Shown one piece after another: positions 1 to 64,000 of a stretch of 64,000 bases of DNA. The stretch's first letter is position 1. Every line of letters begins with the position of its first letter. The stretch lies in assembly GCA_937922785.1 (NCBI GenBank), contig CALAJQ010000009.1:136958-200957 (forward strand). Direction: 5' to 3'. Source of the stretch: an uncultured Acidimicrobiales bacterium (lineage in GTDB: Bacteria; Actinomycetota; Acidimicrobiia; Acidimicrobiales; SZUA-35). The position numbers and the translations under genes are program-made. The notes under the pieces were generated by a model. That model was not told the DNA's origin and searched no databases. It saw only the letters and a program-made list of their open reading frames with translations.

Positions 1-7
1 CGCAATA

Positions 8-1270
8 TTGCCAACCGCCTTTCAGAAGGCTGGCGTTGGGTTCCTGATTCTTAGCCTTTGCTTGATGGCGCTGGATGCTCCCATATTCGGAGCGATCCCT
101 CGGTACTTCCTAGGCAACACTTGGCTTGTTCCGGTTGGAATCACCCTTTGTTTTGCAATCGGGGCGCTCGGCATCAACATCTTGGTTGGTGTCACCGGTC
201 AGGTTTCGCTTGGCCACGCCTTCTTCATGGGCACTGGCGCTTACACCGCTGTGATGCTTGGTGGGAACCTCGGAGACCAAGAGAGCTGGAAGGCCTGTGT
301 TCCGTTCCACGACAACCTTGGGCTTTTGGAACGCCAAGGTGAATGTGGGCTCGGTTTGCCGATTTGGATTTGGCTACCGGCCGCAGGTTTGGTTGCCGCA
401 CTTATTGGCATCATCGTTTCACCAGCGGCGGTAAAGGTGCGAGGGCTTTACCTCGCCATCGTTACCGTTGGGTTGGTCTTTATCGGTCTTCACCTGGGTC
501 GGATGTTGCCCGAGTGGGCTGGTGACTTTGAATCAGGTCGACGGTGGCCCAAGCTCGACATTCGGTTGTGGAAAGAAGAGACTCCGCTCATCGAAATGTC
601 CGAAGACGGCAAGTGGTTCGGGTTAATCAACTTGACCGAGGAACAAAAGCAGTTCTTCTTCTTGTTGGCAATCGTGATTGTCATGACTCTCTTGGCCAAG
701 AACTTGGTTCGCAGTCGAACCGGGCGGGCTCTTCAGGCCATTCGTGACCGGGACGTGGCCGCCGAGGTCATGGGTGTTCCCGAGTTCAAGTACAAGCGCC
801 TCGGCTTTGCGATCAGTTCGTTCTATGCCGGAATCGCTGGTGCCTTGTTTGCCTCTTTCACAGGAAGAGTCTCACCGATTGACTTTGGGCTGTTGTTATC
901 AGTTGACTTCATCGCAATCTTGCTAATCGGCGGAGCAGGCACCATTGCCGGCACACTTCTTGGCACAGTCTTTGTTGAGCTGCTTCCAAACGTTGTGGAG
1001 CGCTTGACTGAATGGTTGGCCGATCAAATCAGTACTGGTGGAGTCACCGGAACAATCGCTGACTTCTTGTTAACTACCGGAGCTGCGGGCGACTTTGGCC
1101 CGATTTCGATTGCTCCGACTGCACCGGGTTGGCCGATGAGTGTGTTCTTCTGGAACCTGGTGATTTATGGCGTTCTGATTGTTGTGTTCTTGATCTTTGA
1201 GCCCCTTGGGTTGTTCGGAATATGGATCAAGTTCCGCAACTATTGGAAGGGGTGGCCGTTCAGCTACTAG
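8..1270 (+). CDS. livM: Branched-chain amino acid-type ABC transporter permease LivM (5' end may lie outside window)
   Basis: Inner-membrane permease of a LIV/HAAT-family ABC importer. The 420 residues are strongly hydrophobic with about ten membrane spans. The cytoplasmic coupling loop with the typical GRALQAIRDRDVAAEVMG signature is near residues 239-256, and a glycine-rich segment (LLIGGAGTIAGTLLG) follows, as in LivM. The first in-window start is a TTG at position 8 with no stop upstream, so the true start may be earlier. The partner permease LivH would be expected just upstream. It is first in a co-directional run with livK, livF, livG and the carnitine genes, so the imported solute may be a quaternary ammonium compound and not leucine (inference). 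Confidence 0.88.
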   Translation: MPTAFQKAGVGFLILSLCLMALDAPIFGAIPRYFLGNTWLVPVGITLCFAIGALGINILVGVTGQVSLGHAFFMGTGAYTAVMLGGNLGDQESWKACVPFHDNLGLLERQGECGLGLPIWIWLPAAGLVAALIGIIVSPAAVKVRGLYLAIVTVGLVFIGLHLGRMLPEWAGDFESGRRWPKLDIRLWKEETPLIEMSEDGKWFGLINLTEEQKQFFFLLAIVIVMTLLAKNLVRSRTGRALQAIRDRDVAAEVMGVPEFKYKRLGFAISSFYAGIAGALFASFTGRVSPIDFGLLLSVDFIAILLIGGAGTIAGTLLGTVFVELLPNVVERLTEWLADQISTGGVTGTIADFLLTTGAAGDFGPISIAPTAPGWPMSVFFWNLVIYGVLIVVFLIFEPLGLFGIWIKFRNYWKGWPFSY

Positions 1271-1376
1271 CTGATCGGTAAGAATGTTGCTCGGACGTAA
1301 GGTTTGAAGAAAATGCAGATCTATTGCTGACTCGGGTCAGCGGCAGAAATATAAACAACGGGGAGGACCCTAAGAA

Positions 1377-2768
1377 ATGAAACTCAAGAAAATTCTGGCG
1401 ATGCTATTCGCCCTGAGCCTTGTGGCTGCGGCCTGTGGTGGTGACAGCGACGATGGTGACAGTGGAGCTGAAACCACTGAAGCCATGGAAGACGGTGAAA
1501 CCACCGAAGCCATGGAAGACGACGACGACGGCGGAGCCATGGAAGATCCAGCCGAACTCGCAACCGACTCTGGTGTAACTGACGAAGTAATTCGTCTTGG
1601 CATCAACGCTGACCTTTCCGGTCCTTTTGCTTCACTTGTTGCAGAAATCGTTGAAGCTCAGACTGTTTACTGGGAAGTTGTCAACGAGAACGGCGGCATT
1701 GCTGGCCGTATGATCGAACTTGAAATCCTCGACAGTGGTTATGCCACTGACAAGGGCATCGAGAACTATCAACAGCTCGCCCAAGAAGGCGAAGAAGGCG
1801 TACTGATGATTTCAGAGAACACCGGTTCTCCAATCACCGCCGCCATCGCTGAGGATGCCGAAGACGACGACATGCTTGTTATCCCACTGAGCTGGGCGTC
1901 ACTATGGCCAGCTAACCCAAACATTTTGGGTAAGCAGTCCACCTACTGCGCCGAGTCAATCAACGGTGTTGCATGGTTGGCTGACCGTGTTGTAGCTGAC
2001 GGTGGCGAAGCAAAGCTCGCCATCTTGTCTCGTCCAGGCGAGTACGGCCTTGACGGCGCTGTTGGCGCTGCAATCGCTGCTGAAGAACTCGGCATCGAAG
2101 TTGTTTACGACGGAACCGACCAGGTTGCTGGCGATGACCGCACAGCGGTTGTTTCACAGCTAGTTGACTCCGGCGCAACCATCGTTTGGACCACCCTCAC
2201 CGGTGGCGAGACTTTGGACATCTTCGGATCCGCAGTTAGCCAGGGCTTCGAAGCTCTTTGGTCAGGAAACTCACCAAGCTTTGACTTCAAGGTCCACCTC
2301 GGTTCTGACTTCGCTGCAGAGTTCGGTCAGTACTGGTGGCACTCCACTTACCAGGTTGCATGGAACGCTAACGAAGAGCCAGGCATGAAGGAAATGGTTT
2401 CAGAGATGACAGCACGTCGTCCCGACGCAACTATCTCTGATGTGTTTGCCTTCGGCTGGATTGAAGGTCAGTTGGTACAGCAGATCCTCGAACAAGCCGC
2501 CTCCAACGGCGACATGACTCGTGCGGGTGTTGTTCAGGCTGCTAGTGAAATCGAAGTTGACTTTGAGGGACTTGCTCCCAACCAGAGCTTCTTCGGTGAG
2601 TACAACGACATCGTCGTTCGTGAGACCTACATCTTCGACGTAGATGAGACCCAGTGGGACCTCCAGCCGCTAAGCGCTGGCACCGGTGGCACTGGCCTTG
2701 TCCTCGAAGAAGGACCGTTCGTCTCTGACGTACTAGCCAACTATGAGTTTGACGGAGCTTGCATCTAA
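1377..2768 (+). CDS. livK: LIV-type ABC transporter substrate-binding lipoprotein
   Basis: Extracytoplasmic solute receptor (periplasmic binding protein type 1 fold, LivK/HAAT family), 463 residues. A lipoprotein signal peptide ends in the lipobox VAAAC with Cys20 as the lipidated residue. It is followed by an acidic low-complexity linker (residues 21-62, repeated TTEAMED motifs) that probably spans the wall region. The binding domain starts near residue 70 (IRLGINADLSGPFA). A strong Shine-Dalgarno (GGGGAGG) precedes the ATG. The ligand cannot be read from sequence, but the downstream carnitine/butyrobetaine catabolic genes suggest a betaine-like solute. A strong hairpin follows the gene. Confidence 0.87.
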   Translation: MKLKKILAMLFALSLVAAACGGDSDDGDSGAETTEAMEDGETTEAMEDDDDGGAMEDPAELATDSGVTDEVIRLGINADLSGPFASLVAEIVEAQTVYWEVVNENGGIAGRMIELEILDSGYATDKGIENYQQLAQEGEEGVLMISENTGSPITAAIAEDAEDDDMLVIPLSWASLWPANPNILGKQSTYCAESINGVAWLADRVVADGGEAKLAILSRPGEYGLDGAVGAAIAAEELGIEVVYDGTDQVAGDDRTAVVSQLVDSGATIVWTTLTGGETLDIFGSAVSQGFEALWSGNSPSFDFKVHLGSDFAAEFGQYWWHSTYQVAWNANEEPGMKEMVSEMTARRPDATISDVFAFGWIEGQLVQQILEQAASNGDMTRAGVVQAASEIEVDFEGLAPNQSFFGEYNDIVVRETYIFDVDETQWDLQPLSAGTGGTGLVLEEGPFVSDVLANYEFDGACI

Positions 2769-2804
2769 GCAAGCGCAGTCAGTAATACCTAAGTAATGAC
2801 TTGT

Positions 2805-2838
2805 GCTGTCCGGCCGGAACAACCGCCGGCCGGACAGC
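2805..2838 (+). terminator. Perfect 13-bp hairpin between livK and livF (attenuator or mRNA-end stabiliser)
   Basis: GCTGTCCGGCCGG (2805-2817) pairs perfectly with 2826-2838 across an 8-base loop. There is no U tract, so it is more likely a partial terminator or 3'-end stabiliser that raises receptor mRNA over the ATPase genes, as commonly seen after ABC receptor genes, than a full terminator. Confidence 0.6.
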
Positions 2839-2875
2839 CCCAAGTTCAGAAGTACCTACCTAAGCGGAGTTAGCA

Positions 2876-3670
2876 GTGCTAGAAATCTCGAACCTCGAAG
2901 TGGTCTATAGCGAAGTCATATTGTCCTTGAGGGGGCTGTCATTGACGGTGCCCGACGGTGAGATCGTGGCTCTGCTTGGGTCCAATGGTGCGGGCAAGAC
3001 AACAACTGCTCGCTCTGTGACGGGGTTGCTAGGTAACCACAACGGTGAAGTAACAAAAGGTTCGATCTCCTACAACGGAACAGAAATCCACGAGCTGGAC
3101 CCATCGAAAATGGTTCAGATGGGCATCTCTCAGGTGATGGAAGGTCGTCGATGTTTTGGCGAGCTCACCGTAGATGAGAACCTTGCTACCGGAGCATTCA
3201 CCAATAAAGACAAAGCAAACGTAAAGCATCAGTACGACAAGGTGATGGAACTGTTCCCCCGCCTTCAAGAACGTCGCAAGCAGTTAGCTGGCTACATGTC
3301 TGGCGGCGAACAGCAAATGATTGCAATCGGTCGAGCCCTTATGGCTGACCCCAAGTTTCTAATTCTCGACGAGCCATCTCTCGGATTGGCTCCTCTGCTG
3401 GTTCAGCAGGTTCGAGACGTGATTCGAGATCTAAACAAAGAAGGCATGAGCATTCTGCTGATCGAGCAGAACGCAATGATGGCCCTCAGTATTGCGAACA
3501 CCGGCTACATCATGGAAAGCGGCAAGGTCGTTATGGACGGCGATGCCAAGCGACTCCTGGCCGATGACGACGTAAAAGAGTTCTATCTTGGCCTCCACTC
3601 TGGCGAGGATGGCGAACGCAAGTCGTTCAAAGACGTTAAGCACTACAAGCGCAAGAAGAAGTGGGCCTGA
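2876..3670 (+). CDS. livF: LIV-type ABC transporter ATP-binding protein LivF
   Basis: Cytoplasmic ATPase subunit of the LIV-family importer, 264 residues. Walker A GSNGAGKTT is at about residues 35-43, the signature is MSGGEQQM, Walker B is FLILDEPSLGLAP, and the switch region is LLIEQNA, all LivF-typical. The C-terminal tail is basic (KHYKRKKKWA). The start is a GTG. The stop codon overlaps the livG start by one base (TGATG at 3668-3672), so the two ATPases are translationally coupled. Confidence 0.93.
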   Translation: MLEISNLEVVYSEVILSLRGLSLTVPDGEIVALLGSNGAGKTTTARSVTGLLGNHNGEVTKGSISYNGTEIHELDPSKMVQMGISQVMEGRRCFGELTVDENLATGAFTNKDKANVKHQYDKVMELFPRLQERRKQLAGYMSGGEQQMIAIGRALMADPKFLILDEPSLGLAPLLVQQVRDVIRDLNKEGMSILLIEQNAMMALSIANTGYIMESGKVVMDGDAKRLLADDDVKEFYLGLHSGEDGERKSFKDVKHYKRKKKWA

Positions 3671-4482
3671 TGGAAAACAAACCGTTGCTAGAAGTTGAAG
3701 ACATCACGCTGCGCTTTGGCGGTGTAACAGCGATCAACGGCGTCTCCTTTGAGGTCAGAGAATCAGAGCTGTTTGCCATCATCGGTCCTAACGGAGCGGG
3801 CAAGACGTCTTGCTTTAACGCAATCTCGCAGGTCTACCGGCCCCAAGAAGGCGACATTCGGTGGAAGGGCAAGTCGATCATGGGTGAGAGCCCTGACGCT
3901 GTTGCGCGTCACGGCATCGCCCGAACATTCCAGAACATCGCGCTCTTCCCACAGATGACGGTCATCGAGAACATCCTCACCGGCCGTCATATCCGGATGA
4001 AGAAGAACTGGGTTCAAGGCATGCTTTGGACCAAAGCGGCCCGCCAAGAAGAGATGGAAAACCGCGAACGCGTCGAAGACATTGTTGACTTCCTCGAAAT
4101 CGTCGAGTGGCGAAAGGCGCCAGTTGCTTTGCTGCCATATGGCATTCAGAAGCGAGTTGAGCTGGGCCGTGCTTTGGCAATGGATCCAGAGCTACTTCTA
4201 CTGGACGAGCCGGTCGCAGGTATGAACCTTGAAGAGACCGAAGACATGGCGCGGTTCATCCTCGATATTCGCGAAGAACTAGGAATTTCGATGGTCATGG
4301 TCGAACACGACATGGGTCTTGTGATGGACATCGCTGACCGTATTCTTGTGGTCGACTTCGGCGTTCCGATCGGCATGGGCGTGCCTGATGTGGTTCAAGC
4401 CAACCCCGACGTCATCGCCGCTTACTTGGGTGAAGAACTGGAGTCGGTCGACACATCGGCGATTGACGCCGAAGTCGTCTGA
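3670..4482 (+). CDS. livG: LIV-type ABC transporter ATP-binding protein LivG
   Basis: Second ATPase subunit, 270 residues from the ATG at 3670. An upstream in-frame GTG at 3661 is possible, but the ATG overlaps the livF stop in the usual coupled way. Walker A GPNGAGKTS is at about residues 39-47, the LivG-type degenerate signature is LPYGIQKRVELGRAL, Walker B is LLLLDEPVAGMN, and the H-loop is VEHDMGLV. Together with livM and livF it forms the pump core. It is followed after 39 bases by a 2-hydroxyacid dehydrogenase on the same strand. Confidence 0.93.
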   Translation: MENKPLLEVEDITLRFGGVTAINGVSFEVRESELFAIIGPNGAGKTSCFNAISQVYRPQEGDIRWKGKSIMGESPDAVARHGIARTFQNIALFPQMTVIENILTGRHIRMKKNWVQGMLWTKAARQEEMENRERVEDIVDFLEIVEWRKAPVALLPYGIQKRVELGRALAMDPELLLLDEPVAGMNLEETEDMARFILDIREELGISMVMVEHDMGLVMDIADRILVVDFGVPIGMGVPDVVQANPDVIAAYLGEELESVDTSAIDAEVV

Positions 4483-4493
4483 GAACCAGTAAG

Positions 4494-4524
4494 AAGTGCC
4501 TGTAAAAAGTGCCTGTAAAAAGTG
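4494..4524 (+). repeat. 13-bp tandem duplication at the start of the dehydrogenase gene
   Basis: The unit AAGTGCCTGTAAA occurs at 4494-4506 and 4507-4519, with the first five bases repeated again at 4520-4524. The GTG of the next gene falls in this third partial unit, so each copy carries a potential GTG in a different frame. No Shine-Dalgarno is visible. Confidence 0.8.
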
Positions 4525-5442
4525 ACAGTAGTTCTTAACCCATTCTCCCGGCACCAGGAGTGGCTGAAGCACGTCAGCGAAGAGCTGCCGGGCGAGAACG
4601 TCGTCCTTTGGCCCGACGTTGATGATCCGAGCGATGTCCAATTCTTAGTGGCATGGCTGATGCGGCGCTCAGACTTAGCGACGTTCACCAACCTCGAGGC
4701 TATTTTGTCTTTGGGTGCAGGAACTGAGCAGTGGCAAAAAGACGGAACTCCAGACGTTCCCGTAGTCCGCTTGGCTGACCCAGAGATGGCCTCGGAAATG
4801 GCGGCCTATGCCCTGTACTGGGTCTTGCACTTCCAGCGTGAGTTCTCCAAGACCCCAGGCCAACAGGCCAACAAAGTGTTCCAGCAGCCGCCGTATACCC
4901 AGACGGCTCAGTTTCCCGTCGGGATACTTGGCTACGGGACCATAGGGGCGCGGGTTGGGCAAGCCTTCGCTGATCTCGGATACCCGATTAATGCATGGAG
5001 TCGATCGGGTGGAGACTCCGAATCGGTAACTCACTACCAGGGCCTCGCCCAACTCGACGATTTCTTGGCCAACTCGATGGCGGCAGTCAACGTGTTGCCT
5101 TCAACCGAAGCCACCACTGGCCTTCTAGACGCTAAGCGTTTCGCCGCCTTGCCGGCTGGTTCGGTGTTTGTGAATATGGGTCGTGGCACTGTGTTGGACA
5201 ATGAAGCCTTGATGGAGGCTTTGGACAGCGGTCCACTTAGAGCAGCCGTTTTGGACGTCACCTCGCCTGAACCGCTACCGGAAGACTCGCCATTGTGGAG
5301 TCATCCCAACCTGCATCTCACGCCACATATCGCCGGAGCCACCCAGGTGTCTTCTGCTTCCAAGCTTGTGGCTGCCAACATTAGGCGAATGCTCTCGGGC
5401 GAAGAACCCTTCCCATTGCTTGACCGCAGTCGCGGCTACTAA
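4522..5442 (+). CDS. D-isomer-specific 2-hydroxyacid dehydrogenase (GhrA-like)
   Basis: NAD(P)-dependent reductase of 2-keto acids, close in pattern to glyoxylate/hydroxypyruvate reductase A; 306 residues. The Rossmann motif GILGYGTIGARVG is near residue 133. The catalytic Arg is in NMGRGTV (about 218), the Glu in TSPEPLPEDSPLW, and the His in LTPHIAG (about 267). The GTG start lies in a tandem duplication with no clear ribosome site. It sits between livG and the butyrobetaine genes in one apparent operon. Its role there is not evident: the carnitine oxidation step is covered by a different dehydrogenase downstream, so it may process a related hydroxy acid. Confidence 0.85.
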   Translation: MTVVLNPFSRHQEWLKHVSEELPGENVVLWPDVDDPSDVQFLVAWLMRRSDLATFTNLEAILSLGAGTEQWQKDGTPDVPVVRLADPEMASEMAAYALYWVLHFQREFSKTPGQQANKVFQQPPYTQTAQFPVGILGYGTIGARVGQAFADLGYPINAWSRSGGDSESVTHYQGLAQLDDFLANSMAAVNVLPSTEATTGLLDAKRFAALPAGSVFVNMGRGTVLDNEALMEALDSGPLRAAVLDVTSPEPLPEDSPLWSHPNLHLTPHIAGATQVSSASKLVAANIRRMLSGEEPFPLLDRSRGY

Positions 5443-5454
5443 TACCGTCTGGCG

Positions 5455-6729
5455 ATGGTTGCAGATCGCACAGCAAGTCTTACCCATGGCGGCGACGCAC
5501 CGACGCCCGACTTCTACTCATACCGATGGCACCCAGTTACCTCTGCAAGTGTGGATGGCGACTTTGTAATTGTCGGCTGGTCCGATGGTTTGACCTATCG
5601 CTGCTACAAGTATTGGCTCCGCGAAAACGCGGTGGATGCCGGGGGTGTTGATCTTGCGACCAGGGAAGGTCTTATTGACCCGGCCTTCCACCTGGACGAA
5701 TTAGCAATCGGCTCGGCGTCGGTTGGTGCTGACGGGTCTTTGCAAATCCGATGGTCGCCGGAGTCGGTCGACGCCACCTACCACCCAGGCTGGCTTCGCC
5801 ATGTAGCTGAATCAAAGCACCTGCCTTCGAGTTGGTTGCCAGAGCCGACAGCTTGGACCGCAGAGTCATTGACCGAGCCCCCAACTCATGACGGAACCAA
5901 CGTCTTTACCGACCCTGAGGTCCTGCGAGCTTGGGGCGACGATCTGATGCGATATGGCATTTCGCGTCTAAGTAACTTGGGGACAGATCACGACTTTGGT
6001 CTCAAACTGGCTGAGCATTTAAAGGTTGCAGTGAGAGACACCAACTTCGGACTTGCGTGGGACGTCAAAGCCGACATCACGATGGCCGGAAGCGCAGACA
6101 CCAACTCAACAGCAAACTCAAACCTGAGGTTGGGACCCCACACCGACTTGCCAACTCGTGAGACCCCACCGGGTTTTCAGTTCCTGCACTGTGTTGTAAA
6201 CGAAACTGAAGGCGGATTTTCAACTATGGCCGACGGCATGGCAATAGCGGCCGAGCTTGAGGCGAACCATCCCGAGCACTATGAAGCGTTGTGCACCCTC
6301 AAATGGGTGTTCTTCAATCGCGGTCCCGGCATCGATCATCGATGGTCCGGTCCCTTGATAGACCATGGCGTGGACGGATCGCCTCTGACGTTTAGAGCGT
6401 TCTATCCGGTCCGGGGGTTCCCCGACATGGCGCACCAAGACATGCCTCGGGCCTATGCAGCGATGAAGGTCTTTAGCCAACTTGGCGCCCAAGACAGATT
6501 TCGCATGGCCTACCCATTCGCTCCTGGAGACATGGTCGGCTTTGACAATCGGCGCATCCTTCATGGACGCGACGCATTCGCCTCAGGTGGTAAGCGCCAT
6601 CTTCGGGGAATGTACATAGACCAAGACGAAGTCCGGTCTTTTGTGAGGGTCGCTAACAGAACCCAAGCAGCTGGCCTCGACAAGCCCGAACTACAATCCC
6701 AATCCAACCGAATTCAACAGGAGTCCTAA
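5455..6729 (+). CDS. Gamma-butyrobetaine dioxygenase-like Fe(II)/2-oxoglutarate hydroxylase
   Basis: Member of the BBOX/TauD family (gamma-butyrobetaine + 2-oxoglutarate + O2 -> L-carnitine + succinate + CO2), 424 residues. The N-terminal DUF971-like domain covers roughly residues 15-110. The catalytic TauD-like domain has the iron ligands HTD (about residue 229) and HGRD (about 370), and the 2-oxoglutarate-binding Arg in RHLRGMYID (about 381). Unusually, the cysteine cluster (DNCxCxxC) that binds zinc in the N-terminal domain of known BBOX enzymes is replaced by ENAVDAGG, so the zinc site appears lost. The TAA overlaps the next ATG by one base, so the gene is coupled to the BKACE gene. A trimethyllysine hydroxylase is the alternative, but the neighbours favour butyrobetaine. 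Confidence 0.8.
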   Translation: MVADRTASLTHGGDAPTPDFYSYRWHPVTSASVDGDFVIVGWSDGLTYRCYKYWLRENAVDAGGVDLATREGLIDPAFHLDELAIGSASVGADGSLQIRWSPESVDATYHPGWLRHVAESKHLPSSWLPEPTAWTAESLTEPPTHDGTNVFTDPEVLRAWGDDLMRYGISRLSNLGTDHDFGLKLAEHLKVAVRDTNFGLAWDVKADITMAGSADTNSTANSNLRLGPHTDLPTRETPPGFQFLHCVVNETEGGFSTMADGMAIAAELEANHPEHYEALCTLKWVFFNRGPGIDHRWSGPLIDHGVDGSPLTFRAFYPVRGFPDMAHQDMPRAYAAMKVFSQLGAQDRFRMAYPFAPGDMVGFDNRRILHGRDAFASGGKRHLRGMYIDQDEVRSFVRVANRTQAAGLDKPELQSQSNRIQQES

Positions 6730-7619
6730 TGCACAACGGCGTGTTTATTACATGTGCGGTAACCGGTGGCGGCTACACCACCCACAAGTCCGACAAGGTG
6801 CCAGTCACCCCCGAACAGATCGCTGACTCGTGTATCGAGGCGGCCAAAGCAGGCGCGGCAGTTGTGCACATTCACGTACGTGAAGACAACGGTGAGCCAT
6901 CGCGAGACATAGACAAGTTCGCCGAAGTTGTTGACCGGGTCCGGAGCTCCGACACCGACGTGGTAATCAACTTGACCGCGGGCATGGGTGGTGACCTAAC
7001 TCTGGGCGAAGTTGAGAATCCGCTGCCGCCGGCGACCGAAGGCACCGATATGGCTGGCGCCACCGAACGCGTAGAGCACGTACGTCGATTGAAGCCAGAG
7101 ATCTGCACGCTTGATTGCGGCACGATGAACTTCGGTGAGGGCGACTACATCATGACGAACACTCCGTCGATGCTGGAGGAGATGGCCAAGCAGATGGACG
7201 CTTTAGGTGTTCGCATCGAGATCGAAGCCTTCGATACTGGCCACCTAGCCCATGCCAAAGACCTCGTCCGCAGAGGCTTCATCCCCAATCCTGTGATGGT
7301 GCAGCTCTGTATGGGAGTTCCTTGGGGCGCCCCTGATGACCTCAACACGTTCATGGCGATGCGGAACAACATCCCAGACGACTGGACCTTCTCGGCGTTC
7401 TCCATTGGCGCTAACCAGCTGAAGTACGTTTCACTTGCGGCTCAGGCCGGAGGCAACGTCCGCGTCGGTCTGGAAGACAACATCTACCTCAGCCGGGGAG
7501 TTCTTGCCAGCAATGGTGACTTGGTCGAGCGCGCTGTGACCATTCTGGAAGCGCAGAACTATCACGTGCTGACTCCGGCTGAAGTTCGAGACAACCTCAA
7601 GCTCACCAAGCACTCCTAG
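6729..7619 (+). CDS. BKACE-family beta-keto acid cleavage enzyme (probable 3-dehydrocarnitine cleavage)
   Basis: DUF849/BKACE enzyme, 296 residues. These zinc TIM-barrel enzymes condense a beta-keto acid with acetyl-CoA to give acetoacetate and a new CoA ester. The zinc ligands His47 and His49 lie in VVHIHVRED, and a later conserved acid segment is EIEAFDTGHL. Flanked by a carnitine-forming hydroxylase and a carnitine dehydrogenase, the likely substrate is 3-dehydrocarnitine, giving betainyl-CoA and acetoacetate, as established for carnitine-degrading proteobacteria. A good AGGAG ribosome site lies at about 6719. Family membership is clear; the substrate is inferred from context. Confidence 0.86.
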   Translation: MHNGVFITCAVTGGGYTTHKSDKVPVTPEQIADSCIEAAKAGAAVVHIHVREDNGEPSRDIDKFAEVVDRVRSSDTDVVINLTAGMGGDLTLGEVENPLPPATEGTDMAGATERVEHVRRLKPEICTLDCGTMNFGEGDYIMTNTPSMLEEMAKQMDALGVRIEIEAFDTGHLAHAKDLVRRGFIPNPVMVQLCMGVPWGAPDDLNTFMAMRNNIPDDWTFSAFSIGANQLKYVSLAAQAGGNVRVGLEDNIYLSRGVLASNGDLVERAVTILEAQNYHVLTPAEVRDNLKLTKHS

Positions 7620-7630
7620 GCGGTTCGAAA

Positions 7631-8608
7631 ATGACAGAATTTGTGCCTCAGCTGCCTAAGCAGGCAGCGGTGGTCGGGTGCGGAGTTATTGGGGCTGCCT
7701 GGGCTTCTCGCATGTTGCTTAAGGGCGTCGACGTTGCGGTGTCGGACCCATCGCCGGATGCCGAATCGATCATCTCCCAAGTGCTTGCCAACGCGGTTGT
7801 GGCCTATGACGACTTGGGTCTCGCTACTGATTCACAGGGCACTTACACGATCGCCAGTTCAATTGGCGAGGCAGTCGCTGGTGCGGAACTAATCCAAGAA
7901 AGTGTGCCAGAACGACCCGAAATCAAGAGTGCAGTTTTGGCCCAAATTGAAGAATCCGCTGCGAGCGATGCAATCATCGGGTCTTCAACGTCTGGCATCA
8001 AGCCAACGACAATGCAGCAAGGTATGGCTCATCCAGAGCGGCTTGTTGTTGCTCATCCGTACAACCCGGTGTACCTGCTTCCAATAGTTGAGATCGTTGG
8101 CGGCGAGCAAACAACTTTAGGAAACGTGCGCAAGGCACAAGGTTTCTACGCTGCACTGGGCATGAAACCAGTTCACGTACGAGTCGAAATCGATGCCTTC
8201 ATCGGTGACAGGCTTCTGGAAGCCGTGTGGCGAGAGGCGCTCTGGCTGGTCAATGACGGTGTTGCTACAACGCAAGAGATTGACGACATCATGACCCACG
8301 GATTCGGTCTTAGATGGGCGCAGATGGGCCTGTTTGAGACCTACCGAGTTGCAGGCGGGCTAGGCGGGTTCCGGCACTTCATCGAGCAGTTCGGGCCAAC
8401 GTTGGACTGGCCGTGGACAAAGCTGATGGACACCCCCGACTTCACACCCGAACTGGTTGACAAGCTGGTCGAACAATCAGATGCTCAGTCAGGCCATCAT
8501 GACATTCGCGACCTCGAGCGAATACGTGACAAGAACGTAGTTGGGTTCCTGAAGGTTCTTGAGGCCAACCAATGGGCCGCTGGCACCGTGATCGCAGAAC
8601 AGCGCTAG
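7631..8608 (+). CDS. L-carnitine dehydrogenase-like 3-hydroxyacyl-CoA dehydrogenase family protein
   Basis: NAD-dependent dehydrogenase, 325 residues. The Rossmann motif VVGCGVIGAAWA is at residues 14-25. The 3-hydroxyacyl-CoA dehydrogenase fold continues with AHPYNPVYLLPIVEIVGG and the C-terminal helical domain (IGDRLLEAVWREALWLV...). Length and these motifs match L-carnitine 3-dehydrogenase (carnitine -> 3-dehydrocarnitine). It lies 11 bases after the BKACE gene, completing the chain butyrobetaine -> carnitine -> 3-dehydrocarnitine -> betainyl-CoA. No dedicated betainyl-CoA thioesterase is in this operon. Some carnitine dehydrogenases carry a fused thioesterase domain, but this one is too short for that. 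Confidence 0.83.
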   Translation: MTEFVPQLPKQAAVVGCGVIGAAWASRMLLKGVDVAVSDPSPDAESIISQVLANAVVAYDDLGLATDSQGTYTIASSIGEAVAGAELIQESVPERPEIKSAVLAQIEESAASDAIIGSSTSGIKPTTMQQGMAHPERLVVAHPYNPVYLLPIVEIVGGEQTTLGNVRKAQGFYAALGMKPVHVRVEIDAFIGDRLLEAVWREALWLVNDGVATTQEIDDIMTHGFGLRWAQMGLFETYRVAGGLGGFRHFIEQFGPTLDWPWTKLMDTPDFTPELVDKLVEQSDAQSGHHDIRDLERIRDKNVVGFLKVLEANQWAAGTVIAEQR

Positions 8609-8632
8609 CACCCCAGTTGGACTGCGAGATAG

Positions 8633-8767
8633 CTAAATAGCAGCCAGCGTTGCCGCCACGACGGCCACCAAAGCCACCATGAACAAGATGAGAGTTAGGC
8701 CTTGATGGCGGGCTCTGGCGTCGATAAGCGTCCGTTGTTTGGCATGAGGGGGTCGTTTGAGGCGCAT
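8633..8767 (-). CDS. 44-residue single-span membrane protein following the TadG-like gene
   Basis: Reading the minus strand from the ATG at 8767 gives 44 codons ending at TAG 8633-8635. The N-terminal half is strongly basic (MRLKRPPHAKQRTLIDARARHQG) and the C-terminal half is one hydrophobic segment (LTLILFMVALVAVVAATLAAI) that ends at the terminus, typical of a tail-anchored or Tad-associated mini-protein. The start lies only 2 bases after the TadG-like stop, and a GGAG ribosome site sits inside the end of that gene, so it is probably co-translated. I do not recognise the family. Confidence 0.6.
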   Translation of the reverse strand: MRLKRPPHAKQRTLIDARARHQGLTLILFMVALVAVVAATLAAI

Positions 8768-8769
8768 CG

Positions 8770-10470
8770 TTACTCCGTGAGCCTTATTGGGTCACCAATG
8801 ACTCTCGCTGCCCAGCTTGCGATGTCATCGGTGCGCATCGGAGTGCCGTCAGCCTCAAACTGTGGTGCGTACTCGACCCGGAACCAATGGTCTCCCCAGT
8901 CGAGGCCGCTGAGCTCGATACGTATCGTCACTGTTCGGCCCTGGAAACGGTAGGCGTCGGGGTCAGAGATGGTCCAACCAGGCGAAGCAAGCGGGACTCC
9001 GCTGCCGGAGACGCGAAGGCAAGGCTCGCCGCCGCAAGTGTCGTTGGCGACGTAGTCAGCGCTGAAATCAGGTGCGATCGGAGCTGTGGCGACCCACTCG
9101 AACGGCAACGGGTTTCCGGCTGGATCGAGGATGCGTAAGTAGTCCATGCCTTCGCCCGGGTCATAAAGGCGGACTTCAAGAGTCTTGCCCTGATGGGTGG
9201 GCTCAATTTCAGCTAAGTAGAACTGGGTTGTAGCGAATGGGGTTTGGTCCATAGCTGCCCTGATCGGTAGCCAATTGCGTGCGTAAATTCCTGGGCACAG
9301 CGCATCTGTTCTGCGATCACAGACTGCGTCGGTGCCAGCCTTGCGGGCTTGGATTGCAAAGTAGTTGCCCGCCTTGGAAAAGCCACCGAGATAGGTTTCG
9401 TCCATCTGTACCTGTAGATACCAGCGTCCCTCGTTAGCGGCACCGCCCGGAATTGTGTATGCCTGAGCCCATTCTTGGCAGCCAGCTTCGGAAGTCCTAG
9501 GCGGGAACGGCTGCACGGGTCGCCACTTGGGCGATCCTGGCGAAGGATATTCGATGATGTCGGCGTCGGTGTAGGGAGTGTCAGTAGCATCCCACATCGT
9601 GGTCATCAGTCGGGCTTGTTGCCCGTGATTGAAGGCGTCGTTGTTGGTTGAGAAATCGCCAAGAGGCCTGATCTGTGCCGGGTCGGTGCCTTTGCAGAAA
9701 GCTGCATCGAACAGCCATACCTCGGTGCTGTTGAGTGTTCCGGGCGGAATGTCCACAACAAACCAATGGCCGTCACGATTGTGGTTTGGGTTGGTAGTGG
9801 TGTTGCTGGAGAAGTGAGTGACCATCTGGTCATAGGTCAAAGTGGTGTCGTAGTTGGTTCCGTCGTTTGGCGGTTCTGTCTCACAACCCCAAGTTTCGTT
9901 GAAACGCCCACCGTGGACATCGCCGTTGTGGGGGAAAGAACAATGGCCTTCCATCGCTAGCAGCAGTCCAGACGGAGGTTCCCCCTTAAAGGAACTGCCG
10001 TACCCCAGGATGTTGTAGGGCGATCCCATCGGAATCGGCAGAACGAACTCGGCGTTGGCGAAACGTTCGATGACTACGTCGCCCGCATCAAGGGTGAGGT
10101 CGGCGAAGAACATGACTCCGTCCTCTCGCAGCCGGACCTGAACTTCCTGCTCGCTCGGAAACTCGACTTTCATTTGAGGCGAGGGTCCGTTGTCCCAGTC
10201 CCAAGCTGAAATGTCGGGCACGTCGAACCCGTTCTGGCGAACTACTTCCAAAGCGGCTTGTCGAGCCTGGTCTTGGTCGGGCATTCTGGCCACCGCAGCA
10301 AGTGAAGCGGCATCGGTGGCCCGCTGGGCGAGTGTTCCCTGGGCGTACCAGCCGCCGACGTCCACTGCGAAGGCTGCAATTACCATCAGCGGAACTAGAA
10401 GTAGTGCGGTGAGCGCTATTACGTAGCCAGACTCTTCGCGGCTTGTCGCCTCGTTTGAACTTGTTTTCAC
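8770..10470 (-). CDS. TadG-like pilus/secretion-associated protein
   Basis: About 566 residues from a GTG at 10470. The computed frame extends four codons further to a TTG at 10482, but the G-rich run before the GTG is the better ribosome site. The N-terminus carries the putative Flp pilus-assembly TadG signature: a short cytoplasmic head (SREESGYVIALTALL), one membrane span (about residues 15-36) and AVDVGGWYAQGTLAQRATDAASLAAVA. The rest is a large extracytoplasmic region rich in W, G and aromatic motifs and in cysteines, with no domain that I recognise. It is presumably surface-exposed. A small membrane protein follows in the same unit. No other tad genes are in the window. Confidence 0.75.
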   Translation of the reverse strand: MKTSSNEATSREESGYVIALTALLLVPLMVIAAFAVDVGGWYAQGTLAQRATDAASLAAVARMPDQDQARQAALEVVRQNGFDVPDISAWDWDNGPSPQMKVEFPSEQEVQVRLREDGVMFFADLTLDAGDVVIERFANAEFVLPIPMGSPYNILGYGSSFKGEPPSGLLLAMEGHCSFPHNGDVHGGRFNETWGCETEPPNDGTNYDTTLTYDQMVTHFSSNTTTNPNHNRDGHWFVVDIPPGTLNSTEVWLFDAAFCKGTDPAQIRPLGDFSTNNDAFNHGQQARLMTTMWDATDTPYTDADIIEYPSPGSPKWRPVQPFPPRTSEAGCQEWAQAYTIPGGAANEGRWYLQVQMDETYLGGFSKAGNYFAIQARKAGTDAVCDRRTDALCPGIYARNWLPIRAAMDQTPFATTQFYLAEIEPTHQGKTLEVRLYDPGEGMDYLRILDPAGNPLPFEWVATAPIAPDFSADYVANDTCGGEPCLRVSGSGVPLASPGWTISDPDAYRFQGRTVTIRIELSGLDWGDHWFRVEYAPQFEADGTPMRTDDIASWAARVIGDPIRLTE

Positions 10471-10620
10471 ACCCACCCCCAATCAGACGTCAGACTCCTG
10501 TTATCTAGTCGGAACTTTGCCTGGTTGACTTAAGCGGCTGCGGGCCAATTAGGTGTGTCTATCTTGATCTATCAACAAGTTATTACACAAAGATCAAGTC
10601 GAAATGGTCCAAAACAATGC

Positions 10621-10992
10621 CTATTTCTGACCAATAGTGATGGTTGTGCCCCGGAATAGCGCCAAAAGCTCGCCGTCTTGATTCACAACGGTGACGTCGA
10701 AAATCCGGCTCTTTCCGAGTCCTCCACCATGGGACGCGGTCGCAACCAACCGATCGCCCAGCTTGGCTGCAGCCAGGTAGTTGATTGATGCCTGCGAAGC
10801 CACTGCGATTGCCGAGCCGCTGTTTGCCGCAATTGCCATTGCCGAGTCGGCCAAGGTGAACAATATTCCGCCGTGACCTGCACCTTGGCGATTCAAGTGG
10901 CGCTGCGCCACGGTTAGCTCGCATTTGCAGTGGCCGTCGCCAGATTCAAGCGTCTCGATGCCAAGATCCTGGGCTGCGTGTGTTGCGCTCAT
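10621..10992 (-). CDS. PaaI-family hotdog-fold acyl-CoA thioesterase
   Basis: 123 residues. The hotdog signature N-x-x-G-x-x-H-G-G with LADSAMAIA (HLNRQGAGHGGILFTLADSA, about residues 32-51) contains the catalytic Asn and Asp of PaaI/PaaD-type thioesterases, which release free acid from hydroxyphenylacetyl-CoA or other acyl-CoAs. It stands alone, convergent with nothing, and about 2 kb from the carnitine operon on the opposite strand. A betainyl-CoA hydrolase role is possible but unsupported beyond proximity. A TAGGGT box 6 bases before the ATG suggests leaderless transcription. Confidence 0.85.
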   Translation of the reverse strand: MSATHAAQDLGIETLESGDGHCKCELTVAQRHLNRQGAGHGGILFTLADSAMAIAANSGSAIAVASQASINYLAAAKLGDRLVATASHGGGLGKSRIFDVTVVNQDGELLALFRGTTITIGQK

Positions 10993-10998
10993 GACCGC

Positions 10999-11004
10999 AC
11001 CCTA
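10999..11004 (-). promoter_or_regulatory. Putative leaderless -10 box of the thioesterase gene
   Basis: TAGGGT, 6 bases before the ATG at 10992. No Shine-Dalgarno is present. Confidence 0.45.
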
Positions 11005-11060
11005 CACAGCGGCAAACCGACCACCTAACAGGTGTTGGTACCAGAACTCCAGGTCCGGGT

Positions 11061-12602
11061 TCAGAGGGTTCGCTCAAATGGAGTGTTTGCAGCCTCGAGG
11101 GCCAGAATGGCTGCCAGATCCTGAGCCACCGAGGTGGGTAGATCCGGCAGTCGCAAACCGCCCAGGCTTCCACCGTGACCAGCGGTTCCTACCAACAACG
11201 TCGCAAGCGAAAGACGACGCTGAAAGTAGCTTGATGTCACCATGACCCCATGGACCTTTTCTTTAGGCAAGAGAGTAAGTTGCTCGTTTAGTACTCCGAC
11301 CCTGGTAAGCATCTGGCTATTGCCCATCGCATATCCCAAACGCTCGAAGCGCCGCTTTGCGAAGAACCACCCCATCGTCGCAATACCAATGGCTACGGCG
11401 ACACCGGTATAGGTGATAACGCCAGACCATATGCGGCCGGCGACCACAGCAGCTAATGCAATGATGACGGCCAGGAATAGGAAGCGCACAAACACCCGGC
11501 GTTGGGCGAGCGGGCTGACTTGTTGCAAGTTGTCCTCGGTTAACTCAACTGAGCCGATTGCCGTTGGCGCCAGCGTCGCCCACTCGCCGAGGTCCGCCGC
11601 TGGGTTCAAGATGGTCATATGGCCGGTTTGTGGATCCTCTACATCGGCGGTGGAGAACCTGACTTCTTCCAGCCCGAGCCGGCGCGCCAGCCAGGGTCTG
11701 TTTACTCTGACCAGCTGGATTCGCTCACGGCGGGCCGTTATCTGACGCTCGGTTAGGAGTCCTGCTTTCATCCGCAGCCGATCGGGGTCGTCCCAAAGCC
11801 TGAACCCGCCAAGAGTTAGCACCCTTGACGCAGCGCCCGCTGCGCTTAGCAACAACCCGGCGATCGGCACCAGGCCGAACCAAGACCAAACGGGAAGGTC
11901 AAGAGGAATCATCTCGCTGATCAAGTCGCCGTTGATCCAGTTAAGCCAAGCTAGGAATAGGCCAACGGCGATGTTTGGTATTGCTGAGTTGACCACGAGC
12001 GCCATTGAAATCCGGAACAGCTTTGGCGTAGGCGGGTTCACGATTGGGGGAGAGTCGTGCTGATGCCCCGCAGTTGAAACCATTGGCGGTGCAAGCACGC
12101 CGCCAGATCCCTGTACTGGTGGCGCACCAACGTGTGGATTGGCGAGCTGCGAACTCTCGGTAGTGAGCCGTTTGTTGAGATCAGTTCTCAACAGGGCCGT
12201 GAGGCGTTCGGCCTCTGCACGCTCGATTAGCCGAAGCTTGATGTCGCCGTCGGCGGAGGCGTCTGAAATGGTTAGTTCAACCAGTCCAGTTGCACGGGCT
12301 AGCAGCGGAGCGGTCGTCGAAAGGTTCTGTACCTTTGAGCGTGGTAGCACCTGTTTGGTGCGAACAAAGATTCCCGAATTCAGGTACACGGCCTCATCGT
12401 CAAGGGCGTATCGCGTTGAATACCAACGCGCGAACGCAAGGCCCAGCGGGACCAAGAAGAACAGCAGTTCGGCGTAGCGCCCAAAGAAGGAACCGCCAGA
12501 GTCGGATCCGCCTAGGACCAGAATAAGGGGCAAGATGGTCTGGGTAAGGGCCTGAACTACCAAGGTAACCAAAGTGAGCGGATGGGGTCTAAGCCACTCC
12601 AC
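11061..12602 (-). CDS. PH domain-containing membrane protein (YdbT-like)
   Basis: 513 residues. The protein has paired hydrophobic hairpins near the N-terminus, middle and C-terminal third, each followed by a bacterial PH-like (bPH2, DUF304) segment: DDEAVYLNSGIF..., DPDRLRMKAGLLTERQITARRERIQLV..., and RVGVLNEQLTLLPKEKVHGV. This three-unit plan matches the YdbT family. A proline-rich loop lies between units one and two. The GTG start overlaps the stop of the upstream PH-domain gene by one base (TAGTG), as in the ydbS-ydbT pair of Bacillus. The function is not known in detail; the family is linked to membrane stress and resistance to some membrane-active bacteriocins. Confidence 0.82.
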   Translation of the reverse strand: MEWLRPHPLTLVTLVVQALTQTILPLILVLGGSDSGGSFFGRYAELLFFLVPLGLAFARWYSTRYALDDEAVYLNSGIFVRTKQVLPRSKVQNLSTTAPLLARATGLVELTISDASADGDIKLRLIERAEAERLTALLRTDLNKRLTTESSQLANPHVGAPPVQGSGGVLAPPMVSTAGHQHDSPPIVNPPTPKLFRISMALVVNSAIPNIAVGLFLAWLNWINGDLISEMIPLDLPVWSWFGLVPIAGLLLSAAGAASRVLTLGGFRLWDDPDRLRMKAGLLTERQITARRERIQLVRVNRPWLARRLGLEEVRFSTADVEDPQTGHMTILNPAADLGEWATLAPTAIGSVELTEDNLQQVSPLAQRRVFVRFLFLAVIIALAAVVAGRIWSGVITYTGVAVAIGIATMGWFFAKRRFERLGYAMGNSQMLTRVGVLNEQLTLLPKEKVHGVMVTSSYFQRRLSLATLLVGTAGHGGSLGGLRLPDLPTSVAQDLAAILALEAANTPFERTL

Positions 12603-13186
12603 TATTGTGCAGGCCTCTCAGGCGGGGCGACAGGAACTGTGTTTGGGGACACTGCGCTTGGGGGCCCAGCGTTTGGAGGCCCAGCGTTGGGAGGCACCGC
12701 GTCAATTGGGACAGGGTCTTTGTCTGGGTTGCGGCCTTGGCCAAGCTCGGACCGCAGGTATGCAACAGTTGAGTCTTCTAGATGTGGGATGTGAAGGTTC
12801 GGGCTTGCCAGACCGGCAGTGTGGACATTCAAAGAACTGAGGTTCAAAGCTCGGTCAATTGGTCCATCAACTGTGGTGACGGTCTGTACTCGGTTACGGG
12901 GAACAGTAGCCACATGGCGCTTCAGGATTCCCCACTTCGCTGCTATCCAGTCCTCGGTTATCTCATAACCCCATGCTCGCCACTTTGCTGACGCAATCCA
13001 CCATCCGGCCAGGCCGATCCCGCCTCCGATGACTAGCGCCAGCACTAGCGGCGGCCCGGGGAGCGAGGTGTCTTCATAAACCCTGATCAGGATGTCTACT
13101 AGCGCGATTGCGGCAAAAATTACCCCGCCGACGGCCAGGCCGGCGATTCGCCAAAGTCGGCGCACAGAAATTGGTAGCGGCTGCAT
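12602..13186 (-). CDS. PH domain-containing membrane protein (YdbS-like)
   Basis: 194 residues from the ATG at 13186; a TTG two codons earlier is also possible. Two membrane spans (WRIAGLAVGGVIFAAIALVDILI and GPPLVLALVIGGGIGLAGWWIA) precede one bPH2 domain (WGYEITEDWIAAKWGILKRHVATVPRNRVQTV). A proline-rich tail with PPNAGPPNAGPPSA repeats is likely disordered. It is the first gene of a two-gene unit, translationally coupled to the YdbT-like gene. It diverges from sodN across an 81-base gap. Confidence 0.8.
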   Translation of the reverse strand: MQPLPISVRRLWRIAGLAVGGVIFAAIALVDILIRVYEDTSLPGPPLVLALVIGGGIGLAGWWIASAKWRAWGYEITEDWIAAKWGILKRHVATVPRNRVQTVTTVDGPIDRALNLSSLNVHTAGLASPNLHIPHLEDSTVAYLRSELGQGRNPDKDPVPIDAVPPNAGPPNAGPPSAVSPNTVPVAPPERPAQ

Positions 13187-13267
13187 AGGCAAAGTCTGCC
13201 ACGTTGCGACTACGCTCGGCTGTACAGGTCCTACATCCCGATTCCGGGAAAAACTATGGGAGAAAAA

Positions 13268-13726
13268 ATGACCCTAACTGCACTACTTGAAAAGCTAAGC
13301 GTTCGTTTCTCGGCGCCAGTTGTCCAGGCCCACTGCGATGGCCCCTGTGGCGTCTATGACCCTGCAAGCGCACGCATCGCAGGCGAGGCTGTTCTGTCAA
13401 TGACAAAGAAGCTTCTTGATCTTGGCGACAGCCACGACACCGCTACTGAGAACACCCGCTCTCGCTATATCGCAATCAAGGAAGCAGAAGCCGAAGAAGC
13501 AAAGCGTCAGCTAAACATTCTTTGGCACGACTACTTCAAGCCAGCTCACCTAGAGGATTACCCAGAGCTTCACACCACTTTCTGGAACGCAGCCAAGCAG
13601 GCCTCGGCTTGCAAGACCAGCGTCAGCGTGGAAGCAGCAACCGAGCTGATGACTCAGATCGAAGCGATCCACAACATGTTCTGGGCTTCAAAGGGCCGCG
13701 ACATCCCTTGGTATACAGCCAGCTAA
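13268..13726 (+). CDS. sodN: Nickel superoxide dismutase precursor
   Basis: Cytoplasmic Ni-SOD (2 superoxide -> O2 + H2O2). The nickel hook HCDGPCGVYDP begins at residue 22 when the second ATG (13268) is used. His22 becomes His1 after cleavage, and the two Cys of the hook bind nickel. The first ATG at 13256 is less likely because GGGAG (13258-13262) is a good ribosome site for the second ATG. The mature chain would be 131 residues. The hook has Gly where Streptomyces has Leu (HCDLPCGVY); the Gly form and the following PASARIAGEAVLSMTKK match the type known from marine cyanobacteria. The maturation protease gene follows immediately. Confidence 0.95.
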   Translation: MTLTALLEKLSVRFSAPVVQAHCDGPCGVYDPASARIAGEAVLSMTKKLLDLGDSHDTATENTRSRYIAIKEAEAEEAKRQLNILWHDYFKPAHLEDYPELHTTFWNAAKQASACKTSVSVEAATELMTQIEAIHNMFWASKGRDIPWYTAS

Positions 13727-13737
13727 GTATTAATCGT

Positions 13738-14100
13738 TTGGCAAACGCCGTCGTCGAACTTGGAGCATGGGCTCTTGGTCGGCGGCGGCGTTTGCGCGTA
13801 AGCGGCCAATCTATGCAACCGACTTTGGTCGATGGTGATTACCTTCTGGCAAAGCCGGTGCCGGTTAGCACCCTTGCAGTCCTCGACGGCAAGATGGTCA
13901 TAGCAAAGCACCCACACACCGGAGTTGAGATCGTCAAGCGGGTGGAGTCGGTGCGCCCCGGTGGCTTATGGCTGCTTAGTGACAATCCTGCCGAGGGTTC
14001 TGACAGTCGTAGGTTTGGAATCGTTAACCCCGAAAGCGTGACTGATGTTGTGACGATGGTCCTAAATCGTCCGTTCAACTCCTCCGATAGCTTCGGGTAG
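13738..14100 (+). CDS. sodX: Nickel-type superoxide dismutase maturation protease (S26-like)
   Basis: Removes the SodN propeptide to free the nickel-binding histidine. It is about 120 residues from the TTG at 13738; the frame stays open upstream into sodN, and another TTG at 13708 would overlap sodN by 19 bases, so the start is uncertain. The signal-peptidase-like motif SGQSMQPTLVDGDYLL holds the nucleophile Ser, and the general-base Lys lies in DGKMVIAKHP. A later SDNPAEGSDSRRFG segment is the conserved box E type region. There is no membrane span, in line with a cytoplasmic SodX. The stop TAG may be reused as the -10 box of the next gene. Confidence 0.87.
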   Translation: MANAVVELGAWALGRRRRLRVSGQSMQPTLVDGDYLLAKPVPVSTLAVLDGKMVIAKHPHTGVEIVKRVESVRPGGLWLLSDNPAEGSDSRRFGIVNPESVTDVVTMVLNRPFNSSDSFG

Positions 14101-14103
14101 CCT
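14098..14103 (+). promoter_or_regulatory. Putative leaderless -10 box of the ABC-F gene, using the sodX stop codon
   Basis: TAGCCT, where TAG is the sodX stop, 6 bases before the GTG at 14110. Confidence 0.35.
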
Positions 14104-14109
14104 TGCTCG

Positions 14110-16062
14110 GTGGTTATTGCGTGTTCTGGCTTATCGAAAGAATTCGGATCGAGGGTCCTGTTTAAGGATGTCACGTTCCGTTTGCAGCCAGGCAAGCGAG
14201 TCGCCCTGCTTGGGGGCAACGGAGTTGGCAAGACGACGCTGCTTGAGATCCTGGTTGGAATTGGAGAGCCAGACACCGGCTCGATAACCCGTCCAAAAGG
14301 CTCGAGGATTGGTTACCTACCTCAAGAGCTTCTCGAAGAGTGGCCCGGAAGCGTTATCGAAGAAGTCCTGCGTGGCGCTGACCACATATTGTCTCTCACT
14401 GACAAGCTTCGGAAGCTTGAAATCGAGATGGTTAACACAACCGGCAAGGCCCACGATGACGTGCTCGAACGCTACGGCATTGTCCAAAGCCAGTTTGAAA
14501 CTCAGGGCGGATACCAGGTTGAGGCCGAGGCCCGGCGGATTCTCGGTGGGCTCGGGTTTACCAGTGCCGACATGGATCGGCCGCTGAAAGAGATGAGTGG
14601 CGGTTGGCAGATGCGGGCAGCGCTGGCCCGGCTCTTGTTGGAAGAGCCTGACGTATTGATCCTCGACGAGCCGACCAACCACCTCGACGTGGATTCGGTT
14701 CTTTGGCTCGAAGAGCAGCTGCGCGCTTGGCCTCACAGCCTTTTGTTTGTATCTCACGATCGTGACTTCATCGACGCCGTGGCTGACAAAGTCATCGAGG
14801 TCGCATGGAACACGACAACCGAGTACACGGGTGGCTTCGCCGAATTTGTGGTGCAGCGCGAAGAACGAATCGCCATGGCCGCAGCCAGAGCTGCCAACCA
14901 GGCGCGCCAGCGAGCTCATACCGAACAGTTCATCGAGCGCTTCCGGTATAAAGCAACCAAGGCCCGCCAAGTTCAGAGCCGCATCAAGACGCTTCAACGC
15001 CTTGAAGAGATTCCAGTCCCTAAGGTTGCCGAGCTAAAGCTTGCCTTCGGCTTTCCTGAGCCTCGGAGATCCAGCAGAGTCGTCATTGATGTTGCCTCTG
15101 CCGACATGGGATATCCCGACGGCGACGTTGTTGTTCACGACGTCAACCTGGTGGTTGAGCGAGGTCAGAAGCTGGCCCTCATCGGACCAAACGGCGCCGG
15201 CAAATCCACCGTGCTGAAATCCATCCTGGGCGAAATTCCGGTAAAAAGCGGTTCGGTGACCATTGGGTCTAACGTCGATGTTGCCTACTTTGCTCAACAC
15301 CAAGTTGATGCGCTCGATTTGTCGTTGACGGTTGAACAAGAATTCCGCAAAGCGGTCGGAGCGCAGCCGAAAAACCGTAACGCCCGCACAGTGCTTGGGT
15401 CCTTTGGGTTCCGAGGTGATGCTGTGGACCGCAGAGTTGGAGATTTGTCCGGGGGCGAACGCACTCGCTTGGCCTTGGCCGAGACGATGTGTAACCCGGT
15501 GAACCTGTTGATTCTCGACGAACCGACCAACCACCTTGACCTTCCCAGCTGTGACGTTTTGGAAGATGCGCTTTCTGTCTACCCAGGAACCGTTTTGATT
15601 GTCAGTCACGACCGGCACCTGATTCGAAACACAGTGGAGACACTTGTTGAAGTTCGTGACGGGCAGCTCAAACGCCACGATGATGTTGAGGAGCACGTGC
15701 TTAACCGGCCGGCCGAACGCCCAACTCAGTCATCAACCAAGGCCAACACGTCTTCGCCGAGCAAGACCAAATTGGCAAATGTTCAGCACAAACCGGGTTC
15801 GGCCGCCGACACCAAAGCCAGGAAGAGGGCCGAAGCCGAGGCGCGGCAATCAGCAAGGCAAGCCCAGAAGAACGTGGAGCGTCTTGAACGCAAGGTTACC
15901 CAAGCTGAAGCGGTGGTAACTGAGTTCGAACGCCAGCTTGCCGACCCAGAAATTTATGATGACAAGAAGGCAATGCAATCGCTTATTGCCGCCCACGACA
16001 AGGCAAAAGCCCTGGCAGCGAACCTGGTATCACAGTGGGAAGAAGCTGTTAGCGCTTTGTAA
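14110..16062 (+). CDS. ABC-F family ATPase (translation factor / ribosome-associated)
   Basis: 650-residue soluble protein with two ABC domains and no membrane spans. Domain 1: Walker A GGNGVGKTT (about 35-43), signature EMSGGWQMR, Walker B VLILDEPTNHLD. The linker between domains is a basic coiled coil rich in Arg/Lys (about 245-300). Domain 2: GPNGAGKST (about 358-366), DLSGGERTRLAL, LLILDEPTNHLD. The C-terminal 80 residues form a charged coiled coil as in Uup. ABC-F proteins bind the ribosomal E site and relieve stalling or, in some subfamilies, protect from antibiotics; the subfamily is not decided here. Confidence 0.9.
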   Translation: MVIACSGLSKEFGSRVLFKDVTFRLQPGKRVALLGGNGVGKTTLLEILVGIGEPDTGSITRPKGSRIGYLPQELLEEWPGSVIEEVLRGADHILSLTDKLRKLEIEMVNTTGKAHDDVLERYGIVQSQFETQGGYQVEAEARRILGGLGFTSADMDRPLKEMSGGWQMRAALARLLLEEPDVLILDEPTNHLDVDSVLWLEEQLRAWPHSLLFVSHDRDFIDAVADKVIEVAWNTTTEYTGGFAEFVVQREERIAMAAARAANQARQRAHTEQFIERFRYKATKARQVQSRIKTLQRLEEIPVPKVAELKLAFGFPEPRRSSRVVIDVASADMGYPDGDVVVHDVNLVVERGQKLALIGPNGAGKSTVLKSILGEIPVKSGSVTIGSNVDVAYFAQHQVDALDLSLTVEQEFRKAVGAQPKNRNARTVLGSFGFRGDAVDRRVGDLSGGERTRLALAETMCNPVNLLILDEPTNHLDLPSCDVLEDALSVYPGTVLIVSHDRHLIRNTVETLVEVRDGQLKRHDDVEEHVLNRPAERPTQSSTKANTSSPSKTKLANVQHKPGSAADTKARKRAEAEARQSARQAQKNVERLERKVTQAEAVVTEFERQLADPEIYDDKKAMQSLIAAHDKAKALAANLVSQWEEAVSAL

Positions 16063-16132
16063 AAGAGATCCCTAGCATGGACATGGTTGGGATTAATGCT
16101 TGATATTTACCGACTTAGGCCGATGGGACTAG

Positions 16133-17344
16133 GTGTTTACAAGCGCCTTAACCCGATTCCAAGCACTCAAAACCATGCTGTTGATCTCAGTCTGCTTGAT
16201 GGCCGTCATGGCTTCGATTTGGCTGATCGTCAAAGGGCCAGACACTCCTGACGGTTTGCCGTTTGTGGATGAGTCAACCACCACGACCTCCACCAGCGAT
16301 GTTGACATCGACCCAACCACTACAACTACTGGCGATCAGCCCGGCGATACCTCAACCACTACATCTACATCGAGCACCGACGGCTCTGACCCCGGCGTCG
16401 ATCAGACCACCACAACATCGGAGCCGACTGCGCCCGAGACCACGTTTGGGCCTGCACCGGCGGGACCCTCTACCAGCATCGGCAATAGCCCTGAAGAGAC
16501 AATTCCTCCAGGCTCGCCATCAAGTTCAACCCCGGCACCCGCACCACCAGCTACGGTTCCAGAGACCCCGACTACAACTGTGCCGACAACGACTGTGCCC
16601 ACAACAAATGAACCTGAAGGTCGCCAACTCGTGTTTGCTGAAGAGTTCGACTCGTTTAATCCCCGAATCTGGTCTGTCGAGAACTCAACATATGGCGATG
16701 GCAACAACGAGCTTCAGTGCTACACACCCGAACAGGTGACCGTGGCTAACGGCTCGCTCGTGCTTAGAGCCGAGGCTCGTACCGTGACTTGCCCGAACGG
16801 CTCTACCCGAGATGTTACGTCTGGCATGGTGCGAAGCCGAGGCGTTGAATTTGCTCCCGGACAGTCCATTGAATTCAGGGTGAAGCTAACTCCCGATGAT
16901 GAGGCTAACCAGGCCGGACTTTGGCCTGCCGTTTGGTCATCCAGCTGGGCTGGCGGGTGGCCCACCGGCGGCGAATGGGATGGGCTTGAAGTCATGACCG
17001 CAAACAACCCGAGGCGGTCGGTCTACTCGATTCATTACGCAAACAGCGCTGGACAGCACGCAAAAACTTCAAAGGAAGTTGTTCAAGCCGAGAACTTCTC
17101 TGCCAACTGGCACGTCGTCAGGTTTGACTACGGCGATGACGGAGTCCTTACCTGGTATCTGGACGGCACAGTTGTTTCAGTGGTTGACGCTGCGGACACT
17201 GTGCAGGGTTGGCCGGCTCCATTCAACCAAGCGATGACAGAGCTGAAGATAAATCTGGCGCTTGGTGGTAACCCCGGGCCTCTCGATCCGAGAGCTTTGC
17301 CTGCAACCTTCGAGGTTGACTACATACGCATCTACTCTTCATAG
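16133..17344 (+). CDS. Secreted or membrane-anchored glycoside hydrolase family 16 protein
   Basis: 403 residues: an N-terminal hydrophobic segment (about 14-30), a long Thr/Pro/Ser linker (about 40-162) with TTTSTS and TTTVPTTTVPTT runs, then a GH16 beta-jelly-roll domain. The GH16 nucleophile/acid motif ExDxxE appears as EWDGLE at about 281-286, and the domain has W-rich substrate loops (GLWPAVWSSSWAGGW). It probably cleaves beta-1,3(-1,4)-glucans such as laminarin outside the cell. The start is a GTG with no clear ribosome site; an ATG at 16174 would still leave the hydrophobic segment. The next gene starts directly after its stop. Confidence 0.84.
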   Translation: MFTSALTRFQALKTMLLISVCLMAVMASIWLIVKGPDTPDGLPFVDESTTTTSTSDVDIDPTTTTTGDQPGDTSTTTSTSSTDGSDPGVDQTTTTSEPTAPETTFGPAPAGPSTSIGNSPEETIPPGSPSSSTPAPAPPATVPETPTTTVPTTTVPTTNEPEGRQLVFAEEFDSFNPRIWSVENSTYGDGNNELQCYTPEQVTVANGSLVLRAEARTVTCPNGSTRDVTSGMVRSRGVEFAPGQSIEFRVKLTPDDEANQAGLWPAVWSSSWAGGWPTGGEWDGLEVMTANNPRRSVYSIHYANSAGQHAKTSKEVVQAENFSANWHVVRFDYGDDGVLTWYLDGTVVSVVDAADTVQGWPAPFNQAMTELKINLALGGNPGPLDPRALPATFEVDYIRIYSS

Positions 17345-17947
17345 GTGACTGCTAGCCCGAACTCCACCAAACCAAAGGTTCAGAATGTGATCGGAGCTAT
17401 GGCTCCGCTTGTGTTCATTGGGTTCTGGCTTGTCAGCGGGTTAATTACCGCCGCTGATTACTCACCATTTGTGGACGCTATTAGTCGTTTGGCCGCTAGT
17501 GGCAGTGACGTCCGCTGGGTCATGACCGCAGGGTTTGTCTTGTTTGGCGCCGGCATGTTGATTTTCGCCCCAGTGGTTGCAGCAAAGTTTGGATCTGGCA
17601 CAGCAACCGCTGTGAGGGTTAATGGTCTGGCCACGTTCGCGGTAGCAGCAACTCCGCTTGACAGTTCAGGCGTGATTGATCAGCTACACAACCTGTCTGC
17701 CATAGTCGGCTACGTGTCGTTAGCGGCAATACCAATACTGGCATATCCCACGTTGGTAGCCGACAGGCGTAACTCTTTGGCCCAAGTTGGATTGGGCGTA
17801 GCCGCAGTGGCTGCAGTTTCTCTGACACTGTCAGTGGCAGGACTGCCAACCGGCTTCTTCCAACGCCTCGGTCTGACCAGCGTTGATCTGTGGCTTTCGG
17901 CCTTTGCCGGCTACGGGTTTGTGGCAGTTCCTAACCGTAAAGGTTGA
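17345..17947 (+). CDS. DUF998-like six-span membrane protein
   Basis: 200 residues with about six hydrophobic spans. The pattern (N-terminal GAMAPLVFIGFWLVSGLITA, DAISRLAASGSD, then a HNLSAIVGYVSLAAIPIL segment) resembles DUF998 family membrane proteins, whose function is unknown. The GTG directly abuts the GH16 stop codon, so translation is likely coupled. Its 3' end overlaps the convergent OtsB-GH15 gene by 17 bases. Confidence 0.65.
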   Translation: MTASPNSTKPKVQNVIGAMAPLVFIGFWLVSGLITAADYSPFVDAISRLAASGSDVRWVMTAGFVLFGAGMLIFAPVVAAKFGSGTATAVRVNGLATFAVAATPLDSSGVIDQLHNLSAIVGYVSLAAIPILAYPTLVADRRNSLAQVGLGVAAVAAVSLTLSVAGLPTGFFQRLGLTSVDLWLSAFAGYGFVAVPNRKG

Positions 17948-20465
17948 GGACGTTATTGATTATTCCCAGGTGGCTGTAGGCCTGAGGGAAGTTTCCGAGA
18001 GCTCTGTCATTCTCGGGATCATATTCCTCAGCCATTAGACCAGTGGCACCTACAAGACTTCTTAACCCGTCGAAAAGCTCTTCAGCATCGTCGCGGCGCC
18101 CGACCATGACCATGGCGTCGATCAGCCAAGAGGTCATCAAGTTGAATCCGCCTTCGCGCCCAGGCAGTCCGTCATCTTCTAGGTAGCGGTAAACGGTTTT
18201 ACCACTTCGAAGCTCTGCTTCGGTTCGGGCGACGGTTGACACGAACCGTTCGTCGGTGGGCTCGATCAGTCCCCACAACCCAAGAGCCAGCACCGATGAG
18301 TCCAAGTCGTCACCGTCATAGGCCGCAGTAAAGGAATTGCGGCTGTCATTCCAGCTGTTGGTTAGCACGTCTTGTGCGATTTCGGCTCGGAGCTCAACCC
18401 AGGCTTCGGGCTCACGGTCCAGGAACTGGTCTGCAATTGCGATTGCTCGATCAACTGTGACCCAGCACATGGTCTTTGTGTAGGCGTGGTGGCGAGGCGG
18501 TTTACGGATCTCCCAGATTCCGTGATCTGGCTCTTTCCAGCGTCGACTTACCGCTAGAACCATGGCCTCAACAAGGCGCCAGTGTTCTGAAGACAGAGCT
18601 TCGCCCCGTTGCAACATCAGGTGCACTAGGTCAACAATTGGACCGAAGACATCAAGCTGGACTTGACCATCGGCTGCGTTGCCAACACGTACTGGTCGTG
18701 AACCGCCATAGCCCGGCAGATCGTTGATCTCAGCCTCAGGCGGAAGGTGGCGTCCGGTTACGTTGTAGAGCGGAGCCAAGCGCTCGGGATCGCTTCTGGT
18801 TTCAAGGATGCCCAGTACCCAGTCCAGAAAAGCCATGCCTTCGCTGTGTGAACCCAGGCGAGCTAGAGCCGAGGCGGTTAGAGCTCCGTCTCGTAGCCAG
18901 CAGTAGCGATAGTCCCAGTTGCGGACCCCGCCTAAAGTCTCGGGCAGACTAGTCGTAGCGGCGGCAACAATGGCACCGGTTGGGCCGTGGCAAAGACTTT
19001 TCAACGTGGTTGCGCTAGAGCTGACAAGGTCTCGATGGGCCGATGGCAGCTGTAGGCGCGCAGTCCAGTTAGTCCAATACCGGAGCGTGTCTTCACGGCG
19101 GTCGATTTCGGTTCTGGCGTCAGGTCTGAGCGTTCCAGTGCCGCTTCGCATCTCAAGCACCACAGCACCGAGGTCTAGATCAATTGTTCCGACGGCCGTT
19201 TGGTGAATTCCGTCGCTGACGATTTCCCAAGTGACTTCTTCAGAACGAAGCACAAGAAGATCCGCGGTTCCAATTACCATCACGCCACCGGGACGGATCT
19301 CAAGCTGGGTTGGGACCCGGCCAAAGTCGAGTCGGGGCGCAAAAGTGATCTTGGCGATGCCGCTGCCTTCGATGACTCTGATGAGGTCGGAGCGACCGGC
19401 CAGGCGGCGGGTGCGACCACTAGAAGCGTCGAGGTAATCAGTGACCTTGAAGGTTTGGAATGTGGTTTCGAGAACCTTAGAACCCTTTATGTAGCGCTGA
19501 TCCACTGGAGTGGAGCCGTCGCCGGGTTCGATCGAAAAGTGGCCAGCGCTCTCGCCGCCAAGCAGATCAGCGAAGATGGCAGCAGAGTCGATACGAGGAG
19601 CGCACATCCAAGATATTCGCGCCGACGGAGAAACGATCGCCGCTGTTCGGAGATCCGACAGGATCGAGTGATCCTCGATCGGAATGAGACCAGCACCGGC
19701 CTGCCACTCGGCCCGAAGTTCAGCGAGAAGGGCAAGCACATGAGCCACAGTGTCGGTGTCGGCCACTCGGTACCCGGCAGCGGTTTCGCCGTCGCCAACT
19801 TTGATGCCGACGTCGGGGCCAGCCAGGGTCTTGAAGCCGTTCTCATCAGTGACGTCATCACCAACAAACAACACAGCGCCAGCACCAACTTGATGGCGGA
19901 TCTTGTCCAATGCCCAGCCCTTGTTGGTCTCCAGAACTGCCATCTCGATGATGTCTTGACCGTGACTTACAAAGACGCCGTCCAGGTTGGCCGGACCCTC
20001 TTCAACTTCGGCCCGAGCAAGCCTTTCGGTGTCCGGATCAAGGCCTCGGAAATGCAACGTCACGCCCGCAGGCTTTTCCTCAACCAGCGCTCCGTAGCGG
20101 CGGCCAATGTCTTGGGTTGCTTCGGTGGCACGCTTGCGAACTTCTTTTTGCTCGGCGCTCAGTTGTGAGGAGAATCCAACGTCGAACTCAGATCCGTGGC
20201 TTCCAACCAGGCGAACTTCTTCAGGAAGACGCGAAAGAGCGGCAAGATCCCTAAGGGCCCGACCTGAGACAATACAAACAGTCGTGTTGGCGAGATCGGC
20301 CATGGAACGCAACGCAGTCACTGAGTCACGATTTGCCCGTGCTGCCATTGGATCGTCAACGTGTGGGGCCAATGTGCCGTCATAGTCACATGCCACTACC
20401 AGGTTCGGCACCCGTGCCAGGTGTCGAATTCGCTCGCCTAGATCGCCCAGGCTCTCTGTTGTCAT
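17931..20465 (-). CDS. Fused trehalose-6-phosphate phosphatase / GH15 trehalase-like protein
   Basis: 844 residues with two enzymes in one chain. Residues about 1-250 are a HAD phosphatase of the OtsB type: DYDGTLAP nucleophile motif, VSGRALRDL, GSHGSEF cap motif and GDDVTDENGF for Mg. Residues about 258-844 are a GH15 glucoamylase/trehalase-like (alpha/alpha)6 barrel: WMCAPRIDSAA, RNWDYRYCWLRDG, the acid Glu in HGIWEIR and the second catalytic Glu near EEYDPENDR. It would turn trehalose-6-phosphate into trehalose and then glucose. No OtsA is in the window. A TAGGTT box 7 bases before the ATG suggests a leaderless mRNA. Confidence 0.9.
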   Translation of the reverse strand: MTTESLGDLGERIRHLARVPNLVVACDYDGTLAPHVDDPMAARANRDSVTALRSMADLANTTVCIVSGRALRDLAALSRLPEEVRLVGSHGSEFDVGFSSQLSAEQKEVRKRATEATQDIGRRYGALVEEKPAGVTLHFRGLDPDTERLARAEVEEGPANLDGVFVSHGQDIIEMAVLETNKGWALDKIRHQVGAGAVLFVGDDVTDENGFKTLAGPDVGIKVGDGETAAGYRVADTDTVAHVLALLAELRAEWQAGAGLIPIEDHSILSDLRTAAIVSPSARISWMCAPRIDSAAIFADLLGGESAGHFSIEPGDGSTPVDQRYIKGSKVLETTFQTFKVTDYLDASSGRTRRLAGRSDLIRVIEGSGIAKITFAPRLDFGRVPTQLEIRPGGVMVIGTADLLVLRSEEVTWEIVSDGIHQTAVGTIDLDLGAVVLEMRSGTGTLRPDARTEIDRREDTLRYWTNWTARLQLPSAHRDLVSSSATTLKSLCHGPTGAIVAAATTSLPETLGGVRNWDYRYCWLRDGALTASALARLGSHSEGMAFLDWVLGILETRSDPERLAPLYNVTGRHLPPEAEINDLPGYGGSRPVRVGNAADGQVQLDVFGPIVDLVHLMLQRGEALSSEHWRLVEAMVLAVSRRWKEPDHGIWEIRKPPRHHAYTKTMCWVTVDRAIAIADQFLDREPEAWVELRAEIAQDVLTNSWNDSRNSFTAAYDGDDLDSSVLALGLWGLIEPTDERFVSTVARTEAELRSGKTVYRYLEDDGLPGREGGFNLMTSWLIDAMVMVGRRDDAEELFDGLRSLVGATGLMAEEYDPENDRALGNFPQAYSHLGIINNVLNLYG

Positions 20466-20472
20466 TGGATGA

Positions 20473-20478
20473 AACCTA
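20473..20478 (-). promoter_or_regulatory. Putative leaderless -10 box of the OtsB-GH15 gene
   Basis: TAGGTT, 7 bases before the ATG at 20465. No Shine-Dalgarno is present. Confidence 0.45.
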
Positions 20479-20535
20479 CTCGGTTAGCGGGGGCAGTCGC
20501 AGACTTCACCCGAAATTCTGTGCTCAGTACTGATG

Positions 20536-21021
20536 TCAAATATCGGTGCCTCGAAGCTGATCCTTGAGCCGGTTGACCAACGATCGCTCGTAGTTGATGT
20601 CGATCTTGGCCGCAGCTAGTTCGGCCTTAAGCGATTCGATCTCGCCGAGGCGCACCTCAAGCTCAGTTTCGGCCTTGGTGGCTCGCCGCTCAGTATCTAT
20701 GAGTTCTTGGACCCAACGGTCTTGGGGCGCTACCTGAGCATCGGTTAGATCGATCGTTACGTCATTGTGTTGAAGCTCGCCTTGAAGATCAGCGTCGGGT
20801 TCGGTGGTGGTAAAGACCGGACGGATTCGGCGCCTGCGATGAAACTGAGAATCGATCCATTCGGCTGAAAGGCACCATTGGCCACTCTCGTCCTGATGGC
20901 AATCTGGCGCACCAGAAGCTAGACGTCGTCTAAGCGTGCGCTCAGAGACCTCCCAATGGTCCACTACTTCTTTCACCGACAGATACGGCGACCGAAACTC
21001 TGAAACCTCCGCAAGCTCCAC
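20536..21021 (-). CDS. Small DNA-binding protein: winged HTH plus coiled coil, unknown function
   Basis: 161 residues. The N-terminal segment LSVKEVVDHWEVSERTLRRRLASGAP looks like an excisionase/MerR-type helix-turn-helix. A middle basic patch is HRRRRIRP, and the C-terminal 60 residues form a heptad-rich coiled coil (TERRATKAETELEVRLGEIESLKAELAAAK and on). This plan suggests a dimeric DNA- or chromosome-binding protein. I do not recognise a named family. It follows the LLM oxidoreductase with a 9-base gap, and its TAAGTT -10-like box contains that gene's stop codon. Confidence 0.65.
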   Translation of the reverse strand: MELAEVSEFRSPYLSVKEVVDHWEVSERTLRRRLASGAPDCHQDESGQWCLSAEWIDSQFHRRRRIRPVFTTTEPDADLQGELQHNDVTIDLTDAQVAPQDRWVQELIDTERRATKAETELEVRLGEIESLKAELAAAKIDINYERSLVNRLKDQLRGTDI

Positions 21022-21027
21022 GCTAGA

Positions 21028-21033
21028 AACTTA
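21028..21033 (-). promoter_or_regulatory. Putative leaderless -10 box of the HTH gene, using the LLM stop codon
   Basis: TAAGTT with TAA being the upstream stop, 6 bases before the GTG at 21021. Confidence 0.35.
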
Positions 21034-21918
21034 GCCGGTTACTGCTTGTAAAGGTCCGACTATGCGCTCGCTTAGCGCCATGGCGTTCTCAGACACGTTG
21101 CCTTTGGCCAGCGCAAAGCCGGGAACAATAATTCGAGAGACGCCAATTGCGGCAAATTCCTGAGCCGCTCCAACCGGATCTTCTCCAAGTAACCCGGGAT
21201 GGAATCCAGTGATCTCAATCGACATTGGGTCTCGGTTTGCGTCAGCGGCGCTCTGGCGCACGATGTCTACCTTGGTGGCCACGTCGCTGACGTTTCCCTT
21301 TGCCGGGAAATAGCCGTTACCCAGCCGGCCGGCCCGTCTGGCTGCAGCAGGGGAGTCGCCGCCTACGACAATGGGAACGGCTCCCGACGGCGGCTTGGGG
21401 TTGGAGCTGACTCCGGAGAACGAGGTGAATTGTCCTTGATAGGAAGCATCGTCGGAGGCCCAAAGTGCTCTCATAGCTTCGATGTACTCGTCTGTCCTAG
21501 CGCCCCGTTTCGCCCATGGAACCCCAAGTGCGTCGAACTCTTCTTCCAGCCAGCCGACCCCGATCCCCAGCAGGAAACGATCGTTACTTAGCTGGGCCAG
21601 AGTGGCGCACGCCTTGGCTAGAACAGCCGGATTGCGCTGTGGCAGAATTACGATTCCAGTAGCAAGCTTGATTGACACAGTGTGGGCACCTGCGAAGCTG
21701 AGCCAGATTAATGGGTCAGGGATTGGTGAGCTAGCGTCGCCGGGCATCTTGCCAGTTGGGGAGTAAGGGTATTCCGAGGAGTAGGCGTCAGGCCAAATGA
21801 CGTGTTCGACAGTCCAAAGGCTGTCGAAGCCGGCCGCTTCGGCGGCGGTGGCAAGTTCAACCACCCCACCTGCATCAGCAAAGGGTCCAGTGTTGGCAAA
21901 AGCGATTCCCACATCCAT
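21031..21918 (-). CDS. LLM-class (probably F420-dependent) oxidoreductase
   Basis: 295 residues of the luciferase-like TIM-barrel family. Typical marks are VGIAFANTGPFAD at the start, GFDSLWTVEHV, LATGIVILPQRNP, FLLGIGVGWLEEEFDALGV, and PIVVGGDSPAAARRAGRLGNGYFP near residue 185-210, all of the F420-dependent TIGR03619-like subgroup common in Actinobacteria. The substrate is unknown. A TAGGAT box, sharing the stop codon of the NHL gene, stands 8 bases before the ATG. Confidence 0.88.
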   Translation of the reverse strand: MDVGIAFANTGPFADAGGVVELATAAEAAGFDSLWTVEHVIWPDAYSSEYPYSPTGKMPGDASSPIPDPLIWLSFAGAHTVSIKLATGIVILPQRNPAVLAKACATLAQLSNDRFLLGIGVGWLEEEFDALGVPWAKRGARTDEYIEAMRALWASDDASYQGQFTSFSGVSSNPKPPSGAVPIVVGGDSPAAARRAGRLGNGYFPAKGNVSDVATKVDIVRQSAADANRDPMSIEITGFHPGLLGEDPVGAAQEFAAIGVSRIIVPGFALAKGNVSENAMALSERIVGPLQAVTG

Positions 21919-21926
21919 GGGAACCG

Positions 21927-21932
21927 ATCCTA
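21927..21932 (-). promoter_or_regulatory. Putative leaderless -10 box of the LLM gene, using the NHL gene stop codon
   Basis: TAGGAT with TAG being the upstream stop, 8 bases before the ATG at 21918. Confidence 0.35.
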
Positions 21933-23633
21933 GCCAACCAGGCGGATCGGTACCTTTGCGGTCTCAGACTCTGCGCTGTCGCCTTTGCCCCTGGTTTCTA
22001 TGATCAACATGCCATCGATGTGGTTGATCGTGGGATCGGTTTTGGACGGCTTCACGTTTGGCGCAAGTGGGATCGAAACCTGACCGTTTGCTTTGCTTCG
22101 GCTTAAAGTCCAGCGTTGCCCAAGAATTTCGGGCGGCTCTGACGAGACTGTGATTTCCCAAGGTCCCGAGCCCGGCGCAGGGTAGGCCAGCGAGACTCTA
22201 GAGCCAGCCTTTGCTTTCAAAGTCTCAGAGCGAGACCGGCCCTGTGACCGTTGGCCAATTGGCACACCTTTCAAGACAAGCTCTCGGGCAACTTGTGCTT
22301 TGAGGTCAACCACCACCAAGCGATGGTTGCCCGTGTCAGCAACGATCAATCGACCGTCGGGCAGAACAACCGCAGCTTCGGGCTGGCAGAAACCGGCCAC
22401 ACCAACTGTTGTCAGTTTTCGTCCCTCGATCTTTCGAAGTCTGTTGTTTCCCGTGTCCACAACAATTAGAGATCCGTCAGCCAGTGAGATGATCTGTTGC
22501 GGGTTCTGAAGGCGGGCCTTTTCCAGGTTTCCGTCGACCAGGCCACTTTCAAGTGGAGCTGAGGTCTCGATGGCGCCGGTTGTCGTGGTGCGAACTACTC
22601 CGCGATTGGTACGCAGCCGTAGGTTGCTGGAAGCCGAATCCAAGAAAACGATTCCGGCTTGCGTTACCAGCACCGAAGCTGGCTCAGCCAGTTTGGATCG
22701 ACTGGTGTGTCCGTCGGCGTGGCCGATCTCACCGGAGCCGGCCAACACAGTTGAGCTTGAACCGGGCCGCAGCTTCAGAAGCTGGTTTCGGCCTGAGTCG
22801 GCCACAACGATTGAGCCTTTTGAGTCAACGGCAAGCCCTCTCGGTCGCCCGAGGTCATCAGCCACGATCCCGGCCGAGGAGGAGGCCGTGTTGACTGCAA
22901 CAACGCTGCCGTTGTCAGGTAAAGACACAACCACTTCGGTTGGGCTCAGCTCGCAAAGCTGGCCTGGGTTGGTCAGACCGCCGATTGCCCGTTGTGCTTG
23001 AGCCACGACCTTGCCATCCACATAGCTCTTCAACTCAAAAACCAAAAGACGATTGTGGCCGCTGTCTGAAACCACGAGGTGATCGTCGTCCAGCAGTGCA
23101 AGACCAGAGGGCCAAGCTAGGCGGCGGAACTCATTTGTGGGGCCGGGTGAGACCGTGCTGGGCATCGGTAGTGGCTGAGCGCTTGGCCGTTTGTCGTTCT
23201 GAGCCTTGACAACTAGCGGGCGACAAGCCTTGGTAAGCAGCTTGACGTCTGCGATGCCGGCATGCATGCCTATAGCGTTGCCCAGGTGGTCGATTACAAC
23301 TGTGGCCGGCCATCCGCCCGGGCTGTACGCGTTCCACGTCTTGAGGTCCTGGTCGTGAATGACTGGGAATCTGATGCCGGTACGGGCGACTGTGTCGGCG
23401 ACTACTTGGGGGTCCCTTTCATAGTCCAGACGCGGCGAATGAACAGCAATCACGGTTATCCGAGAGCCGAGCGTGTCGGCCAGTTCGCCAAGTCGTTCCA
23501 TATGAGTTCGAGTTGCCTGGCTCGAAACTGTCCAAAACCCAAGGACAACAACCCTTCCACAAAGGCTGTCCCAGTCGATTTCGTTGGTCGTCAGCCAGTC
23601 GGAACCAGTAGGCGGTGGAGCGATAACACGCAT
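21930..23633 (-). CDS. NHLRC2-like protein: thioredoxin-like domain plus NHL beta-propeller
   Basis: 567 residues from the ATG at 23633. A longer in-frame start at 23723 would run into the divergent synthetase leader and is not homologous-looking. The N-terminal thioredoxin/TlpA-like domain (about 15-160: VVVLGFWTVSSQATRTHMERL, GGWPATVVIDHLG) lacks the CxxC, which is SSQA here. Five NHL repeats follow (for example LVVSDSGHNRLLVF, IVVADSGRNQLLKL, LIVVDTGNNRLRKI, LIVADTGNHRLVVV), then a beta-rich C-terminal domain. This is the architecture of human NHLRC2. There is no signal peptide, so it is cytoplasmic. Function is unknown in bacteria; a scaffold or ligand-sensing role is plausible. Confidence 0.8.
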   Translation of the reverse strand: MRVIAPPPTGSDWLTTNEIDWDSLCGRVVVLGFWTVSSQATRTHMERLGELADTLGSRITVIAVHSPRLDYERDPQVVADTVARTGIRFPVIHDQDLKTWNAYSPGGWPATVVIDHLGNAIGMHAGIADVKLLTKACRPLVVKAQNDKRPSAQPLPMPSTVSPGPTNEFRRLAWPSGLALLDDDHLVVSDSGHNRLLVFELKSYVDGKVVAQAQRAIGGLTNPGQLCELSPTEVVVSLPDNGSVVAVNTASSSAGIVADDLGRPRGLAVDSKGSIVVADSGRNQLLKLRPGSSSTVLAGSGEIGHADGHTSRSKLAEPASVLVTQAGIVFLDSASSNLRLRTNRGVVRTTTTGAIETSAPLESGLVDGNLEKARLQNPQQIISLADGSLIVVDTGNNRLRKIEGRKLTTVGVAGFCQPEAAVVLPDGRLIVADTGNHRLVVVDLKAQVARELVLKGVPIGQRSQGRSRSETLKAKAGSRVSLAYPAPGSGPWEITVSSEPPEILGQRWTLSRSKANGQVSIPLAPNVKPSKTDPTINHIDGMLIIETRGKGDSAESETAKVPIRLVG

Positions 23634-23734
23634 TGGTTCCAATCGGCTGAAGCGGCCCGAAATCAACTGTCTTGGAAACCTATATGTGTTGTGGTCTATC
23701 TTCACAGAACACGCACTTACCAAGGGGATTTGAA

Positions 23735-25270
23735 GTGAAAGTTGCGCTCACCATTCTGGATTTTCTAAATCGGGCCGAAACCGTATACCCGGACCGGGTC
23801 GCGATCATCGACGAGCCCGACCAGCCGGCTGACCCCATGCCAACGATGACATATGCCGAACTGGCCGACATGAAGCGTCAGATGGGCGTTGCGATGGACA
23901 AAATGGGTATCGGTATGGGCGAGCGGGTTGCCATGGTCTCGCATAACTCGGCGCGTCTACTAACTGGGTTCTACGGCGTCAGCGGTAACGGACGGATCTT
24001 TGTGCCGATTAACTTCAGGTTGAACCGCGAAGAGGTCAGCTACATCATCGAGCACTCGGGTGCAGTTGCTTTGATGATTGACCCAGAATTGGAAGACGAA
24101 CTGGGCGACATCGAATGTGAACGTAAATGGATCCTCGGCGCCGAGAGTGACGCAGCCTGGCTTGGGCACGAAGGCGAGCCTGAGCCTTGGGTTCCCGACG
24201 AGGACGGAATCGCTTCGATCAACTACACCTCGGGCACTACCGCTCGACCCAAAGGGGTTGAGCAGACTCATCGTGCCCGCTGGACAAACGCCGTCACCTT
24301 TGGTTGGCACGTTGGTGTGAACGACCGTGACGTGTACCTGCACACGTTGCCCATGTTTCATTGCGACGGCTGGGGGATGCTCTACACCGTCACCGGCATG
24401 GGAGTCCCTCACGTCGTTCTCCGCAAAGTTGATGGCGCCGAGATCCTACGAAGAGTTGAGAAGCACGGCGTAACGTTGATGTGCGGCGCCCCGGCGGTTT
24501 GTTCCGCGGTGCTGGATGCCGCCCAAGACTGGGAAGGCGAGATCCCCGGCAAGGGAACCGTGAGAATCGTTGTTGCTGGCGCCCCGCCTCCCACCGCGAT
24601 AATCGAGCGCATCGAAACGGAATTGGGCTGGGAGTTCATTCAGATCTATGGCCTCACCGAGACCGCCCCACTTCTTACGATCAACCGCAACCGGCAAGAG
24701 TGGGACGACCTCACTCCGCTCGAGCGGGCGAGCCGGCTGGCTAAGGCCGGAGTCCCCGCCATCGGCATCACTATGAAAACATCGTCGACTGGTGAATTCC
24801 TCGCCCAGGGCAACCACTTGTTGGAAAGCTATTGGGACAATCCTGAAGCCACCGCAGAAGCGCTTGAAGGTGGCTGGTTCCACACCGGAGACGGCGGCTA
24901 CTGCGACGAGGACGGTTACTACGCCATCACTGATCGCAAGAAGGACGTCATCATCAGCGGCGGCGAGAACGTCAGCTCGATTGAAGTTGAGGACACGCTG
25001 TTCTCTCATCCTGATGTGAACGAGGTTGCTGTCATTGGAGTGCCCGACGACAAGTGGGGTGAAACGGTGAAGGCGTTGGTCGTGTTGGCCGAGGGGTCTT
25101 CAGCGACCGAAGCTGACCTCATTGCCTACTGCCGAGACAAGATGACTCACTACAAGTGTCCAACCTCAGTTGAGCTACGAGACGAGCTGGCGCGCACGGC
25201 CACCGGCAAGCTACAAAAATTCAAGCTGCGTGAGCCCTACTGGGCTGGCCGAGACAAAATGATCAACTAG
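23735..25270 (+). CDS. AMP-forming acyl-CoA synthetase / fatty-acid-CoA ligase
   Basis: 511 residues from the GTG at 23735, preceded by AGGGGA; the frame is open 63 bases further upstream. This is an adenylate-forming enzyme (acid + ATP + CoA -> acyl-CoA). The P-loop-like motif YTSGTTARPKGVEQTH is at about residue 163, QIYGLTETAP at about 305, the hinge motif HTGDGGYCDEDGYYAITDRKKDVI near 385-410, and the C-terminal catalytic Lys in RTATGKLQKF. The profile fits the medium/long-chain synthetases used in beta-oxidation; exact chain length is not readable. It diverges from the NHL gene. Confidence 0.9.
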   Translation: MKVALTILDFLNRAETVYPDRVAIIDEPDQPADPMPTMTYAELADMKRQMGVAMDKMGIGMGERVAMVSHNSARLLTGFYGVSGNGRIFVPINFRLNREEVSYIIEHSGAVALMIDPELEDELGDIECERKWILGAESDAAWLGHEGEPEPWVPDEDGIASINYTSGTTARPKGVEQTHRARWTNAVTFGWHVGVNDRDVYLHTLPMFHCDGWGMLYTVTGMGVPHVVLRKVDGAEILRRVEKHGVTLMCGAPAVCSAVLDAAQDWEGEIPGKGTVRIVVAGAPPPTAIIERIETELGWEFIQIYGLTETAPLLTINRNRQEWDDLTPLERASRLAKAGVPAIGITMKTSSTGEFLAQGNHLLESYWDNPEATAEALEGGWFHTGDGGYCDEDGYYAITDRKKDVIISGGENVSSIEVEDTLFSHPDVNEVAVIGVPDDKWGETVKALVVLAEGSSATEADLIAYCRDKMTHYKCPTSVELRDELARTATGKLQKFKLREPYWAGRDKMIN

Positions 25271-25910
25271 CGTTGATCGCTCCGCAGCTTTCCATCGCGT
25301 TGAAGTACTTGGCGTAAAACTCGTCGGTGTTTTCACCGGTGATCAGCACGTCAAGTTCGTCTGGGCTCAGCTGTTCGACAATGGCTGAGGCCACACACGG
25401 TGCCTTGTTCGGTGCGACTCCCTGATCAACAAGCTGCCTTCGCAACGCTGAGCGGACTTCCTCGACGATCCCACATCCGAACATTGCTTTGAATTGAGCC
25501 AGCTCGAATTCTCTCGGAGTCGGTTCGGCCCACAGGTTCGCGATGAGCTGAGGTGTGCCGAGTTCTGTAGTGAGGGCGGCAACTACACACTGGGCCTGTT
25601 CGTTTGAGACGTCCGGGTTTGCGTCAACGAATGCCTGGACCAAATCGGCGTTTGTGTTCACAACCACGCCACATCGAGACATCGCTCGGCCCTGGTCTTC
25701 AAGAAACGCAGCGCTAGGGGCTTCAGCTTCGAGCTCCTCTGCTACGCCGTCTGCGTCATAGGTTCCAACTAGTTCATCAACAACACACTGCGCGTCTTCC
25801 GAAGAGGCAATCGGATTTGATTCCATGAACGCTGTGACAAGTTGATCTTCAGTGCTTGAGCACCCGGCCGCCAGCACAGCCGTAGCCAGAACCAGCGCTG
25901 CTACTCGCAT
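25263..25910 (-). CDS. Lipoprotein with three cysteine-paired repeats, unknown function
   Basis: 215 residues. The lipobox is LAAGC (Cys17). The mature chain consists of three tandem units of about 60 residues, each with the plan hydrophobic-LV.AF..xNP-xx-AQC-VV ... (36-40 residues) ... F..M..CG: unit one has AQCVVDEL and SRCGVV, unit two AQCVVAAL and FGCGIV, unit three APCVASAI and ESCGAI. One Cys pair per unit probably forms a disulfide. Its start overlaps the end of the upstream trypsin-like protease gene by 10 bases, so the two surface proteins are co-made. Its 3' end overlaps the convergent synthetase by 8 bases. I do not recognise the family by name. Confidence 0.7.
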   Translation of the reverse strand: MRVAALVLATAVLAAGCSSTEDQLVTAFMESNPIASSEDAQCVVDELVGTYDADGVAEELEAEAPSAAFLEDQGRAMSRCGVVVNTNADLVQAFVDANPDVSNEQAQCVVAALTTELGTPQLIANLWAEPTPREFELAQFKAMFGCGIVEEVRSALRRQLVDQGVAPNKAPCVASAIVEQLSPDELDVLITGENTDEFYAKYFNAMESCGAINAS

Positions 25911-27073
25911 GGTGACGGCGATCCCGGCGAATTTGTAGCTCGCTCAATTACCCAAGTTGAGTCTTGGAGAATCAGTTCATAGGTGAGGTCCCACTTCGAA
26001 CAAGTTTGACCCTCAGGGCCAAACTGGGCGTCCTGGTTACTAGTGAACGAAACCCACGCCTCGACGTTCCCCTCGGGCGCTGTGAAGATGTTGTAGACGT
26101 CGAGGTCGGTAAGGAACGACGTGCTCATTGATTGCACGAACTCGTCTCTGTCAATTCGATCCTTCAGGCGAGGACCAAGGTAGAGGTCATAGGCTTCGCC
26201 TTCGCGGCTTTCGTTGATCAAAGCAATGTATTCCTCAAACGTGTCACTGACGTCGATTAGTCCGGGGTCAGAGGAAGGTTCGGGTTCATCTACTTCGCAT
26301 CCAAGAGAAATATCGATGGTTCGGGTTAAACCACCGTTCAGGTAGGCCTGGATTTCGGAGCCTGCGACTACGAAGGAGATCGATTCGACGTCAATGAACT
26401 TCCAATCCGCAAGACCAACAACGGTGCCGTCGATATCTATGAGGGGCCCGCCCGAGTTACCTGGGTTGATCGGCGCATCGGTTTGATGAAACAGCACCCC
26501 AGCGTCGGTGTAGTTGAGGCTTGACACAACGCCTCGTGCCAGCGACAAGTTCAACCCTCGGGGGTGGCCTAGCGCAGCAACCTCATCACCCACGCGGACG
26601 CCAGAATCGTCGATGACGAAGTTGTGGCCAGTGATCGGGGTAGTCACTTCCAGCAAGGCAAGGTCTCGCTGTTCATCAGTGCCTACCACCGTTGCGGTGG
26701 CTGTTGTGCCGTCAGCCCGAGACAGCTGCACAATTGAGGCATCTCCAATGACGTGGGCGGCCGTGAGGATTTCGGTCGGGCTCAGCAGAAAGCCGGTGCC
26801 GGTTGAGCCGCCGCCATCGCAGAAGCTGGCTTCGACCCGAAGCACGCCGCTTGAAACTCGTTCGAAGGCGTCGGCGAAGTTCGGAGGCGCTGTGGTTGTG
26901 GTGGTCGGAGCGACCGTTGTGGTTGTTGTCTCCGCGACTGTGGCTTCGGTTGTGGTAACCGGTTGAGTGGTTGGGGGAACTGGCTCGGTGGTTGAAGTTC
27001 CACCGCCGACTTCGACGCCACATGAGGCCATCAGGAGAGCTGTTGCCGCTATCGCAATTCGAGTTTTGTTCAA
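25901..27073 (-). CDS. Trypsin-like serine protease lipoprotein (HtrA/S1C-like)
   Basis: 390 residues. A signal peptide ends in the lipobox LMASC (Cys19), followed by a Thr/Pro-rich wall linker of about 45 residues. The chymotrypsin-fold domain has the full triad: His in LTAAHVIG, Asp in RDLALLEV and Ser in NPGNSGGPL. No PDZ domain is visible; the last 140 residues form a separate small alpha/beta domain (FEEYIALINESREGEAYDLYLGPRLKDR...) that resembles NTF2/lumazine-like sensor folds. The start is a TTG. It is translationally linked to the cysteine-repeat lipoprotein, a possible substrate or regulator (inference). Confidence 0.83.
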   Translation of the reverse strand: MNKTRIAIAATALLMASCGVEVGGGTSTTEPVPPTTQPVTTTEATVAETTTTTVAPTTTTTAPPNFADAFERVSSGVLRVEASFCDGGGSTGTGFLLSPTEILTAAHVIGDASIVQLSRADGTTATATVVGTDEQRDLALLEVTTPITGHNFVIDDSGVRVGDEVAALGHPRGLNLSLARGVVSSLNYTDAGVLFHQTDAPINPGNSGGPLIDIDGTVVGLADWKFIDVESISFVVAGSEIQAYLNGGLTRTIDISLGCEVDEPEPSSDPGLIDVSDTFEEYIALINESREGEAYDLYLGPRLKDRIDRDEFVQSMSTSFLTDLDVYNIFTAPEGNVEAWVSFTSNQDAQFGPEGQTCSKWDLTYELILQDSTWVIERATNSPGSPSPCE

Positions 27074-27122
27074 GTCACCAGCCGCCTGTTTTCGAGCGTA
27101 GGTTGATCCACCTTAGAGCCTT

Positions 27123-27686
27123 ATGGAACCCTACCCATTGCACCCCAAATTGGGCCTGAACTATGAAGAGGGCGTGGGGATATTTCAGAGTTTTCCGATA
27201 GTGGTTGTGCTTGTACTGACAGTGGTTTTGGGTGCGCTCAGATCCCGCTGGATCACGTCTAAGTGGCGACTTGAACAGTTAGGTCCAGTTGCCGAAATTG
27301 ATGAGCTCGTGCGCATCATCGCTGGTCTGTATCGGCGCTCGAATCGTCGTGGGGATCCTCGCAGCGCTGCGATCACTAAGTGGGTCCAGCCGTTCCTTCC
27401 GATGATCGATCAATGGGAGGCACAGAAGGCTGAGTTAAAGAAGCAGGCAAGCTTCACGACCTGGCTAAAGCTTGGAATGCCGAAGTTCTTGGTTCCCGAT
27501 TATCGAAGCGCAACGCTTCAGCTTCACGCAAGAAGTGCGGTGGCGCCGATATTGGATCAGTTCAATGCTGGCCCGGTGATGTTGGAAGGTTCGCTGGGCG
27601 ACGATTTGTGGCGTGCGCTAAATGTCGACTTGCCAGACAGGGTTCCTCAAGCCGTAGGCCTAGCCGCAATGCGGTCGGCCCACTAG
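27123..27686 (+). CDS. Conserved-looking single-span membrane protein, unknown function
   Basis: 187 residues. One hydrophobic span (FPIVVVLVLTVVLGALRSRWI, about residues 22-42) is followed by a soluble, mainly helical cytoplasmic region with many Arg and Lys. A second amphipathic stretch (TTWLKLGMPKFLV) is at about residues 112-124. I see no known domain. It stands alone, divergent from the protease lipoprotein. Base use matches its neighbours, which supports it being a real gene. Confidence 0.55.
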   Translation: MEPYPLHPKLGLNYEEGVGIFQSFPIVVVLVLTVVLGALRSRWITSKWRLEQLGPVAEIDELVRIIAGLYRRSNRRGDPRSAAITKWVQPFLPMIDQWEAQKAELKKQASFTTWLKLGMPKFLVPDYRSATLQLHARSAVAPILDQFNAGPVMLEGSLGDDLWRALNVDLPDRVPQAVGLAAMRSAH

Positions 27687-27750
27687 CTGAAAACCTCCCC
27701 GATTCCGGTCTGCCGCCCTCCCCAAATTTCTGCCCCAGGCGACAATTGGT

Positions 27751-27801
27751 GTCACCTCCAGCAGACAGAACGAGGAATTGTCACTTACAGCAGACAGAAC
27801 G
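27751..27801. repeat. Direct repeat of about 22 bp, period 29, intergenic
   Basis: Two copies at 27751-27772 and 27780-27801 differ at two positions and share the 14-base core CAGCAGACAGAACG. It lies in a 224-base gap between two plus-strand genes in which I see no gene. Confidence 0.7.
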
Positions 27802-27850
27802 CGTCTCATCGCTGTTGCTAGGTCAGCTGCAGACGATATTCACGTAACGG

Positions 27851-27880
27851 CACTCACATAACGACCACTCACATAACGAC
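27851..27880. repeat. Perfect 15-bp tandem duplication upstream of a small gene
   Basis: CACTCACATAACGAC occurs at 27851-27865 and again at 27866-27880, with a partial relative just before. It lies 30 bases ahead of the ATG at 27911, where it could affect promoter spacing. A CATAGT box 6 bases before that ATG is a weak leaderless promoter. Confidence 0.75.
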
Positions 27881-27910
27881 ACTGTCATAGGCCTTCGTCA
27901 TAGTGGAAAC

Positions 27911-28135
27911 ATGACAACTTCCACCAACGAACCAACAGTTCTTCCCCAGCCCGAACCGCTTCCAGACTTCGAACCGCCGTACATCGAACAGCGGCTCAGG
28001 CTTGCTTCAGACAACCCGTCACCAGAAACTGCCAGTGGCGACGCCGAACCAGTTTCTGCCCTAATTCAAATGGCGACCTACCGCTTAAGCGCGGTTTTTG
28101 GTGAACTCCGATGGGTCGACGGCGAAGTTGCTTAG
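27911..28135 (+). CDS. Small hypothetical protein (74 residues)
   Basis: The chain starts with a Pro/Glu-rich flexible segment ([20 protein letters not shown]) and ends with a short helix-strand unit ([27 protein letters not shown]). No domain is recognised. Its stop overlaps the convergent fumarase gene by 4 bases. Codon use and the ATG with a nearby CATAGT box favour a real gene, but evidence is modest. Confidence 0.5.
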
Positions 28136-29766
28136 CGTTTGGCTCGAATGTCTAACGGGCGTGAAGTCTGTGAGTAGAAGTCGTTGCCTTTGTCATCGGT
28201 CACGATGAAAGCCGGGAAGTCCTCAACCTCAATCTTCCAAACGGCCTCCATGCCAAGTTCTGGGTATTCCAGAACCTCGACCGACCGAATCGAATCCTTA
28301 GCTAGCCGGGCTGCGGGCCCGCCAATCGAACCGAGGTAAAAGCCGCCATGGCGGTTGCACGCATCCACGACCTGTTGGCTGCGGTTGCCCTTTGCCAGCA
28401 TCACCATCGAACCACCGGCGGCCTGGAACTCATCCACATAGGAATCCATGCGCCCAGCCGTGGTCGGGCCAAACGAACCTGACGCATAACCTTCGGGAGT
28501 CTTGGCCGGACCGGCGTAATAGATGGGATGGTCCTTGAGATATTGCGGCATCGGTTCGCCTGCCTGAAGCCGCTCACGAATCTTTGCGTGAGCGATGTCG
28601 CGCCCTACGACCAACGTGCCGGTGAGAGACAGCCGAGTCTTGATCGGGTGTTTGGTTAACTCAGCCCGAATGTCTTCCATAGGCTGATCAAGGTTGATCG
28701 GTATGACCTCACCGGATAGGTCTTGAGTTTCTACGGCGGGGAGGTAGCTGGCTGGATCGGGCTCTAGGTGTTCCAGAAAGACGCCGTCGGCATTGATCTT
28801 GGCCAGGGCTTGTCGATCGGCAGAGCAACTAACCGCCAAACCAACCGGAAGTGATGCGCCATGGCGGGGGAGTCGGATTACGCGGACGTCGTGGCAAAAA
28901 TACTTGCCGCCGAACTGGGCGCCGATTCCGAACTCTTGGGTCAGCTTTAGAACTTCGGCTTCCATATCAAGGTCACGGAAACCATGTCCTGACTCCGAAC
29001 CCGAGGTGGGCAGCGAATCGAGGTAGCGGGTCGAGGCGAGCTTCGCGGTTTCAACTGCGAACTCCGCAGACGTTCCGCCGATAACCAGGCCCAGGTGGTA
29101 CGGCGGGCAGGCCGAGGTGCCGATTAGGCGAAGCTTCTCGTCAAGGAACTTGCGAAGTCCCGTTGGGTTCAGGATGGCCTTGGTCTCCTGGAACAGATAG
29201 CTCTTGTTGGCCGAGCCGCCGCCCTTGGTCATAAACATGAACTTGTACTCGCTGCCTTGGGTTGCCTCAAGCTTGATTTCACCCGGCAGATTCGTGCCCG
29301 TGTTCTTCTCTTCCCACATAGTGAGCGGGGCCATTTGCGAGTAGCGCAAGTTTGAGTTTTGAAAGGTCTCTCCAGCGCCGGCGGCAAGCGGCTCACGATC
29401 ATCGCCGTCGGTCAGCACGTATTGGCCCTTCTTGCCTTTGATGATGATCGTGCCAGTGTCTTGGCATCCGGGCAGGATGAACCCAGATGCAATGTTTGCG
29501 TTAAGCAAAAGCTCGGTTGCCACAAAGCGATCGTTCGCTGACGATTCTGGATCGTCGATGATCTTGGTGAGCTGCTTGAGATGGCTGGGCCGTAGAAGAT
29601 GACTGATGTTGCGAATTGCCGTTGCGCTTAAAAGCTTGATTGCTTCGTCGCTGACCTTTAGGAACTGTTTGCCTCCGAGGTCAACGGTTTCCACGCCGTC
29701 GGTGGTGAGCAGGTCATACTCAGTTTCGTCAGGACCGAGGGGGAGAATGTCTTGGAATGATGCCAC
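28132..29766 (-). CDS. fumA: Class I fumarate hydratase (iron-sulfur, FumA/B type)
   Basis: Reversible fumarate + water <-> malate in the TCA cycle, single-chain class I enzyme of about 544 residues. The three cluster Cys are in [20 protein letters not shown] and AVSCSADRQ. The C-terminal beta domain has [27 protein letters not shown] and [15 protein letters not shown]. The computed frame runs to a GTG at 29817, which would overlap the divergent regulator; the GTG at 29766 gives the family-like start ([19 protein letters not shown]) and has a TATATT box 8 bases ahead. The oxygen-labile cluster is noteworthy next to a Ni-SOD-bearing aerobe. Confidence 0.92.
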
Positions 29767-29774
29767 AGCAGTCG

Positions 29775-29780
29775 AATATA
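29775..29780 (-). promoter_or_regulatory. Putative leaderless -10 box of the fumarase gene
   Basis: TATATT, 8 bases before the GTG at 29766. It lies within the 36-base gap shared with the divergent Crp-family gene. Confidence 0.5.
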
Positions 29781-29790
29781 GGGGATCTAG

Positions 29791-29796
29791 TAGAGT
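29791..29796 (+). promoter_or_regulatory. Putative leaderless -10 box of the Crp-family gene
   Basis: TAGAGT, 6 bases before the GTG at 29803. It lies back to back with the fumarase box. Confidence 0.5.
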
Positions 29797-29802
29797 GATG
29801 GG

Positions 29803-30468
29803 GTGCCCGACCTCCACCCAAACGCGAAGCCCGGACAGGCCTACAAGGGCCTAAGCGTCAAAGAGTGGGATTCGGTTATTGAGCATGGTCGGCTTGTAAA
29901 GCGGCCGGCAGGCACCACGATTGCTCGCGAAGGTGAGGCTGACCGAAGCGTCATTGCCATCAAGGCCGGTCAACTTGACGTTGTTCTGCACTCAAAAACC
30001 GGGGCCTCCATGACGGTTGGCTCGCGCTGGCCCGGGCAACTTGTGGGCGAAATGGCAGCGCTTGACGGCGAGCCGCGCTCAGCCTCGATTGTGGCCATGA
30101 CCGATGTTGAATTGGTGATGATGAGCAAGGATGGCTTCCTCGCGGTTCTAGAAAAGAATCCGGCAATGGCTATCGATCTGCTGATTCAGGCCTCGCTGCG
30201 CTTGCGTGACATCACAAAGCGTCATGCTGGTCGCTCTAATTCGCTGAGCACCAGAATCGCCACCCGGCTCACCCAGTTCGCTGAGGGCTCGGGTACCAAC
30301 AAGCTCAATCTCACACAGGACGAGTTGGCCTCCTGGGTCGATGCCACTCGCGAGTCCACATCAAAGGAACTCAAGATTTTGAGAGACGCCAAGATCGTCA
30401 AAACGGCGCGTGGTTCGATTACGGTTTTGGACCTAGAGCGCTTAAGGGCCCTGGCCAACGGCGTTTAG
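29803..30468 (+). CDS. Crp/Fnr-family transcription regulator
   Basis: 221 residues. The N-terminal cyclic-nucleotide-binding jelly roll has a phosphate-binding cassette [17 protein letters not shown] (about residues 78-94) whose Gly-Glu and Arg-Ser residues are the cAMP/cGMP contacts in Crp. A dimer helix follows, then a winged HTH ([25 protein letters not shown], about 165-190). No Fnr-type N-terminal cysteines are present, so a cyclic nucleotide is the likely ligand. The GTG at 29803 is the only possible start because a stop codon precedes it in frame. It shares a 36-base divergent promoter gap with fumarase, which it may regulate (inference). Confidence 0.9.
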
Positions 30469-30636
30469 CGGCGAGTTAATCGGTGGCCGAGGCACCTGAG
30501 ATCCCTCCGAACTCAAATGCCCGACCACACGACTTCGTTTACTGGACCGCCGCCGCGGGCCCAGTAACCGGTTACCAAGCACAGTGTCGTCGGTTGCGGC
30601 GACTCCGTCTGTGAATCACCTCACCGACCAGGTGTG

Positions 30637-32076
30637 TCATTTGTCACTATCGCGGGCCTGAAGCGGGTTCCGTACTGTTCGACTCTTAGGGCCAGCGGTT
30701 GGAACCAATAGCTTTCGCATCATGTCTGAGGCTGCAATCGTGGAGCTTTCGATGTACTGATCGTGGTTGCTCTCGATGTTCTTGGCCAAGTATCGATAGT
30801 TGACCATCATGCACATGCCCCGTTCCCAGCCCACTTTGCCCGGGTTAGCCATCCAGTTAAGTCGCTCAACCTGGGCGCCATTGGAGAGATGAAAGTGTGC
30901 AACTGGGTCTGCTGCTCGCTTGCCGTTGGTTTCCTCGATCAAGTACCTCGCGCAGAGCCGCATAAGCGGGGCCCGCCGAGAGCTGAGTTCTGAATCAGGC
31001 GGCGGCGTGTGGGCAGCAATGACCTTGGAAAGGCCATCAATTGCCGCCTCCTCATCGCCGTCGCTTAACCAATCGATCTCGGCGGATGCCAAAAGGTTTG
31101 GTTCACCCAAGTTCGACTCCAGCCAGCTTCGAAAGCCGGGAATGGGAGACAGGGTTGCGAACTCCTTGATGTCAGGCAGCTCTTCGCTAAGCAGTCCGAC
31201 TACTCGCTTGATCAACCGGTCGCCAAGCGACACTCCCGACAGGCCCCGGTGGCAGTTCGAGATCGAGAAGAAGACTGCCGTGTCAGCTCCCGCTGCTGGC
31301 AGAGGTTCCGACTGCTGGTCCAACAGCGGTTCAAGCTTGTCCGAAATTCCTCGAGTTAGGGCAACCTCCACAAAGATCAGTGGCTCGTCAGGCATGGCTG
31401 GGTGGATGAAGGCGTAAAGGCGTCGATCGGTGTCGAGTCGATCTCGAAGGTCTTCCCAGCTCGCAATGGCGTGAACAGCCTCGTACTCGATCAGCTTTTC
31501 AAGCAGTGACGCTGGTGATTCCCAAGTGAGGCGCTCAAGGTCGAGGAGGCCTACATCAAAGAACCGAGCCAGAATCCGGCGAAGGTCCTGGTCCAAGGCC
31601 CGCAGCGATGTGTCTTGGCCCCGAATGTCTAGAAGCTCCTCACGCATATCGATTAGGAATGCAAGGCCACCATCCATGCCAACAAACAACTGAAATAGGC
31701 GTTCCCTGGGCGGGATCAGTGCCTCTCGCAGCGCTTGTTCTGCCTCACGGCGATCGTCGGAATTGTTCGATCGGATGACCCGGTCGATGGTGGCGTCGAC
31801 CAGGTTGTCATCATGGTCATAAGCCCCAGCTAACAGCTCGAAGAACTTGCGCCGACCAGTTGGGCTAAGTGACAAAAAGGTACGAGCAATAGTTGCGGCA
31901 CGCCTTTGCGCAGCTGGCTCGCCGCCACGAGCTTGAATGCATTGATCGAGAACTCGGCGAAGCCGGGCCTCATCACGAGCCGTCAGATCAGGGCTAGAAA
32001 GCGGCGCATCATCTTCAAAGCTTGAACGCCAGTGGCGGACCTTGCCCACCATCCGGTCGAATCGATTCGTTTCCAC
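30637..32076 (-). CDS. Malonyl-CoA decarboxylase
   Basis: Converts malonyl-CoA to acetyl-CoA + CO2. 479 residues with the family layout: an N-terminal helical bundle (about 1-165) and a GNAT-like catalytic domain. Recognisable blocks are FVGMDGGLAFLIDMRE, YAFIHPAMPDEPLIFVEVAL, FFSISNCHRGLSGVSLGD (substrate-binding), FATLSPIPGF with the catalytic Ser, and a C-terminal PVAHFHLSNGAQVERLNW with the catalytic His. There is no targeting peptide. It stands alone. A TACGAT box 6 bases before the GTG suggests leaderless expression. It may serve malonate use or fatty-acid control. Confidence 0.92.
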   Translation of the reverse strand: METNRFDRMVGKVRHWRSSFEDDAPLSSPDLTARDEARLRRVLDQCIQARGGEPAAQRRAATIARTFLSLSPTGRRKFFELLAGAYDHDDNLVDATIDRVIRSNNSDDRREAEQALREALIPPRERLFQLFVGMDGGLAFLIDMREELLDIRGQDTSLRALDQDLRRILARFFDVGLLDLERLTWESPASLLEKLIEYEAVHAIASWEDLRDRLDTDRRLYAFIHPAMPDEPLIFVEVALTRGISDKLEPLLDQQSEPLPAAGADTAVFFSISNCHRGLSGVSLGDRLIKRVVGLLSEELPDIKEFATLSPIPGFRSWLESNLGEPNLLASAEIDWLSDGDEEAAIDGLSKVIAAHTPPPDSELSSRRAPLMRLCARYLIEETNGKRAADPVAHFHLSNGAQVERLNWMANPGKVGWERGMCMMVNYRYLAKNIESNHDQYIESSTIAASDMMRKLLVPTAGPKSRTVRNPLQARDSDK

Positions 32077-32082
32077 GCCCTA

Positions 32083-32088
32083 ATCGTA
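32083..32088 (-). promoter_or_regulatory. Putative leaderless -10 box of the malonyl-CoA decarboxylase gene
   Basis: TACGAT, 6 bases before the GTG at 32076. Confidence 0.45.
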
Positions 32089-32117
32089 GGCGCTGTTCCT
32101 GGCCGGTCGGGCGTCAG

Positions 32118-32181
32118 TATCTAGCTGGCCGGTCGGCGGTATCTAGCTGGCCGGTCGGCTCTATCTAGCTGGCCGGTCGGC
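32118..32181. repeat. Three copies of a 22-bp tandem repeat containing a stop codon
   Basis: The 20-base core TATCTAGCTGGCCGGTCGGC is identical at 32118-32137, 32140-32159 and 32162-32181, with two variable bases between copies. The TAG stop of the thioredoxin-like gene (minus strand, 32165-32167) lies in the last copy. The copy edge CTGGCC-GGTC-GGCCAG (32169-32184) forms a 6-bp hairpin, so the array may also weaken read-through toward the malonyl-CoA decarboxylase gene. Confidence 0.9.
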
Positions 32182-32674
32182 CAGTGTAAGGAACAGGATC
32201 GCCGGGTTGGGGCAATAGTGGAGTGGTCCACTGAAGGTACTTGCCCAGGTCAAAGCAGATCGCCCGCCATTCCTGGGGATCCCAGCCGTTTGCAACTTGG
32301 AGCCCGAGGTCGGGGCGAATGTGAACCAAAGCAGGCAAGCGTTCGATGCCCAAGGCCTTAACAGTTTCGCGATCGTCGTCAACCAATGTCAGAAGCGACT
32401 CAGCCCACGGACCCAAGAACTCTTTGCAACCATCAGGGTCTGCGGTGGCCAGCCAGCCCACACGAACGTCAGCAGGCGCGTAATGTTCAAGGAGTCGCCC
32501 AGCAGTCTCTAGAATCCAGGCACTTTCGTGCGTGTAAGGATCTAACGCGACCAGCAAAAGCGGGAACGATGTAAGCCAATCTCGGACTTCAAAACCATTG
32601 CCTTGAACCGAAGTCAAGACGAGGTCAGACGGTGCACTCTCCACGGGCGGCGAGGCTAGCGCAAGGAAGTCCAT
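32165..32674 (-). CDS. Thioredoxin-fold hypothetical protein without CxxC
   Basis: 169 residues. The beta-alpha-beta pattern (FPLLLVALDPYTHESAWILETAGRLLEHY, VRVGWLATADPDG, LLTLVDDDRETVKALGIERLPALVHIRPD) matches a thioredoxin-like fold with a cis-Pro in RLPALVHI, but the active-site position has no cysteines. The C-terminal PQPGDPVPYTGRPAS tail is encoded partly in a tandem repeat, so its end may have shifted recently. No function can be assigned; it may be a binding-only thioredoxin relative. Confidence 0.6.
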   Translation of the reverse strand: MDFLALASPPVESAPSDLVLTSVQGNGFEVRDWLTSFPLLLVALDPYTHESAWILETAGRLLEHYAPADVRVGWLATADPDGCKEFLGPWAESLLTLVDDDRETVKALGIERLPALVHIRPDLGLQVANGWDPQEWRAICFDLGKYLQWTTPLLPQPGDPVPYTGRPAS

Positions 32675-32798
32675 ATAGGGAACATTTGAGCCGATATTCG
32701 CTTAAGTTGGCAACTTTAAGTGCCTGATTGGCTAGTTCTGTGCAACAGGCAAGGAAGTTCTGTGCAGCGGCGAATCCGCATCAGAGCGGCCCCGAATA

Positions 32799-32804
32799 TA
32801 TGAT
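32799..32804 (+). promoter_or_regulatory. Putative leaderless -10 box of the eIF2B-like gene
   Basis: TATGAT, 7 bases before the ATG at 32812. It decides this start over earlier in-frame TTG (32728) and ATG (32800). Confidence 0.5.
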
Positions 32805-32811
32805 CACGCTC

Positions 32812-33603
32812 ATGAGCATCGAACATCTTCGCTACGTCGCCCGGGCGTCTGGGGCTGAAGTTAGTTCGCTGACATCTGAAGCCGCCTACGCACTCAGTTC
32901 ACTGGCCTATCAGGAGCCACGAGAGCTGCTCACAGCATGCCGCCGCCTATTGCACGCCCAGCCCACCGTCGGGCCGTTGTGGTGGCTCTGTGCCCGGCTG
33001 GTGATGGCCTCAAATCCTTCGCAAGTAGCTCACGAGGTCGTTGATGAACTTCACGAGGATCGAACTGCTCGCAACTTGTCGCACGAAATGGCCGATAACT
33101 CAGTTGTGGGCGTTTCGGGATGGCCTGGAATCACCCTGGCTGGACTGCGGAAAAGGGGCGATGCTGCGGTTCTCGTGCTGGATGTGGAAGGCCAAGGTTT
33201 TAGCGCCGTTCACTATCTCGAAGACCAATATGTTGACGCGTCGCAGGTGGACAGTCACCAACTGGCAGGGCTGGTGTCAGAGGCTGACTTGATAATCGTT
33301 GAAGCGGCCGCAGCTGGCGATGCCGCAATGCTTACCGACGTCGGTTCCTACGGATTAGCCGCGGTGGCCAAAGCTCAAAATGTTCCCGTGTGGGCTGTTG
33401 TGGGCCCAGGTCGGCACTTGCCCGAGCAGTTCTTCGCCGAGATCTTACTGAGAACACACGACGCTGACCGACCAGCTTGGGTCGGCGGCTATGACGTGTT
33501 GCCCTATGGCCTGATCGACTCGGTTGTGACGGCAACCGGTCGTCGTTCAATTAGCGACCTTGGTAAGTCCAAATGCCCGTTTGCGCCCGAGCTATTGCGT
33601 TAG
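32812..33603 (+). CDS. eIF2B/MtnA-fold (initiation factor 2B-like) protein
   Basis: 263 residues from the leaderless ATG. The N-terminal helical part (about 1-85) is followed by a Rossmann-like domain in the style of the eIF2B-alpha/methylthioribose-1-phosphate isomerase/ribose-1,5-bisphosphate isomerase superfamily. The mark is SEADLIIVEAAAAGDAAMLTDVGSYGLAAVAKAQNVPVWAVVG, where the family has ADxxxVGAxxxxxxGxxxNxxGTxxLAxxAxxxxVPVxV. The usual catalytic Cys/Asp residues of MtnA are not evident, so enzyme activity is uncertain. It stands between unrelated genes. Assignment to the superfamily is by pattern only. Confidence 0.6.
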   Translation: MSIEHLRYVARASGAEVSSLTSEAAYALSSLAYQEPRELLTACRRLLHAQPTVGPLWWLCARLVMASNPSQVAHEVVDELHEDRTARNLSHEMADNSVVGVSGWPGITLAGLRKRGDAAVLVLDVEGQGFSAVHYLEDQYVDASQVDSHQLAGLVSEADLIIVEAAAAGDAAMLTDVGSYGLAAVAKAQNVPVWAVVGPGRHLPEQFFAEILLRTHDADRPAWVGGYDVLPYGLIDSVVTATGRRSISDLGKSKCPFAPELLR

Positions 33604-35189
33604 GCCGATTTCGGCCCGGTGGCTAGTTTTCGGGCAATCACCTTCAGACTCAGCGTTTCGTCAGCACCTTCGAAGATCGATAGAACGCGTGCGTCAACAA
33701 AGAGGCGGCTGACCTCATACTCCTCGGCGTAACCCATTCCGCCGTGGATCTGGAGCGCTTCACGAGTAACCCATTCTGCCGCACCGCAGGCGTAGGCCTT
33801 GATGAGCGATGCCTCCATCTTGCCCTCGTCTTTGGCCAACATTTCGCCAACCTCATAGGAATAGTGACGAGCGCCGGCAATGATCGCAGCCATCTTTGTG
33901 AGCTTGGCCTGAGTCAGCTGAAAGCTCGACAGGGACGAACCAAAGACTGACCGATCGTCGGCGTATGCCCGGGCGGCCTCATACGCGGCCTGCATGACGC
34001 CAACCGCGCGGGCTGCAGTTTGTAAACGACCGTTTTCGAAAGCGGCCATCTGAAAGTAGAACCCGCGCCCAACGCCAGCGTCTAGGCCGATCAGGTTCTC
34101 GCCTGCAACCTCGTAATCGGTGAAGGCCAATTCGTAGGAATGCATGCCGCGGTATCCAATGGTGTCGATCGGACGGCCTTCCATTTTCCCGCCATTGGGC
34201 CCCTCAACTACAAACCCGTGACCGTCCGTTCGCTCTTTTGGAACCACGAACATGCTCAACCCACGATGACGCGCCGCTGGGTCTGGTTCGGTTCGAGCCA
34301 GCAACATCAACACGTCGGCTCGGGCCGCGAATGTGCACCAGGTCTTGGTGCCGTTAATTAGCCAGTTGCCGTTCTTCATCTTGGTGGCAGTTACTCGCAG
34401 ACCAGCAACATCAGACCCGTAGTCCGGCTCCGTGACCGCAACTGCGGCCATTATTTCACCAGTTGCTAGAGCTGGTAGCCACTTGCTCTTTTGCTCGTCG
34501 GTACCGCCTACCAACAACGCCCGAGACAGAATCTCTGGCCGGGTGATCAGCGAACCGCCAGCACCCAACGAGGCGCGGGATAGTTCTTCGGTTGCGATGA
34601 CCATGGCGTAATAGTCGTCGGGACCGCCCGCAGCAGATCCGCCATAGATCTCCGGTATCGAAAGGCCAAACGCTCCGAGGTCGCTCAGCCCGCCGATGAT
34701 GTCCTCACCGATGTCTGCGTTTGTTCGGTGGATGTGTTCGGCTTGGGGCTTGATCTTGTCGGCTCCGAAGCGGGCGAACGTTTCTCGCACCAACTCATAG
34801 GTCTCGTCGAGATGCCGCGGGCCCTCAGCTGAAGAGTGTGAGGCAACCAGGTCGGGGGACCGCCACTTACTTACGAAGGGTCGTGCATCGTCCAAGCAGC
34901 CAACGTCGACACCCCAATCGCCTTCACGCCCAAACATTCGATCGGCGACTTCAGCAATTGCTTCGGCGGCAAAGACCTTTGTAAGGGCGGCTTCGGTTTG
35001 GCCTCGGGCCCCGTAGTTCAACATTGATTTCGCCACTGCTAGCTCGGCACTGGAATGCGCTAGGTCGAACGCAAGCACCTGCTTTAGGTCAACGTCGTCA
35101 GGGCTGATCTGGGCCCAGCCAGAATCCACGGCTGCTTGGGCAATCAGAAGAGCTTCAGATACATCGTTTAGATCCTGCACGCGGACCAT
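33600..35189 (-). CDS. Acyl-CoA dehydrogenase with N-terminal extension, methylsuccinyl-CoA dehydrogenase-like
   Basis: 529 residues from the ATG at 35189; an upstream start at 35318 would cross the divergent aldehyde dehydrogenase start. The FAD enzyme core (about 150-529) has TEPDYGSDVAGL, GTKTWCTFAARADVLMLLAR, GYRGMHSYELAF, FENGRLQTAARAVGVMQAA and QIHGGMGYAEEYEVSRLFVDARVLSIFEGADE with the catalytic Glu region. An extra helical N-terminal domain of about 140 residues and the FENGRLQTAARA block are both features of (2S)-methylsuccinyl-CoA dehydrogenase of the ethylmalonyl-CoA pathway. No other pathway gene is in the window, so the substrate is not certain. Confidence 0.85.
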   Translation of the reverse strand: MVRVQDLNDVSEALLIAQAAVDSGWAQISPDDVDLKQVLAFDLAHSSAELAVAKSMLNYGARGQTEAALTKVFAAEAIAEVADRMFGREGDWGVDVGCLDDARPFVSKWRSPDLVASHSSAEGPRHLDETYELVRETFARFGADKIKPQAEHIHRTNADIGEDIIGGLSDLGAFGLSIPEIYGGSAAGGPDDYYAMVIATEELSRASLGAGGSLITRPEILSRALLVGGTDEQKSKWLPALATGEIMAAVAVTEPDYGSDVAGLRVTATKMKNGNWLINGTKTWCTFAARADVLMLLARTEPDPAARHRGLSMFVVPKERTDGHGFVVEGPNGGKMEGRPIDTIGYRGMHSYELAFTDYEVAGENLIGLDAGVGRGFYFQMAAFENGRLQTAARAVGVMQAAYEAARAYADDRSVFGSSLSSFQLTQAKLTKMAAIIAGARHYSYEVGEMLAKDEGKMEASLIKAYACGAAEWVTREALQIHGGMGYAEEYEVSRLFVDARVLSIFEGADETLSLKVIARKLATGPKSA

Positions 35190-35222
35190 TGTCGACGCCA
35201 AGCGGCTCCGGTGGCAAACCGC

Positions 35223-35228
35223 TATATT
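35223..35228 (+). promoter_or_regulatory. Putative leaderless -10 box of the aldehyde dehydrogenase gene
   Basis: TATATT, 7 bases before the GTG at 35236. The same region on the other strand faces the acyl-CoA dehydrogenase gene. Confidence 0.5.
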
Positions 35229-35235
35229 CCTCGAC

Positions 35236-36693
35236 GTGACACAGATCGACATTCCAGTTGGAGCCCATCTCATCGGTGGCGAATGGTCCACCACGGGAGG
35301 CACTGCGTTGAGCATCAACCCCGCCCGGCCCGACGAGCCTGTTGGCGAACATGCAGTGGGCGACGCTTCAACTGCCGCCGACGCAGTGAGTGCTGCGGTC
35401 GATGCTCAAAAGGCGTGGCGAGACATCGGCTTCAAGCGACGAGCTGAAATTCTCGAAGCGGCTGCAATCCTGTTTGATCAGCGAGCCGACGAGCTGGCAA
35501 TGCTGGCCACCCTCGAAGAGGGCAAGACGTTGCCCGAGTCGCGCGGCGAGGCGACGCTTTCGGCCGAGACCTGTCGCTACCAGGCCGGTGTCATCAAGAT
35601 GCCACGCGAAAGCGTCTATCCGTCTTCCAAGCGCGGCGAAACCATCCGCACACTTCGAGCCCCGTTGGGAACAGTCGGCGTCATCACGCCCTGGAATTTT
35701 CCGATTCTCATTCCAGTCTGGAAGATTGCCCCAGCCTTAGCTGCAGGTAACACTGTCGTGTGGAAGACCGCTAGCAACACGCCGCTCACTTCAGTCGCGA
35801 TAGCGAAGGTGTTCCAAGACGCTGGCGTACCCGCCGGAGCGCTAAACCTAATCCTCGGCCCTGGCTCAATGGGTGGTGCACTTGTTGCTGACGGCCGAGT
35901 TGACGGTGTCACTTTTACTGGGTCAGTTCCAGTTGGGTTCGGCATACGCGAAACCGTGACTGCTCGCAACGGTCGAGTGCAGCTTGAGCTGGGCGGGCAC
36001 AACCCGGCCATCGTGTTTGATGACGCAAACCTAGATGTTGCCGTTCCCCTGATCGTGGCTGGCGCCATGGGATCCACTGGGCAGAAATGCACCGCCACCC
36101 GCCGGGTGATTGCGGTTGGCGGAATCTATGACGAACTTGTCGAACGTATGGGTGGCGCGGTGTCGGCACTGAGCATCGGCGACGGTCAAGACCCCAACAC
36201 CGCTATCGGCCCAATCGTTGCCACCAGGGCCCGAGCCGAGGTAGCGGAGGGGCTTGACAAGGCAATTTCCCAGGGAGCTGAAGTGGTGGCAACGGCCTCG
36301 GTTCCAGATTCCAGCGAGTGCTACTTCGCTCCGACTCTTTTGACGGGCTCAACTTCGCTAGACATTTGGACCGAAGAGGTGTTCGGACCGATAAGTACTG
36401 TGGTGAAGGTTGACTCTGAGGACGAGGCGTTCGAGTTAGCAAACAACACCGAGTTCGGGTTGTCAGCGTCGGTGTTCACCAACGACATGTGGCGAATCGA
36501 CCGGGCCACCCACGAGCTTCAGGCTGGCCTCGTCAAGATCAACGCCCCAACCACCGGATCAGAGATTCACGTGCCGTTCGGAGGCGAAAAGTCTTCCTCT
36601 GGCCACGCGCCCCGAGAACAGGGCGACACCGCACTGGATTTCTTCACCCGCACCCGTTCGGTCTACATCAACCCCGGAACCCCAGCGCCCTAA
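35236..36693 (+). CDS. NAD(P)-dependent aldehyde dehydrogenase (2-oxoglutarate-semialdehyde dehydrogenase-like)
   Basis: 485 residues. The cofactor loop is TPWNFPILIPVWKIAPALAAGNTVVWK, the FTGSVPVG turn follows, the catalytic Glu is in LELGGHNPAIV (about 250) and the catalytic Cys in GQKCTATRR (about 285). The C-terminal motif is EVFGPISTVVKV. The GQKCTAT form is common in 2,5-dioxovalerate (alpha-ketoglutarate semialdehyde) dehydrogenases, but related aldehydes are possible. It is divergently transcribed from the acyl-CoA dehydrogenase gene with a 46-base gap. A perfect 20-bp-stem hairpin follows the gene. Confidence 0.88.
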   Translation: MTQIDIPVGAHLIGGEWSTTGGTALSINPARPDEPVGEHAVGDASTAADAVSAAVDAQKAWRDIGFKRRAEILEAAAILFDQRADELAMLATLEEGKTLPESRGEATLSAETCRYQAGVIKMPRESVYPSSKRGETIRTLRAPLGTVGVITPWNFPILIPVWKIAPALAAGNTVVWKTASNTPLTSVAIAKVFQDAGVPAGALNLILGPGSMGGALVADGRVDGVTFTGSVPVGFGIRETVTARNGRVQLELGGHNPAIVFDDANLDVAVPLIVAGAMGSTGQKCTATRRVIAVGGIYDELVERMGGAVSALSIGDGQDPNTAIGPIVATRARAEVAEGLDKAISQGAEVVATASVPDSSECYFAPTLLTGSTSLDIWTEEVFGPISTVVKVDSEDEAFELANNTEFGLSASVFTNDMWRIDRATHELQAGLVKINAPTTGSEIHVPFGGEKSSSGHAPREQGDTALDFFTRTRSVYINPGTPAP

Positions 36694-36699
36694 AACTCT

Positions 36700-36747
36700 T
36701 TCTGTCATAGATCTATCGGTCTATAGCCCGATAGATCTATGACAGAA
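36700..36747. terminator. 48-bp perfect hairpin, copy 1 (bidirectional terminator-like repeat)
   Basis: The arms 36700-36719 and 36728-36747 are exact reverse complements (20 bp, TTCTGTCATAGATCTATCGG) around the loop TCTATAGC. The whole 48-base element, loop included, recurs at 54068-54115. It lies between the convergent aldehyde dehydrogenase and selenoprotein genes, so it probably stops transcription from both sides. Each arm carries its own inner palindrome ATAGATCTAT. Confidence 0.85.
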
Positions 36748-36775
36748 GCATGTTCTGCAAGTTCCCGAGGGGGTG

Positions 36776-37291
36776 TTAGTTGCCCGTTAGCTTGGCGATT
36801 AGTTGGTCGACAGCCTTGTCGGCGATTTCGGCCATTTCGGCATCTGTTCTGTCTTGAATCGGATGCTCCACAAACAGCCGTTCAGGTTGGAACCCGAGCG
36901 CCTCACCCTGAATTTGGGCGGCATCGACAAACACTTCGGATGCAACAAAGACACCGGGAACTCCCCGGCGTTCGAGATCGGCGATGTCATGCACACTGCA
37001 TGACGTGCAGCTGCCTCAATCGGCTAATGCTTCGATCACCGCATCACAGCTCGTCGCAATCTCGTGCCGCAGATCAACCGGCGCAGGTTTGGCAAAGGTG
37101 GGCTTGGTGAAGCGTTTGATACTTGCACCTTCTGCGGTCAGGCGAGTTTCGAGTTGATCAAGGAACTCGGCACCTCGGGCCTTGGAAATATCCAACAGCC
37201 CTATCGTCAGACCAGAGATTGAAGTTGGCCGGGCCACGGTCTCGATGGCCTCGGTCTTAGTACCCATTGTTGGGTCTAACAGAACTGTCAC
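36776..37291 (-). CDS. UGSC-family selenoprotein (Sec at codon 92)
   Basis: Read as one gene through an in-frame TGA at 37016-37018: 91 codons, TGA, then 79 codons to the stop at 36776. The residues around it are AD-U-GSCTSC-SVHDIADLERRG, exactly the U-G-S-C motif that names the UGSC (seleno)protein family, with extra Cys95 and Cys98. Both halves are in the same frame and both continue the fold (SISGLTIGLLDISKARG before; VPGVFVASEVFVDAAQ after), arguing against a pseudogene. A SECIS-like hairpin lies 11 bases after the TGA. The GTG start overlaps the upstream gene's TGA (GTGA). Redox function is inferred; the substrate is unknown. A Cys-free stop at TGA would give a useless 91-residue stub. 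Confidence 0.88.
36986..37004 (-). promoter_or_regulatory. Putative bacterial SECIS stem-loop
   Basis: In mRNA sense: GUCAUGC-AGUGU-GCAUGAC, a perfect 7-bp stem with a 5-base loop that has G and U residues. It begins 11 bases after the UGA at 37018-37016. Spacing and size agree with the minimal SelB-binding upper stem-loop known from E. coli fdhF. Confidence 0.78.
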
Positions 37292-38718
37292 GGGGTTATC
37301 TCCTTCGTTACTAGCTCGCTACCTTTTGCTCCGCCAACCCATCCGGTCAGCAAAGACGAGAACAGCCCTGCGGGACCGCCTACGTGAATAATATTCATGC
37401 CGCCAGCCCGATACTTGGGCAGCTGTGAACCAGCGAAAGCTTCGGGGAGGCCTTCGGTGATTCCACCGACGCCTCGGATCAGTTCGTCTGAGTCCAACAA
37501 CAGCAGCTGGTCAAGCTCGGCGGCCAGCCTTGCCTTGTCCCAACCGGCCTCAGCAAAGATCCGGCCGTGTTCCATTCCAACCGCCAACATTGCGTCAAAG
37601 CCGATAACCAACTTGTGGTGGCCGGCAGCCTTCAGCGCCCCCGCAAACGATTTCGCAAGGGACTCTGGATCTCGCGAGAGCTGGTCGATAATTGGTGACG
37701 GGCCTTGCCCCGCAAATAGCGTTACAGCGTTTACGCCTTCGGCTAGGCCCCTAGTTGTGGCAAGCGCCTCGAATGGTGAGTCGTCAGTGTTTTCGGCAAA
37801 GCAGAATCCAACCTTGCCCGGCGAACCTTGCATTGACATGTCCACTTGGCCCGGTCGGCCTCCGCCGACGTTGCGAACAATCAACTGAAGCGCACGACCG
37901 ATCGTGGCGTTCGCTCGGTTGCCCTGGCCGAAGGCGTTTCCGCCCGAGTTCATGCCAATTGCTTTGGCGATGGGTCCGTTGACAATGATGATTGGGCCCG
38001 AGAAATATGTGGTTGCCAACAAGCCGTGCATATTGAATTCATCAGAACAAGCTGCCTCCACTGCGGCCAACAGAACCGGCATGTACTCGGGTTTGCAGCC
38101 TGCCATGACCGCATTGATGGCGACGTGTTCGACAGTTAGTGGAGCCAAATCAGGGGGCACGTCACACACGAAGTCACCGGGGTTACGGCTGGTGCCGTCC
38201 AACATGTTGAGCACTCGTGCCTCAGTTGGTGGCACGACCGGCAACCCATCGGACCAACCCCGGTCAAAGGCGGCCTCGATTGGATCTTCCAAAGTTGCAA
38301 GATCCACCCGGCGGGCCTGAAGCGGCACTGAAGAGAACCGGACGCGAAGCTCGTTTGCGATTGCCGGGTCCACACTTAGCGAGCCGCAGCCGGGTCGCAT
38401 CTCGGGAAGTTCGGCCCCGATGTCAGAGACTCCAGAAACCGAGCGCCATCCGTCACGGCTCCAACCGACTGTCCGTTCGACCTCAACACCGTCTGCGACT
38501 CGGATGAGAGTGGGCACAGTTTCGATGTCGTTGTGAAACGAAATATCTAGGTTTGTGTCGTCAACTACAGCCATCCCAGCTGGGAAGTCCGGATCGTCCT
38601 GGGTGTAGATAGTAAGGGGGCTTCCAGACTCTCTGATCTGGGCTAGCGCCGGCACTACCAGCTCACATGTCGGGCAGTCATGTTTGACAACTGCGACTAT
38701 TCCATCGGGCAAGCTCAT
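37288..38718 (-). CDS. Thioredoxin-domain protein partnered with the UGSC selenoprotein
   Basis: 476 residues, no signal peptide. Residues about 1-95 look thioredoxin-like: KHDCPTCELVVPAL holds a CxxC (Cys15, Cys18), and ETVPTLIRV has the cis-Pro. A short linker has a further Cys (RPGCGSLSV). The main domain (about 130-476) is glycine-rich and I cannot name it: SDGLPVVPPTEARVLNMLDGT, AVMAGCKPEYMPVLLAAVEAA, FSGPIIIVNGPIAKAIGMNSGGNAFG, GGRPGQVDMSMQGSPGKVGFCFAEN. Its stop overlaps the selenoprotein start by 4 bases, so they are made together; it may reduce or hold the selenoprotein (inference). TAATGT stands 6 bases before the ATG. Confidence 0.75.
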   Translation of the reverse strand: MSLPDGIVAVVKHDCPTCELVVPALAQIRESGSPLTIYTQDDPDFPAGMAVVDDTNLDISFHNDIETVPTLIRVADGVEVERTVGWSRDGWRSVSGVSDIGAELPEMRPGCGSLSVDPAIANELRVRFSSVPLQARRVDLATLEDPIEAAFDRGWSDGLPVVPPTEARVLNMLDGTSRNPGDFVCDVPPDLAPLTVEHVAINAVMAGCKPEYMPVLLAAVEAACSDEFNMHGLLATTYFSGPIIIVNGPIAKAIGMNSGGNAFGQGNRANATIGRALQLIVRNVGGGRPGQVDMSMQGSPGKVGFCFAENTDDSPFEALATTRGLAEGVNAVTLFAGQGPSPIIDQLSRDPESLAKSFAGALKAAGHHKLVIGFDAMLAVGMEHGRIFAEAGWDKARLAAELDQLLLLDSDELIRGVGGITEGLPEAFAGSQLPKYRAGGMNIIHVGGPAGLFSSLLTGWVGGAKGSELVTKEITP

Positions 38719-38724
38719 GGTGAG

Positions 38725-38730
38725 ACATTA
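38725..38730 (-). promoter_or_regulatory. Putative leaderless -10 box of the selenoprotein operon
   Basis: TAATGT, 6 bases before the ATG at 38718. No Shine-Dalgarno is present. Confidence 0.45.
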
Positions 38731-38860
38731 TTCACAAAGCTGGTATCGGTCGAATTGGAACCGTTACCTTCAAGATCGTGCGTTCGGCAAGATTGAGCTT
38801 TTGGCTAAGCTGCGAAGCGATGGGGGTCGCCAATGATAACGGATGGGACTCGAGAGCTGA

Positions 38861-39700
38861 ATGATTGAGCTTACGTTTTACGGGGTTCGCGGCTCGACAC
38901 CATGTTCTGGTCCGGGAACGCTGCAGACCGGCGGCAACACTTCTTGTGTTTCGGTTGCAGTTGATGACGACGACCTGATCGTGTTCGACCTCGGAACTGG
39001 GGCTCGTTATTTGGGCGCAGATCTATGTTCCACCGAGATTCTGCCAATGAAGTGCACAGCACTGGTCTCGCACCTTCACTGGGACCATGTACAGGGCATT
39101 CCATTCTTCGGCCCTTTGCTGCACCCCGAAACTGAACTACACGTCGTTGGACCCAAGCAGACCGACTTTACGCTCGAAGAAGCCATCCACCGGTTCATCT
39201 CGCCCCCGTTGTTCCCAGTTGAGATGGCTGAGATCCCCGCCAAAATGACTTTCCACGAGGCGTCTCGAGGCACGATGACTATTGGTTCAGCCACGGTTTC
39301 GATAGCGCCACTCCTACACGTCGGCGCCACAAACTGTTACCGGGTTGATGGCCCCTCAAGCGGTTCCGTTGCGTACTTGTCAGATCATCAGGAACCGGCT
39401 GACGGTTCAGTCCCAGCCGACATCGCAGAATTCTGCGCCGACGTTGATGTGCTTATTCACGACGCGCAATATGACGCCGCAGAACTTCTCATGAGATCGG
39501 ACTGGGGTCACAGCACAGCAGAGTTTGCGGTGAACGTTGCGCTGGCTTCTAATGCCAAGCGCCTGGTTCTATTCCACCACGACCCGTCGCATAACGATGA
39601 TTGGGTTGCCGATGCAACTGCTAAAGCGCAGGCCCAAGCCGGTAACCGACTTGAAGTAATTGCAGCCGTGGAAGGCATGACACTTACTTCGGGCATCTAA
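38861..39700 (+). CDS. Metallo-beta-lactamase-fold hydrolase (PhnP/cyclic phosphodiesterase-like)
   Basis: 279 residues. The N-terminal GVRGSTPCSGPGTLQTGGNTSCV is the mark of the COG1235-type group. The metal motif is SHLHWDHVQGIPFF (HxHxDH, with Trp in the middle), later ligands are the Asp in YLSDHQ, HDAQY, the His in SDWGHSTAEFA, and LFHHDPSHND at the end. The group includes PhnP and other phosphodiesterases acting on nucleotide-like substrates; the substrate here is unknown. The next gene begins 11 bases after the stop, which may double as its -10 box. Confidence 0.85.
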   Translation: MIELTFYGVRGSTPCSGPGTLQTGGNTSCVSVAVDDDDLIVFDLGTGARYLGADLCSTEILPMKCTALVSHLHWDHVQGIPFFGPLLHPETELHVVGPKQTDFTLEEAIHRFISPPLFPVEMAEIPAKMTFHEASRGTMTIGSATVSIAPLLHVGATNCYRVDGPSSGSVAYLSDHQEPADGSVPADIAEFCADVDVLIHDAQYDAAELLMRSDWGHSTAEFAVNVALASNAKRLVLFHHDPSHNDDWVADATAKAQAQAGNRLEVIAAVEGMTLTSGI

Positions 39701-39703
39701 GCT
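39698..39703 (+). promoter_or_regulatory. Putative leaderless -10 box of the flavin reductase gene, using the upstream stop codon
   Basis: TAAGCT with TAA being the hydrolase stop, 8 bases before the ATG at 39712. Confidence 0.35.
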
Positions 39704-39711
39704 CGACGTTC

Positions 39712-40206
39712 ATGGAATCTGTAAGCATCGACCCACAAGACTTTCGCCGTGTCCTCGGCCGTTTCCCCACTGGTGTAACCGTGGTGACGGCTAACGCTTC
39801 GGGTGGCCCAATTGGTGTTGCGATCGGCTCGTTTGCCTCAATTTCGCTTGACCCACCACTTGTTGGCTTCTTCTTGGGCAACCAGTCAGGTAGCGGAGCA
39901 GCCATCCAAGAGGCCGGTCACTTCTGCGTGAACGTTTTGGCCGCAGATCAGATCGAGCTATGCGGGGTCATGGCGTCACGGGGCGATGACAAGTTCGAAG
40001 GCGTTGACCATCATCCGTCGCCGGTAACTGGCGCTCCGGTGTTTGGTGGGATCATGGCGGCCATTGATTGCAAGCTGCACTCTGTTGTTGAGGCGGGGGA
40101 CCACAACTTGATTGTTGGTGCAGTTCAACACCTGGAAGGTTCGGACTTGACCGACCCGATGGTGTTCTTCGGCGGCAACTATGGAACCTTCGGCCCAACT
40201 GCCTAA
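39712..40206 (+). CDS. Flavin reductase family protein (FMN-binding)
   Basis: 164 residues of the flavin reductase-like split barrel used as the reductase part of two-component monooxygenases. Marks: FRRVLGRFPTGVTVVTA, IGVAIGSFASISLDPPLVGFFL, FCVNVLAADQIELC, and the C-terminal DHNLIVGAVQHL ... PMVFFGGNYGTF. No oxygenase partner is adjacent. A hairpin covers its last codons and the gap to the convergent TrpB2 gene. Confidence 0.87.
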   Translation: MESVSIDPQDFRRVLGRFPTGVTVVTANASGGPIGVAIGSFASISLDPPLVGFFLGNQSGSGAAIQEAGHFCVNVLAADQIELCGVMASRGDDKFEGVDHHPSPVTGAPVFGGIMAAIDCKLHSVVEAGDHNLIVGAVQHLEGSDLTDPMVFFGGNYGTFGPTA

Positions 40207-40218
40207 ACAGTTGGACCG
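40191..40218. terminator. Bidirectional hairpin between convergent flavin reductase and TrpB2 genes
   Basis: CGGCCCAACTG (40191-40201) faces CAGTTGGACCG (40208-40218): 10 of 11 bases pair around a 6-base loop that contains the flavin reductase stop codon. There is no strong U tract. Confidence 0.5.
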
Positions 40219-40230
40219 AAGTTGCTCTGT

Positions 40231-41586
40231 CTAGACCACTGGCACTGTTGCAATAGCGTCAGCCATTTGCTGGGGATCCCATGTTGAGTCTTCAACTTCG
40301 CCCCGAAGGAACTGGTCATAGGAAGCCAAGTCCAAGTGGCCGTGGCCACAAAGCGCGGTGAGGATGACCTTTTCTTCACCAGTCTCCTTGCAGCGGTTTG
40401 CTTCGCGGATGGCTGCGGCGATGGCGTGGGTTGGTTCGGGGGCCGGAACGATGCCTTCAGTCTTGGCGAACTGAAGCGCTCCGTTGAAGCACTCGGTCTG
40501 GCCGATCGACTCTGCCTCAACGAGGCCAAGCTCATAGATGTGGCTGACAAGTGGACTCATGCCGTGGTAGCGCAACCCGCCAGCGTGAATCGGATCTGGG
40601 ATGAAGTCGTGACCTAGGGTGTGCATCTTCATCAACGGCGTCATGCCTGCACTGTCGCCAAAGTCATAGCGATACTCGCCCTTTGTAAGACTCGGGCAGG
40701 CTGCGGGTTCAACGCAGCGGATTGTCGGGTCCATATTGCCCTTCAGCTTCTCTCGCAAGAACGGGAATGAAAGCCCGCCGAAGTTTGAGCCGCCACCGGT
40801 GCAACCGACCAAGACGTCTGGAGTCTCGCCAGCCATCTGCATTTGCAGCAACGCTTCTTCACCTATGATGGTCTGGTGCATCAACACGTGGTTGAGCACC
40901 GAACCGAGGGCGTAACGGATCTCGTCTGACTCAACAGCCATCGCAACCGCTTCGGAGATTGCGATGCCAAGGCTGCCCGGATGATCCGGATCTGCGGCCA
41001 ACAGCTGGCGGCCGAACTCGGTGAGGTCTGACGGACTTGGATGGACCTCAGCGCCCCACACTTCCATCATTGTCTTTCGGTAAGGCTTGAGCTTGTAGCT
41101 TGCGGCCACCTGCCACACCTCACACTCCAGTCCGAACTGGGCGCAGGCAAAGGCCAGAGACGAGCCCCATTGTCCTGCGCCGGTTTCGGTGGTCAACTTC
41201 TTAATGCCAGCCTTGGCGTTGTAATAGGCCTGGGGTACTGATGTGTTTGGCTTGTGAGAGCCAGCCGGGCTGACGCCCTCGTACTTGTAGAAAATCTTGG
41301 CTGGCGTGTCTAGCAACTTTTCCAGACGATGGGCCCGGAAGAGGGGCGAGGGTCTCCAGATCTTGTAGATGTCCATCACCTCGCCCGGGATGTCTACGTA
41401 GGAATCTTGGGTAACTTCTTGCATTATCAAGTCCATCGGGAACAGAGGAGCGAAGTCGTCCGGTCCAGCAGGTTCGCGGGTTCCAGGGTGTAACGCCGGT
41501 GGTGGAGGCTCGGGAAGATCTGGAACGATGTTGTACCACTGAGTGGGCATTTCGGACTCGGGTAGCAAGTACTTGTGTTGTGTCAT
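40231..41586 (-). CDS. trpB: TrpB2-type tryptophan synthase beta-like PLP enzyme
   Basis: 451 residues, longer than classic TrpB (about 400), as is usual for the TrpB2 group. The PLP Lys is in AGSHKPNTS (about residue 113), followed by TETGAGQWGSSLAFACAQFG, the phosphate-binding GCTGGGSNFGG, and ACPSLTKGEYRYDFGDSAGMTPLMKMHTLG typical of TrpB2. It joins indole and serine to tryptophan, perhaps without a TrpA partner; none is nearby. AAGGGGA precedes the ATG, so this is one of the few Shine-Dalgarno starts here. Confidence 0.92.
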   Translation of the reverse strand: MTQHKYLLPESEMPTQWYNIVPDLPEPPPPALHPGTREPAGPDDFAPLFPMDLIMQEVTQDSYVDIPGEVMDIYKIWRPSPLFRAHRLEKLLDTPAKIFYKYEGVSPAGSHKPNTSVPQAYYNAKAGIKKLTTETGAGQWGSSLAFACAQFGLECEVWQVAASYKLKPYRKTMMEVWGAEVHPSPSDLTEFGRQLLAADPDHPGSLGIAISEAVAMAVESDEIRYALGSVLNHVLMHQTIIGEEALLQMQMAGETPDVLVGCTGGGSNFGGLSFPFLREKLKGNMDPTIRCVEPAACPSLTKGEYRYDFGDSAGMTPLMKMHTLGHDFIPDPIHAGGLRYHGMSPLVSHIYELGLVEAESIGQTECFNGALQFAKTEGIVPAPEPTHAIAAAIREANRCKETGEEKVILTALCGHGHLDLASYDQFLRGEVEDSTWDPQQMADAIATVPVV

Positions 41587-41745
41587 GGGTTCCCCTTATG
41601 TAAGTACTCGGAGTCTCGCGTAGTTCGCGTGGCCTAGACGAATTGGTTCTTCTGGCCTATTAAGTTCCGGCGGTTGGGTATGGACCGCACGGCTCAAATG
41701 TGGTTCCCTAGGCAGTCCGGTGTGTGCCGGAGGAGAACACTTCTT

Positions 41746-42801
41746 GTGAGTTCAAAATCTAGAAGCTTTACGGGCTTCGCAGTTTCGCCGTTTTGGTTCG
41801 CTGCAACCTTCGTGACCATGGGCTTGTTGTACGAATACGCCAGGTCAGGTCTCTATCTAATCGGATTCCTCGCAGTTGTGATTGTGATGCACGAGGGCGG
41901 CCACTTTCTGTTCGCCAAGCGTGCTGGCATGAAACCAGCTGAGTTCTATTGGGGGTTTGGCCCTGAAATCGTCGGCGTCAACTACAACGGATGCCGCTTC
42001 GGCCTAAAAGCCATCTACCTGGGCGGTTATGTACGCATAGATGGAATGACACCAACTTCGGTACTGCCCGAGGGTGTCTCGGAAGAAACCACTTACCGCA
42101 ACGCCAGCCACGGCGGCCGGCTGATGACCATCCTTGCTGGACCGCTAGTGAACATTGTGTCCGCGCTTGTTGCCTTCGGTGTGGCGGGACTGTTGGCCGG
42201 TGCCACCATCTCCCAGGCAATTGGATACTCATTCGAAGTTCTTTGGATCGTCGTGACGGTCACTGCCGATGCGCTGGCTACCTTCATGACCAGCATCTGG
42301 GATTACACCTCTTCATCGGTGACCGGTGCTGAGCCTCCTGCTCGGTTTACCTCTCCGATTAGCCAGGCCGAGCTCTCCGCTGATGCAGTTAACGGTGGTC
42401 TCGGCCAGACGTTGCTCTGGTTCGGAATTCTCAGTTCTGCTGTTGGCCTCTTCAACCTGTTGCCTTTGCCCCCACTTGATGGAGCGCATGCGATGGTCAC
42501 CGTTTCTGAGAAGTTGGCCCAGGTCTTGCGGAGAGATAAGTCGATCCGTGTCGATGCCCGCAAGCTTGAGCCGTTGGCCTATGTCACCATCGGTCTGATT
42601 CTGGTGCTTTCGCTTGGAGCGTTTGTGATGGACCTTCGCGAACTTGGAGCCTTCGACAACTTGAGCTTCACTCTATTTGGTCAGTCAAAAGCGGTCACAT
42701 TGTTGCAGCTGGGAGCGCTGGAACTAGGTTTGTTGTATGCCTATTTATGCGCTCGGCGAGCACGAACCCAAGATCGACCCTTCAGCCTTCGTCCATCCTG
42801 A
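41746..42801 (+). CDS. Site-2-protease-like M50 membrane metallopeptidase
   Basis: 351 residues from the GTG at 41746, which has GGAGGAG about 10 bases ahead; the frame is open further up to a TTG at 41674. The zinc motif HEGGH is in IVMHEGGHFLFAKRAGM, and the third ligand is in FNLLPLPPLDGAH (the NxxPxxxLDG motif). The protein has about five membrane spans. I see no PDZ domain between the two motifs, unlike RseP or mycobacterial Rip1. It may cleave membrane-bound anti-sigma factors or signal peptides. Its end overlaps the next gene by 65 bases. Confidence 0.85.
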   Translation: MSSKSRSFTGFAVSPFWFAATFVTMGLLYEYARSGLYLIGFLAVVIVMHEGGHFLFAKRAGMKPAEFYWGFGPEIVGVNYNGCRFGLKAIYLGGYVRIDGMTPTSVLPEGVSEETTYRNASHGGRLMTILAGPLVNIVSALVAFGVAGLLAGATISQAIGYSFEVLWIVVTVTADALATFMTSIWDYTSSSVTGAEPPARFTSPISQAELSADAVNGGLGQTLLWFGILSSAVGLFNLLPLPPLDGAHAMVTVSEKLAQVLRRDKSIRVDARKLEPLAYVTIGLILVLSLGAFVMDLRELGAFDNLSFTLFGQSKAVTLLQLGALELGLLYAYLCARRARTQDRPFSLRPS

Positions 42802-43255
42802 GGCCGTCATTATCGGCGATGTCCGAATTGGCCCCGAATCTTCGATCTGGCCGTGTGCTGTTCTCCGGGGCGACGACGGATACATCTCGATTGGGGCCCG
42901 GACCTCTGTACAAGACGGTTCGGTACTTCACACCACGCCCATGTGGCCGACGATTGTGGGTGACGACTGCGTGATCGGCCATATTGTGCATCTCGAAGGA
43001 TGTACGGTCGAGAACGGTGCACTTGTGGGCAACGGGTCTGTTGTGCTGCACCGAGCCATTGTGCGAACAGGATCGCTAGTGGGCGCCAATGCCGTGGTCA
43101 CTAACGACATGGAAGTGCCAACCGGAGCAATGGCGTTAGGGATCCCAGCCAAAATCCGACCCGACACCGTCGTGCCAGAAATGATCGCCCTAGGTGCTGA
43201 CTCATACCTGGAACGTGCCCGCACCTACGGCAAACTTCTGCGCCGGCTCGACTAA
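42737..43255 (+). CDS. Gamma-class carbonic anhydrase-like hexapeptide-repeat protein
   Basis: 172 residues forming a left-handed beta-helix (repeats such as VIIGDVRIGPESSIWPCAVLRGD, TSVQDGSVLHT, DCVIGHIVHLEGCTVENGALVGNGSVV). The zinc ligand pattern is kept in part: IGHIVHLEGC gives two His, and the third His is in VLHTTP. The family (YrdA/CaiE/gamma-CA) includes real carbonic anhydrases and proteins with unknown partners; CaiE belongs to carnitine metabolism in E. coli, but this gene is far from the carnitine operon. Its ATG lies inside the M50 gene. The SufB-like gene starts right after its stop. Confidence 0.85.
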   Translation: MPIYALGEHEPKIDPSAFVHPEAVIIGDVRIGPESSIWPCAVLRGDDGYISIGARTSVQDGSVLHTTPMWPTIVGDDCVIGHIVHLEGCTVENGALVGNGSVVLHRAIVRTGSLVGANAVVTNDMEVPTGAMALGIPAKIRPDTVVPEMIALGADSYLERARTYGKLLRRLD

Positions 43256-44266
43256 GTGCTGATTGCTGAAGAGGCGTTTCGCCGAAACCGTGACGAGCTT
43301 GAGGCAAGAGGCGTGATCTTTTGCGACGTAGCTACTGGACTTAGCGAGAAAGGCGAGATGGTCGGCCCTTACCTGGCCAGGCTGATGAGCCAGGCAGACA
43401 ACTCAACCTCGGCTGGCTCGTTCATGTACATACCCCCAGGTGTTGAAGTTGAGAACCCCATTCAGGCGAACCCTCAGAACAAGGCCGAACGAATGAGCCA
43501 GTTCGACCGCACTCTGATACTGGCCGATGAAGGCTCAAAGATTCACTTGATCGAAGGTTGCTCGGCGCCGGTCTACACGTCGAATTCGAAGCGCTCGTCA
43601 ATCGTGGAGATCGTGGTGAAACCTGGAGCGCACGTAAGCCACACGACCATCCAAAACTGGTCCAGCAATGTGTCCAACACCGAAACCAAACGAGCCTTTG
43701 TGGAAGCTGAAGGCCAAATTCAGTGGATCGACGCAAACATAGGGTCTCGCCAAACCAAGACCGCTCCTGCCGTTTGGCTAACCGGCCCCAAGGCCACTAG
43801 CGAATCGTTTTCGGTTACCTACGCTGGACCAGGACAGCATCAAGACACCGGGGCCACGATCGTGCACGAAGCTTCTGAGACATCTTCCAAGATCGTCTCT
43901 AAGTCGATCTCCACGGGCGGCGGCAGAAGTACATATCGCCCAACAGTGCGGGTGGTTGACGGCGCGGTTAGTTGTAAGAGCCGGGCGCAGTGCGACGCGC
44001 TAGTGCTCGACGACAAGTCAACCTATGAAGCTTTTCCCGAAACCGAAATTGGCACAAGTGCAGCGCAGGTCCGCCACGACGAGACTGTGTCTGCTATCGC
44101 TGCGGATCACGTGTTCTATTTGATGAGTCGCGGACTTTCATATGACCAAGCCACGGGCATGCTCATCAACGGGTTCATCGAGCCTGTGGCTCGGAAGCTT
44201 CCTATGGAGTACGCAGTTGAACTCTCTCGACTGGTCGAACTTCAGATGGAAGGCTCTGTTGGCTAG
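43256..44266 (+). CDS. sufB: SufB-like Fe-S scaffold protein lacking the usual N-terminal region
   Basis: 336 residues, while SufB is usually about 470. The core beta-helix and C-terminus are SufB-like: FMYIPPGVEVENPIQ, QFDRTLILADEGSKIHLIEGC, TTIQNWSSNV, GPGQHQDTGA, SKSISTGGG, the reactive Cys in RAQCDALVLDDKS, and the end GFIEPVARKLPMEYAVELSRLVELQMEGSVG. The in-frame TAA of the previous gene directly precedes the GTG, so no longer protein is possible. No sufD is present, and the sufC-sufS-sufU block lies 4 kb away on the other strand. It could be a short SufB/SmsB-type scaffold working with that SufC (inference). Confidence 0.82.
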   Translation: MLIAEEAFRRNRDELEARGVIFCDVATGLSEKGEMVGPYLARLMSQADNSTSAGSFMYIPPGVEVENPIQANPQNKAERMSQFDRTLILADEGSKIHLIEGCSAPVYTSNSKRSSIVEIVVKPGAHVSHTTIQNWSSNVSNTETKRAFVEAEGQIQWIDANIGSRQTKTAPAVWLTGPKATSESFSVTYAGPGQHQDTGATIVHEASETSSKIVSKSISTGGGRSTYRPTVRVVDGAVSCKSRAQCDALVLDDKSTYEAFPETEIGTSAAQVRHDETVSAIAADHVFYLMSRGLSYDQATGMLINGFIEPVARKLPMEYAVELSRLVELQMEGSVG

Positions 44267-44316
44267 TGAGGGGTTGGCTAGAGAGGGGTTGGCTAGAGAG
44301 GCGTTGGTTAGTGCAG
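44257..44316. repeat. 15-bp tandem repeat, four copies, containing the sufB stop codon
   Basis: GGTTGGCTAGAGAGG is perfect at 44272-44286 and 44287-44301, and divergent at 44257-44271 and 44302-44316. The TAG at 44264-44266 that ends sufB is in the first copy, so extra in-register stops follow. Confidence 0.88.
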
Positions 44317-44330
44317 GTTAGAACTTGCTT

Positions 44331-44372
44331 CTGTCCTACAAGGTTGACCTCATTGTCTTCCTCGTAGGACAG
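44331..44372. terminator. Hairpin between sufB and the small minus-strand gene
   Basis: CTGTCCTAC (44331-44339) pairs with GTAGGACAG (44364-44372) around a 24-base loop that has its own AGGT/ACCT hairpin. It starts with CTTCTGTC like the 48-bp hairpin elements and likewise sits in a convergent junction. A short T run (GATTTTGG) follows on the plus strand. Confidence 0.55.
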
Positions 44373-44384
44373 TCTCGATTTTGG

Positions 44385-44558
44385 CTACTCGCCGCCACCC
44401 ATGCCTGGAATCTTGTCAGTCATGTCGCCTAGATCGCCCGCCTTGTCAGCCAAGTCCTTAGCTTTCTCACCGAGATCTCCTGGAAGCTTGTCGCCATGCT
44501 CTTCGACTACTTCTGATGCCTTGTCGGCCATATCCTTGGCCTTGTCAAACATGCTCAT
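44385..44558 (-). CDS. 57-residue charged helical protein (MT0933-like antitoxin or stress protein)
   Basis: Minus-strand reading from the ATG at 44558 to TAG at 44385. AAGGAG stands 6 bases before the ATG, the clearest Shine-Dalgarno of the region. The chain is made of repeated amphipathic Lys/Asp units: MFDKAKDMADKASEVVEEHGDKL, LGEKAKDLADKAGDLGD, MTDKIPGMGGGE. It resembles the short Rv0909/MT0933-type antitoxin proteins and CsbD-like or LEA-like stress proteins. No toxin gene is beside it, so a stress or chaperone role is as likely. It is shorter than 60 codons and easy to miss. Confidence 0.72.
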   Translation of the reverse strand: MSMFDKAKDMADKASEVVEEHGDKLPGDLGEKAKDLADKAGDLGDMTDKIPGMGGGE

Positions 44559-44603
44559 GTGTAACTCCTTAAGTCACTAGTTAGCAGATCGCCCTGTTGT
44601 AGC

Positions 44604-44623
44604 AGCGTCTCATATAAGACGCT
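44604..44623. terminator. Short hairpin after deoD
   Basis: AGCGTCT (44604-44610) pairs with AGACGCT (44617-44623) around CATATA. It lies between the deoD stop and the 57-residue gene on the same strand; on the plus strand a GTTTTGT run follows. It may end deoD mRNA or be part of the promoter of the small gene. Confidence 0.4.
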
Positions 44624-44689
44624 AGATCAAGCTGTTTTGTCGCGAGAAATCTAGGTGTGAGCAGTTAGGCGACCTAGCTAACAAGCTGG

Positions 44690-45394
44690 CTAGAAGGCCC
44701 CCTCCAGCGCCAATTCGATCATTTGGTCAAAACCAATTTGGCGCTCTTCAGAACTGAGAGCCTCGCCACGGATTATGTGGTCACTGACTGTGCATATCGC
44801 CACAGCGGCCACGCCATGCTGGGCCGCCACTCCGTATAGCCCGGCGACCTCCATCTCCACTGCCAAATAGCCGTACTTCATTAGTGTTTCGTTTGTGGTG
44901 GTATCTGGGTCATAGAACGAATCGGAGGTGAACACGGCTCCGACCTGGGTGTTGACATCTCTGGCTTCGGAGGCGTCAACCATGGCCCGCAGTAACGACC
45001 AGTCTGCAAGGGCTGCGTGTTCCCGGCCACCAATGCGCGCTCGGTTTACGTTGCTGTCAGTGCCAGCCCCCATCGCTACGACTAGGTCCTTCAACTTCAG
45101 ATCGTCGGCTAGAGCGCCACAGGATCCAACCCGGATGAGGCGGTCGCAGCCGAAGGAGGTGATTAGCTCGGTGGCATAGATCGACATCGAAGGGATACCC
45201 ATACCCGACGCTTGAACCGAGATTGGATTCCCTTTGTAGGTGCCTGTGAACCCAAGCATGTTGCGCACGTCATGCACCTGTCGAGCGTCGTCAAAGAAGT
45301 TTTCTGCAATGTATTTAGCCCGAAGGGGATCACCGGGCATTAGGACGGTTGGAGCGAAATCGCCAGCTTCGGCGCGGAGGTGAGGGGTTGCCAT
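44690..45394 (-). CDS. deoD: Purine nucleoside phosphorylase, DeoD type
   Basis: 234 residues from the ATG at 45394 ([18 protein letters not shown], the classic DeoD start); the frame is open 16 codons further. It cleaves purine (deoxy)nucleosides with phosphate. Conserved marks: [64 protein letters not shown] with the purine-pocket Glu, and [10 protein letters not shown] with the catalytic Asp. Similarity to the enterobacterial hexameric enzyme is very high; many Actinobacteria instead use the trimeric PNP, so lateral gain is possible. Confidence 0.94.
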
Positions 45395-45422
45395 AGATAC
45401 AACATGGCACAATTGAGGAGTA

Positions 45423-45782
45423 ATGATGCGACAAAACTGCAAGCACTATCAAAGCCGCACCTATCCAAGCGGTGACACTGTCAGAAAGTGTTCCCTCGAC
45501 CTGGCCCCTGAGGCTCCCTGGAACTGCCCTGCCGACTGCGGCAGGTTTGAGCTTCGTTTGGCCGATGTCGGCTGGCAGCACGGCACGCTGATTGTGCCCA
45601 AAACCCCGGACGCTCCATCGAGCGTGGGTGAAGACCCCTCTATTGGGGCTCTGCTTGATTCGGCCGAAGACATCATAAATAGCGCCGGGCCCTCGATTCG
45701 GGCTGATGTAGACGCAGAACGCGAACGAAACCGACCAAAGCCCAAGCGAAAAATGCCGCGGTGGTGGCCGTTCAAGCGCTAG
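45423..45782 (+). CDS. Small cysteine-rich hypothetical protein
   Basis: 119 residues. GAGGAG precedes the ATG. The N-terminal 40 residues hold four Cys in the pattern C-x16-C-x11-C-x3-C (Cys6, Cys23, Cys35, Cys39: [34 protein letters not shown]), which could bind zinc or a cluster. The middle is acidic and the end very basic ([16 protein letters not shown]). I do not recognise the family. It diverges from deoD across 28 bases. Confidence 0.65.
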
Positions 45783-45816
45783 GTCTCAGCGGTCGCCCCT
45801 ATATTGAGGCTCTCTC

Positions 45817-46116
45817 ATGGACAAATTGACCGATAGTGAAATCGAAGAGGCAGTTAAGAAGCTCCCGGGCTGGACTCGTGACGGCGACGCCTTGGTAAGT
45901 GACTGGCGCTTCGCCAACTTCGACGTAGCGTTCGGGTTCATGACCAGAATCGCGGTCGAGTCCGAGCGACTTGATCATCACCCCGAATGGTCAAATGTGT
46001 ACAACCGGGTGACGATTCGCCTGACAACACACGACAACGGCGGTATCACCAAGATGGACACAGCCTTAGCTCAGTTCGTTTCTGACACCGCAGCAGTCAT
46101 GGAACCCTTGCACTAA
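45817..46116 (+). CDS. phhB: Pterin-4a-carbinolamine dehydratase
   Basis: 99 residues, full family length. The active-site motif is DHHPEWSNVYNRVTIRLTTHD with the catalytic His pair. It dehydrates 4a-hydroxytetrahydrobiopterin; in bacteria without aromatic hydroxylases it can also help molybdopterin or folate metabolism. TATATT 11 bases before the ATG could give a 4-5 base leader. Confidence 0.92.
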   Translation: MDKLTDSEIEEAVKKLPGWTRDGDALVSDWRFANFDVAFGFMTRIAVESERLDHHPEWSNVYNRVTIRLTTHDNGGITKMDTALAQFVSDTAAVMEPLH

Positions 46117-46123
46117 CCGATAG

Positions 46124-46819
46124 CTAGTTAGACAACAGCCCCTGGGCTTGCAGGTAATGGGTCTCATTCAGGCTGTGAATTACCCGGCGCTGACCTTTAA
46201 ACAGAATCCTGTGAACGCTGGCGTGTGATGGCTTAAAGAACATGTCTTCTTCTGTGCCCAGAATGTCGGCGAGGTAGGCGTTTATAACACCGCCATGGCA
46301 AGCCACAACGACCGTCTCACCCGGATGGGCGGCAACGGCGGCCTCAACTCCGATCCCGACGCGCTGGCGGAAGTCACGTGAGGATTCAGTGTGAGGGTAT
46401 GAGTCCCACTTGCGGCTTTGTACGAAACGCTCCCAGACTCCGGTCTGAATCGCTTTGCCAAGAACGTCTTGGGGGCGTGAATCAAGCGGCAACCCGCCAT
46501 ACATATGAATCTCAGCCAGGTAGTCGATGACCGTTACATCCAGGCCATGATGACTTGCGACGGCCTTACCGGTGTCGTTGGCCCTAAGAAGTTGCGAGCT
46601 GTAAACAGCAACCGGCGACTCTGAAGCCAGATACTCACCAACACAAGCGGCTTGCTTGTTGCCCAACTCGCTAAGCGGAGGGTCGACCCAATCGCCAGCG
46701 ACCGAAGTCTCAGGGTCAGGCCATTGCTGTTGCCCGTGGCGCACCAAGATCAGTGTGCCGACGTCTTCAAGATTGGCCAGGAACGCGCGGTCGATTGGCG
46801 ATATGCGCTTCTTGGTCAT
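46124..46819 (-). CDS. Histidine phosphatase (phosphoglycerate mutase-like) family protein
   Basis: 231 residues from the ATG at 46819, which overlaps the sufU stop by one base (TGATG). The RHG motif LILVRHGQQQWPD holds the phosphorylated His, later VYSSQLLRANDTGKAV has the phosphate-binding Arg, the acid Glu is in YLAEIHMYGG, and the second His is in VVVACHGGVINAYLA. This is a broad family; the substrate is unknown. Coupling to sufU is unusual. Confidence 0.87.
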   Translation of the reverse strand: MTKKRISPIDRAFLANLEDVGTLILVRHGQQQWPDPETSVAGDWVDPPLSELGNKQAACVGEYLASESPVAVYSSQLLRANDTGKAVASHHGLDVTVIDYLAEIHMYGGLPLDSRPQDVLGKAIQTGVWERFVQSRKWDSYPHTESSRDFRQRVGIGVEAAVAAHPGETVVVACHGGVINAYLADILGTEEDMFFKPSHASVHRILFKGQRRVIHSLNETHYLQAQGLLSN

Positions 46820-47286
46820 CAGGCAGTTGCCTCGTCGATGGCTTGGGTCAACGTATTCCAAGACAACGTTGCGCACTTGATGCGTACAGGGAATTTCACG
46901 ACGCCTTTGAGCGCCTCCAGATCACCAAGATCCACTTCGGGTTCCGCCGTAGCTTCGCTGGCGGGGTCTCCCAGTGCATCGCCATGAACACTCATCATTG
47001 CCTTGAACCCCCCGATGATCTCTTGGGCCTCAGCGACAGTTTTGCCTTTGACAGCCGCCGACATCATCGATGCGGAGCTCTGGGAGATGGAACAACCCTG
47101 CCCGCCGATCTTGATGTCGGACAACACGCCATTGGAGTCAACGTCGATGTAAATGACGATCTCATCCCCGCACAAAGGGTTGAAGCCCTCGGTTCGGGTT
47201 GCCGGTGGCGGCAGCTCTCCCTTGTTGCGAGGGCTGCGGTAATGATCAATGATGATCTCTTTGTAAAGTTCTTCGAGGCCAGACAT
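46819..47286 (-). CDS. sufU: SufU sulfur-transfer protein
   Basis: 155 residues. The zinc/sulfur-binding cysteines are in NPLCGDEI (Cys39), GQGCSISQSSAS (Cys65) and RIKCATLSW (near 128), with Asp41 as a zinc ligand. SufU takes the persulfide from SufS and passes it on in SUF Fe-S assembly. The gene order sufC-sufS-sufU is typical of Gram-positive bacteria. Start ATG 47286, 9 bases after sufS. Confidence 0.93.
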   Translation of the reverse strand: MSGLEELYKEIIIDHYRSPRNKGELPPPATRTEGFNPLCGDEIVIYIDVDSNGVLSDIKIGGQGCSISQSSASMMSAAVKGKTVAEAQEIIGGFKAMMSVHGDALGDPASEATAEPEVDLGDLEALKGVVKFPVRIKCATLSWNTLTQAIDEATA

Positions 47287-47294
47287 GGGGGCTC

Positions 47295-48539
47295 CTAGAT
47301 GCTGAAGAAGTCTCGGGCTTGCACCAGAGCCTCAGCCAACGCATCGATATCGTCGGTGTCGTTATAGATATACAGGCTCGCTCGGGCAGTTGCATTTACG
47401 CCGAGGTGACGCATTAGCGGTTTAGCGCAATGATGCCCGGGCCGGACACAGACAGCGTGCTCGTCAAGCACCTGACTTATGTCGTGGGCGTGAACGTCGG
47501 CCAGCTCTAGCGATAGCACACCACCCCGGGCCGCAGGCTCTGACGGACCATAGATGGTCAAGGTTTCGCCGACGGTTTCGGTCAGGGTTCTGAGCGCATA
47601 GGCGGTCAGCGACACCTCATGCTCTCGCACCGCTTCCATACCAAGCTCGTTCAGATAGTCAACCGCTGCGCCTAAACCAACCGCCTCAGCAATTGGTGGA
47701 GTTCCGGCTTCGAACTTGCCGGGCACGCCATCAGGGGTGAAGCCATCCTTCGTTACGTTCAGGATCATGCCGCCACCGCCCAGAAACGGAGGCATGGCGT
47801 CCAATAGTTCGGCCCGACCCCACAACACGCCGATGCCCGATGGGCCCAACATCTTGTGGCCGCTGAACACGATGAAGTCTGCGCCCATGTCGACAACGTC
47901 TGTAGGCATGTGAGGCACGCTTTGGCAGGCGTCGATCAAAGTGACGGCACCAGCCTTTTGAGCAGCAGCGCACAAAGCCTTGGTGTCGGTCAGGGTGCCC
48001 AACACGTTGCTCATGGCGGTGAAGGCAAACATCTTTGCGCCGTCAAGAAGCACGTCAAGGTTGGAGGTGTCCAACATCCCGTCTTCGTCGATTGCCACCC
48101 AGCGGATCTCGAAACCAATCTCGGCGGCCAGCATTTGCCAGGGCACGATGTTGGCGTGGTGCTCCATGATGGTAAGCACGACGGCGTCACCAGATTGCAG
48201 GTTGGCTCGGCCCCAACTATGGGCCACGAGGTTGATTGCCTCGGTGGCGTTCTTGGTGAAGATGATTTCGTTGGCGCTGGGGGCACCAATAAATTTCGCA
48301 ACCTTTGAGCGTGCGTCTTCGTACGCGTTGGTTGCTCGCTCGGCCACTTGATAGACGCCGCGGTGAACGTTCGCATAGCTATGGGTGTAAAGATGATCCA
48401 TTGCGTCCAACACCGAGGTTGGACGTTGCGACGAAGCACCCGAGTCCAAATAGACAAGGCGTTTGCCATCTTGGATCTGGCTCAGGATCGGGAAGTCCTT
48501 GCGGATCTTTGCGATATCAAAAGTGGGGGAGCTAGTCAT
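47295..48539 (-). CDS. sufS: Cysteine desulfurase SufS
   Basis: 414 residues from the ATG at 48539, which overlaps the sufC stop by 8 bases; a longer frame to 48590 is less likely. This is a PLP enzyme that takes sulfur from cysteine. Marks: LDSGASSQRP, NATEAINLVAHSWG, MEHHANIVPW, the PLP Lys in FSGHKMLGPSGIGVLWG, and the active Cys in VRPGHHCAKPLM. It belongs to group II (SufS/CsdA) desulfurases. Confidence 0.94.
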   Translation of the reverse strand: MTSSPTFDIAKIRKDFPILSQIQDGKRLVYLDSGASSQRPTSVLDAMDHLYTHSYANVHRGVYQVAERATNAYEDARSKVAKFIGAPSANEIIFTKNATEAINLVAHSWGRANLQSGDAVVLTIMEHHANIVPWQMLAAEIGFEIRWVAIDEDGMLDTSNLDVLLDGAKMFAFTAMSNVLGTLTDTKALCAAAQKAGAVTLIDACQSVPHMPTDVVDMGADFIVFSGHKMLGPSGIGVLWGRAELLDAMPPFLGGGGMILNVTKDGFTPDGVPGKFEAGTPPIAEAVGLGAAVDYLNELGMEAVREHEVSLTAYALRTLTETVGETLTIYGPSEPAARGGVLSLELADVHAHDISQVLDEHAVCVRPGHHCAKPLMRHLGVNATARASLYIYNDTDDIDALAEALVQARDFFSI

Positions 48540-49275
48540 TATTGAGCCCTTCATAAACCTCGGTTCCGCCGGTTTGGGCGACAATGCCATCGGCTAGAAC
48601 GTGAACAACATCGGGATTGAGACTGTCGAGTAGAGGTTTGTAGTGAGTAATTAGAAGCGTGCCAAGCTTGGGCTGGCCAGCGCGAATGTGTTGAATACCG
48701 TTGGCAACAGCTTGGAGTGAGCGCATGTCTAGGCCCGAGTCAGTTTCGTCCAACACGACCATCTCGGGTTCGAGAAGCGCCATCTGGAGAATCTCATTGC
48801 GCTTGCGTTCTCCGACACTGAAGCCAAAATTGAATGGGCGCTCGATGAATGCAGGATTCATGTCGAGTTTGTCGATCCATTCGCTGATGGTCTTGGTCAA
48901 TTCGCTGGCGCCTATCTCGATGCCTTTGCGGGCGCTTAGGGCTTGGCGCAAGAAGCCAAGAACGCTGACTCCGGGAAGCTCTTGGGGGTGCTGGAATGCT
49001 AGGAAAAGACCAGCCTTGGCCCGCACATCGGTGCCCCAGTCAGTGATGTCATCGCCGTGAAGGCGGATCGCCCCCGAAGTGACCTCATACAAAGGCGAGC
49101 CCATCAAGACCTTGGCCAAAGTTGTCTTGCCTGAACCATTAGAACCAATCAACGCATGGATTTCGCCGGGCATGACGGTGATGGTGACGCCCTTGAGAAT
49201 TGGAATTGGCGTTTCGCCGCTGCTGGCGACGGTTTGCACATGGAGATCTTCGATTTCGAAGAGTGGCGTTGCCAT
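48532..49275 (-). CDS. sufC: Fe-S assembly ATPase SufC
   Basis: 247 residues. Walker A GSNGSGKTTLAKVL, the SufC-type loop QHPQELPGVSVLGFLR, signature FSVGERKRNEILQMALLEPEMVVLDETDSGLDMRSLQ, and LLITHYKPLLDSLNPDVVHVLADG. It powers the SufB(D) scaffold. A TAGACT box 7 bases before the ATG suggests that a leaderless sufC-sufS-sufU-phosphatase mRNA starts here. Confidence 0.94.
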   Translation of the reverse strand: MATPLFEIEDLHVQTVASSGETPIPILKGVTITVMPGEIHALIGSNGSGKTTLAKVLMGSPLYEVTSGAIRLHGDDITDWGTDVRAKAGLFLAFQHPQELPGVSVLGFLRQALSARKGIEIGASELTKTISEWIDKLDMNPAFIERPFNFGFSVGERKRNEILQMALLEPEMVVLDETDSGLDMRSLQAVANGIQHIRAGQPKLGTLLITHYKPLLDSLNPDVVHVLADGIVAQTGGTEVYEGLNND

Positions 49276-49282
49276 AACTAGA

Positions 49283-49288
49283 AGTCTA
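49283..49288 (-). promoter_or_regulatory. Putative leaderless -10 box of the sufCSU operon
   Basis: TAGACT, 7 bases before the ATG at 49275. Confidence 0.5.
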
Positions 49289-49328
49289 TGAGCACTACTT
49301 CACTCCGAGAGATCCGAGCGGCACCTTT

Positions 49329-50630
49329 CTAAGTGCCGTTTGACCGGCCTCTACTTGAATCGGGAATGTCCTCTGACCCCACCATTGGGGCGTTGTCGTC
49401 CAACACCGCAAGCGCGGCCATTGCCATTGCCACACCGGCCCCGGCCAAGGTCACAATTGTGATCGAGGAACGAGCTACCAAGTCACCGGCGATGAAGTTG
49501 GCCAAACCGACCATTCCGCCGAACGCCAACGTCCACAGCGCCATGACTCGGCCTCGGATTTCATCGGCGATGCGCTCCTGGAGGTAGGTAGAAAGCGAGG
49601 TTGTAAAGATCAGGTAGAACAATCCCACAAGAAAGATCACCGGGAATGCCAACACGTCGTTTCGGAGCAGACTGAACAGAACAAGTACAAGTGAGAACGA
49701 AGCCAGCGCCAGACGGATGATTAGCGCTTTGGACTTCTTTAGCAAGACTGTTCCTGAACTTAAGGCGCCTGAAACCGCGCCAAGGCCGAAGGCAGCGTAA
49801 AGCCAGCCGTAGCGGATTGTGTCAGGGCCAGGTTCGCCCCGTTCGCCCAAATCCATGCCTAGGTTCACTTCGGCAAGGTTCGGAAGCTGGCCGATGAACG
49901 GCAGGCAAAGCAACGCGAAGCTTGCCATCATCACAAGCGGTAGGCCTATCTGGCGTTTCGATCGGGCCAGCTTGAGACCTCCGAACAACCGATCCCACTG
50001 GCTAATTGCGGCTGGTTCCTTGGGCGGAATCGTGGCCATTGCCAACGCCGCGATTATGAAGAAGTAGGTAAGGCCGTTGATCGTGAACACATCGGAAACG
50101 CTCCAGCGTGCTGCCAGGTATGTGCCGATGGCTGGGCCGATGACTCTGCTGATGTTCTGTTGTAACGAGTTAAGCGAAATGGCCGCCGACAAGTTATTGC
50201 GCCCTACAAGCGAAGGCAGCACTGCATTGAAGGCGGGGGAGAACAATGCTTGGCCCAGTCCGAGCAACCCCACGATCAGAACAAGTCGGGCTTTGGTAAT
50301 GTCGCCGTCGGCAACTTCATAGGCCAGCCACAGAGTTACAGCGGCCTGCCAGCACTGGGTGAACAACAGCAGCTTGCGTCGGTCAAGAGAATCAGCGAGT
50401 GATCCGCCGACCAACCCGAACACCAACATCGGAAGCATCTGGAAACCAATTACTACGCCGATGAAGCGAGGGTCTCCGGTTAGCTGCCAGGCGAACAGCC
50501 CGAGCACCACGTTCTGCATCCACCGACCAAGGTTCGATAAGAACGTTGCGATATATACGCGTCGAAACTGAACCTGCCCGAGGGCATCACGAGCAGTTCC
50601 AGTAGAAGCTGCTGGGTTTGTGACCGTCAC
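49329..50630 (-). CDS. Major facilitator superfamily exporter (EntS-like)
   Basis: 433 residues with twelve predicted spans. The pattern is FRRVYIATFLSNLGRWMQNVVLGLFAWQLTGDPRFIGVV, the cytoplasmic loop GGSLADSLDRRKLLLFTQ (motif A), and LVGRNNLSAAISLNSLQQNISRVIGPAIG in span five, as in DHA3/EntS-type drug or siderophore exporters. The substrate is unknown. No promoter box is clear. Confidence 0.86.
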   Translation of the reverse strand: MTVTNPAASTGTARDALGQVQFRRVYIATFLSNLGRWMQNVVLGLFAWQLTGDPRFIGVVIGFQMLPMLVFGLVGGSLADSLDRRKLLLFTQCWQAAVTLWLAYEVADGDITKARLVLIVGLLGLGQALFSPAFNAVLPSLVGRNNLSAAISLNSLQQNISRVIGPAIGTYLAARWSVSDVFTINGLTYFFIIAALAMATIPPKEPAAISQWDRLFGGLKLARSKRQIGLPLVMMASFALLCLPFIGQLPNLAEVNLGMDLGERGEPGPDTIRYGWLYAAFGLGAVSGALSSGTVLLKKSKALIIRLALASFSLVLVLFSLLRNDVLAFPVIFLVGLFYLIFTTSLSTYLQERIADEIRGRVMALWTLAFGGMVGLANFIAGDLVARSSITIVTLAGAGVAMAMAALAVLDDNAPMVGSEDIPDSSRGRSNGT

Positions 50631-50673
50631 TAATGCGCAGTTGTCGTTGAAGAGTTGTTAGCGCCGCTTTTCA

Positions 50674-51309
50674 CTACCAACCCCGGTCGATCCATTCGTC
50701 AAGGCTTGGGCGTTCGGCACCTATTGTGGTGTTGTCGCCATGACCCGGGAGAACGATTGTGTCTTTGTCATAGGTAAACAGACGCTGATCAATTGACTCA
50801 ATTATCTCTTTGAAGTTGCCGTGTTCGAAGCTGGTGTTGCCGGGCCCGCCAGGGAACAATGTGTCTCCGCTAAACAACAGCGGCTTGTCGACCAACTTGA
50901 AGCAGATTGACCCGGGCGTGTGGCCAGGCGTTGTGACGGTATGAAGCCGAAGATCTCCAACTTCAATCATCTGGTCATCCTCAAGGATGTAGTCATAGCT
51001 AGGCAACATCGAAGAATCGGCCGCGGTAATTCCAACTTCGTAGCCAGCGTCTCTAACCTGTGGCACCGCTTGAATGTGATCGTGGTGGCCGTGAGTCTCC
51101 AAGACGGTGCGCACGCCTAGAGCTTTGCACAGCTTTAGCAGCTGCTCGTGTTCGTTGGCGGCATCAAGCATTACTGACTCACCGGTGTGGCGGCATCTAA
51201 TGAAGAACACATTGTTCTCGTAAGGGCCGACGACGATCTTGTGGACCTCGACATCGGTGTCGCTCCAATGGAGAGTGTCGGAGGAGTTTGTTGCCGTGTG
51301 GAAGCTCAT
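50674..51309 (-). CDS. Metallo-beta-lactamase-fold hydrolase (glyoxalase II-like)
   Basis: 211 residues from the ATG at 51309; the frame is open 41 codons further but that would replace the YciI gene. Metal motif ETHGHHDHIQAVP (HxHxDH), then TTPGHTPGSICF, LFSGDTLFPGGPGN and VLPGHGDNTTIG. Pattern and length fit the small glyoxalase II/persulfide dioxygenase-like group. It overlaps the YciI stop by ATGA, so the two are co-translated. Confidence 0.88.
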   Translation of the reverse strand: MSFHTATNSSDTLHWSDTDVEVHKIVVGPYENNVFFIRCRHTGESVMLDAANEHEQLLKLCKALGVRTVLETHGHHDHIQAVPQVRDAGYEVGITAADSSMLPSYDYILEDDQMIEVGDLRLHTVTTPGHTPGSICFKLVDKPLLFSGDTLFPGGPGNTSFEHGNFKEIIESIDQRLFTYDKDTIVLPGHGDNTTIGAERPSLDEWIDRGW

Positions 51310-51578
51310 GGCCAAATGACTTTCTTGAATTCGGTTATTGATACTGACTGAAACAACCCGGCTTTTGCATATGGGTCGTTTTCGGCGAACGCGTGGGCTG
51401 CTTCTAGGTCTGCAGCTTCGATGAAGATGCATGAACCAGCCATCGAACCGTCGGGGTTCAGTAGCGGGCCAGCGATTGGCGTATCGAACTTCCCAAGGTA
51501 CTCAAGATGGTCTGGACGGTTCGCCTGGCGGATGCTGGCTGAGTCTGGAGCGTCGATTGCATGAAGAACGAAGAGCAC
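51306..51578 (-). CDS. YciI-family protein
   Basis: 90 residues from the GTG at 51578 (VLFVLHAIDAPDSASIRQANRPDHLEYLGKF); frames starting earlier look non-family. YciI is a ferredoxin-like dimeric fold; the conserved His/Asp pair is in RPDHLEYL. ENDPYAKAGLFQSVSITEF is a second block. The function is not settled: some members are dehydrochlorinases or accessory domains. It is coupled to the MBL hydrolase gene. Confidence 0.82.
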   Translation of the reverse strand: MLFVLHAIDAPDSASIRQANRPDHLEYLGKFDTPIAGPLLNPDGSMAGSCIFIEAADLEAAHAFAENDPYAKAGLFQSVSITEFKKVIWP

Positions 51579-51710
51579 ACGACCAAGGTAGCTGAGCGGT
51601 TGGCGCGTGAGTAACTTCACCCCTGTATCGGCTGGGCCCAACGCCTTATTCTCGCAGGTGAGGCCTGGCGGCAGCGGTCTCGTTTTTGGTGGCGACCGAA
51701 AAGGCGGAGC

Positions 51711-51905
51711 ATGCAGGCGAATAAAGTGGTGGGGATCATTGGGCTCGTTGGGGCCCTGTCATTCGGTAGCTGGTGGATGGCCCAAGCAATGATTGCGGGC
51801 AATACGACGGCGGTGCTGGTGCGAACACTGGCGGTAGCGGTAGCCGGGCTCTATTATGTGGCGCTTTACCGTTCCAGGCTGTTTCGCCCCCATCGTTACC
51901 ATTAA
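51711..51905 (+). CDS. Small two-span membrane protein (64 residues), uncertain
   Basis: MQANKVVGIIGLVGALSFGSWW and IAGNTTAVLVRTLAVAVAGLYYVALY give two hydrophobic segments, and the end is basic (RSRLFRPHRYH). The composition is membrane-protein-like, but there is no good ribosome site (GGAG lies too close to the ATG). Several overlapping frames exist here, so this is a moderate call. Confidence 0.45.
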   Translation: MQANKVVGIIGLVGALSFGSWWMAQAMIAGNTTAVLVRTLAVAVAGLYYVALYRSRLFRPHRYH

Positions 51906-51972
51906 GCGACAATCAGTAACGTTTTTGCCAGATGGTGACGATGACTGGAACACTGTGTTGATCGACCAGTGG

Positions 51973-52017
51973 TAATACAGCAAGTAGCAATACAGCAAGT
52001 AGCAATACAAGTAACAG
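51973..52017. repeat. 15-bp tandem repeat in the leader of the metalloprotease gene
   Basis: CAATACAGCAAGTAG-type units lie at 51973-51987 (first base T), 51988-52002 (exact) and 52003-52017 (diverged), 60 bases upstream of the ATG at 52077. Confidence 0.8.
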
Positions 52018-52076
52018 CAAGAATCTCAAAATTAGGGTTTAGCTTCGGCGCAGTTCGCCGGATCGGAAGGATCTAA

Positions 52077-54050
52077 ATGCGAATCAAACGTGTCGTAGTT
52101 GCGGCAGCAGTTTCACTAGGTTTGTCGGGCGTGGCTTCAGTGCCCGCCGTTTCCAGTAGCAACGGGCCTGACGCCCCGACGTTCATGGAACGGGATCTGG
52201 TGATCGACACCGTTAACGGGATGCCGCTGAGCCAATCTGATATCGAGGCGCATCACTCGCTGGTCGCTTCGCGAATTGAAGACCAGCAGGCAGATGACGG
52301 CCTGAACTATTCCAAGATCTCCAACATGGTCAACGGCCAGGTAAGCGTTATCTATGTGAACCCAAACACACCAGAGGCAGTGAAGGTGACCATGAACGCC
52401 GCCATTGCTGACTGGGCCTCTTCGTTTGCCCTGCACCCGAACGCTCCGCTGGAGATGTCGGTTGACTGGACCGACCTCGGCAACCCCAACATCTTGGGGT
52501 CGGCCGGCGCCGATCGTTACTTCCTTGGTGGCCCGTGGGACAGCCCAGACTGGATTCCGTCTCCACTAGCCAACGTGCTGGCCGGTTATGACTACAACCC
52601 TGACCGACCTGAGGTGCGAATCAACTTCAACTCCTCATTTAGTGCATGGCACTTTGACCACACAACCGATCCTGACTTCGGCGACTATGACTTGTACAGC
52701 GTCGCTCTTCACGAGATCGGCCACGGCATGGGCTTCGCCGGTTCAGCCTCAAAGCCATTTGGCCAAGGCGCTGACCTGGACCTAAGCGGAGGTGCTCCTC
52801 TGACCTATGACCGTCGAGTTTCCTTTGGCGACGTGCCGATTCTTGACGCTCGGCTCACTGGTGATCCAAACGCCATCCTTACTTCGGGCAACTTGAACTT
52901 CAACCTCGGTGGCGGCCGCAAGTACAGCACCTACGCACCGGGCCCAGAGTTCGAGAACGGCTCTAGCTACTCACACTTTGACGAGTTCACCTATGGCCCT
53001 GGCGCAGCCGGAGCCTTGATGACCCCGTCAATATCTAACGGCGAAGTACAACGTCAGCTCGATGTTCCAACACTTGGTGTGTTGGCCCAAATCGGCTGGC
53101 CGATGGCCGTCACTGTCGCTACACCAAACATCGACTGGGTCAACCCAAGTCCCGGTCAGATTCAGGTTGGCTGGAGCGAAAACATATTCCAGAAGGCCAC
53201 TCCAGCCCATTACTACAACGTGTCTGCTTATCGCAGCGGTGTCCTTGACGCCAGCGTTGATGTTGCATGGTCTGACACAAGTGTCGTGTTGGACGGGATC
53301 CAATACGGCTCAGACTATGAGATCGTTCTGACACCGATCAGTGACACCACGTTTGGTATTCCGGCCAAGGTCGAAGTACGAAGCGCAACTGATCCAAACG
53401 ACACTCAGGGTCCAAGTGCTCCTGGTCAGCCGGTCATCGAATCTCAAGATGAAGGCCGCAACGCAAAGATCAGCTGGCCAGCTTCCACTGACAACGTTGG
53501 CGTTGACATCTACCGGGTCTATGAGGGCGACAAGCTCTTGAAGACAGTTCCGGGAACCTCGGCACGGCTGTCTCTAGACATTGGAACCCACAACGTCTAC
53601 GTGCAGGCCGTTGATGCAGCCGGAAACGTTTCTGGCCCGTCTCCACAAGTTCAGATCGTCATCACGGCTGATCCGATCCAAGACATTGCTAACGCATCAG
53701 GCTTCACCGGCGAACACGCCGACGTGCTCCGTTTGTACTGGGCCTTCTTCAACCGTGACCCAGACACTGGCGGCGCTCAGTACTGGATCGGCATCTCGGA
53801 CCAAGGAAACTCGCTCGACATAATTGCCGAGCAGTTCGTGGTCAGCCAGGAGTTCCAGAACACCTATGGCTCAACCTCGAATGAAGATTTCCTACGGATT
53901 GTCTATTCGAACGTGTTGGGTCGGGCTGCTGACCTCAGTGGTTACAACTACTGGCTTGGTCAGATGAACGCTGGTTTGTCTCGTGGAGGCGTGGTCCGCT
54001 GGATCGCCGCCAACAACGAGTTCATCGTCCAGCACCCCTACCCAAGCTAA
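52077..54050 (+). CDS. Secreted matrixin-like zinc metalloprotease with FN3 and DUF4214 domains
   Basis: 657 residues with a signal peptide (MRIKRVVVAAAVSLGLSGVASVPAVSS) and a GGAAGG ribosome site. The protease domain (about 80-345) has VALHEIGHGMGFAG, the HExxHxxG zinc motif of matrixin-like metzincins, and a later Met-turn-like LMTPSISN. Two fibronectin type III-like domains follow (about 350-440 and 450-540). The C-terminal DUF4214 module (about 555-655) has LYWAFFNRDPDTGGAQYWIG and RIVYSNVLGRAADLSGYNYWL repeats, known from surface and biofilm proteins. It is probably a surface or released protease. The 48-bp hairpin (copy 2) ends the unit. Confidence 0.87.
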   Translation: MRIKRVVVAAAVSLGLSGVASVPAVSSSNGPDAPTFMERDLVIDTVNGMPLSQSDIEAHHSLVASRIEDQQADDGLNYSKISNMVNGQVSVIYVNPNTPEAVKVTMNAAIADWASSFALHPNAPLEMSVDWTDLGNPNILGSAGADRYFLGGPWDSPDWIPSPLANVLAGYDYNPDRPEVRINFNSSFSAWHFDHTTDPDFGDYDLYSVALHEIGHGMGFAGSASKPFGQGADLDLSGGAPLTYDRRVSFGDVPILDARLTGDPNAILTSGNLNFNLGGGRKYSTYAPGPEFENGSSYSHFDEFTYGPGAAGALMTPSISNGEVQRQLDVPTLGVLAQIGWPMAVTVATPNIDWVNPSPGQIQVGWSENIFQKATPAHYYNVSAYRSGVLDASVDVAWSDTSVVLDGIQYGSDYEIVLTPISDTTFGIPAKVEVRSATDPNDTQGPSAPGQPVIESQDEGRNAKISWPASTDNVGVDIYRVYEGDKLLKTVPGTSARLSLDIGTHNVYVQAVDAAGNVSGPSPQVQIVITADPIQDIANASGFTGEHADVLRLYWAFFNRDPDTGGAQYWIGISDQGNSLDIIAEQFVVSQEFQNTYGSTSNEDFLRIVYSNVLGRAADLSGYNYWLGQMNAGLSRGGVVRWIAANNEFIVQHPYPS

Positions 54051-54067
54051 ATCGCTATAGCACTTGC

Positions 54068-54115
54068 TTCTGTCATAGATCTATCGGTCTATAGCCCGAT
54101 AGATCTATGACAGAA
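54068..54115. terminator. 48-bp perfect hairpin, copy 2 (bidirectional terminator-like repeat)
   Basis: The arms are 54068-54087 and 54096-54115, 20 bp, no mismatch, same loop TCTATAGC as copy 1 at 36700-36747. It sits between the convergent metalloprotease and PGPGW genes. Confidence 0.87.
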
Positions 54116-54142
54116 TGCGTTTTGGGGTGAGCTAGAACAGAC

Positions 54143-54637
54143 CTAGAACAGATCTAGGAAGCTGGCCCAGGTGTCGCTGAGGTCTATGTAGCGTCGCACT
54201 AAGAAGGCGCCGCCTAACGCAAGGCCCATTACGACCACCATGGAGACCCACGTGCTCATTGGGATCTTGCCGTCCTCGGGAATTCCAGGGGCTTTGCGGC
54301 GCACATAACGAAGCGTTTTCTCGGCCCACTCGAAGTCCTGGGCCAAGATTACAAGGCCGCCTGCGATTACAACCCAACCGGGGCCAGGCAATGGCAACAG
54401 CGCGATACCGATGATGACTGTCAAAAAGCCGGCAGTCATGCGGGCCAGCCGAATGAAGATGTGGGCCTTGGCCTTTTCCTCAGTTTGTTCTCTAGTGCCA
54501 GTGTCATACTCTGCTTCTACAGCAGCGCCTTCAAGGCGCTCACTAAAGTCGGAGAAGCGGTCGCTTAGATCCGACCGGTAGTCGCTTGCACGTTCAACAC
54601 CGCTCCGCTTTGAGCTCTCTAGGGGATCACCATCCAT
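54143..54637 (-). CDS. PGPGW (TIGR02611-like) transmembrane protein
   Basis: 164 residues: a charged cytoplasmic N-terminus (about 1-62), two close spans with the eponymous loop (TAGFLTVIIGIALLPLPGPGWVVIAGGLVILA), and a third span near the end (MSTWVSMVVVMGLALGGAFLV). Common in Actinobacteria; function unknown. Its TAACGT -10-like box contains the stop of the aminopeptidase gene, 7 bases before the ATG. Confidence 0.83.
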   Translation of the reverse strand: MDGDPLESSKRSGVERASDYRSDLSDRFSDFSERLEGAAVEAEYDTGTREQTEEKAKAHIFIRLARMTAGFLTVIIGIALLPLPGPGWVVIAGGLVILAQDFEWAEKTLRYVRRKAPGIPEDGKIPMSTWVSMVVVMGLALGGAFLVRRYIDLSDTWASFLDLF

Positions 54638-54644
54638 CAGCCCG

Positions 54645-54650
54645 ACGTTA
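54645..54650 (-). promoter_or_regulatory. Putative leaderless -10 box of the PGPGW gene, using the apeB stop codon
   Basis: TAACGT with TAA being the upstream stop, 7 bases before the ATG at 54637. Confidence 0.35.
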
Positions 54651-55949
54651 CTCGCTGCACCACAAAGCGCTAAGCGCGGTAGTCAAATGGTCAACATCTT
54701 CGGTGCCAGCCATCTCCCGAATCGAGTGCATCGCAAGTTGTGGCGCCCCAACATCTACCGTTGGTACGCCAAGCTGGGCAGCGGTGATTGGGCCGATGGT
54801 AGACCCACATGGCAGGTCGTTGCGGTGGATGTAGGTCTGGGTTGGGACTTGGGCTGTTGCACATGCCATGCGAAATCGTGATTCTGATGCTGCGTCGCTG
54901 GCGTAGCGCTGGTTCGAGTTTCGCTTCACCACTACACCTCCATTTAGTGCAATGTGGTGGTTGGGCTCGTGCTTGTCGACGTAGTTGGGATGAGTGGCAT
55001 GAGCGCCGTCGGCCGAGACGACATAGGACTTCGCCAATGCGGTCAGGTAACCGATGCGGTCAAGGCCGGCTGCTGCCCCGATTCGTTCAAGCGCGTTTGA
55101 CAAGAATCCGCCCGCTGCTCCAGTCGCCGAAGCAGACCCAACCTCTTCGTGATCGAACAAAACCAGAATTGGGATAGTGCCCGGTGCGGAGTTTGCGGCA
55201 GCATCGGCCAGGGCGTACGTGGCGCAGAAGCTCGAAAGTAGGTTGTCGATTCGGGCCGAAGCGAACATGTCACTATCTCGGCCAACAACTGCGGGGGCGT
55301 GCACGTCATAGGTCATGAGATCCCACGCAAGAATCTGGCTGGCGTCGACATCTAATTCAGAAGCCAGCCAGTCGTTGAAATCGCCGTCTTGGCTATTGCC
55401 GTTGGCCCACATTGGAATGATCTGGGTCTGTGGGTTGATCTTTAGGCCGTCGGATCGGATCTCACGATCTAGGTGGATGGCAAGTTGAGGAACCCTCAGA
55501 ATCGGCTCGTTGATGTTGATCAAACGCTGCTGAACGCCGTCGTTATTGGCTCCGGCGTTGTCGGCTATTGAGACTCTTCCGGCCAGTCCAAGGTCTCGAT
55601 CAAGCCAAGAGTTAAGCAGTACGCCTCCGTAGACCTCGACGCCCAGCTGAGCCACCCCAGCAGAGGAAATATCAGGCTTTGAGCGCACCCGGAGGTTGGG
55701 GGAGTCGGTGTGGGCGCCAACTACGCAGAAGCTTGAAGGTGGAGCGTCATCGGCAAAGTGCCAGGCGATGAGGGATCCGCCTACCACGCCGACGTATGAA
55801 CCAGCTGATGTGGGGAGGTCTTTGCCCAGTTCAACCAGGTCAAAGCCGGCCCCGACGAGCCGTTGGGTTGCCACTTGTGCCGCGTGATATGGAGTGGGGC
55901 TGGCCTCAAGGTCAGCAAGTAGTCGCGCAAGATTGTCGGTGTCAGCCAT
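54648..55949 (-). CDS. apeB: M18 family aminopeptidase
   Basis: 433 residues. A two-zinc exopeptidase that removes N-terminal, often acidic, residues. Marks: SPTPYHAAQVA at the start, GAHTDSPNLRVRSKP with the first His/Asp ligands, LDRDLGLAGRV, LFDHEEVGSASATGAAGGFL with the catalytic Glu, and SADGAHATHPNYVDKHEPNHHIALNGG, CGSTIGPITAAQLGVPTVDVGAPQLAMHSIREM at the end. It is full length. A TAGATT box 9 bases before the ATG suggests a very short leader. Confidence 0.93.
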   Translation of the reverse strand: MADTDNLARLLADLEASPTPYHAAQVATQRLVGAGFDLVELGKDLPTSAGSYVGVVGGSLIAWHFADDAPPSSFCVVGAHTDSPNLRVRSKPDISSAGVAQLGVEVYGGVLLNSWLDRDLGLAGRVSIADNAGANNDGVQQRLININEPILRVPQLAIHLDREIRSDGLKINPQTQIIPMWANGNSQDGDFNDWLASELDVDASQILAWDLMTYDVHAPAVVGRDSDMFASARIDNLLSSFCATYALADAAANSAPGTIPILVLFDHEEVGSASATGAAGGFLSNALERIGAAAGLDRIGYLTALAKSYVVSADGAHATHPNYVDKHEPNHHIALNGGVVVKRNSNQRYASDAASESRFRMACATAQVPTQTYIHRNDLPCGSTIGPITAAQLGVPTVDVGAPQLAMHSIREMAGTEDVDHLTTALSALWCSE

Positions 55950-55958
55950 CGATAGCCG

Positions 55959-55964
55959 AATCTA
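55959..55964 (-). promoter_or_regulatory. Putative -10 box of apeB
   Basis: TAGATT, 9 bases before the ATG at 55949. Confidence 0.4.
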
Positions 55965-55985
55965 GCGTGCCTTACGGTAGTCTGG

Positions 55986-56034
55986 GACCACTCCTGGTCG
56001 GGCCAGCGCCGTCCCGCCCCGGCCGTTTGCGGCC
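55986..56034 (+). promoter_or_regulatory. gltB leader with two small hairpins
   Basis: GACCA-CTCC-TGGTC (55986-55999) and GGCCG-TTTG-CGGCC (56021-56034) lie in the last 80 bases before gltB. They could form a 5' structure that affects gltB expression; no known riboswitch class is recognised. Confidence 0.3.
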
Positions 56035-56060
56035 TTAGCCCTTTGACCCTGGAGGATCAA

Positions 56061-59000
56061 TTGCAGCACAACCGGAAAGCCGAGGGTCTTTACGACCCCA
56101 ACTTTGAACACGACGCTTGCGGCGTTTCGTTCATAGCGGACCTCCACGGCCGCAAGTCTCACCGAATTGTTGACCTGGCCCTTGGTGGTTTGGCCAACAT
56201 GCAGCACCGCGGTGCCACCAATGCTGAACCAAACACTGGTGACGGTGCTGGCATTCTGGTCCAAATCCCTGACAAGTTCTGTCGAACCCTCATCGAAGGG
56301 CTTCCAGCCGTTGGCCATTACGCCACTGGCATAGCCTTCCTTTCAACCGACGACACCAAGCGCGCCGCAACAAAGACAGCGGTTGAGGAAGTAGTAGCCG
56401 CCGAAGGGCTTCAGGTTCTTGGCTGGACTTCGCTGAACACCGATTCAACGGGCCTAGGTGACGAAGCACTAGCTGCAATGCCTGTTTTCGAACAGGTCTT
56501 CATCTCTTCACCTGCGGGTCTCAGCGGTCTCGAGCTTGATCGAGAGCTTTATGTCGCACGCCGCATCGTCGAGAGGGATCTGGACCTCTACTTCTCGAGC
56601 TTGAGCTCACGCACCCTCGTCTACAAGGGCATGTTGACCACGCCACAACTTGCAACCTTCTTCCCTGATCTGGGCGACCCAGACTTTGAGTCTGCTCTGG
56701 CATTGGTGCACAGCCGGTTCTCCACCAACACGTTTCCTTCTTGGCCGCTAGCCCACCCGTACCGGTTTGTGGCTCACAACGGCGAGTTCAACACCGTTAA
56801 AGGCAACCGCAACTGGATGCACGCCCGTGAAGCGCTGCTTGGCGCAGACCACTGGGGCGATCGAATCGAAAGCATCTTCCCGGTCTGTCGCGACGGAGCG
56901 TCCGACACTGCCAGCTTCGACGAGGCGCTCGAGATGCTTCACCTCGGCGGATACCCAATTCACAAAGCTGTTCTCATGATGATTCCGGAGGCATGGGAAC
57001 GAAACAACGTGATGGACCCGGCACAACGCCACTTCTATGAGTTCCACGCTTCGGCTATGGAGGCCTGGGATGGTCCAGCGTCTGTCACCTTCACCGACGG
57101 TGATGTTGTTGGCGCGGTTCTCGACCGCAACGGTCTTCGCCCCAGCCGCTACTGGGTCACAGCAGACGGCATCGTGGTTATGGCTTCTGAGGTCGGCGTG
57201 ATTGATGTTGACCCAAGTGAAGTGGTTAGCAAAGGACGTCTTGAGCCGGGAAAGATGTTCCTGGTAGACACCAACGCGGGCCGAATCGTCAGCGACGACG
57301 AGATCATGCAGGAGCTTTCCACCGAACACCCTTACGGCCGATGGCTTACCCGAGTCAGCGATCTTGATGATCTTCCTCCGCGGCCTCACTTCCAGCCGGT
57401 GCGTGAGCACCTTGTGCCCGAACAGGTCTCAAACGGCTACACCCAAGAAGAGATCGAGCTGATCATCGAGCCAATGGCGGCGATGGGTAAGGAGAGCATT
57501 GGCTCAATGGGAACCGATACTCCCATTGCGGTTCTGTCTGACCGTCCTCGGATGTTGTTCGACTACTTCACACAGCTCTTTGCCCAAGTTACCAACCCAC
57601 CGCTCGACGCCATTCGCGAAGAACTCGTCACTAGCTCTCGGGTCCGGCTTGGTGCACAAGGCAACCTCCTTAAGCCCGGCCCCGAATGGTGTGAGCAGCT
57701 CCGGCTCTATCACCCCATTGTGACCGAGGACGAGTTGGCCCGTATTGCTCACGCCAACGACGGCGGAGACTTCCCCCACCTTGGCTCAGTAACTCTCACA
57801 GGCCTTTACCCCGCAGGTTCGGGCGTCGACGGCATGAAAACGGCGCTCGATGAATTGCGGGCTCGTTCGCTACAGGCCATCGAAGATGGCGCCAGCATCA
57901 TCATCTTGTCTAACCGAGGCGCCACCGCAGACTTGGCTCCGATCCCGTCGCTTCTCATGACCGGCGCGGTGCATCATCATTTGGTTCGGGCCCGTAACCG
58001 AAACAAGGTTGGCCTTCTGATTAACGCAGCAGACGCTCGCGAAGTTCATCACTACGCCTTGCTGTTGGGCTTTGGGGCAAACGCCGTTTGTCCTTCGCTT
58101 GTTTTCGAAACGCTTGAGGACCGCTTTCCAGCCGGCGCTCCAATTAGCCTCGAGACTGCCCGAGACCACTACAAAAAGGCATCAAGCAACGGAATCATCA
58201 AGGTGATGTCCAAGATGGGCATCTCAACCGTTGCGTCATACACCGGAGCTCAGATCTTCGAGGCGATTGGCCTTGATAAGTCAGTCATGGACGAGTTCTT
58301 CACCGGCACCACTTCCAAGCTGGGCGGAATTGGTCTTGCCGAAATCGCCCAAGAGTGTGAACTTCGTCAGCGCATGGCGTTTCCTAGCCGGCCTGAGTCC
58401 TTGGCTCACCGGGAACTTCCCCTTGGCGGCGAATACAAGTGGCGCCGCGAAGGCGAATACCACCTGTTTAATCCCGAGACTGTCTTCAAGCTCCAGCACG
58501 CAACCCGGACAAAGCGCTATGACATCTACAAGGAGTACACCCAGCTGGTCGATGACCAGGCGGAGCAGCTGGCGACTTTGCGTGGACTGTTCAAGCTGAA
58601 GCCCAAGGGCGAGCCAATTCCAATTGAAGAAGTTGAGCCGATATCAGAAATCGTCAAACGCTTCGCAACTGGCGCAATGAGCTATGGCTCGATTTCAGCC
58701 GAAGCGCACGAAACTTTGGCCGTTGCCATGAACCGGTTGGGCGGAAAGTCCAATACGGGTGAAGGTGGCGAGGATGAAGAACGCTGGGTCATAGAGCCAA
58801 ACGGCGACTCACGCCGTTCTTCCATCAAACAAGTGGCCAGCGGCCGGTTTGGCGTTACATCTGCCTACCTGTCATCGGCTGATGACATCCAGATCAAGAT
58901 GGCCCAGGGCGCCAAGCCCGGCGAGGGTGGCCAGCTGCCGGGCAAGAAGGTTTACCCGTGGATTGCCAAGACCCGTCACTCAACACCGGGCGTGGGTCTG

Positions 59001-60570
59001 ATCTCGCCCCCGCCCCATCACGACATCTACTCAATTGAAGATCTTGCTCAACTCATCCACGACCTGAAGAACGCCAACCCGGAAGCTCGAGTCCACGTGA
59101 AGCTGGTTGCCGAGGTCGGTGTGGGAACTGTTGCGGCGGGAGTTTCAAAGGCCAAGGCCGACGTGGTTCTAATTAGCGGCCACGACGGTGGCACTGGCGC
59201 TTCGCCTTTGACCTCGCTGAAGCACGCTGGTGGTCCTTGGGAACTGGGCCTAGCTGAGACGCAGCAGACCTTGCTCATGAACGACTTGCGAGACCGAATC
59301 GTTGTGCAGGTCGATGGCCAGATTAAGACCGGCCGCGACGTCGTAATTGCTGCCTTGCTGGGTGGCGAAGAGTTCGGTTTCGCAACTGCTCCTCTTGTTG
59401 TGAGCGGCTGCATCATGATGCGCGTGTGTCACCTCGACACTTGCCCGGTCGGTGTCGCAACACAGAACCCAGAGCTAAGGGCCAAGTTCAGTGGCAAGCC
59501 TGAGTTCGTGGAAACGTTCTTTGAATACATCGCCGAAGAGGTTCGCGAGTATCTCGCCCAGCTCGGTTTCCGAAGTATCGAAGAAGCAGTTGGGCAGGTC
59601 GAGTGTTTGGACACGATGGCTGCGGTTGATCATTGGAAGGCCAAGGGCTTGGACCTGGCTCCAATCCTTCACCTGCCCGAAATCACCGCCGATAACGACC
59701 GTTACAACACCGTCGTTCAAGACCACGGTCTCGACGAAGCATTGGACCAGCGGCTCATTAGCGATTGTCGCAACGCGCTTGAAACTGGCGAACCAATTCG
59801 AGGCTCATACCCAATTAGCAACGTAAACCGGACCGTTGGAACGATGCTCGGACACGAGCTCACCAAGATCCACGGCTCTGGTGGATTGCCCGACAACACA
59901 ATCCAGTTGGACTTCGAAGGCTCCGCTGGCCAGTCGTTAGGGGCATTCATGCCCAAGGGCATAACACTGCGCTTAGAAGGCGATGCCAACGACCACGTGG
60001 GCAAGGGGCTTAGTGGTGGGCGCATCGCAGTATTCCCGCATCGAACTGCCACCTTTGCCGCCGAAGATCAGGTAATCGCTGGCAACGTCGTACTTTACGG
60101 AGCGACCAGCGGACAAGCCTTCATTAGAGGTCGAGTGGGTGAGCGCTTCTGTGTTCGCAACTCTGGTGCTGACGCAGTTGTGGAAGGCATTGGAGACCAC
60201 GGTTGTGAATACATGACCGGAGGGCGAGCAGTGGTTCTTGGCCCAACCGGCCGCAACTTCGGCGCCGGCATGAGCGGGGGAGTTGCCTATGTCTATGACC
60301 CCAACGGAACATTCTCTGGCCACGTAAACCGTGAGATGGTCGACCTTGAACCGCTAAGTGAAAAAGATGCTGTGGCAGTAAAAGAACTGATCGAACTGCA
60401 TCAAGCCGAAACCGGTTCCGCAGTCGCCCGCAAGGTGCTGGCTGGATGGGTGACCGAATCTCATATGTTTATCAAAGTGATCCCCAAGGACTTCAAGCGT
60501 GTGATCAAGGCCAGGGAGCTGGCTGAGTCCGAAGGTCGCGATCCAGTAAAGGCAGTCATGGAGGCCGCAC

Positions 60571-60578
<8 letters not shown>
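56061..60578 (+). CDS. gltB: Glutamate synthase large (alpha) subunit
   Basis: 1505 residues from the TTG at 56061, chosen because GGAGGA (56051-56056) precedes it; a TTG at 56043 is also in frame. The propeptide is 19 residues and the Ntn glutaminase Cys is Cys20 in [13 protein letters not shown]. Domains: amidotransferase (about 20-430), central domain (to about 790), FMN-binding synthase domain (about 830-1220) with the 3Fe-4S motif [15 protein letters not shown], and the C-terminal beta-helix GXGXG domain (about 1270-1500: [20 protein letters not shown]). It makes two glutamates from glutamine and 2-oxoglutarate. It overlaps gltD by 8 bases. Confidence 0.96.
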
Positions 60579-62049
<1,471 letters not shown>

Positions 62050-62154
62050 GCGGGCGCAAACCCAGTTCATAAGCGGGTCTTCGATCCGTTCGGTCTATTT
62101 GGATAGGCCGAATGGCCCTAAGGGCTAACGTCATGAGCTCTTCTGAGTCGATGG

Positions 62155-62721
62155 ATGTCCATGACCGATCAGAAGAAGAATGCGCCCACTCCTGTTGGGG
62201 TGGCCCTAGAGAAGGCCCGCCATCGCGTCGGGTTTTCTTCAGAAGCAGCCGCAATGGCAGCGGGTATCTCAGCACGAGAATTGGCGCAGATCGAATCTGG
62301 GCTACGGCTTCCAAAACCTGAGATTCTGAAGGACCTTTCTCGGGCTTATGGCGTTGATCCGATGCGATTCGGTACCGGTCGCTGGGTCCCACGTGTGCCA
62401 CCTCGTTATGACGCTGAAGCTGGCGTTATATGGCTTGGCTATATCTCGATCGCTTACTCACACACCGTTCACGACAACGACTACCTATTGCGTTCAATCG
62501 GCGGGGCCATCCGGACAATGCGGTCACTTGATAGCCAGAAACCAATATTCCTGCGTAGCAACGACTACGAAGTTCTGGCCGAATTGATTGACCTCGACCA
62601 TCCAGAGCTTGTCGAAGACATGATGCGCAACCTGAATCAGGACAAAGAGCATGTGGAGTGGCTAATAGGCGCTCTCAAAGAAGTAGTTGACAAGCCTGCA
62701 GTTCTGCAAGCGCCCTTCTAA
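62155..62721 (+). CDS. XRE-family helix-turn-helix regulator
   Basis: 188 residues. The N-terminal HTH_3 domain (about 12-68: VGVALEKARHRVGFSSEAAAMAAGISARELAQIESGLRLPKPEILKDLSRAYGVDPMRF) is a lambda-repressor-like fold. The rest is a helical domain of unknown kind (HDNDYLLRSIGGAIRTMRSL, DYEVLAELIDLDHPELVEDMMRNL). Two ATGs (62155, 62161) are possible; no ribosome site or -10 box decides between them. It ends 17 bases from the convergent DUF4388 gene. Confidence 0.83.
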   Translation: MSMTDQKKNAPTPVGVALEKARHRVGFSSEAAAMAAGISARELAQIESGLRLPKPEILKDLSRAYGVDPMRFGTGRWVPRVPPRYDAEAGVIWLGYISIAYSHTVHDNDYLLRSIGGAIRTMRSLDSQKPIFLRSNDYEVLAELIDLDHPELVEDMMRNLNQDKEHVEWLIGALKEVVDKPAVLQAPF

Positions 62722-62738
62722 AGATCGAGAGAGCTGGT

Positions 62739-63434
62739 CTACTTCTCGGTAATTAGATCTTCCAACGCCAGTCGGTATAGCGCTGAGCAGACTCTGAAGG
62801 CGCTGCTTCCGGTTCTTGTGATTACTTCTGCTACTGAGGTTTTGCCGTCTAGTAGTGACAAATAACGCCACTCGTCTGCGGTGATTACCTTCTCTTGAGT
62901 TTTGTTTGGAAGCTCTGGACTTAGCTTGAAAGCTACGTCGGTGTTGGGAATCCGCACGGCAATTTCTCGCCAAATGTCCAATCGCTGACGCGCTTGGTTG
63001 ATCAAATCTTCGGCCAGCTCTGAAAAGCGGGAACCCAAGGGATGGGTCGCTCCCGGGGTGAAGGAATAGTCCTCAGTGCTTGGAACTAGTAGTTCGAACA
63101 GGCCATTTAAGTTGTGTTCATGCAGCAATCGACCCAGGACCGGCGTTGCTTCTGGTGACATCTGAGCCAGTGCCTGAGCTGCTGGTGTGGTGCTGTCGGC
63201 TGAAAGTAGCTCGGCGATTCGTCCCACTGAAGCCACGTTTGCGCCAAAAAGTACGTCAGCCACTCTTGGGCTTGACGGTGTCATCACCAAATAGATACGT
63301 CCGGCGTCGGTCCAGATTTCACTTTGAGCGCCAACGTTCAGCTTTCCACTGGCCGATGATCCGGCCAGCGACATCAGCACAGTGTCCAGCGGTTGCGACG
63401 CGAGATTGCCTTGAAAATCGGATTGAGGATCCAC
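62739..63434 (-). CDS. DUF4388-type signalling protein
   Basis: 231 residues. The N-terminal segment (GNLASQPLDTVLMSLAGSSASGKLNVGAQSEIWTDAGRIYLV) has the DUF4388 pattern, a domain found near chemosensory, Mgl/gliding and GTPase switch genes. The C-terminal part ends in a winged-helix-like region (EWRYLSLLDGKTSVAEVITRTGSSAFRVCSALYRLALEDLITEK). A TAGCTT box lies 8 bases before the GTG. It diverges from the membrane sensor, so the two may act together (inference). Confidence 0.7.
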   Translation of the reverse strand: MDPQSDFQGNLASQPLDTVLMSLAGSSASGKLNVGAQSEIWTDAGRIYLVMTPSSPRVADVLFGANVASVGRIAELLSADSTTPAAQALAQMSPEATPVLGRLLHEHNLNGLFELLVPSTEDYSFTPGATHPLGSRFSELAEDLINQARQRLDIWREIAVRIPNTDVAFKLSPELPNKTQEKVITADEWRYLSLLDGKTSVAEVITRTGSSAFRVCSALYRLALEDLITEK

Positions 63435-63442
63435 AACATCAA

Positions 63443-63448
63443 AAGCTA
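63443..63448 (-). promoter_or_regulatory. Putative leaderless -10 box of the DUF4388 gene
   Basis: TAGCTT, 8 bases before the GTG at 63434. Confidence 0.45.
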
Positions 63449-63548
63449 CTGCCTTCTTGGCCTTGACAGGTTGATTGTTTGCCTCAAGGTCAGCTCAGAA
63501 CGGCCGAAAGTAAGAGAACGAAGGCAAATCTAAACCTGTGAGAGGGCT

Positions 63549-64000
63549 ATGTTAGCTAACACAAAACTACGGACGAAACTCGTTGCAATCGCAGTTCCGC
63601 CCATGCTCGTTCTCGCAATTGTGGCGATTTATGGCGGATTCGTTACTTTCTTCAGAGACTCAATGTCAGCTGATGAGCTGCAGAGTGATCTCCGCATCAT
63701 CTCCATCCTTGCGCTTGTTGGAATTATCTCCAGCATCTTGGCTGTGTTCGCCATGCGCGACCGCATCATGGCGCCAATCATTGAAGTTACCGAAGGCGCT
63801 GTTGAGCTGGCGGAGAACCGCCTACCAGTTCTCATCGAAGGCCTTCGTAACCCCAACGCCGAGATACCAGAGTTCGACCCGATTGACTTCAACCAGACCG
63901 ATGAGCTTGGCGACCTTGCCGCTGCGCTCAACAAGGTTCAGATCACAGCCAGCGACATTTCGGCTGAGCAGAAGAACATATTCAAGCGAGGCATCAGTGA
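63549..64000 (+). CDS. Membrane sensor with HAMP domain, 3' end outside window
   Basis: Open from the ATG at 63549 to the window edge, 150 codons with no stop. Two spans (LVAIAVPPMLVLAIVAIYGGFVTFF and IISILALVGIISSILAVFAM) enclose only about 17 residues outside, so it has almost no sensory domain. A HAMP-like linker follows (RDRIMAPIIEVTEGAVELAENRLP ... DPIDFNQTDELGDLAAALNKV). The output domain is cut off and could be a histidine kinase, cyclase or methyl-accepting type. The gene diverges from the DUF4388 gene. Confidence 0.75.
   Translation, partial: MLANTKLRTKLVAIAVPPMLVLAIVAIYGGFVTFFRDSMSADELQSDLRIISILALVGIISSILAVFAMRDRIMAPIIEVTEGAVELAENRLPVLIEGLRNPNAEIPEFDPIDFNQTDELGDLAAALNKVQITASDISAEQKNIFKRGIS

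Follow-up and report, generated by a model that had tools for sequence, protein, structure and literature searches.

A UGSC-family selenoprotein gene of an uncultured Acidimicrobiales bacterium and its overlapping thioredoxin-domain partner

The UGSC gene and the gene that overlaps it

The window, the whole stretch of 64,000 nucleotides analyzed here, originates from an uncultured Acidimicrobiales bacterium and carries on its minus strand two overlapping genes (Table 1). Direct reading of the downstream gene gives a GTG start at 37291–37289, TGA at 37018–37016, and a final TAA stop that ends at 36776. In the preliminary description of this DNA, the region was taken for a single gene (37291–36776) divided only by that TGA, with the residues U-G-S-C-T-S-C around it; the first point is confirmed base by base and the second by translation. 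With TGA translated as U, the product comprises 171 residues, ...IEALAD-U-GSCTSCSVHD..., and UGA is codon 92. The assignment to the UGSC family, originally made from the motif, is borne out by two curated profiles, Pfam PF24696 (146.1 bits against a cut-off of 25, residues 4–169) and NCBIfam NF041046 (148.7 bits against 125, residues 27–169). Both cut-offs are passed, and both matches cover the two sides of the UGA and run unbroken across it. A UGSC-containing protein was part of the GOS selenoproteome of 2008, and the family has been in print since then (PMC2398784). To go by the portion of that paper used here, the window protein shares with the published family its membership, the Sec motif, and the kind of SECIS position, and does not itself differ from it; the additions are the overlapping Trx/Unknown_1 partner, the co-occurrence of the two genes, and the Sec forms of the partner.

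Table 1. Features of the UGSC locus, in window coordinates
Feature	Coordinates	Strand	Details
Partner gene	37288..38718	(-)	476 aa: thioredoxin-like domain, RPGCGS linker, C-terminal domain without Pfam/NCBIfam model
Partner thioredoxin-like domain	38428..38718	(-)	residues 1-97, C-P-T-C; Z 9.4, rmsd 2.1, 83 aligned
Partner linker Cys111 of RPGCGS	38386..38388	(-)	codon is UGA in 13/120 relatives
Partner Cys208 (AGC)	38095..38097	(-)	invariant in 61 aligned sequences
UGSC family selenoprotein gene	36776..37291	(-)	171 aa, Sec at residue 92, GTG start
UGA read as selenocysteine	37016..37018	(-)	U of U-G-S-C-T-S-C
SECIS hairpin	36986..37004	(-)	7-bp stem 37004-36998 / 36992-36986, loop AGUGU 36997-36993, 11 nt past UGA

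The partner gene, an addition to the preliminary description, lies upstream, and its stop overlaps the start of the UGSC gene in the four letters GTGA (37288–37291). Its C-terminal domain contains an invariant Gly207-Cys208 pair and gives nothing over cut-off in Pfam or NCBIfam. In most loci compared the partner adjoins UGSC; in distant UGSC groups it is found without the thioredoxin domain or downstream of UGSC. Because thioredoxins fill the list of solved structures matching the partner, the C-terminal domain was barely probed in this way, and sequence searches against solved structures brought no convincing match for UGSC or for the partner. A relationship of the partner to class I fumarases was considered and rejected, since the Foldseek matches are weak (E roughly 4e-3 to 1e-2, with a probability near 0.4–0.7 and a TM near 0.2) and the hhalign match extends over 17 columns only (E 0.14). 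A relationship to GrdB was rejected as well, the two being unrelated by profile comparison. Elsewhere in the window, at 28801–29625 on the minus strand, PF05681 identifies a class I fumarase domain with 245 bits.

A UGSC/Unknown_1 fusion selenoprotein was published in the 2008 GOS paper (PMC2398784); as described in the part of it drawn on here, UGSC and a second domain form one chain. The genome of the window contains a comparable fusion on contig C14, a second UGSC copy (L018, G000:C14:43951-44478) that also has a UGA and shares one reading frame with a fused partner-like domain, which is 29% identical to the window partner. In the window, in contrast to the GOS fusion, the genes are separate and overlapping, the partner comes first, and it has an extra thioredoxin domain. 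We infer that the partner domain is the 'Unknown_1' of that paper.

The UGSC gene converges with an aldehyde dehydrogenase gene, and between the two lies a 24-nt inverted repeat (36700–36747, 96% complementary, no spacer), possibly a two-way terminator. Rfam at its gathering threshold has no matches in the window, and ARAGORN finds no tRNA there.

Reading of UGA 92 as selenocysteine

Since UGA is a standard stop codon, the gene might be a pseudogene or might truly end at codon 92. The frame beyond the UGA is, however, intact and conserved in relatives, and the copies listed have, by a wide margin, mostly UGA at this codon. All 64 aligned UGSC relatives have U or C at the first motif position; on a quick tree of these 64 proteins the 30-row clade holding the window is entirely of the Sec type, and the 14 Cys copies need three changes. 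Decay of the 3' half was looked for in the nearest relatives among the aligned UGSC loci, two members of the same family that are 72–76% identical (L066 and L067), and both keep the UGA together with an intact 3' half. A stop codon or pseudogene is rejected on these grounds, namely that relatives retain UGA and an intact, conserved frame past it. As regards UGA being read as Trp by a changed code, codon 92 is Cys, UGA, or UAG in relatives, and the genome has a tRNA-Sec.

The hairpin that the preliminary description placed past the UGA is present just as described there, with the stem sequence GUCAUGC/GCAUGAC, and its role as a SECIS is upheld by covariation among the Sec copies of relatives. 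On its own, the hairpin of the window is ordinary, which would be compatible with a true stop: in dinucleotide shuffles of a 45-nt stretch its z is −0.09, with 86 of 200 shuffles folding at least as well, and synonymous recoding gives p = 0.106. Its significance comes from the comparison with relatives only. Among 50 distinct Sec copies, 94.9% of stem cells are paired, two-sided changes occur in five of the seven pairs (18 cells), and none of 500 shuffles reaches any of five measures, whereas the same columns in the 14 Cys copies, taken as a control, are at chance (58.2% paired, 139 of 500 shuffles). Covariation confined to Sec copies is not expected of a pseudogene or a true end. In recoding, p falls below 0.05 in 18 of 51 Sec copies as opposed to one of 14 Cys copies. 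The Ser codon at the loop is AGT in 46/46 Sec copies and 1/13 Cys copies, as counted among the 50 Sec and 14 Cys copies, with the window left out. The stem of the window includes one compensated change, from G-C to A-U, and in 71 named copies all seven pairs are formed in 53, six in 17, and five in one. A crude criterion, the presence of some stem of at least 6 bp, does not part Sec copies (49/51) from Cys copies (9/14). In two loci with the motif A-Y-G-H-U-G-S-C (L068 and L082), the UGA is kept and the usual SECIS hairpin is absent; their SECIS, if any, would be of another form.

All parts of the Sec machinery searched for in the host genome (45 contigs totaling 4.9 Mb, 95.7% complete) were found. 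A tRNA-Sec with anticodon TCA (UCA) is on contig C45 (66.7 bits, cut-off 47), selA lies directly before selB on contig C21 (SelA 385.1 bits against 267.9, SelB 296.3 against 242.25), and SelD (368.1 bits against 125) has one UGA of its own. With a threshold of our choice (E<1e-10), tRNA-Sec is detected in 95 of the 102 genomes for which a TGA copy of UGSC is listed and in one (G087) of the seven genomes whose listed UGSC copies have no stop (Fisher 5.6e-6); the remaining seven UGA genomes, which show no strong tRNA-Sec, are a point against Sec decoding, as is G087. This comparison takes in the 109 of the 138 UGSC genomes that have a listed row; in both G023 and G218 a single copy lies outside it.

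At the 71 of 80 named partner loci in which the UGSC match spans the motif, the codon is TGA in 69, TAG in two, and Cys in none. Both TAG copies belong to Geodermatophilaceae (Blastococcus, L108, and Geodermatophilus, L144), and the best tRNA-Sec of each of these genomes has the anticodon CTA (CUA); the two score 65.1 and 64.2 bits with the Rfam tRNA-Sec model. ARAGORN labels these CUA tRNAs (L231 and L232) tRNA-Pyl, whereas Rfam identifies them as tRNA-Sec, a trap for annotation. The codon swap with tRNA-Sec(CUA) in Geodermatophilaceae, UGSC included, is already published (PMC5330540). The same UGSC gene appears in the part of that paper relied on here, its UAG matched by tRNA-Sec(CUA), whereas the window has the ordinary UGA and tRNA-Sec(UCA). 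In our view, the swap is the strongest natural evidence that tRNA-Sec reads this codon.

The joint change of codon and anticodon and the full Sec machinery of the genome also argue against a pseudogene or a true end at the UGA, which we consider extremely improbable. Almost certainly, UGA 92 is decoded as selenocysteine and the window gene is a real selenoprotein gene; it is an ordinary new member of the known UGSC family.

The pair in other genomes and selenocysteine in the partner

Reports of selenoproteins from actinobacteria of this kind had been described as rare, which may hold for papers but does not hold for genomes: among 395 genomes of the class to which the window belongs, UGSC is present in 138. 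The partner is present in 139; 132 genomes have both genes, six UGSC only, seven the partner only, and 250 neither, i.e., both occur in 132 of the 145 genomes with either. In turn, the set of named partner loci, which may overlap with the genomes of the class survey, comprises 80 loci kept of 560 found. By record title, 34 are from Actinomycetota, 32 from Pseudomonadota, five from Myxococcota, three each from Acidobacteriota and Chloroflexota, two from phyla seen once, and one has no phylum; the loci nearest to the window, those of uncultured Acidimicrobiales, point to Acidimicrobiia as the class surveyed. A stop-containing UGSC lies at most 3 kb from the partner in 69 of the 80 and two are ambiguous, while at nine there is no UGSC in the stretch of sequence examined, some of these stretches ending near the partner. 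The partner tree of the 80 loci needs seven phylum changes where the minimum possible is six, which leaves little sign of transfer between phyla; a claim that the pair is a mobile cassette was dropped for this reason, and the linkage was kept.

Clustering of the reading frames in 120 neighborhoods (L055–L174) yields mostly lineage-specific neighbors and spurious frames and no clue to the substrate. The sole functional recurrence is selA, which adjoins the UGSC–partner pair in 11 of the 120 loci (L098, L110, L111, L124, L126, L127, L134, L146, L155, L158, and L172) and is accompanied by selB in 10. In the four of these that were scanned (L098, L124, L126, and L155), tRNA-Sec is also found beside the pair. 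This adjacency is seen in Actinomycetota and Pseudomonadota and needs five changes on the partner tree.

The co-occurrence of the two genes, their overlap, and the UGSC–partner fusion in the same genome make it very likely that the two proteins function together. The wider reading, in which UGA 92 is Sec, the hairpin is its SECIS, the gene is half of a two-gene unit, and the two proteins form one enzyme, whatever its exact chemistry, is probable.

The partner itself appears in a Sec form. In 13 of the 120 copies that span the linker, a set assembled apart from 11 loci that were read again, either from longer stretches or from the window, a stop replaces the Cys of RPGCGS (L070, L094, L149, L164, L166, L167, and L218–L224), and in all 13 it is TGA; Cys occupies this position in 104 of the remaining 107. 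The alignment of the partner runs on past the UGA in the Sec-type copies. A stem 12 nt past the UGA forms eight of eight pairs in seven of the 13, seven pairs in four, and five in two from Betaproteobacteria, and the same stem has eight pairs in one and seven pairs in nine of the 107 others. Pro-Gly is encoded at the loop in 13/13 UGA partners and in 34/107 others, and the mean folding energies are −12.7 and −8.1 kcal/mol, respectively. The class survey contains at least nine full-length partners with a single TGA, those listed all belonging to the same family (f13). On the tree of named loci, four Sec partners, two from Acidimicrobiaceae and two from Betaproteobacteria, need two changes.

These in-frame UGAs might instead be assembly errors or true stops. 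They are confined to 13 of 120 copies, 11 of them from the class of the window or from loci named Acidimicrobiaceae, and the stem is imperfect in six of the 13, all of which would suit such an explanation. Yet every one of the 13 stops is TGA and falls on the same conserved Cys, the loop and the folding energy set these copies apart from the others, and they occupy two positions on the tree, in Acidimicrobiia and in Betaproteobacteria; we therefore regard errors or true stops as unlikely. The partner with UGA is, judging by these sequences, apparently a further selenoprotein that has not been listed. In the portion available, a review from 2026 (PMC13188914) has UGSC in its Table 1 and no entry there with the partner architecture, and 'PGUGS' was not found in the main texts of the literature searched. 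For two UGA partners, no NCBIfam model matched over its cut-off. The partner with UGA would represent a further selenoprotein family, and a standard gene caller would cut it at residue 110.

Resemblance to GrdB and PrdB and a possible mechanism

The predicted structure of UGSC (pLDDT 95.1) consists of five β-α units, which make up a five-strand α/β domain in which a helix begins at Sec. A search with this fold returns generic α/β matches only, and the solved neighbors listed are not thioredoxins. As modeled, UGSC is not evidently thioredoxin-like, unlike the thioredoxin-like fold assigned to it in the sections of the literature used here.

In sequence, UGSC resembles another group of selenoproteins. 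It shares with glycine/sarcosine/betaine reductase protein B (GrdB; TIGR01917, PF07355) and with PrdB of D-proline reductase (TIGR04483) a UxxCxxC-type Sec motif and similar surrounding sequence, and differs from them in being one short domain, far under the family cut-offs. The GrdB model TIGR01917 matches 47 of 64 UGSC proteins at E<=1 (best 1.2e-6). Profile comparisons of UGSC with GrdB and PrdB place Sec over Sec at E 6e-5 and 1.8e-4, as opposed to 0.81 for an unrelated control, these E-values being those of a single comparison and the corresponding hhalign probabilities being only 65% and 48%. The window protein fails the TIGR01917 cut-off (18.6 bits against 602.2), and PF07355 is not among the best 25 families listed for UGSC proteins; UGSC is below the GrdB and PrdB family cut-offs and is consequently not filed there. 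As to the pyruvoyl-type companion subunit of those reductases, the UGSC partner scores over the cut-off of no Pfam family.

An additional observation concerns the GrdB- and PrdB-like genes of the class themselves. In all 20 GRDB-model loci examined of 30 fetched (L175–L192, L195, and L196), the first stop past the model end is TGA at the matching place, and the genome of the window has its own PrdB-like gene with a UGA (L189). As this TGA directly follows the end of PF07355, these genes look like further selenoproteins, at which the model stops short.

The likeness of UGSC to the Sec region of GrdB and PrdB leads us to propose a two-part reductive bond-cleaving enzyme, which UGSC and its partner would make up together. 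The proposal draws on the chemistry of GrdB and PrdB. The selenolate of Sec92 would attack a substrate that the C-terminal domain of the partner holds or activates, a C–N or other C–heteroatom bond would be cleaved reductively, and Cys95 would resolve the selenium adduct as a Se–S bond, which the partner's own thioredoxin domain would re-reduce through the linker Cys or Sec of RPG[C/U]GS. The attack and resolution steps are suggested by analogy with GrdB and PrdB, whose chemistry was in part taken from the portion of a review section used here (PMC13188914), and the re-reduction step by the anatomy of the partner and the Cys/Sec exchange in its linker. The chance that the chemistry is GrdB-like is slightly less than even.

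A different function could be assigned to the same parts, with UGSC acting as a generic selenol/thiol-disulfide oxidoreductase that uses the thioredoxin-bearing partner as its reductant and cleaves no bond. Such a function would fit the UxxC motif and the thioredoxin domain next door, and is in the spirit of the published view of a thioredoxin-like fold, in the form that the sections used here give it. It fits less well with the five β-α units of the predicted structure and its best solved neighbors, which are not thioredoxins, with the resemblance of the UGSC sequence to GrdB and PrdB, and with the large domain, containing invariant residues, that accompanies UGSC in the loci compared. We see it as a serious possibility, if somewhat short of an even one.

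Returning to bond cleavage, the observations can be joined, tentatively, into a single picture that is possible yet rather doubtful in its entirety. UGSC and its Trx/Unknown_1 partner would be the two subunits of an undescribed Se-dependent reductase present in at least five phyla, in which a domain of a new kind holds the substrate, a selenolate of the GrdB/PrdB type cleaves it, and a built-in thioredoxin recharges the selenolate. The partner would be a second selenoprotein (PGUGS), not previously listed, that gained Sec at least two times, and in some lineages the pair, selA/selB, and tRNA-Sec would constitute one cluster uniting the enzyme with selenium decoding.

The UGSC family itself is common in the class, and what makes the locus interesting is the partner, along with the mechanism suggested by the pair. 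Given a constant partner with a thioredoxin domain, sometimes with Sec, and the likeness to GrdB and PrdB, a 'redox protein of unknown function' becomes the subject of a testable hypothesis of reductive bond cleavage, one that would take this chemistry outside the clostridial amino-acid reductases.
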